In this document: in pieces, positions 1-64,000 of the stretch
Layout: the number at the start of each line of letters is the position of its first letter
How positions within the stretch are numbered: the stretch's first letter is position 1
NCBI GenBank assembly: GCA_029261595.1
Contig: JAJDAZ010000026.1
Coordinates: 62,001-126,000, forward strand
Direction: 5' to 3'
Length of the DNA: 64,000 bases
Source of the DNA: Nitrospinaceae bacterium
Lineage (GTDB): Bacteria > Nitrospinota > Nitrospinia > Nitrospinales > VA-1
Translations under genes and position numbers: made by a program
Notes under the pieces: generated by a model
Told to the model about the DNA's origin: nothing
The model's database searches: none
What the model saw: only the letters and a program-made list of their open reading frames with translations

Positions 1-6
1 CCCGAT

Positions 7-255
7 GTGCATGACAAATACAAGTTCAACTTTGAAGAACGTAAGCTGAAAGTTCATGACAAAGACAAGTACTGGAATGAGGACAATGAAGACCAGAAAC
101 TTGAAAAACTGAAAGATCGCACAAAAGAGGTTTCTGTTTCTGAAAAAACGCCTCTCGTGATTGAAGATTTCGCCGTGAAAAAAGGCAAACTTCTGTTCAA
201 GGGGAAATCCATGCCTTACAATAAAAAGAAGAAGAGTTTTAATTATAAAAAGTAA
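7..255 (+). CDS. Hypothetical protein, highly charged; frame is open to the window edge so it may be the C-terminal part of a longer gene
   Basis: ORF followed by a strong terminator; no family recognized. Confidence 0.5.
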   Translation: MHDKYKFNFEERKLKVHDKDKYWNEDNEDQKLEKLKDRTKEVSVSEKTPLVIEDFAVKKGKLLFKGKSMPYNKKKKSFNYKK

Positions 256-282
256 TTCTTTTTCCTAACCTGATTGTGGAGG

Positions 283-318
283 CCTGCTCCTGAGGAGGGA
301 GCAGGTCTCTTTTTTTAT
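283..318 (+). terminator. Rho-independent terminator
   Basis: cctgctcc ... ggagcagg stem followed by tctctttttttat. Confidence 0.85.
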
Positions 319-348
319 CACTTTCAATACTTCTGCAGAGGTCGGTAA

Positions 349-1731
349 ATGAGCGAAGGAAAATTTTACAAGAAGATCGTGTGCATCGGGGCGGGCTATG
401 TGGGTGGCCCAACAATGACCATCATTGCCAACAAATGCCCGGACTATAAAATTACCATCGTTGATATCTCCAAACCGCGCATCGATGCCTGGAACTCAGA
501 CGATTTACCTATTTTTGAACCGGGGTTGAAAGAGCGCGTGGAAAAGTCACGCGGTAAAAATTTATTTTTCTCTACCGATGTTGACAAGGAAATTGCCGAG
601 GCGGATATCATTTTTGTTTCCGTCAACACGCCGACCAAAACTTTTGGCGAAGGAGCAGGAAAAGCGGCGGATTTGCAGTTCGTGGAACTGACCGCAAGGC
701 GCATCAAGGAAAACTCCAAGTCAGATAAAATCGTCATTGAAAAAAGTACCTTGCCCGTAAGAAACGCAGAAGCCCTGGGAGCCATTTTGCATTCAGGAAA
801 CAACTCCGTTCATTTTGAAATATTATCCAACCCGGAATTCATGGCAGAGGGAACGGCCATTTCCGATATGGAATACCCTGACCGGGTTTTGATCGGTTCC
901 CAGGAAACAGACACCGGCAGGGTCGCGAGGGATGAGCTGGTAAAAATTTATGCTCACTGGGTTCCCAAGGAAAAAATCATTACGACAAATTTATGGAGCA
1001 GTGAACTTTCCAAGCTGGTGTCAAACGCCTTCCTGGCCCAGCGGATATCGTCCATCAACAGCATATCAGCGGTCTGTGAAGCCACCGAAGCGGATGTCGG
1101 TGAAGTGGCCTTTGCCGTGGGCAAGGACACCCGGATCGGCGAAAAATTTCTCCAGGCCGGAATCGGTTTTGGCGGCTCGTGTTTTCGCAAGGACATTCTC
1201 AACCTGGTTTATCTTTGCGAATACTACCGGTTGACGGAGGTCGCCAACTTCTGGAAACAGGTGATTGAAATCAACGATTACCAGGTCAGGAGGTTTGTCA
1301 AGCGGATGCTTCGCGCCATGTTCAACACGCTGGTGGCCAAGAAAGTGGCGGTTTTCGGTTTCGCCTTCAAACCCGACACCGGGGACACTCGCGACACCCC
1401 CGCCATCAACCTGGCCATGCAATTGTCTGAAGAAAAGGCCAACATCAGCATCACCGACCCGCACGCCCTGGAAAACGCCAAAAAAGACCTCCATGGATTG
1501 AAGGGAATCAACTATACCGAAGACCCTTATGAAGCCGCTAAAGGCGCCCATTGCGTTGCCTTGATGACGGCATGGGAAGAGTATCGAGCTCTGGACTATC
1601 AGAAAATTTTTGACTCGATGGAAAAACCGGCTTTTCTCTTTGACGGCAGGAACCATCTCGACCATCAGAAACTATTTGAAATGGGTTTCAACGTTTTTCC
1701 GATCGGAAAGCCTCCCCTTGTGCATCACTAG
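349..1731 (+). CDS. ugd: UDP-glucose/GDP-mannose dehydrogenase family protein (UDP-glucose 6-dehydrogenase)
   Basis: N-terminal IGAGYVGGPT Rossmann motif, NPEFMAEGTA, GFGGSCFRKDI catalytic Cys motif. Confidence 0.93.
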   Translation: MSEGKFYKKIVCIGAGYVGGPTMTIIANKCPDYKITIVDISKPRIDAWNSDDLPIFEPGLKERVEKSRGKNLFFSTDVDKEIAEADIIFVSVNTPTKTFGEGAGKAADLQFVELTARRIKENSKSDKIVIEKSTLPVRNAEALGAILHSGNNSVHFEILSNPEFMAEGTAISDMEYPDRVLIGSQETDTGRVARDELVKIYAHWVPKEKIITTNLWSSELSKLVSNAFLAQRISSINSISAVCEATEADVGEVAFAVGKDTRIGEKFLQAGIGFGGSCFRKDILNLVYLCEYYRLTEVANFWKQVIEINDYQVRRFVKRMLRAMFNTLVAKKVAVFGFAFKPDTGDTRDTPAINLAMQLSEEKANISITDPHALENAKKDLHGLKGINYTEDPYEAAKGAHCVALMTAWEEYRALDYQKIFDSMEKPAFLFDGRNHLDHQKLFEMGFNVFPIGKPPLVHH

Positions 1732-1745
1732 GGGAGCAAAATTTT

Positions 1746-2000
1746 TCAGGTTTTTTCTGCGGGCCGGTGACAGAAAGTGCAGGAACCCATAGGGCGGTGG
1801 GGCATGATAGGAATCTCTTCTGAGAATTGAACATGGCATTTCAGGCATGTTTCGACGGAGGAGGTGTTTTTGTGAAACTCCTGATCGCTCAGTTTGGGAG
1901 CGGCTACCAGAAAACTGTAACCCAGCCCGCCGATGACCACCACTCCAATCAGGGTCATGAAGCGGAAAAAATTTCGCTGTCCGGGATTTTTTTTTGCCAT
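1746..2000 (-). CDS. Small membrane-anchored di-heme c-type cytochrome
   Basis: 85 codons starting MAKKNPGQRNFF; one N-terminal TM segment; two CXXCH motifs (CLKCH, CTFCH). Confidence 0.75.
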   Translation of the reverse strand: MAKKNPGQRNFFRFMTLIGVVVIGGLGYSFLVAAPKLSDQEFHKNTSSVETCLKCHVQFSEEIPIMPHRPMGSCTFCHRPAEKT

Positions 2001-2022
2001 AAACCAAGTATTCCTTGAAGTG

Positions 2023-2415
2023 TTACCGGGAAACGGCAATCGCGTCCATTTCGATTTTCGCCCCCTTGGGGAGAGCGGCCACCTGGACACACGCACGCGC
2101 GGGTTTACTTTCGCCAAAAAACTTTCCGTACACCTGATTCACACGCCCGAAGTGTCCAAGATCCGTTAGATAAACCGTGGTCTTGACAACATCCTGGAGG
2201 GTGCGCCCACCTGCAATCAAAATGGCTTCGAGATTTTTGATGACGAGTTCGGTTTCCTCTTCGATGGTTCCCTCAAGAAAATTTCCCGTCGCCGGGTCCA
2301 AAGCGATCTGCCCGGAAGTGAACAAAAATCCTCCGACATCGATGGCCTGTTCATAAGGACCAATGGCCGCCGGTGCCTGGTCCGTCTGGATAGTTTGTTT
2401 CTGCATGGTGTTCAC
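2023..2415 (-). CDS. ridA: RidA/YjgF family enamine/imine deaminase
   Basis: AIGPYEQAIDVGGFLFTSGQIALDP ... ARACVQVAALPKGAKIEMDAIA; start may be 2406. Confidence 0.9.
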   Translation of the reverse strand: MNTMQKQTIQTDQAPAAIGPYEQAIDVGGFLFTSGQIALDPATGNFLEGTIEEETELVIKNLEAILIAGGRTLQDVVKTTVYLTDLGHFGRVNQVYGKFFGESKPARACVQVAALPKGAKIEMDAIAVSR

Positions 2416-2433
2416 AATCCATTTGGCGGCGGG

Positions 2434-3192
2434 TTACTTTACATCCGCCATGGTTTTTATAAAAGGATACGATTTAAGTTCCCGGCCCACATAGGCCAGA
2501 ATAAGGCGATGCGTTACCTTTTCCACCTCTTCATCCATGCCCCTTGGAAACTTCAATCTCCCGGAACAATTTATATCCAGTGTCAGTAATTTTTTCAAAT
2601 AATTCAGTGTTCCTGTGGTGAATTTTATTTCAGCCACGGTATTTTTCATGCAACGGTTACATACAATGCCTCGTTTTTGATAACTGAAACCGATCCACCC
2701 GTTGATTGCGGAGTTTCGGCAGACGGTGCAGTGATGCAATTCCGGTTTATGGCCCGAAAGAGACAAAATCCGGATTTCAAACATCCGGCACAGCGTTTCC
2801 AGGTTGCACTGATTACTCAGAGCGCACAAAGAATCAAAAAGGAGCTGGAAGATTTCTTTTTCTTCCTGCACTTCGGCTGTCATAGCATCCACCAGCTCAT
2901 TCAAATAGATTCCCGTGTATAATTTTTGAAAATTGTCGCGGACAAGATGAAAGGATTCGATGATATCGGAATTATTGAGGCTGTAGAGTTGCTGGTTTTC
3001 CTTGCCAAAATAAATTAAATGAACATAAGACATGGGTTCCAGTGAGCCCGCATATCGGCTCTTGATTTTTCGGGCCCCCCTGGCGACGCACTTGACCTTG
3101 CCGAAATGCTCGGTCATGAAGGTCACCAGCTTGTCGGTTTCAGAAAGCTTGATGCTACGTAAAACAATTCCCTTAGTCCGAAACAATCCCAT
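2434..3192 (-). CDS. recO: DNA repair protein RecO
   Basis: N-terminal KGIVLRSIKLSETDKLVTFMTEHFGKVKCVARGARK OB fold; Cys cluster in C-terminal half. Confidence 0.9.
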   Translation of the reverse strand: MGLFRTKGIVLRSIKLSETDKLVTFMTEHFGKVKCVARGARKIKSRYAGSLEPMSYVHLIYFGKENQQLYSLNNSDIIESFHLVRDNFQKLYTGIYLNELVDAMTAEVQEEKEIFQLLFDSLCALSNQCNLETLCRMFEIRILSLSGHKPELHHCTVCRNSAINGWIGFSYQKRGIVCNRCMKNTVAEIKFTTGTLNYLKKLLTLDINCSGRLKFPRGMDEEVEKVTHRLILAYVGRELKSYPFIKTMADVK

Positions 3193-3721
3193 TTAAAGAA
3201 TTTTTTTCCAGGTCCAGCAAATACCGTTTGATGTGTAAACCGCCGGTGTAGCCTCCCAGTCCTCCATTTTTGTGGACCACCCGATGACAGGGGATGATGA
3301 GGGGCAAAGGATTTTTCCCATTGGCGTTGCCTGCCGCGCGAAAGGCCTTGGGCCGACCAACGGCTTTCGCCAGGGTCAGGTAACTTTGTGTCTTGCCATA
3401 AGGGATGGAAGCCAATTGCCGCCAGACTTTTTGTTGAAACGGCGTTCCTCTGCTCAAGTCCAGTTTGCAGTCAAAATTTTCCAGATCCCCCGAAAAATAC
3501 TGGTCCAATTGTTGTACCACATTCCTGAAAAAATCAGGGTTTTTTACGCATTCGCACTGGAAGGTGTTTTTCAGGTATTGGATGAAATGAGATTCATCGG
3601 GCAGGTCGAGGATCAATCTCAAGAGGCCCTTTTCGGACCCGGCGATTCCCGTCAAACCCAGGGGGCTGGAGTAAAACGTATAATAAAATGAAACGGGTGA
3701 TTTTAACTTATTATCCGGCAT
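3173..3721 (-). CDS. ogt: Methylated-DNA-[protein]-cysteine S-methyltransferase
   Basis: PCHRVV active-site motif, GTPFQQKVWRQLASIPYGKTQSYL; overlaps recO start. Confidence 0.93.
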   Translation of the reverse strand: MPDNKLKSPVSFYYTFYSSPLGLTGIAGSEKGLLRLILDLPDESHFIQYLKNTFQCECVKNPDFFRNVVQQLDQYFSGDLENFDCKLDLSRGTPFQQKVWRQLASIPYGKTQSYLTLAKAVGRPKAFRAAGNANGKNPLPLIIPCHRVVHKNGGLGGYTGGLHIKRYLLDLEKNSLNGIVSD

Positions 3722-3727
3722 TCCCCA

Positions 3728-4636
3728 TCATAACACGAGACGGGCCATACCAAGAATGTCATCCAGGGAATCGTTTACTTTGATGGCCTGGGTGTCGCGG
3801 GCCTTGACGGCGGAAAGCAGGTTGTTGTGCTTTCTGGAATCGTAACCGGTCACCGTCGTTCCAATGATGAGATTGAAGTGATCGTCACTGGAGCCGATGG
3901 ACGCCATTCCCAGTTCCTCAGAATAGTTTTCTTCGTAACCGTGGCCGGTTGAAATGTCTTCGATACCATCGACCAGGCCGGTCAGGTGTTGTTTGGCGAA
4001 GTCTATGGAAACGCCAAAAGGATAAGCCCGGTTCTTTTCGGGGTGGGCAATAATGGAAATCCCGCCGAACGGTTGCACCATTTTTGCGATGTCTTCCATG
4101 GAAATCATTTTATGATCCAGGGGGCTGAATTGAGTTCGTAAATCTCTCAAATTGCCTGGCTTCAAATACGCCTGGTCTGTCACCAGAATCAAATGGCCCT
4201 GAAGGGTACTCACCTCAAACGCAGGATAAACGTCGATTGGCTCAAGACCGGGATGACTCCATTCACGACAGCAACGAGCGCGTTCCTTAATGGATTCCAG
4301 GGTGCGCTCCAATGGGTACATACGCGGTTGAACGTGTTCCGTGATGACCAGAAAATCCAGCCCCAGTCTGGCGGCACGCGCCATGATTTTATCCACGCTA
4401 TAGGTTCCATCGGAAAATAAAGAGTGGCAATGGGTTTCGCCGATTCTTAAATAGGGTTTTTCCTTTTTCAGCCTGGAAATATCATTTTTAATGCGCTGGT
4501 CGAGGAAAGTTTTCCCAACCAGGTCCGTTGCAGGGGCGATCATTTTGCACTTGGCGACTGTGGGAATGGCCAATTGCGCCCCCGCCATGGCAAGGGACAA
4601 TCCGGCGAAAGACTTTAAGAAGCTTCTACGATTCAT
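3728..4636 (-). CDS. PHP-domain metal-dependent phosphoesterase-like protein with twin-arginine-like leader
   Basis: MNRRSFLKSFAGLSLAMAGA leader; ETHCHSLFSDGT and VITEH PHP motifs. Confidence 0.8.
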   Translation of the reverse strand: MNRRSFLKSFAGLSLAMAGAQLAIPTVAKCKMIAPATDLVGKTFLDQRIKNDISRLKKEKPYLRIGETHCHSLFSDGTYSVDKIMARAARLGLDFLVITEHVQPRMYPLERTLESIKERARCCREWSHPGLEPIDVYPAFEVSTLQGHLILVTDQAYLKPGNLRDLRTQFSPLDHKMISMEDIAKMVQPFGGISIIAHPEKNRAYPFGVSIDFAKQHLTGLVDGIEDISTGHGYEENYSEELGMASIGSSDDHFNLIIGTTVTGYDSRKHNNLLSAVKARDTQAIKVNDSLDDILGMARLVL

Positions 4637-4749
4637 ATATCTGTGAGCCTATATTTTTGAGATTCGATTGTAAGTGTAAACCTTTATTTTTGAGGACGAA
4701 AAGAGGGTTGTCAACGTTAAAAACAGGAACCGTTGATAAACCGCCGCTA

Positions 4750-6021
4750 CTATTTGAAGAAATTTGGCAGGAAAAGGCTGAGCGCGGGCAAATAGGTGAT
4801 GGCCAGGAGGCCCAGTATCCGCAGGCCGAGAAAGGGCAGGGCGGCTCGGTAGAGGCTGACGATGGGTTCGCTGAACCGGGAACTGGCAATGAACAGGTTG
4901 ATTCCGACGGGGGGAGTCGAATAGCCGATTTCCAGGTTGGTCAGGAAGATAATTCCAAGATGCACCATGTTGACATCAAAACTTTTCGCAATGGGAACGA
5001 TCAGGGGAACCACGACGATAATAGCGGAAAATATATCCATCATGCAGCCCACGAGTAACAGGAACACATTGAGTGCTATGAGAAAGGTCAGCGGATCGTG
5101 AATGTACTGTTTCATGAAATCCAGAAGCTGCATGGGAATTTGTTCGTCAATCAGGTAGTTGGTGAATCCCATCGCCGTTCCAAGAATTATCAGGATGGCC
5201 CCGACCAGAACCATGCTCTGGCGCATCAGTCCCGGCAGGTCCTTGAGCGGGTGCAGATCTTTGTAGATGAAAGACTCCACCACGATCAAGTAGACCACGG
5301 TGACGGCGGCGGCCTCGCCTACGGTAATGATGCCCCCATATATTCCAAAAAGAATGATAAACGGCAGAGGAATTTCCCAAATGGCATCGCGCAGGGCGCT
5401 GATGGCTTCGTTCCAATGAAAGGGCCGCTTCTTGATTTGAAGAGATTTACTTTTGGCGATACTGTATCCGCTGACGATTAATATCATCAGGGTTCCGGGC
5501 ACGATTCCAGCCAGAAAAAGTTCGTCCACGTTCACCTGCGCGACCAGGCCATAAAGGATCAGTGGAATCGACGGTGGAAACAATAAACCCAGACTGCCTG
5601 ATGAAGTCATCAGCCCAAGGGAAAAGTTTTTAGAATACATTTCCTTGAGCATCATCGGGTACAGGAGGCCCCCCAGGGCGATGATGGTTACTCCCGAGGC
5701 CCCGGTGAACGCGGTGAAAAAGGCGCAGGCCACCAGCACCACCATCGGCACTCCGCCTGTCATGCCGCCAAGGAAGGCCTGGGAAAGCCGGGTCAACCGT
5801 TCCGGGGTTTTGCCATTGGCCAGGATGAAGCCGGCGAATGTGAATAAGGGAATCGCCACCAGCGTCGGGTTGCTGGTGACCCGGTAGAGTTCGATGAAGA
5901 TTGCCGCAGGATCTATTTCCGCATAATGAAAGGCAAGAAGGGCGCCCAGGCCGATGACGGCGAATAAGGGGGTTCCAAGGAAAGCCAGAAAAGCGATGGC
6001 GGCAAAAATAAAAAAAGCCAT
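4750..6021 (-). CDS. dctM: TRAP transporter large permease (DctM type)
   Basis: 12-TM profile, LVAIPLFTFAGFILANGKTPERL, GASGVTIIALGGLLYPMM, LTNLEIGYSTPPVGINLFIASS. Confidence 0.93.
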   Translation of the reverse strand: MAFFIFAAIAFLAFLGTPLFAVIGLGALLAFHYAEIDPAAIFIELYRVTSNPTLVAIPLFTFAGFILANGKTPERLTRLSQAFLGGMTGGVPMVVLVACAFFTAFTGASGVTIIALGGLLYPMMLKEMYSKNFSLGLMTSSGSLGLLFPPSIPLILYGLVAQVNVDELFLAGIVPGTLMILIVSGYSIAKSKSLQIKKRPFHWNEAISALRDAIWEIPLPFIILFGIYGGIITVGEAAAVTVVYLIVVESFIYKDLHPLKDLPGLMRQSMVLVGAILIILGTAMGFTNYLIDEQIPMQLLDFMKQYIHDPLTFLIALNVFLLLVGCMMDIFSAIIVVVPLIVPIAKSFDVNMVHLGIIFLTNLEIGYSTPPVGINLFIASSRFSEPIVSLYRAALPFLGLRILGLLAITYLPALSLFLPNFFK

Positions 6022-6024
6022 AGT

Positions 6025-6510
6025 TCAGGAATTTCCTTTGGCGAAGAGGCCTTCCAATGTTTTCAAAATGAACCGGGCGGAAATGACACAAAAACTGTAG
6101 GGAAGAATGAGCTGGAAAATCCAGACCGGAATATCGAGAATGAGAATGGCCCCTCCTTCCTTCTCGAACTCAACAAATCTCCAGGCGGCCCACGCCAGAA
6201 ATCCGCTGACGATTCCAGCCGTGACATTGACTGAAAACTGAATCAGTCGGTGCCAGGTTTTGGGCAGAAAATGCGGCAAAAAATCGATTGAAATATGTTT
6301 CGCTTCGCGGACGGCTAGGGACGCCCCTAAAAAACCAACCCATAACACCAGTTGCCGAATAAAAATATCCCCCCACAGAATTCCCTCATTCAATAAATTC
6401 CGCAGAATGACCTGGCTGAAAGCAATCAGGATCATCATGGAAAGCAGAGCCGTGACGGTCAGCGCTTCCATTTTGCCAAGCAGGGTTTCAATTTGTCTGA
6501 TGAGGCGCAC
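6025..6510 (-). CDS. dctQ: TRAP transporter small permease (DctQ type)
   Basis: 4-TM profile, IFIRQLVLWVGFLGASLAVREAKHISID; directly upstream of dctM. Confidence 0.9.
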   Translation of the reverse strand: MRLIRQIETLLGKMEALTVTALLSMMILIAFSQVILRNLLNEGILWGDIFIRQLVLWVGFLGASLAVREAKHISIDFLPHFLPKTWHRLIQFSVNVTAGIVSGFLAWAAWRFVEFEKEGGAILILDIPVWIFQLILPYSFCVISARFILKTLEGLFAKGNS

Positions 6511-6671
6511 GAAAGAATGTTGGATAAGATTGGTCCCGCCGGGAAAGATATGGAAAATAAAAAGGGGCGGGTCGAATGATTCGGAAAAAATTCTCCTGAC
6601 GGAGAGAAATTTGATCTATATAATAATACCATCAATGGGGTGGCACAATGTTTTAATTGGATTCAAAACTT

Positions 6672-7457
6672 ATGCGGCAAAAAAATATTTTTTTAATGGC
6701 CATCCTTTTTGTCTGTGCGATGGTTTTGGACACTGCCGCTAAAGAAAGAGGATCTGAAATGGTCCTGATCCCCCAGGGTGAATTTATAATGGGGGACCTC
6801 AATGGAAAGGGAAGATCGGATGAACTCCCGGCCCATCCGGTATATCTTGACGCTTATTTCATGGATCGCTTTGAAGCGACGGGAAAAGACTTTGAAGCCT
6901 ACATGGACGATCAACCCAAAGTCCATCCCACCATCACCGGCTGGTATGACCGTAAAGTTCGATCGGACATGGCCAAACGTCCGGTATTTGGCTTAACATG
7001 GAAACGTTGCAGGGATTATTGCGTCTGGGCGGGAAAACGCCTTCCCACGGAGGCTGAGTGGGAACGGGCGGCGAAAGGGACAGAGGGCAGGGAATATCCC
7101 TGGGGAAATCAGCCTCCCGATCCATCACGATCCAACTTCGGGCGTTGTTGCTTCGTGATGAAGGGGTTGGTCTTCAATGAGGTTGGAACCTTAACGGCCG
7201 GGAAAACGCCGAATAATATCTTTGACCTTGCCGGAAATGTTGCCGAATGGGTATTCGATTGGTATGATAAAAATTACTACAAGGTGAGTCCACGCAACAA
7301 CCCTCAAGGTCCCGAAAAAGGAAAGTACCACACGATTCGCGGCGGCGCCTGGAACAGCTTACCCGGATACCTCAGATCGAGCGCCCGGTACGGGTATAGT
7401 GACGCCAAGGATTTTTATGGAATAGGTTGTCGTTGCGCCAAATCGGCTGAGCAATAA
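6672..7457 (+). CDS. SUMF1/formylglycine-generating-enzyme-fold secreted protein
   Basis: MVLIPQGEFIMGD, RLPTEAEWERAAKG, FDLAGNVAEWVFDWYD, IRGGAWNS; N-terminal signal sequence. Confidence 0.88.
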   Translation: MRQKNIFLMAILFVCAMVLDTAAKERGSEMVLIPQGEFIMGDLNGKGRSDELPAHPVYLDAYFMDRFEATGKDFEAYMDDQPKVHPTITGWYDRKVRSDMAKRPVFGLTWKRCRDYCVWAGKRLPTEAEWERAAKGTEGREYPWGNQPPDPSRSNFGRCCFVMKGLVFNEVGTLTAGKTPNNIFDLAGNVAEWVFDWYDKNYYKVSPRNNPQGPEKGKYHTIRGGAWNSLPGYLRSSARYGYSDAKDFYGIGCRCAKSAEQ

Positions 7458-7503
7458 GCTTTGACCCATCGGAATTTTATATATTCAACAAAAGGGTTTT
7501 AAT

Positions 7504-8427
7504 ATGCAGGACCTGGATGCAAAACTGGATGCGCTTGAACGGGAAAAAATATTTTCTCTGATTGCGGAAAACTCCGTTCGATTCAAGAAAATTAATATCC
7601 GGCAAACGAGGAATAACAATAAAAACTCTTTGGAGCATTTGGATGAACTGGTGTCTTCCTATGAAAAATTGTTGCGGTCCATGCCCAGAGAGTTTATGAA
7701 AATCGAGCAGGCCATCCGGCTGAAATTTTTGGAACCACTGAATCAAAACCGAATCACCAAAATCATGTCCAGCCTCTATGAAGATATGGATTTGATTCTG
7801 GAACAAATGGTGACCAAGTTTCAGGACCTGTATAAAGTGCTGAGCCAGGAGGAACAATTCATGGCCAGAATTGTTCTCAACCGGTCCCGCTGTAAGGAAA
7901 ATGCCGAGAAGGCCATGGAAAAAACGATCCAATTTCTCCAATACCAATTGCAGGCGTCAACATCCATCACTCCTGCACAATTGGAAAAACGGTATGGCCT
8001 GGACCAGGAGTCTCTTCATCAGTTGCACCTGGTAAAGGTATTGCAGGGCATGAACTCCATATTCATCACCTTTAAAAATAGCGGGATAGATGAAGAGGTT
8101 TTAAACGCAGTTCATGAAGCCATCGTCCTGCGAATTAAATTGGGAAAGGAGTTGGAGGGGATGCTTCCGCCCACGCATCAGGTGCAGGCGCGAAAGGAAT
8201 GGAGGATGCGGGTGGCCAAGGAATCGGTCAAATTGAAAGAGATGATATTATCCATCCATTCGCTGGCGGAACATATTCAAAAACCTCAGGAACAACGCAA
8301 TTTTGAGGTCATCGAAAAACACTGGGGCCGCATTGAAGAAACCTTCGATGAAATTCCCGAGGAAAAAGCCGAGATCGTTATTTCCAAACTAAAACCCTAT
8401 TATCACCTTTTGGAATCCAGGAACTAA
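7504..8427 (+). CDS. Hypothetical helix-rich protein
   Basis: 307-aa ORF, predominantly helical composition, 15 nt upstream of the sppA-like gene. Confidence 0.75.
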   Translation: MQDLDAKLDALEREKIFSLIAENSVRFKKINIRQTRNNNKNSLEHLDELVSSYEKLLRSMPREFMKIEQAIRLKFLEPLNQNRITKIMSSLYEDMDLILEQMVTKFQDLYKVLSQEEQFMARIVLNRSRCKENAEKAMEKTIQFLQYQLQASTSITPAQLEKRYGLDQESLHQLHLVKVLQGMNSIFITFKNSGIDEEVLNAVHEAIVLRIKLGKELEGMLPPTHQVQARKEWRMRVAKESVKLKEMILSIHSLAEHIQKPQEQRNFEVIEKHWGRIEETFDEIPEEKAEIVISKLKPYYHLLESRN

Positions 8428-8442
8428 CCACAGAGAATCCCG

Positions 8443-9405
8443 ATGAAACCTGTTTTCAGAATGGCCATTATCAGTGCAGTCCTGATCGCTTTCTCAGGGT
8501 GCGCCTCATTTAATCTGGGTCCTTCGATAAAGCCGCTGAAGGAAAAAACCCTGATGGGAAAAGGTTCCGAAAAGGTTCTCATGTTGGATATCCAGGGCCT
8601 CATCAGCAATCAGGACAAACGCTCCATCACCGGGTTTTCCATTGAAAAAGGAATGGTCCAAACGGTGCGTGAAATCCTGATGATGGCCGAAGAGGATGAC
8701 AAAATCAAGGCCGTGCTTTTGCGCATCAACAGCCCCGGCGGGACCGTGACCTCGAGTGACATTATTTATCACGAGATCATGTCCTTCAAAGAAAAAAGAA
8801 AAATAAAAGTTTATGTGTCCATCGTGGACCTTGCCGCCTCCGGTGGCTATTATATAGCCATGGCGGGGGACACGCTCATGGCGCATCCCACTTCTCTCAC
8901 AGGGAGCATCGGCGTCATAGCCGTCAAAGTCAACGTGGCCGGGTTGATGGATAAAATCGGGGTCGATTGGGAAGTTGTCAAGTCGGGGGACAAAAAGGAT
9001 TTTCTCTCGCCGCTCAGGCCGCTGACGGCCGAAGAAAAAATATTATTTCAAAATACCATCGACAGTTTTCACAACCGGTTTGTTGACACCATTTTGAAAA
9101 ATCGCCCCGAGCTGGATTTGAAAGCGGTGCAAAACCTGGCGGATGGCCGGATTTATAATTCCGAACAAGCTCTGGAAGCAAAATTAATAGACAAAATCGG
9201 CTACCTGGATGACACTCTTGAGCTTATAGGAAAAGATCTTGGGATAACCGACCCGAAAGTGGTCACATATCACCGTCCGGGCGAGTATAAGTCCAATTTG
9301 TACTCCTCCATTCCCCCTCCCACTGCCATCAATATGCTGAATATTGACCTGGGCCTCCGTTTGGATAAAATTTCCCCCCATTTCATGTATTTATGGATGC
9401 CCTGA
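8443..9405 (+). CDS. sppA: Signal peptide peptidase SppA-like S49 serine peptidase (lipoprotein)
   Basis: Lipobox FSGC; INSPGGTVTSSDIIYHEI; ASGGYYIAMAGDTLMAHPTSLTGSIGVI. Confidence 0.93.
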   Translation: MKPVFRMAIISAVLIAFSGCASFNLGPSIKPLKEKTLMGKGSEKVLMLDIQGLISNQDKRSITGFSIEKGMVQTVREILMMAEEDDKIKAVLLRINSPGGTVTSSDIIYHEIMSFKEKRKIKVYVSIVDLAASGGYYIAMAGDTLMAHPTSLTGSIGVIAVKVNVAGLMDKIGVDWEVVKSGDKKDFLSPLRPLTAEEKILFQNTIDSFHNRFVDTILKNRPELDLKAVQNLADGRIYNSEQALEAKLIDKIGYLDDTLELIGKDLGITDPKVVTYHRPGEYKSNLYSSIPPPTAINMLNIDLGLRLDKISPHFMYLWMP

Positions 9406-9542
9406 AAAAAACAAAATTTCCCCTCACAAGGTTGGAATATTCAATAGTTTTGGGCATTTAGAGTCCCTGATGCCAAGGGATTTGATTGCTTTTATCCTCA
9501 ATAATATCTAACATTGAGATATAGGGTCTTTCAGGTTAAAAA

Positions 9543-11507
9543 TTGCAAGAAATGTTGAACCAGGATTTGAAAATTTTAATTGCCGATGACGATGAGGACG
9601 ACTTCATTTTAATCAAGGAGTTTCTTCATGATGGTTTTCCGGATAAAAATCTTCAACTGGATTGGGCGCGTTCCTGTTCAGATGCTTTGTCCTGCCTGGA
9701 CAAAACCCAGTACACCGTGTGCCTGTTCGATTTCAGGCTGGGAGAGCCCAATGGACTGGATTTATTGCGCACCGTCAGGAAATCCGGTTATGCCCTGCCG
9801 ATTATCTTTCTGACCGGTCAGGGCGATGAGGTCACCGCCGTGGAAGCCATGAAATCCGGGGCATCGGACTACCTTGGCAAAGCCAGCTTATCCGGGAAAA
9901 CCCTTTCTCACGCAATCAACCAGTCACTTAAATTATACGAGGAAGAAGACCAGCGGCGAAAGGCCGAAAAGGCGCTGAACGACCAGGACATCCTGCTCCA
10001 GGCGGTGTCCGATGCCTCCAATTGCCTGTTGACGGGAAAGAACCATAAAGAGTCGATCGTCAAGGCCCTGGGGATTCTATGCAAAGCCCTGAAAGTGGAG
10101 TCTGCCGAGATTTTTCAGAACCGGGACAGAGCCAACGGTCCAAGAAAATTTTCTCAGTGTTTCAGTTGGAATCTGGATTCTGCCAGCTCAGAAAATATTG
10201 GAGATCCTTCTCAAAATCCGTCCGGAGAGGATATCAAACCCCAAAGCCATATTTCCCCCCCGGATGAAAATATTTTTTCTCAAATCACTATCGGGGATAT
10301 GCCCTTGCCGGAAAGAGAATTTTTTCAAAAGCGGGGAATCGCATCCTTCACGCTGGTTCCAATCACCATCGAAGATGCGTTTTGGGGGTTCATTAGATTT
10401 GGCGATTCTCAACCTAAACGGCAATGGTCCAAGAACGAAGAATCCCTATTGCAAACCGTAGCGGCCAATATTGGCAGTAAAATTCGTCAGCATAACGATG
10501 AGATGGCCTTTCACTCCATAGTGGAGGGAACCTCGTCCCAGGTGGGGGATGATTTTTTCAGCTCTCTGGTATTCAATCTGACCTCCGCGCTTCCCGTCAG
10601 TAAAGCCTATGTTTCCGAGATGGTTAGTTACAACACATCCGAGTGCTCTGTACTTGCAGGCTGGGATAAAGGTGAAATAACCAACGAACATATGTTCAGT
10701 GTTAAAAATACGCCCTATGAAGAAGTCATTGCCGGAATGGTTTCCTTCAACTCGGACTTTGATCAGGAAAGTAGCAATGGGCATGCATTTCCTGGCAGAG
10801 AGAATATTAAAAGTTTTGCGGCGGTTCCCTGCTTCGATTCCCATTTTAAAATCATCGGGCATTTATCGGTCATGGATGACAAACCGATGCTTGACCGGCA
10901 AAGAACCCTGTCCGTACTGAAAATTTTTGCCGCCAGAGCCGGCGCGGAACTTGAAAGAAAGCGAAATGAAAGCCTGATTCGAAATATGGCGTATCACGAT
11001 GCCCTGACCGGACTTCCCAATCGCATCCTATTAAACGACCGCCTGGAAATGGCGCTGGCCCAGGCCCAGCGAAGCCAGAGTTTACTCGCGGTTCTCTTTT
11101 TGGACTTCGATCATTTTAAGATGGTCAACGATAACCTGGGCCATGATGTGGGAGATCAGGTTTTGAAGGGAATCGCGTCCCGGCTGAAAAAATGTCTTAG
11201 AAATCAGGACACCGTCGCCCGGCTGGGAGGAGACGAGTTTATTCTTCTGCTGTCGGAAATCAATTCTCCTCTGGACGCCGATAACCTTGCAAAAAAACTC
11301 CTGCATGTGACCCGCAAGCCTCTCATTATCCATGAGCATGAATTGAGCATTACTTTGAGCATTGGCGTTTCCCTGTATCCTCGCGATGGGGAAACCAGCA
11401 CGGAATTAATGAAACACGCCGATGAAGCCTTGTATCTTGCCAAAAACCGGGGGAAAAATTGTTATCAATTTTTCAATTCCAAAGCAAATCCAGCAAATGG
11501 TTTTTAG
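9543..11507 (+). CDS. Response regulator receiver, GAF-like regions and GGDEF diguanylate cyclase
   Basis: N-terminal REC (LIADDDEDD, CLFDFRLGEPNGLDLL); C-terminal HDALTGLPNR ... LDFDHFKMVNDNLGHDVGD ... RLGGDEF. Confidence 0.93.
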   Translation: MQEMLNQDLKILIADDDEDDFILIKEFLHDGFPDKNLQLDWARSCSDALSCLDKTQYTVCLFDFRLGEPNGLDLLRTVRKSGYALPIIFLTGQGDEVTAVEAMKSGASDYLGKASLSGKTLSHAINQSLKLYEEEDQRRKAEKALNDQDILLQAVSDASNCLLTGKNHKESIVKALGILCKALKVESAEIFQNRDRANGPRKFSQCFSWNLDSASSENIGDPSQNPSGEDIKPQSHISPPDENIFSQITIGDMPLPEREFFQKRGIASFTLVPITIEDAFWGFIRFGDSQPKRQWSKNEESLLQTVAANIGSKIRQHNDEMAFHSIVEGTSSQVGDDFFSSLVFNLTSALPVSKAYVSEMVSYNTSECSVLAGWDKGEITNEHMFSVKNTPYEEVIAGMVSFNSDFDQESSNGHAFPGRENIKSFAAVPCFDSHFKIIGHLSVMDDKPMLDRQRTLSVLKIFAARAGAELERKRNESLIRNMAYHDALTGLPNRILLNDRLEMALAQAQRSQSLLAVLFLDFDHFKMVNDNLGHDVGDQVLKGIASRLKKCLRNQDTVARLGGDEFILLLSEINSPLDADNLAKKLLHVTRKPLIIHEHELSITLSIGVSLYPRDGETSTELMKHADEALYLAKNRGKNCYQFFNSKANPANGF

Positions 11508-11727
11508 GTCGCATTGAAAAGGACGCTCTGTTTCCACAGTTTAGATGGTTGAGCCGCCAGGTAATTCTCCTGTTTACTTCCAGCCCCGTTTGAGTATTCC
11601 TCGATCAGATTAAGAAATTTTTGTTTCCTTTTTCCAGCGCCTGCCCGCCAAAATTTGATAAAGTATATTGCATATGGGTTTTTGTGGGGAATCGTTACGT
11701 TAAAATCATGAGAGTTTTTTTAAGATA

Positions 11728-12414
11728 ATGGCTACGCTGAAATCAATCAATATTGGAAAACCCGAAAATGTAACCGTTTCCGGAAACCGTAAAATGTTTA
11801 CCGGAATTCATAAAAAGCCGGTCCATGACAAAATATTTCTGGACAACCTGGGCTTTCGTGGAGACAGCGTGGCCGACCCGAATCATCATGGGGGCCGGGA
11901 TAAAGCCGTTTGCGTATATTGTGTGGAGCATTTTCCTTTTTGGGCAAAGGAGCTGACCCGGGAAATGCTTCCCGGAGCTTTCGGGGAGAATTTAAGCGTT
12001 TCAGGATGGACGGAAAAAAGCGTCCATATTGGCGATGTATTTCAAGTCGGCGAAGCCCAGGTGCAATGCACCCAGCCCCGCCAGCCCTGCCACAAGCTCA
12101 ACAAGGTGTTTGATTTTCAGCCCATGGCCTGCCGGGTGCAGACCACCGGGTTCAGCGGCTGGTATTTTCGGGTGACTCAGCCCGGGTGGGTGACACCGGG
12201 CGTTGAAATAAGCCGGGTTCAGGAAGATCCAAAACGGATTTCCGTGGACACCGCCAACGACCTGATGCACAAGAATAAAAAGGACTGGGAGAGAATACGC
12301 GAAATTCTTTCTGTGGAAGGCTTGTCGGCCAGTTGGCGGAAAACGTTTGATAAAAGGTTGGCATCTGGATCCTCCGCCGGGAATGAACAATTGCGGTTGC
12401 AGGGGTTTGAGTAG
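11728..12414 (+). CDS. MOSC domain protein (YiiM-like)
   Basis: RGDSVADPNHHGGRDKAVCVY, PGAFGENL, QPRQPCHKL. Confidence 0.88.
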   Translation: MATLKSINIGKPENVTVSGNRKMFTGIHKKPVHDKIFLDNLGFRGDSVADPNHHGGRDKAVCVYCVEHFPFWAKELTREMLPGAFGENLSVSGWTEKSVHIGDVFQVGEAQVQCTQPRQPCHKLNKVFDFQPMACRVQTTGFSGWYFRVTQPGWVTPGVEISRVQEDPKRISVDTANDLMHKNKKDWERIREILSVEGLSASWRKTFDKRLASGSSAGNEQLRLQGFE

Positions 12415-12418
12415 CTCA

Positions 12419-13018
12419 ATGAGCCCGGAAATAAATCTGGAACAATCCCATCCGCTGGACCAATGGGCCGTCTGGTTTAAAAAGAAGTTCGCGCCATCTG
12501 ATCTGGATGCGGGTGGGGTATTAGCATACATGCATCATTTTGGGGATCTGGGAATTCTGGAAACAGTGGGTCCCAATGGAAAATGGCAACTTTCCGGAAT
12601 TAATTTTGAGTCTGACCCTGATAACATCCGCCAACAGGTTTTAGACCGACTTGAAACCTTGAGTCGCACCTCAGCAGGGTTTGCCGTCAATTATTTTTTG
12701 GGACGTTCAGCCGGATTCTCTGCGGAGGGTAAGGCAACGCCCCCATCGGCACCGGTTAAGCGGTTTGAGGCGAGAGACAAGCCCACAGCCCCCAACCGTG
12801 AAGTCGCGTCAGATTTGAGCAACCTGCAAATCGTAAAAAAAGTGGGTAGGCAACTGCAACCTTTTCTGGAATTTGAAAAGGAAACGGTTTCCCGCTTGCT
12901 AGGAACCTATACGCAAACAAAAGAGGCCCGAGTGATTTTCAATTACATCCTCCGCCATACAAAAACCAAAGCCGAACCCAAAAAATGGGAACAGCTCAGC
13001 CGAAAACGCCATAAATGA
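12419..13018 (+). CDS. Hypothetical protein
   Basis: ORF between the MOSC and lpd genes; start inferred at MSPEINLEQ; overlaps the lpd start. Confidence 0.65.
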   Translation: MSPEINLEQSHPLDQWAVWFKKKFAPSDLDAGGVLAYMHHFGDLGILETVGPNGKWQLSGINFESDPDNIRQQVLDRLETLSRTSAGFAVNYFLGRSAGFSAEGKATPPSAPVKRFEARDKPTAPNREVASDLSNLQIVKKVGRQLQPFLEFEKETVSRLLGTYTQTKEARVIFNYILRHTKTKAEPKKWEQLSRKRHK

Positions 13019-14418
13019 ACTGCAAACATCTGTTGGTTTTAGGGGCCGGCCCGGGAGGCTATACTGCGGCCTTTCTGGCGGCGGACCTGGGGATGAAGGT
13101 GACCCTGGTCGATGCCGATCCAAAACCGGGCGGCGTTTGCCTGCATCGCGGTTGCATTCCCTCCAAAGCGCTCCTTCACATTGCAAAACTCATCAATGAA
13201 ACTCGCCAGGCAAATTCTTTTGGCGTCGATTTTGGTGAGCCCCATATCGACCTCAAAAAACTGAAGAGTTGGAAAAATGAGGTCGTCCAAAAGATGTCCC
13301 ATGGATTGACTCAGCTTTCCAAACAACGGGGCGTCAACTTCATCAACGGTCAGGGTGTGTTCAAGGATTCCAACACTCTGGTGAGTGCCGGCCATGGAGA
13401 GATCGCTTTCGACCAATGTATTCTTGCAGTAGGATCGCGCCCGGTGATGCCGGAGTTATTTTCCGGGCTGGGTCCGCTGGCTATGGACTCCACCTCCGCT
13501 CTGGAGCTGAATGATATCCCCAAAAAATTACTGGTGGTTGGCGGAGGCTATATTGGGCTGGAAATGGGCAGTGTCTATGAGGCTCTGGGAAGCCAGGTCA
13601 CTGTGGTGGAAATGACCGATGGGCTTCTTCCGGGAGTGGACCGGGATCTGGTCCGCACCCTGCAGGCGCGATTGAGAAAAGGGTTCGATAAAATTTTATT
13701 GAATACCAAAGTAACAAGCGTCAAGGAGGATTCCGGTGGAGTGCGAGTGAAACTGGAATCAGCCAGCGGAGTTACCGAAGAGACATTTGACCGGCTATTG
13801 GTTTCTGTGGGAAGGCAACCCAATTCAGGCGGTCTGGGGCTGGAAAATACCAAAGTGGAAGTCGATGAAAAGGGGCATGTACAGGTCAATTCTCACCATC
13901 AGACAGCGGACCCTTCCATCTGGGCGATCGGCGACGTCGCCGGCGGCGCCATGCTGGCGCATAAGGCTGCCCGGGATGCTCACCTTGCTGTAGAAAGCAT
14001 TTCCGGTCAATCGGTCAAACCGGGTATGGGGGTCATGCCAGCTGTCGTTTTCACCGATCCCGAAATTGCCTGGTGCGGCGTCAATGAAACCGAATGCCTG
14101 GAAAATGAAGAGGACGTCAATATTTCCAAATTTCCCTGGGGCGCTTCGGGAAGGGCGCAAACTTTCGGAAGACCGGACGGGATGACCAAACTGATCCTGG
14201 AACCTGGAACGGATAAAATTCTGGGGGTAGGAATTGTGGGAGCCGGAGCCGGAGAATTGATCGCCGAGGCGGTAATGGCCATCGAATTGGGAGCGACGGC
14301 AAAAGATCTGGCTTTGGCCATCCACCCTCATCCCACCCTTTCCGAAACGCTAAAAGAAGCCGCAGAAGCCTATCTGGGAAAATCACCTCATATTTACAAA
14401 AAACCCACCGTTCGATAA
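13015..14418 (+). CDS. lpdA: Dihydrolipoyl dehydrogenase
   Basis: GAGPGGYTAAFLAADLG, GGVCLHRGCIPSKALL disulfide motif, HPHPTLSE C-terminus. Confidence 0.95.
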   Translation: MNCKHLLVLGAGPGGYTAAFLAADLGMKVTLVDADPKPGGVCLHRGCIPSKALLHIAKLINETRQANSFGVDFGEPHIDLKKLKSWKNEVVQKMSHGLTQLSKQRGVNFINGQGVFKDSNTLVSAGHGEIAFDQCILAVGSRPVMPELFSGLGPLAMDSTSALELNDIPKKLLVVGGGYIGLEMGSVYEALGSQVTVVEMTDGLLPGVDRDLVRTLQARLRKGFDKILLNTKVTSVKEDSGGVRVKLESASGVTEETFDRLLVSVGRQPNSGGLGLENTKVEVDEKGHVQVNSHHQTADPSIWAIGDVAGGAMLAHKAARDAHLAVESISGQSVKPGMGVMPAVVFTDPEIAWCGVNETECLENEEDVNISKFPWGASGRAQTFGRPDGMTKLILEPGTDKILGVGIVGAGAGELIAEAVMAIELGATAKDLALAIHPHPTLSETLKEAAEAYLGKSPHIYKKPTVR

Positions 14419-14434
14419 GCTGCCCAACTTTCCG

Positions 14435-14707
14435 TCAAATATCAATGATATCGTCGTCGTTTTTCCGGGGCCGCTGGTAGTTTTTGGGTGGTGGGGGTGC
14501 GGATTGTCCGCCAAGGTTGAGGCTTTCCTTGGTTTTCTGGAATAGCTTGAAAAAAAACAGGACAATCCCGGAAGCAAGGGTTATCAGGAAAAATGTGAAT
14601 GCAAAGAAGAACAGCAGAGCCAGAACCAGAATGACACCCAGGGCCAGCGTTATTTTTGTTTTGAGGGGTATTTGAGAGCCGAAATTAATTGACTGATGAT
14701 TACGCAT
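14435..14707 (-). CDS. Small hypothetical membrane protein
   Basis: One or two hydrophobic TM segments; basic/proline C-terminal tail. Confidence 0.6.
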   Translation of the reverse strand: MRNHQSINFGSQIPLKTKITLALGVILVLALLFFFAFTFFLITLASGIVLFFFKLFQKTKESLNLGGQSAPPPPKNYQRPRKNDDDIIDI

Positions 14708-14760
14708 GAAATTTCCAAAAATTTCTGAAGGGTTGTTATAAATATTTGCTAAAATAGGCC

Positions 14761-14976
14761 ATGGAAAATTTACCGTTTATTATTTTACCCTGCCCCAATT
14801 GCCAGGTGAAAAACCGCATCAAGAGTTACGATTCGAATCAAACTCCCGTGTGCGCCAAATGCAAAGGGCCGCTGATCAAACCGGATGAAAATGACGTCCA
14901 CGCCAAATACGGTCAATCCATTAAAAACTTTCAAAGTTTACCGGGCCTTGGGTTGCGATCCGATACCGATAAATAA
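14761..14976 (+). CDS. Stand-alone zinc-ribbon protein similar to the N-terminal zinc ribbon of thioredoxin-2 (TrxC)
   Basis: CPNCQVKNRIKSYDSNQTPVCAKCKGPL. Confidence 0.7.
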   Translation: MENLPFIILPCPNCQVKNRIKSYDSNQTPVCAKCKGPLIKPDENDVHAKYGQSIKNFQSLPGLGLRSDTDK

Positions 14977-15002
14977 ATTTTACCATAAAGGAAATCAGTT
15001 TA

Positions 15003-15296
15003 ATGGATAATACGCCAGAAATAATTGACACCCTGTTAAAGGAAAAACTAAACGCCCAGCATGTGGCCATCATTGATGAGAGCCATAAACATAGAGGCCA
15101 CAAGGCCGCAGGCGGGGGAGGGCATTACCATGTGACCGTGGTCTCGTCACAATTTGAAAACGTCAACTTAGTGGACCAAAGAAGACTTGTGTATAGCGCC
15201 CTGGACGATCAGATCACCGGCTCTCCCAAGCTCATTCACGCGTTACAAATCAAAACCCTCACCCCCAGCCAGTGGGCTGAAGCCGAGAAAAGCTGA
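15003..15296 (+). CDS. bolA: BolA/IbaG family protein
   Basis: LKEKLNAQHVAIIDESHKHRGHKAAGGGGHYHVTVVSSQF ... RRLVYSAL ... IHALQIKTLTP. Confidence 0.9.
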   Translation: MDNTPEIIDTLLKEKLNAQHVAIIDESHKHRGHKAAGGGGHYHVTVVSSQFENVNLVDQRRLVYSALDDQITGSPKLIHALQIKTLTPSQWAEAEKS

Positions 15297-15321
15297 AAAT
15301 TATAACTTTGGTCCTAATCTT

Positions 15322-15801
15322 TTAATCCCGGTAGATTTCCAATTCCTCGCAGTTTTTGAGGTTTTCAGATTCCGTCAACGCTTTGTATCCCACGTTGCCG
15401 AACTGGTTTTTGTAAAGGTCCAGTTTGACGTACTTTTTACTATGGGGAGAATCTGCAAAGGCTTTAGCTCCCACATCCCCAACGGCGTTTCCAAACATCG
15501 TCAAATCATTTAGCTTGGGAAGTTTTTCTGAATTTGCCAAGGCTATAGCGCCATCGTCGCCAATTTCATTGTGGTTTAAATTCAAATGTTCCAGGTTTCC
15601 AAGATACGGTGAGTTTGCCAAAGCTTCCGCTCCTTCATCGCTCGCCTGATTAGAGGGTAGAACCAGTTTCTTGACCGTGGCCAGAGCCGGATTGTCCGCA
15701 AGGCGCATGAGCCCGCGAACGCCCAGAAATTTTTCCCGGAGAGTCAGCACCTCTCCATCAGGAGTGATATTTTCTTTGATAATATCGTCTATATTTGCCA
15801 T
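15322..15801 (-). CDS. Leucine-rich-repeat (RNI-like) protein
   Basis: About four repeats of type LxxLxLxxNxIGDxGAxALANSxxL. Confidence 0.8.
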   Translation of the reverse strand: MANIDDIIKENITPDGEVLTLREKFLGVRGLMRLADNPALATVKKLVLPSNQASDEGAEALANSPYLGNLEHLNLNHNEIGDDGAIALANSEKLPKLNDLTMFGNAVGDVGAKAFADSPHSKKYVKLDLYKNQFGNVGYKALTESENLKNCEELEIYRD

Positions 15802-15891
15802 CCCGAACTCCTATTAAATGCTTGCGGGTAACTTTTATTTGATAGGGAGATTATATCAGATCTGGTAATTGAAAGCGTTTCTATCTAGAAA

Positions 15892-15928
15892 AAGAAAAGC
15901 CGACCTGAAAATCAGGCCGGCTTTTTTA
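15892..15928 (-). terminator. Bidirectional rho-independent terminator downstream of the cytochrome c gene
   Basis: aaaagccgacctga/tcaggccggctttt 14-bp stem with one G-U pair and flanking A/T tracts. Confidence 0.9.
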
Positions 15929-15950
15929 TAGGTTCAACGAATCGTGAAAC

Positions 15951-17246
15951 TTATAGAAGTGGATCGAGAAACAATTCGTTTGTTTTCCAAGCCTCAATTT
16001 CTTCTTTAGTGGGAACAGGAGGGACCGGCCTTTTAGCGGTCCGCTTGTCCAGAGGATCATGGAAGGTGCGGGCGTAGGCTTCAGCTTTCCACAAATAGAG
16101 ATGCGGGAATATCATGCCCCAGGGAGCCATGGGGGTTCCGACCACGCCCCGGGTGACCCGCTTGTACCACAATTCATCGGGCCAATCCTTGAGCATAACA
16201 CCGGGTAGATGATCCGGCATTTTATCCGTATCGGGCTGGTTTTCGTTCCTGAAATCGAGCGCTCCGGTCATCATGGGAATGCCTGCCGCTCCATGACAAA
16301 CCGCGCAGTTCAATCCCTCAGTTGCGGCTTCTTTTCCTTCAAACACTACTTTTCCTTCTTCGATTATTTTTGGGTCGTCCCACCAGGTCCATTGGTTGGG
16401 AAATTTTCCTTCAACCGGAATGTTAGTGGGATCTCGCATGGTTTTTAAATAGGCGACCAGTGCAACCATTTCATCGTCACTGATATCGTCCCCATAATAG
16501 GTCGGCATGGCTTTCTTGGATTTTTTATCCTCAAATCCAGGAGCCTGATCCTTCCTCGGATCGAGGATTTGACTTTTAATATAATCATCCGAATAAAGCC
16601 CGATTTGTTTTGATCCAAGGTTGGGTCCTCGGTCGGAGTTGCCTTCCCAGAACACTTTATGACAGTTGAAGCATTTATTGGCCTCAAAAATCTCCCGTCC
16701 CGCCGCAATCACCTCAGGTCCGGCCAGGCCGGTCAATTTCATGGGTGGTTTGTTGAGTTTCTCGAGTTCAAACTCTGGATCAAACTGCGGAAGTTGGGCG
16801 GTAACTGTTATAAAAATAATAGAGGCGAGCGCATAAGTCGCGAGCAGGCGACGGACCGAATGGACCTGGCCTTTTTCGGGTTTCATCGTCCTTAAATCGA
16901 GAAGGATGAAGAAGGTCAAACCGACCAAGGCAAACGCCACAAATTGTATTTGCCACCAGACTGGAAAACCAAAACTCCCAGCCAGAAACCATATGACTAT
17001 TCCCAGAATGGTAATTACCGGAATTTTGATTTTTAAATTCTGCAAAAAGGTCTTCTCTTTAAATTCCGTTTTTGGTATTGCGAGAAGAAGGGCGTAAATC
17101 ATGGCCACCAGAACGATTCCACACAGGCGCTGTTGCACCGCAGAGGAAAGACCCAGGGCCGCGCTTCCAAACCAGAAGATGGCTACCAGCCCCAGAGAAA
17201 TGGGGACAATTTTCATTGCTTTTTGTAAGAAAGTTTTTTCCTGCAT
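15951..17246 (-). CDS. Membrane-anchored di-heme cytochrome c, partner of the bd-like oxidase
   Basis: Four N-terminal TM segments; CFNCH and CAVCH heme motifs; adjacent to and co-oriented with the oxidase gene. Confidence 0.85.
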   Translation of the reverse strand: MQEKTFLQKAMKIVPISLGLVAIFWFGSAALGLSSAVQQRLCGIVLVAMIYALLLAIPKTEFKEKTFLQNLKIKIPVITILGIVIWFLAGSFGFPVWWQIQFVAFALVGLTFFILLDLRTMKPEKGQVHSVRRLLATYALASIIFITVTAQLPQFDPEFELEKLNKPPMKLTGLAGPEVIAAGREIFEANKCFNCHKVFWEGNSDRGPNLGSKQIGLYSDDYIKSQILDPRKDQAPGFEDKKSKKAMPTYYGDDISDDEMVALVAYLKTMRDPTNIPVEGKFPNQWTWWDDPKIIEEGKVVFEGKEAATEGLNCAVCHGAAGIPMMTGALDFRNENQPDTDKMPDHLPGVMLKDWPDELWYKRVTRGVVGTPMAPWGMIFPHLYLWKAEAYARTFHDPLDKRTAKRPVPPVPTKEEIEAWKTNELFLDPLL

Positions 17247-17267
17247 CCCTTTTAAGCTCCTAAACGT

Positions 17268-19379
17268 TTATTCCGCCATTTGAGGCGCAGTTGAGGCTGG
17301 AATCGCCGGTTTTTTACTGGTTTTCGGATATTTAATAGCAAGCCAGATGGTTGCCGTCATGATGATAAAGAATGTCCATACAATGGTGGTGACGTGGAAA
17401 CCCGATTCCGCCAATGTTGGAGCGAATTTTTCCGGAGTGACATCTTTAAACACCTTGTACACGTGCCAGTTCATTCTCGATAATTCTCGAATGGTTCCCA
17501 TCCAGCTCATCAGCCAGATATCGGCGAAACCAAGGAAGATCAAAACGTAAACTCCCAATGGATTGATTTTACCGTAATGTACCTTGCCCGTTTTCGTGGC
17601 GATGGTGTAAAAGACATAATTGATAAACGTCACCGTGACCAAAGCGAACGCGGCGGTATTTTTCGAAATCATCAACGCCATGAACGCCAGGTTATCCGGC
17701 AGAACCATATCCGGATTCATTCCCGGTTCGGGCATCATGGTGGCAAAAAAGCGGCGCGGGGTGAACCAGATGGTCGCCGAAATGACGATCAGAATAAACC
17801 CGAATTTCATTGCCGGAAAGAACCGTTGCGCATTCTCGATGCGCTTCATACTCACCCACATATAGATATTACTGGCGCTGAACATGGTTCCCACAAGCAA
17901 TCCCTGCACCAGCATGAACATGGATTCCCGATCGGACATGATGTACATGCCGATGGTGGCGTCGTATTGATAAATTTCGGCGACGAAGATATAACCCATC
18001 GCGGGCAGGGGAATCATAATACCCACACCGATGATGTTGCCCATGTAGCCAACCCAGTCGTAATATTCCTTTTCTTCCTTTTTAGTGGACCAGAGATACA
18101 TGTACGCACCGATGATTCCGACCATGTATCCGCCGAAAGTTCCGTTACCCACCAGGCGGTGGTAGTTGAGCGGCATCCACGTGGAAGTGGCAATTTTTGA
18201 CCATTCGCTGATCTCACCAAGCTTATCAAGTGGTACGGGCGGCGTTTGCATGAACGTCGCCGGACCGTCCAGGGCGCATAACAGGGTAAGCCCCAGAATA
18301 TTTAAAACAACGCCGCAGACAATGTGCCGTCCCTTTTTGTTCTGCTGGTTGAGTGGGTCCCATGAGTACACGTAAATGTACATCACGATGGTTTCAAGAA
18401 TAAATAATGTCGGGTAGACGACCATGAACAGAACCGGGAAGTTACCCAACAGGTAGCTGATGAAGTCGTTGTACACCACAATCATGACCAGCAGGAACAA
18501 TCCGCCGGTGAGTGCTGTGAAGCTGTAACACATGCCGATGACTTTGGTGATCTCGTGCGCCAGCCGCTCGAATTTGAAATCCGACTTGGCGAACATGATC
18601 ATGTTTGCCAGCACGCCACCGACCGCACCATTGATAATGGCCAGGATGATGCCTGAGGTCTCAATATGTTCGACAGGAGTCAGTGGAATGGAGATCAGGG
18701 TTCCGAAAACCGCGCCAACCGCCGCGGATACTTTGACATCCAGCAGACGGTGAAAATAATTAAGGAAACTGACAATGAGAGCGGCAAAAGCACAGGCCCA
18801 TAGACCATAGAGAACGCCATGATGGATTCCTACTATGATTTCTCCGGTAATTCCAATAACTACCCCGATCAGGACGCCCAGAAACACGTTGGATAGAATG
18901 ATGGCTTTTCGAACGCCCTGGGTCCGTCGGGCTCCCATCACTTCCATGATGACCACGAACATGGGACAACCCAGAATGAACGAGGCGAAAAGAATGTGTA
19001 ACTGCGCCGCCGCCCAGGTGAATTTGCGGTTGCTCAATCCCATGAAACTAAAAGGCTCGATGACCTGATCCTTGGCGGGACCAATATCTGTTTTCCAGGA
19101 GTCGTCCTCTTCTTCGGCGCCTTCTTCGCCCTCAGCGGAAGCTTCTTCACCCTCACCTTCTTCTTCGAACTCGTCATCCTCGGCGAACTCATCATCTTCA
19201 GCAAACTCGTCATCCCCTTCTTCCTGCGCATAGGCGATGGAAGAATCACCTAGTAAGGAAAATGGAGATGATGAGGAAAATGGTTCTGGCGCAAGGTGGA
19301 CCAGGCTGAAAACAAACAGCACGGCGAAAATAAATTTATAGAAGGATGGTTTATGCTGATGGTGACGAGAACTAGGCAT
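17268..19379 (-). CDS. Cytochrome bd-like terminal oxidase subunit with acidic N-terminal extension
   Basis: Multi-TM protein with CydA-like segments (FTWAAAQLHILFASFILG, LNYHRLVGNGTFGGYMVG); AAAGGGAG Shine-Dalgarno before the MPSSRHHQ start. Confidence 0.75.
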   Translation of the reverse strand: MPSSRHHQHKPSFYKFIFAVLFVFSLVHLAPEPFSSSSPFSLLGDSSIAYAQEEGDDEFAEDDEFAEDDEFEEEGEGEEASAEGEEGAEEEDDSWKTDIGPAKDQVIEPFSFMGLSNRKFTWAAAQLHILFASFILGCPMFVVIMEVMGARRTQGVRKAIILSNVFLGVLIGVVIGITGEIIVGIHHGVLYGLWACAFAALIVSFLNYFHRLLDVKVSAAVGAVFGTLISIPLTPVEHIETSGIILAIINGAVGGVLANMIMFAKSDFKFERLAHEITKVIGMCYSFTALTGGLFLLVMIVVYNDFISYLLGNFPVLFMVVYPTLFILETIVMYIYVYSWDPLNQQNKKGRHIVCGVVLNILGLTLLCALDGPATFMQTPPVPLDKLGEISEWSKIATSTWMPLNYHRLVGNGTFGGYMVGIIGAYMYLWSTKKEEKEYYDWVGYMGNIIGVGIMIPLPAMGYIFVAEIYQYDATIGMYIMSDRESMFMLVQGLLVGTMFSASNIYMWVSMKRIENAQRFFPAMKFGFILIVISATIWFTPRRFFATMMPEPGMNPDMVLPDNLAFMALMISKNTAAFALVTVTFINYVFYTIATKTGKVHYGKINPLGVYVLIFLGFADIWLMSWMGTIRELSRMNWHVYKVFKDVTPEKFAPTLAESGFHVTTIVWTFFIIMTATIWLAIKYPKTSKKPAIPASTAPQMAE

Positions 19380-19706
19380 CAGAACTCCCTTTACTGCCAA
19401 ACGTTGGAAGATAAAAAACGCACCCAAAAAAACAAAAATTCAAGAGACGTTTAGAAACTGACGAAATCAACCAGATTAATGACTGAAATGACCTGGTTAC
19501 AACGGTTCAAATAAATATAATATAGCTAACCTATTGACAACTAAGTGCTATTTATGCCCCAAAATAATGAAGGCATTTTAAAATAGTGTAGAGAAATATC
19601 ATAGGGGTTTTGCAAAGTCAAGAAAATTCAAAACCCATGAAAATGGTTATTTGATGGATTTTAAAGGGTTTGCATGAAAATGGGTGAGGATATGGAATAG
19701 GGTCCA

Positions 19707-19937
19707 TCAACCCGCCCTGGGGTCATCTTCTGTGGAGGTTTTTTCGAGAGAATCCAGGGGCATGAGGAGTAGGCCGAACCCCATCGCGGAGAAAAATACC
19801 GAGAGCAGGCCCACAAAAATCTGCGGCCATTCCACAGAGATGTATTTGACCGAATAAACAAACAGCAAGCCGCCCAATACCATACAGATGAGGCCGCCAA
19901 GTCGAATGCTCCATCTATTCATTTTCAAGGCTGGCAA
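19707..19937 (-). CDS. Small two-TM hypothetical protein
   Basis: Overlaps the LAB_N gene; IRLGGLICMVLGGLLFVYSVKY. Confidence 0.6.
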   Translation of the reverse strand: MPALKMNRWSIRLGGLICMVLGGLLFVYSVKYISVEWPQIFVGLLSVFFSAMGFGLLLMPLDSLEKTSTEDDPRAG

Positions 19938-20205
19938 GCGCCAGGGTTTTTTTCTTGCGGGAAATAAGAATCAGGTTGCGGATATAAATAATGGAACCCA
20001 GACTTTGCCCCAGGATAAAAACAGGGTCCTGCTTATGGATCGCGTAGGTCAGTAAAATCAAACTGCCGCCAATGCTGAAGTACCAGAAAGGCAGGGGAAT
20101 GATGCTTTCTCCCTTTTTCTCGGAAATGATCCATTGGATTAGAAACCGCATGCCAAAAAGGGCCTGCCCAACAAAACCGACCACCAGCCAATACGTTGAA
20201 GTCAT
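19915..20205 (-). CDS. Lipid A biosynthesis N-terminal (LAB_N) domain protein
   Basis: VGFVGQALFGMRFLIQWIISEKKGESIIPLPFWYFSIGGSLILLTYAIHKQDPVFILGQS. Confidence 0.9.
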   Translation of the reverse strand: MTSTYWLVVGFVGQALFGMRFLIQWIISEKKGESIIPLPFWYFSIGGSLILLTYAIHKQDPVFILGQSLGSIIYIRNLILISRKKKTLALASLENE

Positions 20206-20940
20206 CTAATCCTCCTCCATAACATGATATTTCAATCTCCTTTTTTTTAACCACCGCACACCCATGAGGTCATTCCATGAAGCCCACAGACGATTGCGGA
20301 TGTTGTACTTGGACTTTCCGTGCAGTCGGGAATGGTGGCTGACCTTCACTTCGGTGACGGTGAAACCCTCCATTTTCATCAGCGTGGGGAAAAACCGGTG
20401 CATCCCGTTGAATAAAATAATATGGTCAAAGCATTCCCTGCGAAACGCCTTGAGCGAGCATCCGGTATCGGCGATGGTTTCCTCACTCAATTGGTTGCGT
20501 ACGGCATTGGCGATTTTGGATGATATTTTTTTGATCCACGGATCGTTGCGTTCATGCCGCCAGCCGCAAACCACATCGAAATCATCGGTTTTTTCCAGAA
20601 GAAGAGGGATGTCCCCCGGATCATTTTGCAGGTCGGCATCCATGGTGACGATGGTTTGACCGCGAGCGACGCGAAATCCTGCCATAAAAGCGGCCGATTG
20701 TCCAAAATTTCCCGCCAACCGGATCAAGCGAAGATAGGGATTGTGCTTTTGCAATTTACTGATCAATTCGCCGCTCCCGTCCTGACTGCCGTCATCGACC
20801 AGAACGATTTCGTATTCCAGGTTCAGTTTGCCAAGGGATGCGTTTAATTTTTCTTCCAGAGGAACCAGGTTCTCTCTCTCGTTAAAAATGGGAATCACCA
20901 CGGAGAGGTCGAGGGAGGTTTTGGTTTGCGATGCGTTCAT
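20206..20940 (-). CDS. Family 2 glycosyltransferase (ArnC/DPM1-like)
   Basis: LSVVIPIFNERENLVPLEEKL, LVDDGSQDGS, TMDADLQNDPGDIPLLL. Confidence 0.93.
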   Translation of the reverse strand: MNASQTKTSLDLSVVIPIFNERENLVPLEEKLNASLGKLNLEYEIVLVDDGSQDGSGELISKLQKHNPYLRLIRLAGNFGQSAAFMAGFRVARGQTIVTMDADLQNDPGDIPLLLEKTDDFDVVCGWRHERNDPWIKKISSKIANAVRNQLSEETIADTGCSLKAFRRECFDHIILFNGMHRFFPTLMKMEGFTVTEVKVSHHSRLHGKSKYNIRNRLWASWNDLMGVRWLKKRRLKYHVMEED

Positions 20941-20973
20941 TTAATTATTTGTTGGTGGGTTAAGGAGATGGAT

Positions 20974-22002
20974 TCAGGATATGGGTTGGGCCGCGAGTTG
21001 CCCGCAAGCACCGAGAACATCGGTCCCCCGGTTTTTCCGTATGAAAACAGAATAATTTTTGGATATCAAATAGTTTTGAAAAGATAAAAGCCTGGACTCG
21101 GGAGGAGGTTGGTAATCACTCGGTTCAATGCGGTTGAAAGAAATTAAATTTATTTTACTGGGGATTCCTCTCAATAACTTGGCCAGCCGCTTGGCATCGT
21201 CATCGGTGTCATTGATCCCCGCAAGCAGAACATATTCAAACGTGAGCTTGCGGTTGGGTTTTAAGGGATATCCTCGCAATGTTTCCAATAAAACTTCGAT
21301 CGGATATTTTTTGTTGATGGGCATGATCTGGTCCCGAACTTCGTCGAGCGTGGCGTTTAAGGAGATGGCCAGATTCACGTGAATATTTTCCTCCTGAAAC
21401 GCTTTGATCTTATCGACCAGTCCTGAAGTTGAAAGAGTGATTTTCCGGGTGGAGATTTTCATGGCCTCTGGAGCCACCATCAGGCGTAAGGCATCGACCA
21501 GTGGTTGATAATTGTCCAGGGGTTCTCCCATCCCCATGATAACGACATTGGTGATGCGGTCGGTTTCCGGAAGTTCATCGTTCACCTTTAAAATTTGTCC
21601 GATGATTTCTCCGGCGGTTAAATTACGCTTCAGCCCCAGAGTCGCCGTCATGCAGAAGGAGCAGGCCAGCCGGCACCCCACCTGGGTTGATATGCAAATG
21701 GTTTTTCTATCGTCGGAAGGCATCCACACGCTCTCGATTGTGGAGCCGTCCTCCAGTTCAAAAAGGTATTTGACGGAACCGTCCTGAGATTGAAATTTTT
21801 CAACCAGACTGGGAAGTGAAAAATAAAATTTTTCCTTCAACCGTTCACGTAATGATTTTGAAAGGTTGGTCATGAGATCAAAATCTCTGACCTCCTTATG
21901 ATAAACCCAGCTGAAAATCTGATTTGTGCGGAAAGGTTTAACATCCCATTGCGCAAAATATTCCTTCAGAGTTTTTTCTGATGTTCCTAAAAAGTTTTCC
22001 AT
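20974..22002 (-). CDS. rlmN: 23S rRNA (adenine-2503-C2)-methyltransferase
   Basis: CISTQVGCRLACSFCMTATLGLKRNLTAGEI; NVVIMGMGEPLDNYQ; GTDVLGACGQL. Confidence 0.95.
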   Translation of the reverse strand: MENFLGTSEKTLKEYFAQWDVKPFRTNQIFSWVYHKEVRDFDLMTNLSKSLRERLKEKFYFSLPSLVEKFQSQDGSVKYLFELEDGSTIESVWMPSDDRKTICISTQVGCRLACSFCMTATLGLKRNLTAGEIIGQILKVNDELPETDRITNVVIMGMGEPLDNYQPLVDALRLMVAPEAMKISTRKITLSTSGLVDKIKAFQEENIHVNLAISLNATLDEVRDQIMPINKKYPIEVLLETLRGYPLKPNRKLTFEYVLLAGINDTDDDAKRLAKLLRGIPSKINLISFNRIEPSDYQPPPESRLLSFQNYLISKNYSVFIRKNRGTDVLGACGQLAAQPIS

Positions 22003-22330
22003 TTTATTTCTGCAAAAAAAGGAGTACTATCAAAACGAAAATTAATTTTTTTATGCGGGACCATGGATCTTTAAACTGTTGCGGCTTTGGAGGAGGCCAC
22101 AGGTTGATTTTTCTTGATGTCCACCCTTCCTTTTTGCATCCGCGACCCATACAGCCTTCGCTTATTATAAGCGGAATTCTGCTTTTATTATCCGTGCGTG
22201 AATCCAGTCTGCGTAAAAATCCGAATTTTTTTGAAAAAAGTTTTGTTTGCCAACCGCATTTATTTGGTGACCGTTGAGGAAAGTTTTTAACATTTTTCCT
22301 GGATAGAAAATAATGAATCATCTTACCACA

Positions 22331-23182
22331 ATGAAGCTTTCTCAATGCTTCATGATTTTAAATGTGTCTCCCAAAATGACCTGGGAGGGCGTAAAAAAAT
22401 CCTATCATCAGTTGGCCAAGCGATACCATCCGGATCTCAACCCACGCAGTCTGGCTTGTGAAAACAAGTTTAAGGAGCTCAACAACGCATTTAAGATTCT
22501 TGAATCGCATTACAAAACCCCCAAAAAGAATCGTTGGAAAAAGGTTTCCTCCCTGGTCAAAATGCGGCCCGGGTCCTCCTCCCTGTATGTGGAGGATTCG
22601 CTTCTTTCCGCCGAGGTAATTAAGGAAGAATTTCCATCCGGTTCAGCGGATGTTCCGGTCGACCCAAATGGAAAAAAGATCGGCTGGAATCGTTGGGCAC
22701 AAAGTCTTAAAGAGAGGTTCAACCAATTGGAGCGGAAAGTTTTTCTGCTGGACACTCAGAAAAACATCCGGGTGGCTCCGCGTACGGCGGAACAAGGTGG
22801 CTTCATCCGTCTGCAAACCAGAAAAGAAACCTTTCAGGTTAAAATTCCCTCCGGCGGCTGGAACCGCATGTCACTCCGGGTTCCGGAAAAAGGGGAATCC
22901 AGCCTGTTGGGAAAAAAGAGAGGCGATCTCGTTTTAAATATTCAAGTGATCCAGCCCGAACAATTGAAGGCCGGGAATTCAAAGTTTTTTTATGCGCTTA
23001 ACGTTTCCCAGGACAAAATAAATTCTTCCAGAGTGCAGACTCTCGACTCCGTACAAGGCCCGATCAAGTTCGTTCTTCCCCGAAGCACCCGGGACGGGCA
23101 GACATTTGTCCTGAAATACCAGGCCAAAGCCACTGCGTCGTCTTCACCGGATCATGTGGTGAAGATTCATGTTTTGCCCTAA
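22331..23182 (+). CDS. J-domain protein (CbpA/DnaJ-like with divergent C-terminal domain)
   Basis: SYHQLAKRYHPDLNPRS HPD motif; KIPSGGWNRMSLRVPEKG...GDLVLNIQV. Confidence 0.8.
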   Translation: MKLSQCFMILNVSPKMTWEGVKKSYHQLAKRYHPDLNPRSLACENKFKELNNAFKILESHYKTPKKNRWKKVSSLVKMRPGSSSLYVEDSLLSAEVIKEEFPSGSADVPVDPNGKKIGWNRWAQSLKERFNQLERKVFLLDTQKNIRVAPRTAEQGGFIRLQTRKETFQVKIPSGGWNRMSLRVPEKGESSLLGKKRGDLVLNIQVIQPEQLKAGNSKFFYALNVSQDKINSSRVQTLDSVQGPIKFVLPRSTRDGQTFVLKYQAKATASSSPDHVVKIHVLP

Positions 23183-23958
23183 TACTCCATGAACGTGTAA
23201 ATCATCACCACCCCGCTGAACAGGGACATGAACACGGTCATGCCAGCCAGACTCCATAAAGAAGAAGCGGTTCCCATCGCGGGCCTGGCTTTTCCCCAGA
23301 ACGCGGTCATCAAAATTCCCAGAACGGCGGCCACCAGCGCTCCTCCACAAATTCCCGTTAAAGTCGTGCTGAACACGATCTTGGACTCCATATAGTTGAG
23401 TACGGAAAAGGACCAGCCAAGCGGGATCAAACTCAGGTAAAACGCCACGAACACAAGTCGGTTGTCCGTCTCCCGGTGCCGAAGGTTGAACCGGATTCCC
23501 AGCACGAATATGGCCGCCAGAAGTACAAAAAAGGCAAAATCACTGATGGACTTATTTCTCTGCTCCAACCGGATATGGTTTAAGGCTCCAAGAACATATT
23601 GCGAAACTTCCAGGTCCTCCATTTCATAAAACCCTCCCTTTACCGTATCAAAGGCAAAGACCCGGGCGCTGGTGGATTCGGCTGGAAGAGAAATAGCACG
23701 GTACTGATCATTGTCGGCGGATTGAATTTCCATGTAGACAATTCCAGTGTGGTATTTTAGCCCATATTTTTCAACTTCAATGAAGTTGCGGGCGTAACGC
23801 TTATTTTCTGCATGAAAGGCTTCCTGAATCTCCATAAAGTCCGTCAGGGCCTTCCTTGCCTGAACGTCCTCTGTGGTTTCAAACAATTGCGCGCAGGAAG
23901 CCGTGAAAATAAGCAGGAAAAATGAAAAAATTAAAGCGGGGATGTTAAACTTCGTCAT
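23179..23958 (-). CDS. Hypothetical membrane lipoprotein
   Basis: Lipobox FTASC; several C-terminal TM segments; tail-to-tail overlap with the J-domain gene. Confidence 0.7.
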   Translation of the reverse strand: MTKFNIPALIFSFFLLIFTASCAQLFETTEDVQARKALTDFMEIQEAFHAENKRYARNFIEVEKYGLKYHTGIVYMEIQSADNDQYRAISLPAESTSARVFAFDTVKGGFYEMEDLEVSQYVLGALNHIRLEQRNKSISDFAFFVLLAAIFVLGIRFNLRHRETDNRLVFVAFYLSLIPLGWSFSVLNYMESKIVFSTTLTGICGGALVAAVLGILMTAFWGKARPAMGTASSLWSLAGMTVFMSLFSGVVMIYTFMEY

Positions 23959-24083
23959 GAATTAACGGAACCATAATTTATTGATTTGTTTAAAGGTTTA
24001 GATGTATAGCACAGTCATTGGGGTGGCGCAAGGCTTCCCGTTGAGTTCCCGTAATATCCATCCATTAATTATTTAAAAATATC

Positions 24084-24641
24084 ATGAATTCCAACATTGT
24101 ATTTGAGAATATCCAATTTGTAACAGGCAACTCAAACAAAGTCCGGGAGGCGGGCGAAATCCTCGGAGTGACCTTACAGCAGGTGAATCTGCCGCATTTG
24201 CATGAAATACAGACTCATGACCTGGCAGAAATAATTCAGGATAAAACGGTTCAAGCCCATGTGGCGGTGAACGGTCCTGTGCTGGTGGAAGATTCGGGTC
24301 TGATATTTACAGCCTGGAATGGTCTTCCAGGCGCCCTCGTCAAATGGTTCGAAACCACGGTGGGATGCGACGGCTTGCTGAAAATGCTGGAACCGTTCGA
24401 CAACCGGGAAGCGTTTGCTCTTTGTCACGTGGGTTTTCATGATGGAAAGGAAATCAAAACCGCCAGAGGCAGGGTGAAGGGCAGGGTGGCGGACCGGTTG
24501 CAAGGGAATAACGGCTTCGGCTGGGACACGATTTTCATTCCCGATGGCCATGACCGGACTTATGCTGAAATGTCCCCTGATGAAAAGAACTCAATATCTC
24601 ACCGGAGGAGGGCCTTCGAGGCGCTCAAGGAGATGATTTAA
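24084..24641 (+). CDS. rdgB: RdgB/HAM1 family non-canonical purine NTP pyrophosphatase
   Basis: FVTGNSNKVREAGEIL, VEDSGLIF, GFGWDTIFIPDGHDRTYAEM, SHRRRAFEAL. Confidence 0.92.
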   Translation: MNSNIVFENIQFVTGNSNKVREAGEILGVTLQQVNLPHLHEIQTHDLAEIIQDKTVQAHVAVNGPVLVEDSGLIFTAWNGLPGALVKWFETTVGCDGLLKMLEPFDNREAFALCHVGFHDGKEIKTARGRVKGRVADRLQGNNGFGWDTIFIPDGHDRTYAEMSPDEKNSISHRRRAFEALKEMI

Positions 24642-24750
24642 GAGTTGGAATTCTGTTGTTGAAGGCTAACGGGGAATAAGATCGGCTTCGGTACTGATAT
24701 CTCAGAAGGTGAATGGCCTATTTGGCCGCAACCGAAACCGCTGAGACAAA

Positions 24751-24785
24751 GCCAACCCCTCGTTAAAGGGGTTGGCATATGATTT
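24751..24785 (-). terminator. Rho-independent terminator of the minus-strand secreted-protein gene
   Basis: gccaacccct/aggggttggc 10-bp perfect stem; U-rich tail (TTTGTCTC) on the minus strand. Confidence 0.75.
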
Positions 24786-24802
24786 CCAAATAGCCAAAGT
24801 AA

Positions 24803-25297
24803 TTACTCTCGGGACATTAAATAATTACTGGATGAGGATTTGCTACAGGTTTTACAGGTCGACAAGCAAACAAAATTACAAACGTTGAATTCAGGCCGTT
24901 TTTTATATTCGGCGGCCGGGCTTTTTGCTTTTTTTTCGGGACCCGCCTTCACGGCGATTTTTGCCGGGGTGGAAGCCGCCGCAGAACTGGAGGATAATCC
25001 AGGATGCGCGTAAGAACGTTCTTGTAACCAGGATTTATAAAAAGGCGTTTTTGTGATTTTGGATGGGGACGCTTTAACGCTGGCCATTGCTTTGGGCTGG
25101 GCCATTTTTGTTGCCGCTGGAGTGGATGTCTTTGGCCTTAAACCGGGATGGGTGTAGGAACGTTCTTTTAACCAGGATTTGTAAAACGGAGTCATTTCTC
25201 CAGCTTCCGATGCCTGAGCAAACGTCGCTTGAAAAAATAATGCCGCCAGAAACAGAACCCCTAATTTTACGAGTGAATGATTGATCAATTTTTTCAT
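24803..25297 (-). CDS. Secreted protein with duplicated FYKSWLxERSYxHPGL motif and Cys-rich C-terminus
   Basis: Signal peptide VLFLAALFFQATFAQA; two motif copies; CNFVCLSTCKTC tail. Confidence 0.75.
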   Translation of the reverse strand: MKKLINHSLVKLGVLFLAALFFQATFAQASEAGEMTPFYKSWLKERSYTHPGLRPKTSTPAATKMAQPKAMASVKASPSKITKTPFYKSWLQERSYAHPGLSSSSAAASTPAKIAVKAGPEKKAKSPAAEYKKRPEFNVCNFVCLSTCKTCSKSSSSNYLMSRE

Positions 25298-25503
25298 ATT
25301 TTATCCTTTCCCATTGAAGTAAAAAAACAAAGACTATCCTTCAAAATCAAAAGCAATAATTTCTTCAATCAAAACTGGAATATTGATGGGTTGAGTTTTA
25401 TTGGATTTCGAATAGTATTTAAATTACGGACAATTTGTCAATATTTAATTTTCGGTTTTCCAATATTCCATCCGTCCATTCACATTCTTTAAAAGGGTGC
25501 GGG

Positions 25504-25902
25504 TTAATTGATCTCTAAATTTTTATATATATTTTTTAACACCACGCAATGAGTCTCCAGTTTTTCGTATTCCAAATCCGCCGATTCGCCGGGTTGCTTT
25601 TCCGAGGCGAGCCGGTAGGACTCTAAAACTTCATTCCAGGGGGTATTATCATCCAGCCAGTTTTTCTCTTCGATCCATTGGAGGCATTGTTCAAAATTTT
25701 CGCAGGAACCACCCTGACCATTTGCCTGGAACCGGATACATTTTAAAGCCATTTCACAGGTGAAACTGAACCGTTGTAACGCGGCGTCCCGGTAATAATC
25801 GGTTTTTTCATTTTTCAAAATTTCTTCAAAACGCTCAATCGTCCATTTAAAATGGGTCAGCAGGATTTCAAGAGACGGTTCCGAAGATTTAGGAGAGTTC
25901 AT
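25504..25902 (-). CDS. HI0074-family nucleotidyltransferase substrate-binding (HEPN-fold) protein
   Basis: FEFTCEMALKCIRFQ-type helices (RFSFTCEMALKCIRFQANGQGGSCENF), LESYRLAS. Confidence 0.75.
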   Translation of the reverse strand: MNSPKSSEPSLEILLTHFKWTIERFEEILKNEKTDYYRDAALQRFSFTCEMALKCIRFQANGQGGSCENFEQCLQWIEEKNWLDDNTPWNEVLESYRLASEKQPGESADLEYEKLETHCVVLKNIYKNLEIN

Positions 25903-26111
25903 TGTATTTGGGATTCCCTGACCTTAAATCTGACGGTGGATGAATAAAATATTGCCTGAACCATGATACCCCATTCACGGGGATTAATGTTGCATCATGC
26001 TTTTGGCGCGTAAGAAAAAATGATACTATGAATAATTTTTTAAAAAGTGTTCTTTTTTGAAGTTTAGATTGAAACTTGCTGACTAACCCTTTTGACACCT
26101 TTATATGACCC

Positions 26112-26552
26112 GTGAATGATACCAACCGATTTATCGATAATGGCGATGGAACCGTAACGGATACGGAAAAAAACCTCATGTGGAATAAAACCGATTCCAT
26201 GCAGGATATGAAAAAATGGGTCAATTATCAGGACGGTGCGGATTATGCCCGAAGCCTGAGTGAAAAAAATTTCGCCGGATTTGATAATTGGCGTTTGCCG
26301 ACCCGGGATGAAATAACCACCATTTATGATAAAACCTGGACCATTAAAGACAGGTTTGGAAAAGATATTCATATCCATGAATGTTTTGCTCCGGGAGGAG
26401 GATTTTCCATGATCGCTCAGCAGGTTTCAGGTCGAATGCGGACCTGGGTTTTTAATATCCGCGAAGGAGAATTCACCCAACCGGATGGACTCTGGACGCT
26501 TGCGGAATCCGCCAGGGCCGTAAGGACGATTCATGCGGATGATGCAAAATGA
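26112..26552 (+). CDS. DUF1566/Lcl C-terminal domain protein
   Basis: NRFIDNGDGTVTDTEKNLMWNK ... DNWRLPTRDE motifs. Confidence 0.85.
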   Translation: MNDTNRFIDNGDGTVTDTEKNLMWNKTDSMQDMKKWVNYQDGADYARSLSEKNFAGFDNWRLPTRDEITTIYDKTWTIKDRFGKDIHIHECFAPGGGFSMIAQQVSGRMRTWVFNIREGEFTQPDGLWTLAESARAVRTIHADDAK

Positions 26553-26579
26553 ACAGCCTATTTAAAGGGAGATCATTGA

Positions 26580-28562
<1,983 letters not shown>

Positions 28563-28630
28563 AACGAAAAGACCGGGAAGTTTTTAAAATTCCGACAGGC
28601 AGGCAATAAAAGACCGAACATTATAAGGAT

Positions 28631-28660
28631 CATGGGGTTGAACGTTTGTTCAACCCCATG
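28631..28660 (+). terminator. Stem-loop terminator after acs
   Basis: catggggttgaa/ttcaaccccatg 12-bp perfect stem. Confidence 0.7.
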
Positions 28661-28840
28661 ATTTCTCACTCCACAGTGAAAAGAGAAAGGAACCCCTCCC
28701 CCCCCAATGAGCGTCAAATATTCAAAATGGGAATCTAATTTCTTAGGTTAATGTAAATGATACCATCTTTTTAAAATCTGTCAACTCAAAAGATTTGATT
28801 TTGCTCAGCATATCGGTTTTTGAGATATTTTGGACTAACT

Positions 28841-31279
28841 TTATTGGGAGGAGGTCAGCGAGGTTTTTGGAAAGTCCGGATTTTTTACCCGGATGTTTTG
28901 AGTGGCCAGCAATTGTTTCACTGCTTTTAACCCTTTATGCGATCGGGTTATGAGGGGCTCCAGCTTCAGCGATTCCGTGAATGCCGCTCTGGATTCGGTC
29001 AGTCGGCGCAATTTCAAATAGGCCCAACCCAAACCGGCGTGAGCTTCCGCAAGCTCTGGATGAAAGGTTAAATCTTTTTGAAAATGGCTGACGGCTTGCA
29101 GATAATTCCCTGAATGGTAATAGGCTCTTGCAAGCTTTGTCCTGGCGGTGGTGCTGATCTTCAAGGAATCCTTTCCGGCGCCCTCCATAGCGGTTTCCAT
29201 CACGGGTGGAGAAGCCGGGTCGAAAGCCAGTGCCTGTTCCAAATATTTTATGGCCTGGGCATATTCCTTCATTTGGTAAAAATTATAACCGATTCCCTTA
29301 TGCGCCTCGGCCTTTTCCGGTCTTTCCGCAAGCGAGATCTGAAACATCTCAATGGACCTGGAAAATTTGTTTTTGTGGTAATAAGCCCACCCCAGGCGGT
29401 CATAAACTTGCCAGCCAAAGCGCTGGTTTTCCAGAAAGTTAAAAAACTCGTCCGAAACCACCGAGTCGGGGTCCATGGAGATCGCTTTTAGAAAATATTC
29501 CACAGCAAGGTCGGGCTTACTGTTTTTATAGTGAATCCATCCCATCCCCATATACAAGGAGACCCGTAACGGGTCCACCTGCACCTCGCCCTCAAAATAC
29601 CGGCGCGCCCGATCCGGTTTCCAACTGTGCAGGATGCTCCAGTCCAGTTCCTGATTTTCCTGTTTTTCATCGGGACGATGGTCTTGGATGAATTTCAGAT
29701 AAGTGACGGCGTCCTGATACCTTTTTTGCTGAAAATAGGACAGGCCCATTCCACGGATGGAATCAGATTCAAAGTCGGCATGCTTGCGGGACCGCTTGAA
29801 ATTTTCGAGGGCCAGGTCGAATTGTCCTTTATGATATTGACTCCATCCCAGGCCATTGTATGCGCGGGCAAGTGACCCGGTCAGTTCGGCCACCGGCTTT
29901 CTATATTCGATATAATCGTGATACAGGCGCGCGGACTCTTTATGGTTTTTATGTTTGAATGCCTGATTGGCCCGGTACAGCTCAGGGTCCATGCTTTCTT
30001 CCAACGCCTCACCGCCTGCAAGCACGACTTCGTTTTCCGGGGCCAGTTCCCGGGCTTTATCTAGAAAGTTTCTGGCCGATTCAAAGTTGTTATATCTCAG
30101 GGCAATCATTCCGAGCTGTACATGCGAGCGCGCCCATTTGGGAAACTCTTTTCTCAAGGCTTCATACTTTTCTTCTGCAATCCTTAATTTGTTCCTGTCG
30201 AAATAATACCGGGCGAAAGACGCTTTCTGCATTTTAAAATTTTCAGATTCCTGCAAGCCCTTCACCACCCCAGGAAACTTGGGATAAATTTGCGCCATCC
30301 GCTCAAAAACCTCGTCTGCTTTTTGAATCTCCTTATTTTTGAGATAGCTCCAGGCCAGGCCGTTTTGGGCGTCCAGGGACTGATTCAAATTTTCAGGCAA
30401 ATTTTGAAACGCCTGCAACGCCCTTCGGTACAATCTCTGGCGGTAAAACCTCCAGGCTTCCTCCAATTCCGGGGACGCATTTTCGGTCCGGCCCAAACCC
30501 CATTGCATGCTCAAATATCGGGGACCGTCCACCGACAGGGTGAAAAGTGATAGGGTGTCGGGCGTTTCCGGAAGAACAGGGAAGGAGCTTTCAGATAGTT
30601 TGTCTCCGTCTGTTTGCCAGAAGACCAGTAGGTGTTCAATTTCCTGAGAGTTGTATATTTTTTGGAGATGGGGCAAGGCTTTTTCGGTGTTTTTCTGCTT
30701 GAGATAAATCACCGCCCGGCCCTTGTGAATATCGTATAAATTGACGGGAGAATATTTTTCCGCACTGGCGAACGTGTCCAACGCTTTTTTGTGATTGTTC
30801 ATGCTCAGATAACACCAGCCCATTCCGGCAATCGTGGACGGGTCTCTTGGGTGGATGGCGTGATTGCGCTCAAAGGACCGCAGGGCTTTATCGTATCTGC
30901 CTTGAAAAAAATAGGTCCAGGGCAATAGTTTGAGGGCAGAGGGCTCATCGGGAAATTGCAGGAGCACTTTTTTTAAATAAAACTCCGTTTCAGGATATTC
31001 CTGTAGATGGTAACGGTACCGGGCGGCCTGCAAATCTTTTTGATAGGGTTGGAGCGGGGGAGCCTCGGGCTTCGGAATGAAGTAGGAGGTGGCCTTCTTG
31101 AGAAGGGATGTTTTTTGACTTTTCTCTTTTTCAGGAGAGACGGATTTTTCTATTTTTGGTTTGGGTTTTTTTTCAATTTTGGGAGGGGACGAGGCGCACC
31201 CCGATAAGAAGGCCAGAACCAGAGCCGTCCCCAGTGAAAGTTGCCATTTTGTCAATTTACCTGAATAGAAAATTCGCAT
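28841..31279 (-). CDS. Large TPR-repeat lipoprotein
   Basis: Lipobox FLSGCASS; many TPR units (e.g. LGWAYYHKNKFSRSIEMFQISLAERPEKAEAHKGIGYNFYQMKEYAQAIKYLEQALAFDP). Confidence 0.88.
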   Translation of the reverse strand: MRIFYSGKLTKWQLSLGTALVLAFLSGCASSPPKIEKKPKPKIEKSVSPEKEKSQKTSLLKKATSYFIPKPEAPPLQPYQKDLQAARYRYHLQEYPETEFYLKKVLLQFPDEPSALKLLPWTYFFQGRYDKALRSFERNHAIHPRDPSTIAGMGWCYLSMNNHKKALDTFASAEKYSPVNLYDIHKGRAVIYLKQKNTEKALPHLQKIYNSQEIEHLLVFWQTDGDKLSESSFPVLPETPDTLSLFTLSVDGPRYLSMQWGLGRTENASPELEEAWRFYRQRLYRRALQAFQNLPENLNQSLDAQNGLAWSYLKNKEIQKADEVFERMAQIYPKFPGVVKGLQESENFKMQKASFARYYFDRNKLRIAEEKYEALRKEFPKWARSHVQLGMIALRYNNFESARNFLDKARELAPENEVVLAGGEALEESMDPELYRANQAFKHKNHKESARLYHDYIEYRKPVAELTGSLARAYNGLGWSQYHKGQFDLALENFKRSRKHADFESDSIRGMGLSYFQQKRYQDAVTYLKFIQDHRPDEKQENQELDWSILHSWKPDRARRYFEGEVQVDPLRVSLYMGMGWIHYKNSKPDLAVEYFLKAISMDPDSVVSDEFFNFLENQRFGWQVYDRLGWAYYHKNKFSRSIEMFQISLAERPEKAEAHKGIGYNFYQMKEYAQAIKYLEQALAFDPASPPVMETAMEGAGKDSLKISTTARTKLARAYYHSGNYLQAVSHFQKDLTFHPELAEAHAGLGWAYLKLRRLTESRAAFTESLKLEPLITRSHKGLKAVKQLLATQNIRVKNPDFPKTSLTSSQ

Positions 31280-31497
31280 ACCTTATCGAGGAGTCCAAAA
31301 TCTATATTCTGTTCTCTATCGGCACAAAATCCGGATTTTTGAGCGCAAATCCAATATATTTAAGGATTTACCCGTATTTTTTGAGGATTTGCCATCCTCC
31401 GGGAGGAATCATAAAACCGGATTCCCGCAATTAAAATTTTTTGTAAACAAACTGCAACGTGTTAATATCTCTCGCTTATCTAATGTCACTTAAAACA

Positions 31498-32427
31498 ATG
31501 CGTTTTCTAATTTTTTTTATATTGAGCCTGCTTCTGGTTTTAGGAGCGGGATGCTCCGGTAACGACGATCGGGAAGAAACCTCCGAAAAGGGTGAATTGT
31601 TCCCTTCAGAATCGGAAGAATCCTCCCCGGATTTAACATCTCCTGCAGAAACGGCGGAAAAGGTGGTTCCCGTCCAATTGTCCCCGGAAGATCAGGAAAA
31701 AGCCAAACTCGCGCCGGAGGGCATGGTCTTTATTAAAGGCGGGTGTTATGTCATGGGCAATGATTATGCCCAGGAAGACGAAAAACCGGAACATGAAGTC
31801 TGCCTCGATGATTTTTACCTGGATAAATACGAGGTGACCCAGGGGCGCTGGGAAAAACTGCTCGGTTTCAATCCCTCCAAGCTCATTGGTCCCGATCATC
31901 CGGTCGAGCAGGTCAATTATGTTGAAGTACAGGAGTTCCTGGAAAAATCCAACGGCCAGTGCCGTCTGCCGACCGAAGCGGAATGGGAGTATGCCGCGAG
32001 GGGAGGGGCGGACGCTCGTTATTTCTGGGGCAATATGATGGACGAAGCCTACGCCTGGTATAAGGACGGGTCAGGCGAAACCACGCATCCCGTGGGGCAG
32101 AAAAAACCCAATCAATACGGTCTCTATGACATGATGGGCAATGTCTGGGAGTGGACGAACGACTGGTACGAGCCCTACTACCAGATACGGGAAAAGAAAA
32201 ATCCCAAAGGGCCTGCAACCGGCGAATACAGGGTGATCCGTGGCGGCGCGTTCGATTCTTCGGCAGGGGCCTTACGCATCACCAATCGCATCTGGCTTCA
32301 TCCCAAAAACCGGGTCTTCCCAAAAGTAACCACCTATGGTCAGGCCATCAACGAAGTTTATAATTACATCGGCTTTCGTTGCGCTCAATCCATCTCCAGT
32401 CAGCCTAAGAAAACTTCTGAAGAATAA
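31498..32427 (+). CDS. SUMF1-fold lipoprotein
   Basis: Lipobox LGAGC; GMVFIKGGCYVMGNDYAQEDEKPEHEV, RLPTEAEWEYAARGG, MMGNVWEWTNDWY, VIRGGAFDS. Confidence 0.9.
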   Translation: MRFLIFFILSLLLVLGAGCSGNDDREETSEKGELFPSESEESSPDLTSPAETAEKVVPVQLSPEDQEKAKLAPEGMVFIKGGCYVMGNDYAQEDEKPEHEVCLDDFYLDKYEVTQGRWEKLLGFNPSKLIGPDHPVEQVNYVEVQEFLEKSNGQCRLPTEAEWEYAARGGADARYFWGNMMDEAYAWYKDGSGETTHPVGQKKPNQYGLYDMMGNVWEWTNDWYEPYYQIREKKNPKGPATGEYRVIRGGAFDSSAGALRITNRIWLHPKNRVFPKVTTYGQAINEVYNYIGFRCAQSISSQPKKTSEE

Positions 32428-32453
32428 TTGTTCTTCAAAACTTCCTCATTGAT

Positions 32454-32487
32454 AAAAATATGTAGTCAAGAAAGGACCTGACCCCTT
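32454..32487. repeat. Left arm of inverted repeat
   Basis: aaaaatatgtagtcaagaaaggacctgacccctt; matches the reverse complement of 33390-33422 with three transitions in the 28-nt core. Confidence 0.85.
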
Positions 32488-32492
32488 CCTCC

Positions 32493-33317
32493 TCATTTGG
32501 GAGGAGTTTGCATCTCCAGGATTTTTTGTTTTTTTAACAGTAAGGATTTTGTAGAAATTCTGTCTATCTTCTTTATCGGAATAATTCTAATACTGTGTGT
32601 TTCATCCTGAAAATCTACGGTATATGCATAACTGTTATTTTGAAAAATATAGCGAAGGTTTGTGGATTTCTGATATTTATTCAAAAATACATAAGGCAAA
32701 GTTGAAATTTTTTTATATGTATCTACCGCTCCAATAAATCCTCCCATATTGTAGGAAAATAATGTAAGCCCATAGATTAAACCTACGAAGAGTATTAATC
32801 TAAATGAACTTAATTCTGGCTTCTTAGACTGAGCCATAATTAGGGTTTTTATACATGCAACGGTTAGGGACAAAGACATAATTGAAATTAGGAATTTTAA
32901 AGTTAATTCTTTTTCTGTCCAATCCCATTTCCACCAAATAAAATTTATAGCGTCAAAAATCAAAATTAAAACCGTGAAAATAACAGCCCATTTAACTATT
33001 GTTTCCGAAAGTATGGTTTTTACAGGATATTTTGAAACAAGAAACCACAAGGAAACACATGTAAAAAAAATTAGGAAAAGGCTGGGGAAAACAGACTTAT
33101 GAAAAATAAGCTTAGTCGGGACCTCCGGAAATAAATAGAGAGCATCAAATTGACTTAAATAACCTGAGGTATATAGACAACCCATTATGAAAAAGAACCC
33201 AGTAAATACCAAAAAAGTGGTTACTAATCCAACAGCCTGCCCATAAAGAGATGGGATGATGTTATTAAAAAGGTTATGGAAATACTCTTCTTTAGGATTT
33301 TTTGATTCTTCTCCCAT
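32493..33317 (-). CDS. AT-rich hypothetical multi-TM membrane protein within an inverted-repeat pair
   Basis: 274-aa ORF, about five TM segments, no recognized family. Confidence 0.7.
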   Translation of the reverse strand: MGEESKNPKEEYFHNLFNNIIPSLYGQAVGLVTTFLVFTGFFFIMGCLYTSGYLSQFDALYLFPEVPTKLIFHKSVFPSLFLIFFTCVSLWFLVSKYPVKTILSETIVKWAVIFTVLILIFDAINFIWWKWDWTEKELTLKFLISIMSLSLTVACIKTLIMAQSKKPELSSFRLILFVGLIYGLTLFSYNMGGFIGAVDTYKKISTLPYVFLNKYQKSTNLRYIFQNNSYAYTVDFQDETHSIRIIPIKKIDRISTKSLLLKKQKILEMQTPPK

Positions 33318-33389
33318 AGCTCAATAGTTTTCATAGGGGTAATTGGGGCGAGAAACTTGACAAGTATATAGGAAGATTGTAATTGAAAA

Positions 33390-33422
33390 AAGGGGTCAAG
33401 CCCCTTCTTGACTACATTTTTT
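33390..33422. repeat. Right arm of inverted repeat
   Basis: aaggggtcaagccccttcttgactacattttt. Confidence 0.85.
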
Positions 33423-33547
33423 AGATAGTGGTCGCGGATCGTGATGACGATTAAATTATCTTCGCAACAAGCAGGACTTAGTCGGTTAAAAACCCATCGA
33501 AAGTTAGTACTCGGTCCAGCGTCACGCTGGCGCCCTCTGCGGAAGAG

Positions 33548-33976
33548 TCAACGGCATTCGTTGCAGATGCCGAACATGTCTAATTTGTGGGAAGTGATGG
33601 TGAAGCCATTGCGGGCGGCGACTTCTTCCTGGAATTTTTCAATCAAAGGATGATTGAATTCGATGATCTTTCCGCATTCGGTGCAGATCATGTGATCGTG
33701 ATGGCTGTGCATGTATTTATGCTCGTAGCGTTTTTGCCCATCTCCAAAATCCAGCTCGGAAGCGAGACCGCTCTGGGTCAGCAGAGCCAGGGTCCGGTAC
33801 ACGGTTGCCAGACCGACCTTGGGTTCTGCGGCCGTGACCAGCTTATATAATTCTTCAGCGCTGACATGTTCCTCATGTTCCAGAAACGCCTTCAGCACCG
33901 CCCGCCGTTGTCGGGTGATCTTTAAATTGTTCTGGGCGATAAAATCTTCCAGAACCTCTAGTTCCTTGCTGGCCAT
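33548..33976 (-). CDS. fur: Fur family transcriptional regulator
   Basis: LKITRQRRAVLKAF, HVSAEELY, VGLATVYRTLALL, HHDHMICTECGKIIEF, ICNECR. Confidence 0.93.
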   Translation of the reverse strand: MASKELEVLEDFIAQNNLKITRQRRAVLKAFLEHEEHVSAEELYKLVTAAEPKVGLATVYRTLALLTQSGLASELDFGDGQKRYEHKYMHSHHDHMICTECGKIIEFNHPLIEKFQEEVAARNGFTITSHKLDMFGICNECR

Positions 33977-34100
33977 TCAAAAATACTCAAAGATTGATTA
34001 AGGTAATGCGTGCGACAATTTAACACGAGGCTTTTCAGAGGTCAACGCTTGTGGATTGGATTTTGTTTTACGGAAAACCGGGTCGGGCTTTGCCGGCGGA

Positions 34101-35366
34101 TCAGGAGTTTGCCAATTGTTCCCGGACGGCTTTCGGTAAATCATTGGCGGGAAGTTCCTGTTGGGAACCGGTTTCCATGTCCTTCAATAAATATTTTCCG
34201 GATTTCAGTTCATTTTCACCGACGATCAGGGAAAACCGTGCAGCGGATTTGTTGGCTTTTCGCATCTGGCTTTTCATACTGCCTCCCGCATAATCCTGAT
34301 CCACGGAAAAGCCTTCTTTGCGCAAATCGTGAATTAATTTGAAGGTGGGTTCTTTGGCCTCATCCCCCAGGCTGACCACAAAAATATCGGGCCGGGATTC
34401 AAGGTCCACTTCCTTGCCAAAAGGTATGACGGATATCAACCGTTCCATTCCCAGCGCAAATCCGAAACAGGGGGTAGGGGGGCCTTCAAACTCCTCCACC
34501 AGGGAATCGTAGCGACCCCCTCCGCAGATTGCGTTTTGCGCTCCCAGCCCGGTGGACACCACTTCAAACGTGGTGCGGGAGTAATAATCCAACCCGCGCA
34601 CCAGCAGTGAGTTCAGAGAATAAGGAGTTCCAGTCGTATCCAGCAGGTTCTGCACCTGTTTGAAGTTGGTCTGGCAGGGTTCGCACAGGTGATCTTTGGT
34701 CTTTGGCAATTCTTTGGCGATTTCCCGATCGCGTTCGACCTTGCAGTCGAGAACCCGCAACGGATTTCGCTCATAACGTTGGTTGCAGTTTTGGCAAAGA
34801 TCGTCCAAATGGGCGCGAATGGCGTCTTTCAGAGTTTCCCGGTATTTGGGCCGGCATTCGGCGCATCCCAGACTATTGATTTGCAGTTCCAGTTCCATCA
34901 AACCCAATTCCCGGAAAAATTCTATCAGCAGGGTCATGACTTCGACATCGACTGCGGGATTGTCGGTTCCCATCGCTTCTATACCGATCTGATAAAACTG
35001 ACGGAACCGCCCGGCCTGCGGGCGTTCGTAGCGAAACATGGGGCCCATATAGTACAGTTTGACGACGGACGGCGGGTTGTACATTTTATGTTCTATATAA
35101 GCCCGCACCACGGACGCGGTGCCTTCCGGACGCAGGGTGATTTGCTCGTCGCTCCGGTCGGTGAAGGTGTACATCTCTTTTTCCACGATGTCTGTGGTCT
35201 CGCCGATGCTTTTGGAAAACAGTGCGGTCTTTTCAAAAATGGGCAGGCGGATTTCCTTAAACCCGTATTTACTGAAGACGTTTCGGGCTATTTCCTCGAC
35301 CCACTGCCATTTTTCAATGTCTCCGGGGAGGATGTCCTTGACGCCGCGAATGCTCTGAATTTTCAT
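34101..35366 (-). CDS. hisS: Histidyl-tRNA synthetase
   Basis: TLRPEGTASVVRAYIEH, GPMFRYERPQAGRFRQFYQ, LVRGLDYYSRTTFE. Confidence 0.97.
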   Translation of the reverse strand: MKIQSIRGVKDILPGDIEKWQWVEEIARNVFSKYGFKEIRLPIFEKTALFSKSIGETTDIVEKEMYTFTDRSDEQITLRPEGTASVVRAYIEHKMYNPPSVVKLYYMGPMFRYERPQAGRFRQFYQIGIEAMGTDNPAVDVEVMTLLIEFFRELGLMELELQINSLGCAECRPKYRETLKDAIRAHLDDLCQNCNQRYERNPLRVLDCKVERDREIAKELPKTKDHLCEPCQTNFKQVQNLLDTTGTPYSLNSLLVRGLDYYSRTTFEVVSTGLGAQNAICGGGRYDSLVEEFEGPPTPCFGFALGMERLISVIPFGKEVDLESRPDIFVVSLGDEAKEPTFKLIHDLRKEGFSVDQDYAGGSMKSQMRKANKSAARFSLIVGENELKSGKYLLKDMETGSQQELPANDLPKAVREQLANS

Positions 35367-35586
35367 AGTGGGTCTGATGGACTCCCCGCAACGCGAGGAG
35401 GAAAAGTTTAAGGCTGACGTTCGCTTTGCTCACGAGCCCCAAAAAAATGTTTCACGCCGTGAGCAAACTCGTTCTCCGCGTAGGAGTCAGGGTCACGCTT
35501 GCTGGAAGGAGGAATAATTTTATACAAAGCAGGGTTCAGTAAACCATAAACTCATAGCACGTTAATATTTCCCCCCGCGTAGCGGG

Positions 35587-36606
35587 TCAGGCTGATTTTC
35601 CACAATCAGAAGGTGTGGCCAGGTGTTTCTCAGCCATATCTATAATTTCCGTACTGCCAATATAAAGGGGAACGCGTTGATGAATTTCTGTCGGAACCAT
35701 ATCCAGAATATTTTGTTCCCCGGTGGTTGCCCGGCCTCCAGCGTCATTGACGATGAACGCCAAAGGAGCGGCCTCGAATGCGAAGCGCAATTTCCCGTTC
35801 GGATTATTTTTGTCCCGGGGATACATGAAAATTCCGCCCTTCAGCAAAGTCCGGTGGAAATCGGAAACAAGAGTGCCAATATAGCGCAATCGGTAGGGCC
35901 GGTTCGTGGCCTCATCTTTATCTTTTAAATAGTTGATTAAATTTTTCTGTTCCTCGCACCAAATTTCAGTGTTCCCCTCGTTGATGCTGTAAGTGGAACC
36001 CTGTGAGGGAATCTTGATATCCGGATGGGAAAGGAAGAACTCTCCCAGAGAGGGATCAAGCGTGAAGCCGTGTACGCCCCGTCCGGAAGTATACACAAAC
36101 ATGGTGCTGGACCCATATATGACATATCCTGCGGCGACCTGTTGATCTCCCTTTTGCAATAAGTCCTCATCCTCCACTTTATCGCCTGGGGTCTTCTTTT
36201 TGTATACTGAAAATATTGTTCCGATGCCCACGTTGACATCGATGTTGGAAGAACCATCCAGCGGGTCCATCATAAAAATATATTTTCCGGGATTTCTGTC
36301 GGGAGGGATGATAACCGGATATTCCAACTCTTCCGATGTGATCGCGCAAACCGTTTCCGACTGGCCGATGATTTTGGTGAAGGTCATGTCGGCAAACTCG
36401 TCCAGTTTCTGAACCTCTTCTCCCTGGACATTGATTTTCCCGGTCAATCCAAGAATGTCTTCGCCGATGCCCGCCTTGTTTACTTCGAGCGAGACTATTT
36501 TAGAAGCCACCATGATCTCGTTCATCAGGCTGGTGAATTCTCCGGTGGCGCCGGGATTCATTTTTTCCTGCTGGCGGACATGTTGGACTAACGTGGTTCT
36601 TTGCAT
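35587..36606 (-). CDS. fbp: Class I fructose-1,6-bisphosphatase
   Basis: FMMDPLDGSSNIDVNVGIGTIFSVY; LRYIGTLVSDFHRTLLKGGIFMYP. Confidence 0.96.
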   Translation of the reverse strand: MQRTTLVQHVRQQEKMNPGATGEFTSLMNEIMVASKIVSLEVNKAGIGEDILGLTGKINVQGEEVQKLDEFADMTFTKIIGQSETVCAITSEELEYPVIIPPDRNPGKYIFMMDPLDGSSNIDVNVGIGTIFSVYKKKTPGDKVEDEDLLQKGDQQVAAGYVIYGSSTMFVYTSGRGVHGFTLDPSLGEFFLSHPDIKIPSQGSTYSINEGNTEIWCEEQKNLINYLKDKDEATNRPYRLRYIGTLVSDFHRTLLKGGIFMYPRDKNNPNGKLRFAFEAAPLAFIVNDAGGRATTGEQNILDMVPTEIHQRVPLYIGSTEIIDMAEKHLATPSDCGKSA

Positions 36607-36758
36607 TTAGATCGAACTCTTTTAATTTTGAAATTTGAAGATAGTGGATCGAATCGACCACTCTTAAAGTCGAAGGAAAATTTGGGAGATTTTACCTTAT
36701 TTTAATAAGTACAGCAATGAATTAGACACCCACTAAATTTACCCCCTGAAAAGCCAGG

Positions 36759-38588
36759 TTATGCAACCGAAGCCTTACTTGACCGGGAATTGCGCTTCCG
36801 GTCGTTTTCATCAAGCAATCTTTTGCGCAAGCGAATGCTGGTCGGCGTGATTTCCGCCAGTTCGTCCTCATTGAGGAATCCCAGTATTTGCTCGAGACTC
36901 ATGTTTTTTGGAGGCGTGAGTATAACATTTACATCCGATCCCGAAGCTCGCATATTGGTCAATTTTTTTTCCTTGCAGACATTGACCACAAGATCGTTGT
37001 CTTTATTGTTCTCGCCCACTATTTGACCAAGATAGACCTGCGTTCCCGGTCCTACCAGTAAACTCCCTCTTTCCTGTAGATTGAACAGGGAGAATCCGGT
37101 GGTTTTGCCGGTATCCATTGAAATTAGAACGCCATTAATTCTGGAAGCGATTTCTCCGCAGTAAGGGATAAAGTTATGAAAATTTCGATTGATGATTCCC
37201 GTGCCTTTTGTCAGGGTCAGGAATTCAGAAGTGAAACCGAACAACCCGCGAGTGGGCACGACAAACTCGAGCCTGAGGGAACCTTCTCCCATGGGGGCCA
37301 TGTTTTTGAGAGTGGCTTTTCTCTTGCCCATGGTCTCCATCACAGTTCCCATAAAGGCTTCTTCCAGATCAAGGGTGATAAACTCTTCCGGTTCCAGTTT
37401 TTTCCCATCTTCCTCTTTCATGACCACCTCGGGCCGGGAAATGGAAAACTCGAAACCTTCTCGGCGCATGGTTTCAATGAGAATCGTCAGATGTAACTCT
37501 CCTCTGCCGGAAACTTTGAAAGTGTCCTGGGCCTCCGTGGTACTCACCCTAAGAGAGACATTCGATTTTACTTCCCTGAACAAACGTTCCCGCAATTGCC
37601 GGGAAGTCACAAATTTCCCTTCCTTGCCAGCGAAAGGGGAGGTGTTGGCCATGAAATTAATTGAAAGTGTAGGCTCATCAATTTCAATAAGGGGAAGCGC
37701 TTCCGGATTGGCGCTTTCGGCAATAGTTTCACCGATGTCCACGTCCTTCATCCCGGCGATGCAAATGATGTCGCCCATGACCGCGCTGGTAGCTTCCACT
37801 TTTTGAAGACCCTCAAAAGCCAGTAACTTTGAAATCTTGAACTGCTCCATATCCCCCGAACGCTTGATCAACGTGTAACTGTCTTTCAGGTGAATGGTGC
37901 CACGAGAAATTTTTCCGATGGCCATTCGTCCCAGATAATCGCTGTAATCAATGGAAGACACCAGCATTTGAAAGGAACCCTCGACATCTCCCTCATCCTC
38001 GGCCACTTTATCGATGATGAGATCGAGTACCGGGCGCATGTCCCCGTCCGGGTCATTGGGTTCCAGACGGGAAATTCCATTCTTGGCGGACGTGTAGATG
38101 ATGGAAAAGTCCAACTGCTCATCGGTGGCGTTCAAGCTCACGAACAGATCGAACACCTGATTGACGACCCGTTCCGGATCGGCGCCATTTCTGTCGATTT
38201 TATTGACGACCAGAATAGGCTTGAGACCTAGATCCAGAGATTTTTTGAGAACAAAGCGGGTTTGCGGCATCGGCCCTTCCACGGCATCGACTAAAAGGAG
38301 AACTCCATTTACCATTTTTAGGATACGTTCCACCTCGCCGCCAAAATCCGCATGGCCGGGAGTGTCGACGATATTTATTTTGTAGCCGTTGTAACGGATC
38401 GCGGCGTTTTTGGAAAAAATGGTGATTCCGCGCTCGCGCTCCAGCTCGTTGCTGTCCATGATAAGGTCGCCAGTGACTTCATTGTCCCGGAACATGCCGC
38501 TTTGGCGCAGGAGGGTATCGACCAGTGTGGTTTTCCCGTGATCGACGTGGGCGATGATGCCAACATTTCTAATTTTCTCTTGGTTCAT
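36759..38588 (-). CDS. typA: Translational GTPase TypA/BipA
   Basis: [43 protein letters not shown]. Confidence 0.97.
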
Positions 38589-38717
38589 ATTTTAATAATC
38601 CTTTACCTTCAATAAATGGAGCTTACCTTAATACGCTTCCTAATCAGGGAGTGAACAATTAGACTAATATTCTATCGGCTGTTTTACGAACCATTAATTT
38701 ACGATAACCGTCTACCC

Positions 38718-38790
38718 CGTCATTGCGAGCAAAGCGAAGCAATCCAGAACCCCTGGATCGCCACACCGCTTAAAGCGGCTCGCGATGACG
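38718..38790. repeat. REP-like palindromic intergenic repeat
   Basis: cgtcattgcgag ... ctcgcgatgacg outer arms, internal tccag/ctgga and ccgct/agcgg hairpins. Confidence 0.75.
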
Positions 38791-39211
38791 TTTTGGGTCG
38801 TCTCAGAATGCCATATGCAATTCATATTTACCCAACCCATTACTTGCTAAACATTAAAGCTGGGTGTTAACGGCCTCAGGGAGGAAACGCTGTCAGCAGA
38901 AAAATTGATGGTTTTCCATGGGATGCATAATGATACAGGATGGACCAACGTTAACAATGATATCAGATTATTGGGAATTCCCCAAATCAGTTTTTCATTG
39001 TTGTATAAGTTATTGAATAGGTTATTATTTCCGTTATTGGCTTTGATTATGGAAGTAAGCTTTGAAACGCGATGGGCATTTCTGTTCCTGGAAAATTTTG
39101 GGGTGTTATGATTTGGTCATCATTAAACTGGGGATAAACGAACTATAGGCCTAACAGGGTAATTTATGCTGATCTATATAAAAAATCAGGATTGCCCAAC
39201 CAAGAGGTGAC

Positions 39212-40006
39212 ATGGAACCCATAAGACAACTCTTCTTCGTGGACAAGCAAGACTGGATAGGTTCTAAAGTGTGGGCTTATTTAGTGGCTAATCCAGCTTT
39301 TCTACTTACAACCTTGTATGTAATTGTCAGTGGGCTAGGGCTTTTGTACGAATATGTGCTCTTTAGTAAATTTGGAGTCAATATTTTGGATTACTCCGAA
39401 GCTGCGGATTTTTTTCTTGCAGCCTTCAAACACCCCGACATATTTTTGTTATCTTTTATAATTTCCGGTAGTTTCCTTTTTTATCGAGTCCTTGCTAATT
39501 TTGCAAGTCAACAAAATAACATTTATCTACGTATTTTTCTGCTTTTGTTTTGCTGGTTGGGCTTGTTTCGACGTGAGGTTCTTTTGCCTTTAGGGGTAGT
39601 ATATTTTTTCTATTTCTATGTCGTCTTGGTAGGCCTTGAAGCCCAAAACCTTTTACATATATCAAATACCATTGTCAAAATTAGTTCCGAGTCCGATAAG
39701 CAGCAAAAAATCCGGCTTATTCCGATAGGAACAACAGAGAAATTTATTTTTGGAATTCCCTTCTCCGATGAAATTTCCCGAATGAGGCAAAGGAGCTGTT
39801 TTGAAGAAACAGCTCCGCCAATAACGGCAATTCCATTCACGAAAATTGTAAGAATTGAATATCAAAATTCAAACGAAGGATGGAAACAATCCTTTTACAA
39901 TAAGTTCATATTACCTTTGAAGAAAATATTTTTTCTTCCCCGTTATAAAAATAAACCACCTTGCCCATCCCCTCAGATTAAAACCACTCCTCCGAATCCC
40001 ACTTAA
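39212..40006 (+). CDS. AT-rich hypothetical membrane protein
   Basis: 264-aa ORF, about three to five TM segments then a soluble tail; no recognized family. Confidence 0.65.
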   Translation: MEPIRQLFFVDKQDWIGSKVWAYLVANPAFLLTTLYVIVSGLGLLYEYVLFSKFGVNILDYSEAADFFLAAFKHPDIFLLSFIISGSFLFYRVLANFASQQNNIYLRIFLLLFCWLGLFRREVLLPLGVVYFFYFYVVLVGLEAQNLLHISNTIVKISSESDKQQKIRLIPIGTTEKFIFGIPFSDEISRMRQRSCFEETAPPITAIPFTKIVRIEYQNSNEGWKQSFYNKFILPLKKIFFLPRYKNKPPCPSPQIKTTPPNPT

Positions 40007-40103
40007 GGTTTTAACCCATCCTCTTGAAATAATACCAACTACAGTAAGTTCCAGTATAATGGCGAAGGCTCGATTTTTCCTGCGACTCCCCCCTGGTCTG
40101 ATC

Positions 40104-41171
40104 ATGACAAGTAAAAGGAAAAAGGGAATGAAGGTCTTCGTCTGCTTCTGGGTGGTATTGATCCTTTTGGACAGTACCAGCAACTATGGCCTGGCGAAAT
40201 GCCCCACAAGGATGGGCTCTGTTTATACCTCGGAGCATTTTTCAGTGATTGCACGTAGAGGCTCGGTCACCAAATTCCCTGAAAACACCCTTCCTGCTTT
40301 TCAGGAGGCTTTGGCTGTGGATGGAGCCAACTCTCTGGAAGTCGATCTATCCATGACAAAGGATGGCAAGGTTATTCTCTGGCACGATTGGGACCCGGAC
40401 AGCCCGATGGCCCTGATCCGCCAGAAGAGAGGGGAGGCGGTTGAAAAGTACAAGCCTTTTGGTCCTCCTTCAGGGGAGCCAAGGTGGAGAAAAAAAGTCA
40501 GTGAACTCACCTTGGCGGAATTCAGGGATCATTTCGGATATCAGGATAAAATCACCCATACCAGAGCAAAGGTTGAAATCCCGACTCTGCAGGATTTTAT
40601 GGGCTGGGCGGCGAGTCAGGATAAACTCAAGCTGGTGCTGTTGAAGTTGAAGGTTCCGGAGGATGAAAGTCGCTTGGCTCCGGTCATGCTCGAAGAAATC
40701 AGAAGAATTGTCGGCGGCATGAATCCTGCGCCGCGTTTTCAAGTGATATTATTGACCCCCTATAAAGAAGTTTTAAACAGGGTGAGAAAAAAATTCGATG
40801 AATTTTTATTTTCCTTTGACCGGGAAATTCCTCCTGTCGGGGTGGTCAATTATCATGGCTTCACCACCGTTCCCAGCGCCATGGATTTAGAAAACAGTTA
40901 TGCGAGTATCGGGTTCCCGCTTGCTGAAACTATTCCCGAAAACCCGACCCCGGACCCATGGTTGGTCTATAAATTTATTTTAACTCTGGACTTCAGGATT
41001 CGCGATAACTACAAAAAAAGCACATCCAATTATATTAAAATTATTAGCTGGACATTTAATGACGAGAAAAAAATGCGCTGTCTGATCAATCTGGGGGTCG
41101 ATGGGATTGTGACGGACAATCCGAAAGCGTTACGAAAAATTGCCCTGGATATGGGAAAAATCCTGGATTGA
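40104..41171 (+). CDS. Glycerophosphodiester phosphodiesterase-family secreted protein
   Basis: VIARRGSVTKFPENTLPAFQEAL ... LEVDLSMTKDGKVILWHDWD; C-terminal WTFNDEKKMRCLINLGVDGIVTDNP; start uncertain (40104 or 40128). Confidence 0.85.
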   Translation: MTSKRKKGMKVFVCFWVVLILLDSTSNYGLAKCPTRMGSVYTSEHFSVIARRGSVTKFPENTLPAFQEALAVDGANSLEVDLSMTKDGKVILWHDWDPDSPMALIRQKRGEAVEKYKPFGPPSGEPRWRKKVSELTLAEFRDHFGYQDKITHTRAKVEIPTLQDFMGWAASQDKLKLVLLKLKVPEDESRLAPVMLEEIRRIVGGMNPAPRFQVILLTPYKEVLNRVRKKFDEFLFSFDREIPPVGVVNYHGFTTVPSAMDLENSYASIGFPLAETIPENPTPDPWLVYKFILTLDFRIRDNYKKSTSNYIKIISWTFNDEKKMRCLINLGVDGIVTDNPKALRKIALDMGKILD

Positions 41172-41287
41172 GAAGGTATTCATATTTAATCCTGTTCAAC
41201 GCAGGTAAACGCGTGGCACGCGTTTACCTTGAATGGAAGGATGCGGATGATTTAATCGGCAGAAGGAAAAGTTTGATCAAACGAAAA

Positions 41288-41995
41288 TTACCTGAAGCAT
41301 TTGTGCACCCTCACGGAAATGAGGGACAGGTATTTTTCGGTATCCTCCGGGCTCACCTCGTTTTGCGCCAATCGAATGAGGGTGCGGGTGACTTTGCGGG
41401 AAGACAAGGCCTTTTTGACTTTCCATGATTTGGGGATGATATAAAGCAGGCTCCCTTTCTTTTTAACTTCGATCAGCTCGGGATTTTCCACTTCTACCTT
41501 AAATTTGGCGCCGCTCATTTTGGTGTCCACTATCTGGGTGTCCATGAGGCAGGCATTGACAGTGAGATAATTTTTGGCCAGAAACGAACGCAAATAAGCA
41601 GTCACTTCTTCGACCTGAGTTTCGCTGAGTTCGAAGCTGGGCATGCCGGTTTCGGAAATTCCATTGTGGATGGCTGACCGAATCGAATGGTCGGAAATGC
41701 GGCTCATCACTTTGGCATCGGTAAAGTCCCGCGGTTTGGGGTCGAGCCCTTCCGCAAGAAACCCGTTGCCGTCTCCCTGAATGCCGTGGCACATCACGCA
41801 ACCCATTTCCTGATAAATCAGTTCGCCTTTGGAAGTTGGTTTGGGTTCCGGCAAGTCACTGAACTGCTTGTAGCCGGTCAATGCGTTTGCATTGGCGCTA
41901 AACAGTAACATGGTTACTACGGAAACGGTCCTCACCGCACCTTTAAAAAAACCGGCAAACTTGAAAAAAGTCTCGTGCTTCATGAATTCTGTCAC
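41288..41995 (-). CDS. Mono-heme cytochrome c with additional C-terminal domain
   Basis: GELIYQEMGCVMCHGIQGDGNGFLAEGLDPKPRDFTD; secretion signal. Confidence 0.85.
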   Translation of the reverse strand: MTEFMKHETFFKFAGFFKGAVRTVSVVTMLLFSANANALTGYKQFSDLPEPKPTSKGELIYQEMGCVMCHGIQGDGNGFLAEGLDPKPRDFTDAKVMSRISDHSIRSAIHNGISETGMPSFELSETQVEEVTAYLRSFLAKNYLTVNACLMDTQIVDTKMSGAKFKVEVENPELIEVKKKGSLLYIIPKSWKVKKALSSRKVTRTLIRLAQNEVSPEDTEKYLSLISVRVHKCFR

Positions 41996-42376
41996 CTTTT
42001 CGAAATATTAATATTTGCTATGTTTTCATAGGCTTGTTCCTACCGGATTCAGGTAGAGCCGATCTAATATGCACTCCTTATGCCAATATATGACCTGGAA
42101 AGGGATTCTGCGTAACCAGCGTTTTTTTAAGGACACTTCAGGAGGTAGGCTAATAACTCATTGATATTACATAAATTTTTTGACAAAAACCGGACGACGA
42201 TGTATCAATTTTTCACACTTAGAGACCATTTTCAAAACGGTTGTCTTACATTGGAGGGATTAAACAACTTCCACCGGACCTCTCTTTTGGTGTGCAGTTA
42301 TATTATTGAAAAAATAGAATTTACCTTAAGTTTAAGTATAATAGCAATGGTTAAATATTAATCGGATTAATTTTTC

Positions 42377-43258
42377 ATGGAAAATATCCTCAAAAACTAT
42401 ACAAATTTCTTAAAAATTGAAAAACGATATTCTGCCAATACGGTGGAAGCATATCGTCGGGATATTTCCCGATTTCTGCAATTTGCAGGGGAGGGTCCGG
42501 TGGAAGCATTTGACTCAACGCAGATACGCTCCTATTTATTGAAATGCCTGGAAGAGGGGCGCAATTCCAGATCAACCGCCCGGTATTTGTCATCGTTGAA
42601 ATCATTCTTCAATTTTTTGTGCGCGGAGGATTACCTCAAGGATAATCCGGCTAAAATCCTGGAATCCCCCAAATTGTGGCGCAAGCTCCCCAACGTCATC
42701 AGTCTGGATGAGGTGGAAGCGCTTCTTGCCTGTCCCGATCCGAAAACCCTCAACGGAATCCGCGATAAAGCCATGCTGGAGGTGCTTTATGCCACAGGGC
42801 TCCGGGTTTCCGAGTTGGTTTCCTTAAAAGTGAGCGATGTGGACCTTCAGGTCGGGTTTTTGAGATCGCTGGGGAAGGGATCGAAAGAGCGGGTGGTTCC
42901 TTTAGGAGCGGTCGCCCAGGAAGCGGTGCAGGATTATTTGGACGTCGCCCGCCGGAGCCTGTTGAATGGGAAAACGGCTCACGAGCTATTTATCACCCGA
43001 CTGGGGCGCAAAATGACCCGTCAGTGTTTCTGGAAAACGCTTAAAACCTATGCCCTGAAAGCCAATCTCAAATCAAGCGTTTCTCCGCACACCTTGCGGC
43101 ATGCATTTGCCACCCATCTTCTGGAGCGGGGGGCCGATTTGCGCTCGGTTCAGGAAATGCTGGGTCATTCGGATATTTCCACCACACAGATTTACACCCA
43201 TATCCTTCAGGACAGGATGCGGGCGGTGCATGATAAATTTCACCCCCGCGCCGGATGA
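42377..43258 (+). CDS. xerD: Tyrosine recombinase XerC/XerD
   Basis: ATGLRVSEL, HTLRHAFATHLLERGADLRSVQEMLGHSDISTTQIYTHI. Confidence 0.93.
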   Translation: MENILKNYTNFLKIEKRYSANTVEAYRRDISRFLQFAGEGPVEAFDSTQIRSYLLKCLEEGRNSRSTARYLSSLKSFFNFLCAEDYLKDNPAKILESPKLWRKLPNVISLDEVEALLACPDPKTLNGIRDKAMLEVLYATGLRVSELVSLKVSDVDLQVGFLRSLGKGSKERVVPLGAVAQEAVQDYLDVARRSLLNGKTAHELFITRLGRKMTRQCFWKTLKTYALKANLKSSVSPHTLRHAFATHLLERGADLRSVQEMLGHSDISTTQIYTHILQDRMRAVHDKFHPRAG

Positions 43259-43400
43259 AGGCAGGCTGAATAGTTTGGTTAAATACATTTTTCTTGACTG
43301 GTATTTTATTTACAGCTAACATCCACCTACCTGAATATCCTTCCCTTGAACCCACGGATATTTAAAGAGTTCTTAAAATTCCGTTCTTCCTGATCGACGT

Positions 43401-43940
43401 ATGCTTTTTGTCATTGACGAAATTCCCACAGCAGGTTTGAATTTCTCGGTGGTAAAGAAAAAGGAGGAGTTTGCTATTGATCCCCTGGAGTATTCTCTGG
43501 TCGGGGATATAGAGGTTGCGGGAACTCTTAGTTTGAGTGGAAAGGATGTTTATTTATCGGGTGCGATAAAAACAGAGTTGAAATTAAATTGCTCCCGTTG
43601 TCTGGAGCCTTTTCAGTTTCCGGTGGAAAGCAAAGTGACGGCTCATTTTGTTCCCCGAGAAGAACCTGATAAAGACTCTGTCGAGCATCCGGAAGTGGAG
43701 CTGTCCACTTCTGATATCGATATCGAATATTACGACGGGAACCGGGTTGATATCCATCAACCGGTCCATGATCAAATATTGCTGGCACTGCCCTTTGTGG
43801 CGGCTTGCCGAAAAGATTGCAAGGGGTTGTGTAGTGAATGCGGGGCCAATTTGAACAAGGGTCCTTGCGGCTGTAGCCCGGACGGTCCGGTGGATCTCCG
43901 GTTGGATGTTTTACGGTCTTTAAAAGAAAAGTTAAAGTGA
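43401..43940 (+). CDS. yceD: YceD/DUF177 family protein
   Basis: LNCSRCLEPFQFPV; CRKDCKGLCSECGANLNKGPCGC; directly upstream of rpmF. Confidence 0.92.
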   Translation: MLFVIDEIPTAGLNFSVVKKKEEFAIDPLEYSLVGDIEVAGTLSLSGKDVYLSGAIKTELKLNCSRCLEPFQFPVESKVTAHFVPREEPDKDSVEHPEVELSTSDIDIEYYDGNRVDIHQPVHDQILLALPFVAACRKDCKGLCSECGANLNKGPCGCSPDGPVDLRLDVLRSLKEKLK

Positions 43941-43994
43941 GTTTTGGTGGTGCAGGTTTTCAAGTCTGCGCCTGATTAAAGCTAAGGAGGAAAA

Positions 43995-44177
43995 ATGGCA
44001 GTACCAAAGAAAAAAATGTCAAAATCAAGACGGGGAATGAGGCGGTCGCATGACAAACTCAGCATGCCGTCCTTCAGTGAATGCCCTCAATGTCATGAGA
44101 TCAAACGGCCACACCATATTTGTGCTCATTGCGGTTATTACAAAGGAAGAGAAATCATGGAAGTGGTGGAAGCCTGA
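43995..44177 (+). CDS. rpmF: 50S ribosomal protein L32
   Basis: [47 protein letters not shown]. Confidence 0.97.
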
Positions 44178-44211
44178 CTTGAGCTCCGGCAGTGACGCTG
44201 ACGTTGTTATC

Positions 44212-44244
44212 AATGCCGTTTCAATAAAAATAGCGGCATTTTAT
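44212..44244 (+). terminator. Weak stem-loop between rpmF and plsX (terminator or attenuator-like)
   Basis: aatgccg/cggcatt stem followed by ttat. Confidence 0.4.
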
Positions 44245-44386
44245 GTTGGGTTTACAAAAGAGCCCGGCAAGCCGTTGCTCGTCCTGAATTGAACCACCCT
44301 TTTTTCCAGGCAATTTCATTGCCCCGGCAAATCATTAAAATTTCTCGGTTGGTTCGTGTCTTTAAAAGCGGGGAGCCTCAACAAAA

Positions 44387-45517
44387 ATGAAAATAGCTGT
44401 CGATGCTATGGGAGGCGATCATGCTCCGGAAGCCATTGTGGAGGGGGCTGTCCTTGCCGCAAGAGAGTATGGTACAGAAATCATTCTGACCGGCCCCGCT
44501 GACCGGGTTCAGGAAGAGTTGGAAAAACACAAAGATCATTCCAGTTTACCCATTCGGGTGGAACACGCCGAGCAAGTCGTGGGAATGGATGAAGCTCCCG
44601 GCAAGGTGTTAAGGAATAAAAAGAAGTCCTCCATGAAAATCGGCGTGGACCTGGTGAAATCCGGGGAAGCTGCCGCTTTTGTCAGTGCCGGGAATACAGG
44701 AGCCGTTCTCGCATATTGCACCATTATTTTACGCCCCTTGAAAGGCGTGGACCGACCCGCCATCGCCATACAGCTCCCGACCCTTAAGGGCACGTCCATT
44801 CTTTTGGATGCAGGAGCAAACGTGGATTGTAAAACCACGCAACTGTTTCAGTTTGGAATCATGGGGCATGTTTTTGCCAAATACATCCTCGAAAAAGAAA
44901 ACCCCGAGGTTGGCTTGTTGAGCATTGGTGAAGAGGACAGCAAGGGCAACGAAATAACCAAAGAAGTTTTTCAGATGTTGAAGAGCAGTCACATTAACTT
45001 TATTGGCAACCTGGAAGGCAAGGAAGTCTACCGGGGCAATGCCGATGTAATTGTCTGTGACGGCTTCACCGGCAACGTGGCCCTCAAGATCAGCGAAAGC
45101 CTGGCCGAAATGATCGGTGCTAACTTGAAAAGTATATTTAAGACAAACTGGGCAAGTAAGCTGGGCTACTTTTTTCTGAAATCTCACCTGGAAGAGTTCA
45201 AAAAAAAAGTCGACTATTCCGAAACAGGAGGCGCTCCACTTTTAGGAATCAACGGGGTATGCATCATTGCCCACGGGAGTTCTTCGTCCAAGGCGATCAA
45301 AAACGCCATTAAAGGGGCAAAGGATCTGATCGATAAAAAAATCAATCAACACATTCAGGATGACATTGAATTCAACCTTGAAGAGCGCAAGGGAGGATTA
45401 TGGAATTCGATCAAACACATCGCTTTTGGCGAAGAAGACAAGGACAATGGCAACGCCACTCCGGAACTTCAAGAACCAGCAGAAAGTAAAAAAGAAACGT
45501 CCGACCCGGACTCTTAA
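44387..45517 (+). CDS. plsX: Phosphate acyltransferase PlsX
   Basis: MKIAVDAMGGDHAPEAIVEGAVLA; FVSAGNTGAVLA; DGFTGNVALK. Confidence 0.96.
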   Translation: MKIAVDAMGGDHAPEAIVEGAVLAAREYGTEIILTGPADRVQEELEKHKDHSSLPIRVEHAEQVVGMDEAPGKVLRNKKKSSMKIGVDLVKSGEAAAFVSAGNTGAVLAYCTIILRPLKGVDRPAIAIQLPTLKGTSILLDAGANVDCKTTQLFQFGIMGHVFAKYILEKENPEVGLLSIGEEDSKGNEITKEVFQMLKSSHINFIGNLEGKEVYRGNADVIVCDGFTGNVALKISESLAEMIGANLKSIFKTNWASKLGYFFLKSHLEEFKKKVDYSETGGAPLLGINGVCIIAHGSSSSKAIKNAIKGAKDLIDKKINQHIQDDIEFNLEERKGGLWNSIKHIAFGEEDKDNGNATPELQEPAESKKETSDPDS

Positions 45518-45537
45518 CACATCACACTTCTTAATCC

Positions 45538-46539
45538 ATGCCAGAACACTCCATGTGCCAGGCTGAAATAGCCGGAACGGGCTCCTATCTGCCTGAGACT
45601 ATTTTGACCAACTTCGACCTGGAAAAAAAGTTGAACACGTCCGATGAATGGATACGCACCCGAACGGGGATCGTCGAAAGGCGGATTGCCGGTAAAGAGG
45701 AGTCGTCTTCGGTTTTGGCGGCGCATGCGGCCCGCAAAGCTTTGGAATCGGCAAACATAAAGCCGGAGGAGGTGGATATCATCATTGTCTGCACCTCCAC
45801 GCCAGACATTCTTTTCCCCTCCACCGCCTGTTTTGTGCAAAAAGAAATCGGTGCGACCCGTTCGGCGGCTTTTGATATTTCTGCCGTGTGCTCCGGATTT
45901 GTATACGGTTTGTCCATTGCCGAGCAATACATTAAAAGCGGCCGTTACCGGAATGTTCTGGTGATAGGCAGTGAAGTCAACTCACGAATCGTCGATTGGA
46001 CCGACCGAAGCACCTGCATTTTGTTCGGAGATGGGGCCGGAGCAGTCGTCCTGAAACGAAAAGAATCCACCGAATCGTGTGGTCTCCTGTCTTCCCACAT
46101 CTATTCCGATGGAAATTTATCCAGCCTGATTGAAGTACCTAAAGCGATAGGACGCTCCAATGGTTTGGGGGACAACGACAATCCGGATAAATTTCATATT
46201 AGAATGTCCGGCAATGCCACGTTTAAAGTCGCTGTGAAACGAATGACCGAAGTCTGCCTGGAAGCCCTGGAATATAACGGGCTCAGCAAAGAGGATGTCG
46301 ATCTGATCGTTCCTCATCAGGCCAACCAGAGAATCATCGACGCGGTTTTAAAGAAACTGGAAATTTCATCAGAGAAAGTCTTCATCAACATTCACAAATA
46401 CGGCAACACGTCAGCGGCTTCCATACCCATCGCGCTGGATGAAGCCAAAAGGGCAGGGCGCATACAGCCCGGATGCCTGATGCTGGTCATGGTGGTTGGC
46501 GCAGGCCTGACCTGGGGAGCGGCGGTGGTCCGATGGTAG
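45538..46539 (+). CDS. fabH: 3-oxoacyl-ACP synthase III
   Basis: AFDISAVCSGFVYGL; IVPHQANQRII; NKYGNTSAASIPIAL. Confidence 0.96.
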   Translation: MPEHSMCQAEIAGTGSYLPETILTNFDLEKKLNTSDEWIRTRTGIVERRIAGKEESSSVLAAHAARKALESANIKPEEVDIIIVCTSTPDILFPSTACFVQKEIGATRSAAFDISAVCSGFVYGLSIAEQYIKSGRYRNVLVIGSEVNSRIVDWTDRSTCILFGDGAGAVVLKRKESTESCGLLSSHIYSDGNLSSLIEVPKAIGRSNGLGDNDNPDKFHIRMSGNATFKVAVKRMTEVCLEALEYNGLSKEDVDLIVPHQANQRIIDAVLKKLEISSEKVFINIHKYGNTSAASIPIALDEAKRAGRIQPGCLMLVMVVGAGLTWGAAVVRW

Positions 46540-47474
46540 GCATCGCTTATATTTTTCCGGGGCAGGGCTCCCAGTTTGTAGGAATGGGAAAAGAATTTTA
46601 CGACACCGTTCCGGTGGCCCGCGACATGTATGATCAGGCCAGCGATGCTCTCGGGGTGGATATAAAATCCATTTGTTTTAATGGCCCGGAAGAAGTATTG
46701 AATCTCACTGAAAACACCCAGCCCGCCATCCTCATCCACAGTATAATAGCCTTGAAAATGCTGAGGGAACATGATACTAATTGCATACTGGCGGCGGGTC
46801 ATAGTTTGGGAGAATTCTCCGCACTGGTAGCGGCGGGGGCAATAAGTTTTCTCGATGCTGCGCGGCTTGTTCAGCTTCGTGGGCGCTTTATGCAGGAGGC
46901 GGTTCCTGTCGGCGTGGGTTCCATGGCCGCCATCATTGGAATGTCGGCGGACGCTATTCAGACGCTTTGTGAAGAGGCTTCTACCGATGACAGTCAGGTT
47001 CAACTGGCCAACTTGAACAGCCCCGAGCAGACGGTCATTGCCGGGCATAAGGAGCCGGTCGAAAAGGTCGCCAGTCGAGCTAAAGAGTCGGGAGCGAAAA
47101 AGTCAATCATTTTGCCCGTCAGCGCACCTTTTCATTGTTCCCTGATGAAGCCAGCCGAAATCAAGTTGCAAAAGGAACTTGAAACAACGAGTATTCAGGA
47201 TCTGTCCTTTCCTGTCATCACCAATGTCGATGCGAAACCCAACACCAGCGGTGAAGAGGCTAAAATTGCTTTAAGGAAGCAAGTGTGCGGTTCGGTGAGA
47301 TGGGTGGAAACCATGCAGTGCATTGTGGACCAGGGAATTCATACGGTGGTTGAATTGGGTCCTGGAAAAGTTCTTTCCGGCCTGATGAGGCGGTTTGATA
47401 AAAGCATAAATTGTCATCAAGTACACGATCCTGAATCATTGGAAAAAACGGTATCTGCGCTCAAACAAATTTAG
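46533..47474 (+). CDS. fabD: Malonyl CoA-acyl carrier protein transacylase
   Basis: IFPGQGSQFVGMGKEF; GHSLGEFSALVAAGAISF; PVSAPFHCSLM. Confidence 0.95.
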   Translation: MVGIAYIFPGQGSQFVGMGKEFYDTVPVARDMYDQASDALGVDIKSICFNGPEEVLNLTENTQPAILIHSIIALKMLREHDTNCILAAGHSLGEFSALVAAGAISFLDAARLVQLRGRFMQEAVPVGVGSMAAIIGMSADAIQTLCEEASTDDSQVQLANLNSPEQTVIAGHKEPVEKVASRAKESGAKKSIILPVSAPFHCSLMKPAEIKLQKELETTSIQDLSFPVITNVDAKPNTSGEEAKIALRKQVCGSVRWVETMQCIVDQGIHTVVELGPGKVLSGLMRRFDKSINCHQVHDPESLEKTVSALKQI

Positions 47475-47496
47475 TATGACTCGAAGGTAATTTTGG

Positions 47497-48237
47497 ATGG
47501 AACTTAAGGATCGTTTGGCTTTAATCACAGGAGGCGCCCAGGGAATTGGCCTGACCATTGCCGAAGAACTCGCCGGAGAAGGGGCGCATGTGATTCTTGG
47601 CGATGTGAATCAGGAGGGAGCGCAAAAGGCCGCAGACAGCATCAAGGAAAAAGGCGGGAACGCCTCGGCGGTTCGCCTGGATGTGTCCAACGCGGAGCAG
47701 GTTCAGGAAATTTTCAATTCCATTTCAAAAGAACACAAACCGCTGGATATTCTGGTGAACAATGCCGGTATCACCCGCGATGGGTTGATGGTTCGCATGA
47801 AGGAGTCGGATTGGGATCTGGTTCTGGCGATCAACCTTAAAGGAAGTTTTCTCTGTAGCCAGCAGGCCATCAAACAAATGATGAAGCAAAAGAAAGGAAC
47901 TATTGTTAATATAGCTTCCATCGTTGGCGTGATGGGAAATTTTGGCCAGGCAAACTATTCCGCTTCCAAAGCAGGGATCATCGGGCTCACCAAAACGACG
48001 GCTCGTGAATCCGCCGCACGAGGTATCACGGTGAATGCGGTGGCTCCGGGGTTTATTGACACCGAGATGACCCGTGTTCTGGAAGAGACAGTTAAAGAAA
48101 AGCTCATCGAACAAATTCCCCTGGCTCGTTTGGGTTTGCCTGAAGATATAGCTCGTTGTGTTGGTTTCTTAGTCTCAGACCGGGCAAATTATATTACCGG
48201 TCAGGTAATTAATGTTAATGGTGGTATGTTGATGTAA
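47497..48237 (+). CDS. fabG: 3-oxoacyl-ACP reductase
   Basis: [44 protein letters not shown]. Confidence 0.96.
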
Positions 48238-48260
48238 CACCTTTCAGGAGTTTTAAAATT

Positions 48261-48494
48261 ATGTCCGTTGAAGAAAAAGTTAAAGAGATAATCGTTGACC
48301 AGCTGGGCGTTGATGAAAAACAAGTATCGCCGCAAGCTTCCTTTATTGATGATCTGGGAGCGGATTCGCTGGACACGGTCGAACTGGTAATGGCTCTTGA
48401 AGAGGAATTTGATATCGAGATTCCCGATGAGGAAGCGGAGAAAATCGCTTCGGTTGAAAATGCCATTGATTATATTAAGAATCACACCAATTGA
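48261..48494 (+). CDS. acpP: Acyl carrier protein
   Basis: [35 protein letters not shown]. Confidence 0.97.
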
Positions 48495-48524
48495 TTTCAT
48501 CACCTCCGAATTATTTTGGGCTCC

Positions 48525-49763
48525 ATGAAAAGACGCGTTGTAGTCACCGGGATGGGAATCATCTCCCCATTGGGAATCGGGCTTAAAGATAATTGGGCGG
48601 CGATTACCGAAGGCAGGTCGGGGGTAGGACTTATCAGTAAGTTTGATACCGATTCTTTCCCCGTTAAAATTGCCGGTGAGGTCAAAGATTTCACCCCGGA
48701 AGATTACATCGGTCATAAAGATGTGAAAAAAATGGATACCTTTATCCATTTTGCTCTTGTCAGCAGCCAACTTGCCCTGAAGGATTCCGGATACGAGGTC
48801 ACCGAACAGAACGCCGAAAGAACCGGGGTTCTGGTCGGAGTCGGTCTGGGGGGGCTTCCTGCCATCGAAAAATATCACGACATTTATAAAGAAAAGGGCG
48901 TCCGCAAAATCACTCCCTTCTTTATCCCCATGTTGATCACGAATCTGGCCTCCGGGCAGATTTCGATCCATACCGGCGCTAAGGGTCCCAACACCTGCGT
49001 TTCGACAGCCTGTGCCACAGGGACTCATTCCATAGGTGATGCGGCCAAACTGATTCAATACGGGGAAGCCGATGCGATGATCGCCGGCGGAACCGAGGCT
49101 GTGATCACGCCCCTCGGTGTAGGTGGCTTCGCCGCAGCGAAAGCCCTGTCCACCCGAAATGACGATCCCCAGGGAGCCAGTCGGCCCTTTGACAAAGACC
49201 GCGATGGTTTTGTGATCGGCGAAGGGTGTGGAGTGGTGGTACTTGAGGAATTGGAGATGGCGAAGAAAAGGGGCGCAAAAATCTATGGGGAAATTGCCGG
49301 ATATGGCCTCAACAGCGACGCCTATCATATCACCGCCACAGACCCGGAAGGAAAAGGCGCGGCCCGGTGTCTGAATCTCGCGTTAAAAAGCGGCGAAATC
49401 AATGCGGAAGATATTGATTATATTAATGCTCACGGTACTTCCACTGGCGCAGACGCCACAGAAACCACCGCCATCAAATCGGTATTCGGAGACCATGCGC
49501 GGAAACTGGCGGTCAGCTCCACGAAATCCATGACCGGGCATCTTTTGGGAGCCGCAGGCGGGGTGGAGGCTATTTTTAGTCTCATGGCCTTGCACAAGGG
49601 GGTGATCCCCCCTACAATAAATTACGCCACTCCTGATCCTGAGTGTGACCTGGATTATGTCCCCAATCAGGCGCGGGAGAAAAAGATAAATTATTCCCTG
49701 TCAAATTCCTTCGGCTTTGGAGGAACCAACGGGGTTCTGATATTTAAGAAATGGATGAACTGA
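48525..49763 (+). CDS. fabF: 3-oxoacyl-ACP synthase II
   Basis: [57 protein letters not shown]. Confidence 0.96.
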
Positions 49764-49778
49764 TTTTTTTCGGGTTAC

Positions 49779-50486
49779 ATGGTAATAAAGGAACGCCAGG
49801 AAGAACTGGCCAAATTACAGGAAACGCTTGGCTATTTTTTCAAAGACGTCAAGCTTCTCAATAAAGCCCTGACGCACAAATCATTTGTGAATGAAACGGG
49901 AGAGGACCTCAAACATAACGAACGCTTTGAGTTTCTTGGAGATTCCGTTCTCGACCTGATTGTCAGCGAATACATGGTTCGCACCTACAGCGATTTTAAT
50001 GAAGGCGTGCTGTCAAAAATCAGAGCCGGGGTGGTGAATGAGTCCTGCCTGGCCAAACTTGCCGGAAATATTGATTTGGGCACTTATCTTCTGCTCGGCA
50101 GGGGCGAGGATATGTCGGGCGGCAGAAGCAAACCGTCGCTTTTGGCAAATGCTTTCGAGGCACTGGCAGGGGCGATCTATTACGACAGTGATTTGGACAC
50201 GGCGACGAAAATATTGCTTCCCAGCATCAAAGCAGAAGTGAACCGGTTCATAGAAACCCCAGAGTCCAGGGATTATAAAAGCGATTTGCAGGAATACACG
50301 CAAAACAAACTGACGTGCATTCCGTCTTACAAGGTTGCCAAAGAAACCGGACCCGACCACGAAAAGCAGTTTGAGGTTGTCGTCACGGTGAAAGACATGA
50401 AGTGGGGAACCGGAAAGGGGCGGAGCAAAAAAGAAGCCGAACAGACGGCGGCAAAAATAGCGTGGGAAGAATTTGTTAAAACTTAA
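49779..50486 (+). CDS. rnc: Ribonuclease III
   Basis: HNERFEFLGDSVLDLIVSEYM; C-terminal dsRBD GKGRSKKEAEQTAAKIAWEEF. Confidence 0.95.
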   Translation: MVIKERQEELAKLQETLGYFFKDVKLLNKALTHKSFVNETGEDLKHNERFEFLGDSVLDLIVSEYMVRTYSDFNEGVLSKIRAGVVNESCLAKLAGNIDLGTYLLLGRGEDMSGGRSKPSLLANAFEALAGAIYYDSDLDTATKILLPSIKAEVNRFIETPESRDYKSDLQEYTQNKLTCIPSYKVAKETGPDHEKQFEVVVTVKDMKWGTGKGRSKKEAEQTAAKIAWEEFVKT

Positions 50487-50528
50487 CCGGGTCATCATTC
50501 TTTACTGCAAGACAGGAGATCAGCTTTT

Positions 50529-50771
50529 ATGAGTGCAACAAAAGCCAAATTTTGTATCGGTCATCTGATTCATCATAAAATATTCGATTATCGGGGCATC
50601 ATCGTGGGCGTGGACCTCGAATTCAACAACTCCGATGAATGGTATGAGAAGGTCGCTAAAAGCAATCCTCCCAAGGACCAGCCCTGGTACCACGTCCGTG
50701 TCCATAACGGCGCAAATTATACCTATGTGGCCGAGCGGAATCTGGAAATCGATCAGGTGGTTTTAAACTGA
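50529..50771 (+). CDS. hspQ: Heat shock protein HspQ-like
   Basis: FCIGHLIHHKIFDYRGIIVGVDLEF ... DQPWYHVRV ... YVAERNLE. Confidence 0.9.
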   Translation: MSATKAKFCIGHLIHHKIFDYRGIIVGVDLEFNNSDEWYEKVAKSNPPKDQPWYHVRVHNGANYTYVAERNLEIDQVVLN

Positions 50772-50832
50772 CGGATGAATTGGGCAGTCTAGTGGGTTCA
50801 ATAATTTTGCCATAAACGGCACATGAGTATTC

Positions 50833-50865
50833 AGGCTCCGGTGACTACCGGAGCCTTTGTCGTTT
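50833..50865 (+). terminator. Rho-independent-like terminator after hspQ
   Basis: aggctccggt/accggagcct 10-bp stem, gact loop, ttgtcgttt tail. Confidence 0.75.
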
Positions 50866-50918
50866 CAAACCCACTGATATTTTTATTCATAATCGCGAAG
50901 AAATGTACACGAGGAAAA

Positions 50919-51296
50919 ATGGACCGCGCTCAATTTGAAAATCTATGGTTTTTAGGAAACGTAAGAATATCCGTTGACGATAAAAAGGCGGTCGTTGCCG
51001 TCTGGCAGGGACATCTGGGCAAGGGCAAAAAACGCAAGTTGATTCGAGGAGGCCTTTATACCCTGACCCTTATGGGCATTGGAATCTGGATCATGACCAA
51101 AGCCGAATTTGAGTTGAGCCCTGTGGAGATTGGGGTTTCCTGGTGGGGAGCGGTCCTCTTCGTCCTTGCCGCAGGAATTCCTTTCCTCATGAAAAACTCC
51201 GCCTCGCAAGCGGTTAAAAACAGTATCATCCGTGACCCGGAATTTTATAATTTAGCACAAGAGCTGGAAGTGTTTGAACTGGAAGAGTATGAATAG
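50919..51296 (+). CDS. Hypothetical two-TM protein
   Basis: Start at MDRAQFENLWFLGNV chosen because the upstream part of the ORF covers a terminator. Confidence 0.65.
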   Translation: MDRAQFENLWFLGNVRISVDDKKAVVAVWQGHLGKGKKRKLIRGGLYTLTLMGIGIWIMTKAEFELSPVEIGVSWWGAVLFVLAAGIPFLMKNSASQAVKNSIIRDPEFYNLAQELEVFELEEYE

Positions 51297-51324
51297 AATA
51301 AATGGCACAGATAAAAACTTTGTA

Positions 51325-51581
51325 ACCGCAAAGGCGCAGAGGACGCAAAGAAAACCGTAAGAAAAAATTGGAGAAGATTAACAGGATCAACGGGATGAAA
51401 ATAAATCCTTTCAGACGCTTAACCACAGATGGACACAGATAAACACAGATGAGGGGAAAAGCAGGCTCCCCATTCCGCGAAGTACCCGTGCCGGGCATGA
51501 AGGCAAAGGTGAAATATCACAAGGATTAGGTGAGGGTAGTAAGGGATTTTGGTTTCTTTGCGTCCTCTGCGCCTTTGCGGT
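51325..51581. repeat. Inverted-repeat-bounded intergenic repeat block
   Basis: accgcaaaggcgcagaggacgcaaagaaaacc at 51325-51356 and its reverse complement at 51551-51581; interior contains ccacagatggacacagataaacacagat. Confidence 0.85.
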
Positions 51582-51631
51582 AAAAATAGGCTTTTGATTT
51601 TTAATTTTATCAAAGCGTCAAAAGGAAACGA

Positions 51632-52006
51632 ATGAGCAAAAGCACCACCACCTATTGGAATGTATTGAGCGCAGAAAACGCCGGCAAATGGGAGCCCATT
51701 GAAGGATCGGATGGGATGCTTGAGCAATTGACACTGGCTATGGATGAAGTGACCGGTGATTACACCCGGCTGACTCGTTTCAAAGCCGGGGCGGATACGA
51801 AAAAATTCGGCAGTAAGTCGCACGATTACCCTGAAGAGATTTATATTATAAAAGGCCGACTCTATGATGAAGCTTTCGATATGTGGTTGGAAGCGGGTCA
51901 TTATGCCAGCCGACCACCGGGTGAAGTGCATGGACCCTTTATCTGTGAAGAAGAATGCCTGGTCATGGAAGTCTCGTTTCCCAGTCAAGCGGGAAGGGCC
52001 ACTTAA
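51632..52006 (+). CDS. Cupin domain protein
   Basis: EEIYIIKGRLYDEAFDMWLEAGHYASRPPGEVHGPF. Confidence 0.85.
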   Translation: MSKSTTTYWNVLSAENAGKWEPIEGSDGMLEQLTLAMDEVTGDYTRLTRFKAGADTKKFGSKSHDYPEEIYIIKGRLYDEAFDMWLEAGHYASRPPGEVHGPFICEEECLVMEVSFPSQAGRAT

Positions 52007-52122
52007 CAATCGCATCAAAATAATTTCAATTTTTAGCAGAATTTTCATTCGGTAATCTACGTAGGATCGAGGGTATTTTCCGATCCATATGAACAATATT
52101 GGATGTTTCCTAAGGACATTGT

Positions 52123-52728
52123 ATGAGCAGTGAAAAAGAATTGGCTCTACATTACATAGACAAAGTTCATATGTCTCTGCTTGAAACCGGGAAGGCGATT
52201 AATCGATACGCGATGTATGTGGTGACAACTAGTTTACTATTAATGGCGCTAGGAACTGGTCTCTTGGACGTCGGGAAAACCATTTCTATTTCAGGTCTCA
52301 GTATTAGTATACCCTCTTGGGTAATTTCCTATGTTGGAGCTTGGATACTTATTTTTTTTTACGGGAGTTTTCTTGGCTTAATTAATCATGAAAATTGGCT
52401 TTATAAAGTAGTTATACGGTTGTACAGAAGTATTGGATTTTCGGATGAAAGCATGGAGAGTCACTCGGAAAATACTTTGGAGTACCCTGGAGTTCTTACA
52501 ATAAGCGCTAGTAAGCGTAGTCTTGGGAAAGCACATTCCCCTTTTATCATACTTTATGCGGGGGTTTTAATACTTTTCCCGATGGTTGCCGAAGTATATG
52601 TTGCATATAAGCTCCTAGTTTCCCAGAATTATTCGTTGTTGATGATCTTTTCTTTTTGTTTAATATTTCTAATTGGGTTCACCCATTTTGTCGGCCTGTT
52701 TCAATCTTTCCGTAGGTTGAAAAAGTAA
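52123..52728 (+). CDS. AT-rich hypothetical membrane protein
   Basis: 201-aa ORF with about four TM segments. Confidence 0.65.
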   Translation: MSSEKELALHYIDKVHMSLLETGKAINRYAMYVVTTSLLLMALGTGLLDVGKTISISGLSISIPSWVISYVGAWILIFFYGSFLGLINHENWLYKVVIRLYRSIGFSDESMESHSENTLEYPGVLTISASKRSLGKAHSPFIILYAGVLILFPMVAEVYVAYKLLVSQNYSLLMIFSFCLIFLIGFTHFVGLFQSFRRLKK

Positions 52729-52779
52729 ACGGATAAACTATTCACTAAGAACTCGGATTTTGTTTAAATTTATGAAATC

Positions 52780-53796
52780 ATGAAAACCAAAACTCACATG
52801 ATCGTGCCGGTGTTCATCCCCCATTTGGGATGCCCTTACCGTTGCGTGTTTTGCAATCAGACGGACATCACGGGCCAACAGGGGAGGGCGGACGAGAAAA
52901 AGCTTCAGGAAACGCTGGCGACTTATCTGGATGATAAACCTCTCGACCAACTCCCGCCCCACCGGGAAGTGGCATTTTATGGCGGCAGTTTTACCGGCTT
53001 GCCTGCCGGGAGGCAGGAGAACCTGCTCAAACAGGTCCAACCCTGGGTGAAGAAGGGTTTGGTGAACGCCATCCGCCTGTCCACGCATCCGTTGTTTATT
53101 GACGCGGAACGGTTGGAGTTGTTGAAGAAATATGGTGTGAGCACGGTCGAGCTTGGCATACAATCTACGGACCCAAATGTTCTGGAACTTTCCGGTCGTC
53201 CCTGCTCGTGGGAAGTCATGGAAAATGCCGTGGACCTGATTCGGAAAAATGGGTTCCGGCTGGGATTGCAATTGATGCCGGGTTTGCCGGGCGACTCGGA
53301 TCAGACGTTTGCAAAATCTGTGGACGATGTATTGTCCTGGAAACCGGATTTTGTCCGGCTGTACCCCACGCTGGTGGTGCGGCACACGGAATTATTCGAG
53401 ATGTATCAAGGGGGAAAATACACTCCCTGGAGTTTGGAGCGCACGGTGGATAATCTGAAAACAGCGGTTCTGAAATTCCGCGCTGAAAATATTCCGGTGA
53501 TTCGCCTTGGCCTGCATCCCGACCCTTCTTTGCTTGAAAATTTTGTGGCCGGTCCGTATCATCCTTCCCTGCGTTACCTGGTGGATTGCCGGATCGGTCT
53601 GGATGAGATGATCGAGAATATCCGTGACCAGAAAATTTTGAACGGGAACATTTATTTTAAAGTTCCCTCAAACCGGATTTCTGTTTATATTGGCCATAAA
53701 CGGGAAAACATTCAAACGTTGAAAACCCTATTCGGCTTTGAAAATGTCACCCTGAAACCGGAAACAAACTGTGACCGCCTGCAACTGACCGCATGA
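52780..53796 (+). CDS. Radical SAM protein (Elp3-like)
   Basis: HLGCPYRCVFCNQ; EVAFYGGSFTGL; STVELGIQSTDPNVL. Confidence 0.92.
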   Translation: MKTKTHMIVPVFIPHLGCPYRCVFCNQTDITGQQGRADEKKLQETLATYLDDKPLDQLPPHREVAFYGGSFTGLPAGRQENLLKQVQPWVKKGLVNAIRLSTHPLFIDAERLELLKKYGVSTVELGIQSTDPNVLELSGRPCSWEVMENAVDLIRKNGFRLGLQLMPGLPGDSDQTFAKSVDDVLSWKPDFVRLYPTLVVRHTELFEMYQGGKYTPWSLERTVDNLKTAVLKFRAENIPVIRLGLHPDPSLLENFVAGPYHPSLRYLVDCRIGLDEMIENIRDQKILNGNIYFKVPSNRISVYIGHKRENIQTLKTLFGFENVTLKPETNCDRLQLTA

Positions 53797-53853
53797 TGCG
53801 ATTGGCAAAATTTAAAATATAATTATTCGTTTTTAAGAAAGGACACTCTCTCG

Positions 53854-54138
53854 ATGGTTACAATTGGAATGAACTATAAAATGATTCCCGGCAAGGAATC
53901 CATATTCGAAGATGCCTTCAACAATGTTTTAAAAGTCATGAACGAAATGGAAGGGCATTCCGAATCTTTTTTGTATAAAGACGTGAATGATCCGCAATCT
54001 TACCTGATCGTTTCGGACTGGAGCTCGGAGGAGGCTTTTAACGGATTCATTGCATCGGACAAGTTTAAAAACGTGGTCAACTGGGGAAAAGAAAACATTC
54101 TGGCGGGTCGGCCCTCGCACACGGTTTATAAGAAATAA
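53854..54138 (+). CDS. Antibiotic biosynthesis monooxygenase (ABM) family protein
   Basis: MNYKMIPGKESIFEDAFNNVLKVMNEMEGHSESFLYKDVNDPQSYLIVSDWSSEEAFNGFIAS. Confidence 0.85.
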   Translation: MVTIGMNYKMIPGKESIFEDAFNNVLKVMNEMEGHSESFLYKDVNDPQSYLIVSDWSSEEAFNGFIASDKFKNVVNWGKENILAGRPSHTVYKK

Positions 54139-54144
54139 AGAGGA

Positions 54145-54363
54145 TTATTCTCCGGGGGTTTCATTTGGAGTGTATTCATAGAGACCGTTTTTAATACTGC
54201 GGACCACTTTTTTGTGAAAAAGCTCGGTATCGTGATGAAGATGGTCCTGCACCCGCCAGCGGATATTGACAATTTTTCCATCGGGGTGATCGAATATTTT
54301 TGTGACTTCACCGGTATTTTCCGACATGGGTTCAAACAGGACATCTCCGATTTGTAATTTCAC
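54145..54363 (-). CDS. Hypothetical small protein
   Basis: 72-aa ORF MKLQIGDVLFEPMSENTGEV. Confidence 0.6.
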   Translation of the reverse strand: MKLQIGDVLFEPMSENTGEVTKIFDHPDGKIVNIRWRVQDHLHHDTELFHKKVVRSIKNGLYEYTPNETPGE

Positions 54364-54470
54364 AGCTTTTCTCCCGGTGTGGCGCAGGACCGAATATTAA
54401 TGTGGCTGAATCAATTACTATCTTACCCTTGATTTTGAATAAAACGAAGTTTCTTTAAGGGAACTTCCGT

Positions 54471-54740
54471 ATGGAAAATATTTTGATGGAGAGTATTATG
54501 CTGGAATATATCGTCATGTCGCCCATGTACCCGACCATGACTTCAGGAAAAATCGATAAATACCTGGTGGGCCAGGGCGATAAAGTGATCAAAGGCTCCG
54601 CCGTGGCGGAAATCATCGCCGAAGGCTATTTCACGCTTTTATCCGAGGTGGATGGAATCGTCAAAGAATTTTATGTGATGGAAGGCGACTACGTTGAAAT
54701 CGATACGCCGCTGATCGAGGTGGAAGTAAAGGAGGGCTAA
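54471..54740 (+). CDS. Stand-alone biotinyl/lipoyl-like domain protein
   Basis: MSPMYPTMTSGKIDKYLVGQGDKVIKGSAVAEIIAEGYFTLLSEVDGIVKEFYVMEGDYVEIDTPLIEVEV. Confidence 0.8.
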   Translation: MENILMESIMLEYIVMSPMYPTMTSGKIDKYLVGQGDKVIKGSAVAEIIAEGYFTLLSEVDGIVKEFYVMEGDYVEIDTPLIEVEVKEG

Positions 54741-54754
54741 GGGGCATCCCGATC

Positions 54755-56107
54755 TCAAAACATGGAAAAAATAGCCCCGGCGGTGACGAGATAAATCACC
54801 AGTCCCAGAATATCATTCAGCACAATGACCATGGGGCCGGTGCTGATGGCCGGATCGATTCCCGCTTTGATAAAAAATATCGGCGTCAAGGATCCGAGCA
54901 GGCTGGAAACCCCCACCGCCATGATGATGCCGACGCCAACGGTCGGCCCCAGTAGCGGGTTGACCTGAATCAGGGTTCCCGTGGCCGCCGCAATGATCCC
55001 GCCGCACAGCACTCCAAAAATAACTCCATTGATGAGCCCCACGGCCAGTTCGCTTTTCACCACCCGTTTCAGGTTGTCCGGCTTGATGTTCCCGGTGGCC
55101 ATCCCGCGAACGATGACGGTGGCCCCCTGTATCGCCACATTGCCCGCCAGCCCGATAACAAAGGGAATAAAAAGTATGATGGTCGAAAATTCGACCAGCG
55201 AATCCTGATAAGCGCTGATAACGTACGCGCTGAACAATCCGCCGATAAAAGTCACAAACAGCCACGGAGCCCGCGACAGGATTTTTTTGCGGATTTTTTT
55301 AGCAAACGGGTCCACGGTGGCGGTTCCAACCATCGTAAAAATATCTTCGCTGGCGATATCCTGAATGGCGCGAATGACATCGTCAAACGTCACCACCCCC
55401 TGGATGATATTATTCTCGTCGGTCACAGGGATGCAGCTCATGTGTTCGTGGTCCATGAGAGAGGCCACTTTGTCGCAAGGGTCGGTCAATAAAACCTTTG
55501 GACCCCTCTTGCGCATGAACTCCGTGGGGCGGGCGATGGCGGGAATATTCAATAGATCCCTCAGTTTAAAATAACCCAGTAATTCATCTTTGTTATTCAC
55601 GACATAAAAATAAGGCGCCGGTTCGTGGCTCTTGTCCTGCTTGAGTTTGATCAGAATTTCGGCGGCGGTTTGATCCTCATGCACCCGGTTGAAGGTGGTT
55701 TGCATCAGCCCCCCGGCGGTTTCTTCCCCATATGAAATCAAATCCTTGATGATATTTGCTTCTTTTTGAGGAATTTTCTCCAGGATTTCATCGCGCGTTT
55801 CTTCAGGATGCTCCATGAGGATGTCAGTGGCTTCATCCTCTGGCATGTCCCTTAACAGACTGGCCAATAGATCCGGATCGAGAGAATCCTGAATCTCCAG
55901 TCGTGAATCTAGATCGGTTTCGTAAAGCAATTCCTGACGTTTTAGATCCGTATCCAGCAAATTGAGTATCTGAATTTTTTCTTCCCGGTTGAATTCGGAG
56001 AGCCGGCGGGCTATTTCAAAATGGTCCATCCCATTTATCCGGGAGTGGATATCATCCTTGGTGAGGGTAGGGTCATCTAAAAATAATTTAATATTCTCGA
56101 CAGGCAT
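54755..56107 (-). CDS. mgtE: Magnesium transporter MgtE
   Basis: N-terminal helical domain, CBS pair, C-terminal five-TM segment GLAGNVAIQGATVIVRGMATG. Confidence 0.93.
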   Translation of the reverse strand: MPVENIKLFLDDPTLTKDDIHSRINGMDHFEIARRLSEFNREEKIQILNLLDTDLKRQELLYETDLDSRLEIQDSLDPDLLASLLRDMPEDEATDILMEHPEETRDEILEKIPQKEANIIKDLISYGEETAGGLMQTTFNRVHEDQTAAEILIKLKQDKSHEPAPYFYVVNNKDELLGYFKLRDLLNIPAIARPTEFMRKRGPKVLLTDPCDKVASLMDHEHMSCIPVTDENNIIQGVVTFDDVIRAIQDIASEDIFTMVGTATVDPFAKKIRKKILSRAPWLFVTFIGGLFSAYVISAYQDSLVEFSTIILFIPFVIGLAGNVAIQGATVIVRGMATGNIKPDNLKRVVKSELAVGLINGVIFGVLCGGIIAAATGTLIQVNPLLGPTVGVGIIMAVGVSSLLGSLTPIFFIKAGIDPAISTGPMVIVLNDILGLVIYLVTAGAIFSMF

Positions 56108-56199
56108 GTTTTTATATATAATCCGTATTCAAAATAAGATAGTTTATAATACTTCTAGGGATTAAACGCAGGAATAATATTTTATTTTGATGAGGAAAT

Positions 56200-56439
56200 A
56201 TGGTTATAAATATTTCGCATGCTGACAAAGAAAAATATAAAAAGTTAACCGAAAATCGTAAGACGCGGGTTCGGAAAAACAGGACCGCCCTTCTTTCAGA
56301 TAAAACGAAAGATAAAGCTTTCAAGAAGTACGATAAAATGACGGGGAATGAAACGAAATCTGAGCCGGAAATCGATGTTCATGTAAAAATGAACGACAAC
56401 TTTATGCGCACCGGGCCGTACCGTCCGAAGAAAAAATAA
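56200..56439 (+). CDS. Hypothetical small basic protein
   Basis: 79-aa Lys-rich ORF. Confidence 0.5.
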   Translation: MVINISHADKEKYKKLTENRKTRVRKNRTALLSDKTKDKAFKKYDKMTGNETKSEPEIDVHVKMNDNFMRTGPYRPKKK

Positions 56440-56479
56440 AGCCCTTTCCTGGAAAGGGATCATTCTTGCTCTTAAAAAG

Positions 56480-58276
56480 TTATGCCAGGTTTTTTTGTAA
56501 ATGCGGCTTCAGCGTTGCCTTAATGACTTGAATGGTTTCTTCGGGGTCGTTATTGGGCTTGTCGTTTTTTTGGGTTGGTTGCGTTCTTGGAGCGGGTGTT
56601 TTCTTTTTAGCTTGCTTACAAGATCCTGACACATAATTTTTCAAGTAGGTTTCATAGACCCTTCCTTCAATAAACAGTTCCACCAGGTCCTCATCGAGCT
56701 TCCCGTCTTTGGCCAGTTTTCGCAGAATCTTGTGAACTTCACCCAGGTTAAGCGCCTTTTTGTAGGGGCGGTCGTCCGCCGTCAGGGCTTCCGCGATATC
56801 CGCCACAGCCATTAATTTTCCTTCAAAAGGAATTTCATCGCCTTTCAAGCCCAGGGGATAGCCACTGCCATCCATACATTCATGATGGGCCGCCGCAAAA
56901 TGAGGAATATTTTTAATTTTCTTGGTGAACGGAATTTGCTTTAGCATCCTTAAGGTTACGTAAGCATGCTCCTTGATTTTATTTCGCTCGGCCCTCGTGA
57001 TGGTGCCTTTACGGACCGATAAATTTTCCAGTTCATTCCCGGTTATGAAGGGCTTTGTGGTTCCATCCCAACCCTGATAAGTCATTTTGGCTATGGATTT
57101 GAGCCGCTCAATTTTTTCATCGGGCAAGCATTCTGTAGGCTGGTTGCATTCCCGGATGAACTGACGAATTTCCATGATTTCCTTGATTCGTATCTTTGTC
57201 TCTTCCACGCAAATGCTCAGTTCCACTCCCCCCGCTCCGCTTTCCATCAGAGCGATCTTTTTCTCTAAACCTTCCTTTTCTGCTTTTTCCAACAACAGCG
57301 ACATTCTTAAATCAATATGGTGAATCCTGTCGAATATGGTTTGCAGTTTGGTGGCTTTTTCCATGATTTCAACAGGAGTCGTGACTTTGCCGATATCATG
57401 CATCCAGGCGGCAATCCTCAACTCATGCATGGAATCCTCCGAGAAGAAGACTTCCTTGAAAGTGCCATCTTTTTTCTGGTGGATGGTTTCCGCCATCGTC
57501 AGGGTCAAATTGGCCACGCGACGAATGTGTCCTCCGGTATTTGGGGACTTTTCGTCAATGGCCGTTGCCATGACTTTTACAAAAGCCTCAAACAGCTTTT
57601 CCATATCACTGATGAGATTGATTTTGGATATGGCAATGGCGGCTTGAGAGGCCAGACCCTCGATGAGATCTTCATAATCTGCTGAAAAGGACTTGACCTC
57701 TCCTGTGTCCTGATCTTTTGCGTTTAACAATTGGAGAACGCCTATCACGTCATTTTCATGGTTTCTCAGCAGCACCACCAACATGGATTTGGTCCGGTAA
57801 CCCGTGGCCCGGTCGAAGTTCTTGGGATCGGTGAAATCAAACAGCGCCGTGTCGTACACATCGGGAATATTGACGGAAATTCCATTCAAAGCGGCAAACG
57901 CGGAAATATTGGTCTCATTTAGTTCGATAGGAGGGAAGGGAATGGTTTCTCCGTCTTTTCCGCCCATGCGAATATTCAGGCTATCGTTTTGAACGATTTC
58001 GTAGCGGAGGCACTGGTCTTCAAGAATATAAAGCACCCCTGCATCCGCATTGGTAAAATTCCGCGCCAGATCAACGATCATTTCCAACAAAACGTTGATA
58101 TCGGTGACGCTGGACATGGCCCGCCCAATTTCAGACAGTTTCTTTATTTGAGAGTGCAGACGATCCGCGTAATTCTTGACGTCCTGGACCACAGTCCCAA
58201 GCAAACTGTTCAGTCTTTCATCGAAAGACAAGGCAATAGGTGAACGCAAATCAGTTTGATTTGTTTTTTTCGTCAA
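56480..58276 (-). CDS. GAF and HD-GYP domain putative cyclic-di-GMP phosphodiesterase
   Basis: HDIGKVTTP; HHECMDGSGYPLGLKGDEIP; N-terminal GAF-like region. Confidence 0.92.
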   Translation of the reverse strand: MTKKTNQTDLRSPIALSFDERLNSLLGTVVQDVKNYADRLHSQIKKLSEIGRAMSSVTDINVLLEMIVDLARNFTNADAGVLYILEDQCLRYEIVQNDSLNIRMGGKDGETIPFPPIELNETNISAFAALNGISVNIPDVYDTALFDFTDPKNFDRATGYRTKSMLVVLLRNHENDVIGVLQLLNAKDQDTGEVKSFSADYEDLIEGLASQAAIAISKINLISDMEKLFEAFVKVMATAIDEKSPNTGGHIRRVANLTLTMAETIHQKKDGTFKEVFFSEDSMHELRIAAWMHDIGKVTTPVEIMEKATKLQTIFDRIHHIDLRMSLLLEKAEKEGLEKKIALMESGAGGVELSICVEETKIRIKEIMEIRQFIRECNQPTECLPDEKIERLKSIAKMTYQGWDGTTKPFITGNELENLSVRKGTITRAERNKIKEHAYVTLRMLKQIPFTKKIKNIPHFAAAHHECMDGSGYPLGLKGDEIPFEGKLMAVADIAEALTADDRPYKKALNLGEVHKILRKLAKDGKLDEDLVELFIEGRVYETYLKNYVSGSCKQAKKKTPAPRTQPTQKNDKPNNDPEETIQVIKATLKPHLQKNLA

Positions 58277-58622
58277 CTCAATAATCCAGGGAAATTTAAC
58301 AAGTGTGTTATGAATTATAGAACATAATGTCTAATAAAGCTATAACTCCTTTATTTATAATGGTTAATGCAAATTTCGGGCCTTTTGAGAAGGTCTGAGT
58401 AATCGACAGTTATTTGACAAACCGGAACAATTTTTTCTAGCCGGGTTTGAATTGAATGCCGTATTGTGGGCTATTTGCTGAGTTGAGTTTTCGTGGAGGG
58501 GCGATGGGCAGGCGAGGAATCCCCCTTCAGGAGCGCGGGATGCAAGAATGGGGATGGCATCGGAAGAGTTAAAATTCCGGTTATGGAGGCCTAAAAATAG
58601 CAGGTTTGAATGGACCGCCCTT

Positions 58623-59426
58623 TTAGAAATAATCCTTTAGGAGGAGAGGTTCCTTCGTGTGCCAGATTTTCTTTCCACACACATTGACGAAAACGGGATT
58701 TTCCGACCGGAACAGTTCAAGGTGCGCTTCATAAAGATCTTCCTGTTTGGTGCGGGCGTCTCCGTAAGCCTCTTTTTCTTCCTCAAAAATTCCTTCTTCG
58801 AAATTTTTGATCCCTTCCTTGGAACTTTTGCCTTCAAAATATCCCTTGAGCAGAGGATCTTTTAAGTTTTCCGGATTTTTGGCCGCTTTTCTGAGAAGCA
58901 GTTTGATGCCACGAGAAGAGGTCGATTCAAACAGGCCTGCCCGAATGCAGGTGTGACGGGATTTTCCCGGTTCCACGGTCCACTTTTCGATCGCTTCCTT
59001 GGAATAGCCCATTGCCCCGTAAGTCGCCAGTTGATGGCGGATTACATAAAAGGTGGAATAGGCGACAATGGTGTCGATGTCCAGCTGTTCCTCCAGATTC
59101 AGAATGGGGAGGTAAGACAAGGTGTTGGATTTGTCGATCTGCTCCTGAGTGGCATCAACGATGGGAGTTCCGACGTCACCAAGCGCCGTCGCGTAAAACA
59201 TGGTGTCAAATTTATCTGAATCAATACCTTTAATGGCGTCAATGCAGTTTTGATCGGTGATGTCCCCAAAAATGGTATGATCGGCATCCTCAATTTCGAA
59301 TCCGGGGATTTCCTTGCCATACCAATTGGCTATGATTTTGGCTTCTTTCCCATAGACTTTCCGGACAGCCTGAATGGCCGCGGTTCCCATCACGCCGGTT
59401 CCACCAATGACCAAAAATTTCCCCAT
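58623..59426 (-). CDS. NAD(P)-binding Rossmann-fold oxidoreductase (SDR-like)
   Basis: FLVIGGTGVMGTAAIQAVRKVYG; YGAMGYSKEAIEKW. Confidence 0.75.
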   Translation of the reverse strand: MGKFLVIGGTGVMGTAAIQAVRKVYGKEAKIIANWYGKEIPGFEIEDADHTIFGDITDQNCIDAIKGIDSDKFDTMFYATALGDVGTPIVDATQEQIDKSNTLSYLPILNLEEQLDIDTIVAYSTFYVIRHQLATYGAMGYSKEAIEKWTVEPGKSRHTCIRAGLFESTSSRGIKLLLRKAAKNPENLKDPLLKGYFEGKSSKEGIKNFEEGIFEEEKEAYGDARTKQEDLYEAHLELFRSENPVFVNVCGKKIWHTKEPLLLKDYF

Positions 59427-59501
59427 CTTTGCCTCCGCTGAATAATTAATTGCGAAAAATTTTTAATAGCTTCCTAATTGTTGCTGTCACCATACAGGAC
59501 T

Positions 59502-60224
59502 TCATGACCCACCATAATTTTCGTCTATATCCCAGAATGGAATTTGAGAATTCTCAAACAAGGCCTGGGCCGTATAGGGATCGGACCTCATGAAATCTAT
59601 GATTTCCTGATTCAAGGCGACGGTGGCGGGTAGAATTGCATGAACTTCATCCCTGTTATTAAAATCGTGAAATAAATTCCAATATTTATTAATAAAAATG
59701 CTGGCCCCCTGGATGGAAGTTTTTATTTTATCTGTGTCCAGGGCTCTTTTATTATTGGCCTCGGCAATTTTGGAATACTTGAGCCATTCCTCAACATACT
59801 TTTTTGGTTTGCCCAGAAAAATTTGTTCGCGCTTGAAGGGCTCCTCCCCCAACTCATGAATTTTTCGCGTGACAAAAAGGGCAAGTTCATTGAACGGGAC
59901 TCCCGATTTTGTTTCACACAAATACACCAGCGTCTCTATCAATTGACTGATATTGGAATCCAGCTTAACGGCATCCTTGGAATGATTGTCCAACGCAGAC
60001 GATCGGGCAAAAACTCCCCAGATACCACCGGCGGCGTCCACCTCTTTTCTTTTTTGATCCAAAGATTTTACAGGGCTCAGACAATTCGCGGGCTCACCAT
60101 TGGCATTGCCAATGAAGAACATAATGAAAAAAGTTGCCAGGCCAATAACGAAAAACGTAGAAGCCCGCACCTTCTTAGTTCCCACTAATATTTGCACCTG
60201 AAGGCGAGGATTTTCCAGAAACAT
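59502..60224 (-). CDS. Hypothetical secreted/membrane-anchored protein
   Basis: Hydrophobic segment ASTFFVIGLATFFIMFFIGNANG then soluble domain; start uncertain. Confidence 0.55.
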   Translation of the reverse strand: MFLENPRLQVQILVGTKKVRASTFFVIGLATFFIMFFIGNANGEPANCLSPVKSLDQKRKEVDAAGGIWGVFARSSALDNHSKDAVKLDSNISQLIETLVYLCETKSGVPFNELALFVTRKIHELGEEPFKREQIFLGKPKKYVEEWLKYSKIAEANNKRALDTDKIKTSIQGASIFINKYWNLFHDFNNRDEVHAILPATVALNQEIIDFMRSDPYTAQALFENSQIPFWDIDENYGGS

Positions 60225-60390
60225 GGTCGGCGTCTGCGGGTGGTTCCGGAACGGGTGGGGTTTCATTTCCGCTGAGGTTTTGACTCTCGGATGAAGCACC
60301 CGATGCAGGCTGGTTTTTCGGTTTGTCCGAACAACCTGAAACCAGGAATAAAACGGTAGACATTATTAAGGGAAAGAGTAATTTTTTCAT
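60175..60390 (-). CDS. Small lipoprotein
   Basis: Lipobox FLVSGCSDK; low-complexity Pro/Ser tail. Confidence 0.65.
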   Translation of the reverse strand: MKKLLFPLIMSTVLFLVSGCSDKPKNQPASGASSESQNLSGNETPPVPEPPADADHVSGKSSPSGANISGN

Positions 60391-60490
60391 TTCAACCCGG
60401 GAGAGAGAATTTTCTTCAATTTATACCGCATAGATGGATTAGTCAATTGGATTTTCCCGAACGAGTAGCCTCCATTCTAAGAGTTTCCTA

Positions 60491-60907
60491 TCATTTGATT
60501 TTGGTTTCGCCCATTTTCAGAATAGTTTGAAACTCTTTTTTGGTCAGCGGAGAAACCGATAGCCGCGACTGCTTGACCAGAGCGATGGATTGCAACTCAG
60601 GATGGGCTTTTATGTCTTCCAGGGTAACGGTGTTTTTCATGGCAACCACAGTTTTTAAATTTACCACGACCCAACGATCATCATCTGTGGTTGGGTCGGG
60701 ATAAGCTTCTTTTGTAACTTTTGCGACCCCCATGATTTCCTTTCCGACCACGCTGTGGTAAAAAAGCACCTGATCGCCCTTTTTCATTTCTTTCAAATTA
60801 TTCCTGGCCTGATAGTTCCTCACTCCATCCCAGAAAGTTTCCTTGTCCTGAATAAATTGGTCCCAGCTGTATTTTGTCGGTTCCTGCTTGACGAGCCAAT
60901 AGTTCAT
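60491..60907 (-). CDS. EVE (PUA-like) domain protein
   Basis: NYWLVKQEPTKYSWDQF ... FWDGVRNYQARNNLKEMKKGDQVLFYHS. Confidence 0.93.
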   Translation of the reverse strand: MNYWLVKQEPTKYSWDQFIQDKETFWDGVRNYQARNNLKEMKKGDQVLFYHSVVGKEIMGVAKVTKEAYPDPTTDDDRWVVVNLKTVVAMKNTVTLEDIKAHPELQSIALVKQSRLSVSPLTKKEFQTILKMGETKIK

Positions 60908-61154
60908 AATTTCCTCTGATGGTTTTAAAAATCAATGGCTTCCCGGTTAATTATTGGGAACCATTAATTCCATTTTGTGTTGAATGAAGCTGATTTCAAA
61001 TCTCGAACAATAAAAGGAACTATTATGTAATTTTTTAATAATGTGATTGACCATTATATTGAATCTAAATATAATCAAAGAAATCAACAAACTCTGTCCT
61101 ATTTTATCATTAAAAATTTATCTTGGGGGTTGACCTCTGGGAAGTTGGGGATCT

Positions 61155-62105
61155 ATGTATCGTAAAGAAATCAAAGTATTGGATTGTACCATCCGTGATG
61201 GTGGTTTGATGAATAATCACCAATTCGAAAACGACACCGTCCGCCGGGTTTATCAAGCGGTGAATGAGTCGGGTGTGGATTATATCGAGCTTGGTTATAA
61301 AGCGGACGAAAAGCAATTCGACCGAAAAGAATTTGGCCCCATGAAGTTTTGCTCTGAGAAAGATCTTGAGCGGGTTGTGGGCGACACTGAAAAAAAATGC
61401 AAACTTTCTGTGATGGCCGATATTGGCAGGTTTGATCCCGCCGACATATTGCCCGCCGGAGAAAGTTATGTGGACATGATGCGAGTGGCATCCTATATCA
61501 AAGACATCGACAAGGCCATCAATCTTGTGAATACTCTCAAAGGGAAGGGCTATGAAACGACCATCAACATCATGGCCGTATCTCACGCCCGGGAGAAAGA
61601 GCTGGACGAAGCGCTGGAACAGGTGGAAAAAGAAAGCGGCGTGGATGTGGTTTATCTCGTCGATAGTTTTGGCGCCCTCTATTCGGAGCAAATTTCCTAT
61701 CTGGCTAAGAAATACAAAGATATTTTAAAAACCAGGGAAGTTGGAATTCACGCCCACAATAATCAGCAACTGGCGTTTGCCAATACGATTGAATCCATCA
61801 TCAATAATATCAATTATCTCGATGGAACCATTTTGGGAATCGGACGTGCGGCGGGAAACTGCCCCCTGGAACTGATTTTGGGTTTTCTGAAAAATCCAAA
61901 ATACGATATCCGTCCCATACTGAGTGTGCTGGAATCTGATTTTGTGAAACTGAATCAGGAAATCGAATGGGGCTACACCATTCCCTATATGATTACCGGG
62001 ATCCTGGATCTGCATCCAAGGGCGGCCATGAAAGTGAGAAATTCAGATAAAAAAGACGAGTATCTGGGTTTCTATGAAAATTTGACCCATGAGGCGAATA
62101 TTTAA
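61155..62105 (+). CDS. DRE-TIM (HMGL-like) aldolase, similar to 4-hydroxy-2-oxovalerate aldolase
   Basis: VLDCTIRDGGLMNNHQF; VVYLVDSFGALY; VGIHAHNNQQLAFANTIE; ILGIGRAAGNCPLEL. Confidence 0.85.
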   Translation: MYRKEIKVLDCTIRDGGLMNNHQFENDTVRRVYQAVNESGVDYIELGYKADEKQFDRKEFGPMKFCSEKDLERVVGDTEKKCKLSVMADIGRFDPADILPAGESYVDMMRVASYIKDIDKAINLVNTLKGKGYETTINIMAVSHAREKELDEALEQVEKESGVDVVYLVDSFGALYSEQISYLAKKYKDILKTREVGIHAHNNQQLAFANTIESIINNINYLDGTILGIGRAAGNCPLELILGFLKNPKYDIRPILSVLESDFVKLNQEIEWGYTIPYMITGILDLHPRAAMKVRNSDKKDEYLGFYENLTHEANI

Positions 62106-62111
62106 CTGTCC

Positions 62112-62768
62112 ATGTCCGCCTCCGATTTCAACCTGGCGCTGTTCCAGGAAGAACCTGTTTTAGGAATTATTCGGGGCGTTACCGAAGAATCCCTCACGGG
62201 AGTCTTCTCAGCGCTGATTTCCGGGGGCCTTCGTTTTGCGGAAGTGACCCTGAACACACCGGATGCGTTCCACCTCATAGAATCCGCTGCAAAATCATTT
62301 TCTGACTCATTGTGTATTGGAGCGGGAACGGTGCTCACCCATGCGGATGCACAAATGGCGGTGACCGCCGGTGCAAAATTTATTGTTTCACCCACCTTGA
62401 ATGAGGAAGTCGCAACCTTCTGCAAGGATAAAAGGCTTCCCTACTTCCCCGGAGCACTCACTCCAACTGAAATTGAAAGTGCCTGGAATGCAGGGGCGAC
62501 CATGGTGAAAGTTTTTCCGGCTTCCCAAATGGGTGCGGAATATTTTCGCGTCATCAAAGGACCCTTTGAGAAGGTTCGATTGCTGGCTGTGGGGGGAATC
62601 GGACCTAAAAATATTTCGGAGTACCTTTCGGCGGGAGCCGATGCGGTTGCTCTCGGCGGGTCAATCATATCCCAGTCCCGAATGCGCAAAAAAGAATTTG
62701 CTTTAATCCAAAAAGAAATCGAAGTTTTTTTGTTGGCAGTAAGAAATTTTTATTCTAATATAAATTGA
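62112..62768 (+). CDS. eda: KDPG/KHG aldolase
   Basis: VLGIIRGVTEES; LCIGAGTVLTHADAQMAVTAGAKFIVSPTL; TMVKVFPAS; AVGGIGPKNISEYLSAGADAVALGGSI. Confidence 0.92.
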   Translation: MSASDFNLALFQEEPVLGIIRGVTEESLTGVFSALISGGLRFAEVTLNTPDAFHLIESAAKSFSDSLCIGAGTVLTHADAQMAVTAGAKFIVSPTLNEEVATFCKDKRLPYFPGALTPTEIESAWNAGATMVKVFPASQMGAEYFRVIKGPFEKVRLLAVGGIGPKNISEYLSAGADAVALGGSIISQSRMRKKEFALIQKEIEVFLLAVRNFYSNIN

Positions 62769-62810
62769 AAGTAAAAGACTGGTCGTTTTAAAGGTAATCC
62801 TGGAGGAGAC

Positions 62811-63074
62811 ATGGCATTTGATTTTATGAAAAACTTCATGATGTACGACGATGACGAACGATTCGTTAAACTTTGCGAATCCATCGAAGAAGCCATTCAC
62901 GAAGCAAATGAAGGCGGGGAAAAATTTTCGGACTCAGAAGTTATGCAAGCCCTGGATTATGTAGGGTTCAATTTGTGTCGGGACGACTGGGAAGAATTTA
63001 AAAAGATGGAGTTCCCCCGCGATCTCGGTGCCAACGATGCCACCACCAGCAAGGGAAGAAGACTCATTCACTGA
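62811..63074 (+). CDS. Hypothetical small acidic protein
   Basis: 87-aa ORF preceded by a ggaggaga ribosome binding site. Confidence 0.65.
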   Translation: MAFDFMKNFMMYDDDERFVKLCESIEEAIHEANEGGEKFSDSEVMQALDYVGFNLCRDDWEEFKKMEFPRDLGANDATTSKGRRLIH

Positions 63075-63084
63075 CCTTGAAGAC

Positions 63085-63363
63085 CTAGCTCATCCCGAGC
63101 TTATGCAGTTCTTCCTCGTAATGTTTCTGATACATGATCTCCCACTCAGGGCTGCCCTCGCGCAGGGATTTACTGTAGGATTCGATAATCTTTCGGGCTA
63201 ATTGATCGGCCTTTTCATCTTTCATCAATTCTTGCGTCATGACTCGGGTGATCTCAAGACGCACGTCGTTGAGATCCACCTTGTAATCGATTTCTTCCCT
63301 GTTCTTAAAATCACGTACGACCAGACTGCTGATGTGGTTTATTTTGTCTCTGCTGATTTTCAT
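63085..63363 (-). CDS. DUF507 family protein
   Basis: MKISRDKINHISSLVVRDFKNREEIDYK; similar to the adjacent ORF. Confidence 0.8.
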   Translation of the reverse strand: MKISRDKINHISSLVVRDFKNREEIDYKVDLNDVRLEITRVMTQELMKDEKADQLARKIIESYSKSLREGSPEWEIMYQKHYEEELHKLGMS

Positions 63364-63379
63364 GTTTGCCTGATTAAAA

Positions 63380-63661
63380 TTATAAAATTAGGTTGCGCTC
63401 ACGGACCAATTTCGATTTTACCATCTGAAAGACGCGGCCAAAGTCCATCATGTCGCGTTCGTATTCATCGGTTTTTGATTCCAGAAGCATTTTAACTTCT
63501 TCGTTCAGTTTATCTTCCACCATAAGGTCGTCAACAATGACGCCTGCGATAATGGCTTGCAGTTTGTCCGGTTGCTCGTCCCAGATAATAAGATCCTTAT
63601 CGATCAAGGAACGAACAACTGTTTTAGAAATTTTTTCCACCATTTCCTTTTGAATTCTCAT
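63380..63661 (-). CDS. DUF507 family protein
   Basis: MRIQKEMVEKISKTVVRSLIDKDLIIW. Confidence 0.8.
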   Translation of the reverse strand: MRIQKEMVEKISKTVVRSLIDKDLIIWDEQPDKLQAIIAGVIVDDLMVEDKLNEEVKMLLESKTDEYERDMMDFGRVFQMVKSKLVRERNLIL

Positions 63662-63733
63662 ATTTTTTTATTTGGCATTAAATTGAAATTTTAGAGGAAT
63701 TTCCTGTCTCTGAATACCCCCCCCTGGAATCTA

Positions 63734-63806
63734 AGCGGGAGACGGGATTCGAACCCGCGACATTCAGCTTGGGAAGCTGACACTCTACCAACTGAGCTAC
63801 TCCCGC
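63734..63806 (-). tRNA. tRNA-Gly (anticodon CCC), CCA not encoded
   Basis: GCGGGAG/CTCCCGC acceptor, GGTTCGAATCC T-loop, anticodon loop TTCCCAA, U73 discriminator. Confidence 0.93.
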
Positions 63807-64000
63807 AGGTGTTTAAAAATTAATCCGGTGCATCGTTATCCCGACAATGGCTTTTTTCTATCCTTGGAAAGTCAAGGGGCATGCCGCTCGAAAAGGGCCT
63901 CTGGCCAGGGGTTCGCCTGCCAGGTTTGCCAAGACACTGAAATTTCAGTTAGTTCTCTTTGCTTCCAAGGATTAGGATCAGATTGTCTCCGGTTGTTTGA

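Follow-up and report, generated by a model that had tools for sequence, protein, structure and literature searches.

REP, BIME, REPIN, RAYT and TIRYT elements are already known, and they are the closest described relatives of the repeats considered here. In the TIRYT/TIRtron elements, a Y1 transposase with a Bac_DnaA_C-like part is flanked by inverted repeats that carry the motif GGGGWSAS (Di Nocera et al. 2013, PMC3733652), while REPINs and BIMEs are inverted pairs of GTAG-headed palindromes, proposed to be non-autonomous and mobilised by RAYTs (Bertels and Rainey 2011, PMC3116915; Nunvar 2010, PMC2817692); the paired REPs of Pseudomonas are typically 60-70 bp apart (PMC3390384). RAYTs are described as domesticated transposases and the mode of REP spread as still to be elucidated (PMC8266576), with formal evidence for autonomous RAYT mobility lacking (PMC6006769). 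In mobile insertion cassettes (MICs), e.g. the qnrD elements (PMC3913671), a passenger gene is located between inverted ends of a transposon family and is moved in trans. The literature describes inter-REP segments and RAYT flanks; our literature search, which covered few subscription papers, found no report of REP brackets that carry genes and have empty alleles or varying cargo.

Here, we describe a unit of 0.97 kb in the window, i.e. the whole 64-kb stretch of Nitrospinaceae DNA that was analysed, from a relative of marine nitrite oxidisers, where a single gene of foreign appearance is bracketed by two inverted arms. The left arm, a REP/TIR-like repeat with GTAG outward and CCCC inward, occupies 32455..32487 on the + strand (core 32460-32487, ATGTAGTCAAGAAAGGACCTGACCCCTT), and the right, inverted arm occupies 33390..33422 on the - strand (core 33390-33417, reverse complement ATGTAGTCAAGAAGGGGCTTGACCCCTT); by repeat detection and direct reading, the arms are 33 nt each, 88% complementary, with 902 nt between them. 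The 28-nt cores (ATGTAGTCAAGAA-AGGACC-TGACCCCTT on the left, ATGTAGTCAAGAA-GGGGCT-TGACCCCTT on the right) differ at three positions, all of them transitions, just as an initial sequence-only reading of this DNA had it, and direct reading places GTAG outermost at both ends of the bracket, with CCCC facing inward. With up to three mismatches, the arm pattern matches the 64-kb window twice, i.e. at the two arms themselves, where shuffling predicts 0.15 matches; this count, together with zero matches of a reversed control pattern in 77 genomes of the class, rules out plain chance as the origin of the arms.

The cargo is a gene for a 274-aa orphan membrane protein (32493..33317, - strand, GC 0.32, from the ORF list), predicted to form five long helices followed by a small C-terminal, strand-containing part. 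Its stop lies 5 nt from the left arm and its start 72 nt from the right arm, close to the 6 and 70 nt that had first been estimated. The neighbouring host genes, also from the ORF list, are those named by the sequence-only reading: on the left, the conserved gene of a SUMF1-domain lipoprotein (31459..32427, + strand), which is tail-to-tail with fur in 21 relatives, and on the right, the conserved gene of a fur-family regulator (33548..33976, - strand), which has orthologues in relatives; they are located about 28 and 126 nt from the arms. The impression that the unit is more AT-rich than its neighbours is borne out by the inner GC of 0.320, the minimum of the window, against 0.471 +/- 0.035 in its other 902-bp stretches (z = -4.3). 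The cargo protein has no match in Pfam, PADLOC or NCBIfam; its one homologue among 100 relatives (L068) is 24-25% identical, likewise AT-rich, and without arms, and its AF2 model is of low confidence (pLDDT 46.7) and too poor for use. A phage or plasmid origin has been considered and rejected: viral contigs and plasmids hold no homologue of the cargo, and no viral contig has the exact arm pattern.

Other features of the window are recorded here in their own right. A second AT-rich gene (39212-40006, + strand, GC 0.37), preceded by a long AT-rich non-coding stretch, encodes a 264-aa orphan membrane protein without a convincing Pfam match and without arms; it has a short SKFG motif (cf. SQFD in the cargo protein and SSFG in the cargo homologue), the overall similarity being insignificant. 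A 201-aa ORF at 52123-52728 (+ strand) is also AT-rich (GC 0.38), with no Pfam match above the cut-off. An inverted pair that is unrelated to the arms (51320-51353 and 51553-51586, 34 nt, 94% complementary, 199 nt apart, ..CCGCAAAGGCGCAGAGGACGCAAAGAAA) resembles repeats in the fur-SUMF1 gap of G001, and a common intergenic repeat (TCATTGCGAGCAAAGCGAAGCAATCCAG...) has a copy at about 38718-38800; repeats of this type seem to crowd the flank of the bracket in G027.

The arms of the window have the architecture of a REP, i.e. GTAG, the hairpin GTCAAG-N6-CTTGAC and CCCC, and both fold and covariation show that the family as a whole has a GTAG head followed by an imperfect palindrome (GTAG-TCAAG-N6-CTTGA). 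The 6-bp hairpin of the common arm forms folds far better than shuffles (DNA fold z = -3.8), and its inner pair covaries between G-C and A-T, with 115 Watson-Crick pairs observed and at most 113 in 2000 shuffles. The left copy of the window has a mismatch and folds poorly, and the right copy has an alternative fold, AAGGGG-CTTGA-CCCCTT. As for GGGGWSAS, the left arm (GGGGTCAG) fits the motif, and the right arm (GGGGTCAA), like most arms, deviates from it at the last letter.

The distribution of the arm has been surveyed with a 27-nt version, at up to three mismatches, across the class (Nitrospinaceae and kin, 77 genomes), with the reversed pattern as control; the genome bins, one per species, are partly fragmented, and several arms lie at contig ends. 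The arm is present in 35 of the 77 genomes, at about 150 places, while the reversed control has no match. The pattern also retrieves named Nitrospinaceae and Nitrospinota MAGs, as well as two Scalindua MAGs, two labelled 'Proteobacteria' and one labelled Hyphomicrobiales. In the genome of the window itself (a 3.78-Mb bin), the arm occurs only between SUMF1 and fur, the extra matches at three mismatches corresponding to the background of the reversed control. The repeat copies of relatives have a sharp inner end at CCCCTT and often extend outward for 30-340 nt; in many of these copies the arm is thus the inner edge of a longer repeat, and the mobile unit may really end outside the arms, as in G058. 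A distant member of the class, G068 (L116-L128), has about 20 arms, of a CAGTC variant, as well as 16 matches to RAYTs, many of which are broken; the proteins in its brackets are short, and the brackets show no clear AT-richness.

In six sister genomes (G003, G042, G051, G046, G068 and G019), complete Y1 transposase genes are located between these same arms, and elsewhere in sister genomes the arms flank other genes; the arms belong to the repeat family of a Y1/RAYT-type (TIRYT) transposase. The arm pairs that enclose a transposase have CCCC outward, are about 0.99 kb apart and contain a protein of about 326-330 aa, in which Y1_Tnp is combined with a DnaA-like C-terminus. The two transposases that were examined match PF01797, with a Bac_DnaA_C match that is below the curated cut-off and a match to the REP-associated transposase model NF047646 that is at or just under the cut-off; the flanked transposase is the TIRYT of PMC3733652, probably of TnpA-REP subclass 2.1 (PMC6006769). 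Since these arms surround RAYT/TIRYT transposases, the sequence-only reading was correct in noting a resemblance to repeats near REP-associated Y1 transposases. It was also right that the locus has no transposase; a Y1 transposase gene with a DnaA-like C-terminus is absent from the bracket and from the whole bin (a MAG about 91% complete, with zero RAYT matches). The search for a Y1/RAYT gene elsewhere in this genome, which that reading had proposed, was successful with respect to Y1, yielding one IS200-like protein of 155 aa with no arm in the 3.4 kb around its gene, and unsuccessful with respect to RAYT.

Facing arm pairs that are more than 0.4 kb apart are of two kinds: those with CCCC outward have a RAYT inside, and those with CCCC inward have other genes inside. 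The bracket of the window is of the second kind, and its orientation is opposite to that of the RAYT element, so that a mere exchange of the ORF of a RAYT element for cargo does not account for it; a MIC formed by ORF replacement is ruled out on the same ground.

Both SUMF1 and fur were fetched from 23 other genomes. In 21 of these, the two genes are tail-to-tail, with 41-452 nt between them and neither arm nor cargo gene; the comparison shows that the window unit is an insertion between SUMF1 and fur, and the empty sites in close relatives exclude that all of them keep the gene and its arms by vertical inheritance. The arms also occur in other genomes, and neither of the two outcomes that the sequence-only reading had named as refuting its idea is therefore observed. 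The fur-SUMF1 gap of G025 is occupied by an unrelated TylF-like gene without arms, and that of G003, a genome of the same genus, extends over 5.9 kb and contains a bracketed gene of 123 aa along with one complete RAYT and two remnants of RAYTs. The G003 array (L069 6907-10070) packs the complete RAYT, the two remnants and five arms into about 3 kb. Homology between the window insertion and this array has been considered and rejected: the gap shows essentially arm-to-arm matches only, so the two are treated as separate events.

Empty alleles and different cargo are found at other sites as well. A contig of the same MAG as the G058 bracket, with flanks 98% identical, is without about 75 nt, an arm, a 145-aa gene and an arm; the empty junction reads CCGGAAGG|TCACC, and the filled one CCGGAAGG, followed by the 75 nt or so, the arm, the gene, the arm ending in CTACAT and AAGGTCACC. 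This site is empty in six relatives, and the G058 insertion, set against its empty allele, has no RAYT match. Its ends are asymmetric, with about 75 nt beyond the left arm and none beyond the right; given this and the outward-running repeats, the limits of the mobile unit are not fixed. G028 and G025 have in common the left flank with the left arm (86% identity) and also the right flank, and their genes differ: an SLFN-g3 helicase (PDC-S41) in G028 and an MmeI-like type IIG enzyme in G025, where the right arm is not conserved. Between cysH and cbiQ, different genes are found in two contigs of G063, in G051 and in G053, with arms in both G063 contigs, a degenerate right arm beside cbiQ in G051, and none in G053. 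The two G063 versions, from one MAG (C133/L087 and C216/L152), have flanks that are 84-87% identical and different arm-associated genes, encoding a 130-aa membrane protein and a 209-aa protein with a weak DUF3644 match; in G057 and G055, a gene of normal GC is located beside cysH instead. The empty-site comparison of G027 is uninformative because of another repeat family in the flank.

Other genes bracketed by inverted arms, which the sequence-only reading had suggested looking for, do exist: 18 further brackets of 0.5-3 kb have CCCC inward (19 counting the window). The GC of the cargo ORFs is below that of the closest ORFs outside in 14 of the 18 brackets that allowed the comparison (mean difference 0.083, Wilcoxon p = 0.006), and several of the 19, mostly in G068, are not AT-rich relative to their surroundings. 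The GC polarity of single arms (99 arms, p = 4e-10, 24 of 28 genomes positive) was set aside as evidence because it is partly confounded, the outer side of many arms being the conserved repeat itself, and the ORF comparison of the brackets has been relied on instead. The cargo that could be identified, either bracketed or behind a single arm, comprises an AbiJ_NTD5 protein, an Abi_C/AbiJ-like protein, a hemerythrin, two SLFN-g3 helicases matching PADLOC PDC-S41, an MmeI-like type IIG restriction enzyme and a type II restriction-modification pair; many of the remaining cargo proteins are orphans. Defence genes appear prominent among the identified cargo on inspection. An AT-rich region of G011 (L077 6681-9760), with a type II restriction enzyme and a cytosine methyltransferase, adjoins a single arm.

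On balance, we favour the view that the unit is an accessory-gene cassette that is bounded by REP/TIR repeats, inserted between SUMF1 and fur, and probably moved in trans by a RAYT. Its ends are REP/TIR-type repeats of the RAYT subclass TIRYT (probably TnpA-REP subclass 2.1), whose transposases have a DnaA-like C-terminus, and each end offers GTAG outward as a single-strand hairpin site; a RAYT, supplied from elsewhere or present in an earlier host, would have cut the paired ends and moved the bracketed DNA, presumably through a single-strand DNA intermediate. What points to a RAYT as the agent is that the ends are shared. The movement would be analogous to the proposed mobilisation of BIMEs and REPINs, except that the repeats would enclose a whole gene, and the bracketed site, once in place, could be refilled with another gene. 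Against a cassette stand the single bracket and the missing RAYT of its own genome, the unfixed limits of the unit, the right arm that is not conserved in G025, the several brackets without relative AT-richness, and an orientation opposite to that of the RAYT element; with this orientation, the unit may be REPIN-like or may be the inside of a composite that has decayed.

The armless genes, i.e. the TylF-like gene of G025 at fur-SUMF1 and the gene of G053 at cysH-cbiQ, also count against a cassette, and they suit a different explanation, according to which these sites are hotspots of the ordinary kind, where AT-rich genes gained by horizontal transfer turn over by flanking homologous recombination, with REP-type repeats, which insert between genes, having landed by chance on both edges of some of these genes without a role in movement. 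The outward extension of repeats beyond the arm, as free-standing repeats in G049 and other genomes, agrees with it, as does the general frequency of short variable segments in bacteria, 10-18% of which are flanked by short direct repeats (PMC2884548). However, independent landings would not be expected to turn CCCC towards the cargo repeatedly in transposase-free facing arms more than 0.4 kb apart, and the repeat and the gene are jointly missing in the G058 allele comparison; we regard chance marking of hotspots as rather unlikely. The inward CCCC is also exactly how the inner ends would face if two RAYT elements had once flanked a gene and then lost their bodies, leaving these ends as arms, and cargo is indeed located between RAYT remnants in G014 and in G003, whose array is at this very locus. 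Such decay nevertheless appears improbable for the window, where the 28 and 126 nt or so between arms and host genes hold no RAYT remnant, and RAYT matches are absent from the G058 insertion and from most other brackets. Lastly, the arms are intergenic and capable of forming hairpins, as would be simple convergent terminators of transcription on either side of a gene that has never been mobile, but their sequence of 27-33 nt, which hardly varies between genera, their position around transposase genes elsewhere and the relatives that have neither gene nor arms leave this idea with hardly any credibility; the empty sites and the RAYT association refute it in substance.

With respect to the cassette reading, the repeat-bracketed spots that are empty or differently filled in relatives suggest a kind of swappable gene cassette that is so far undescribed. 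Gene-bearing brackets with empty alleles and varied cargo would be a sign that the REP machinery is able to transfer genes from one genome to another, and they would identify a carrier of stand-alone defence genes in a marine lineage that is uncultured. More tentatively, Nitrospinota and relatives may possess a cassette system with paired inverted REP/TIR ends, served by a RAYT in trans, that captures and exchanges mostly single accessory genes, defence genes being prominent among them; it could be a functional counterpart of the integron that is built on a REP transposase.

Compared with the known systems, the locus resembles the TIRYT/TIRtron elements in that the same kind of transposase is located between these arms in sister genomes and the left arm of the window fits their motif, from which most arms deviate by one letter; TIRtrons, however, carry the transposase gene, while the repeats of the window bracket an unrelated gene, with reversed facing, in a genome that has no RAYT. 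REPINs have GTAG outward, and the window likewise has two inverted REPs with GTAG outermost, but in place of short spacing (about 100 bp) and many copies there is a single pair, 902 nt apart, with a gene inside. The ends of MICs face as they do in the parental IS and are of the DDE type, whereas the ends in the window are inverted relative to the RAYT element and are of the HUH type. Recognisable element copies around the cargo, as in a composite transposon, are absent from the window and partly present in G003 and G014. Integron gene cassettes are mostly single-gene and AT-rich, with orphan or defence cargo that varies at shared sites; the brackets similarly hold mostly single, AT-rich orphan or defence genes, with different cargo at shared sites, and differ in the repeats found, which are short REP-like arms, one per side, and inverted.
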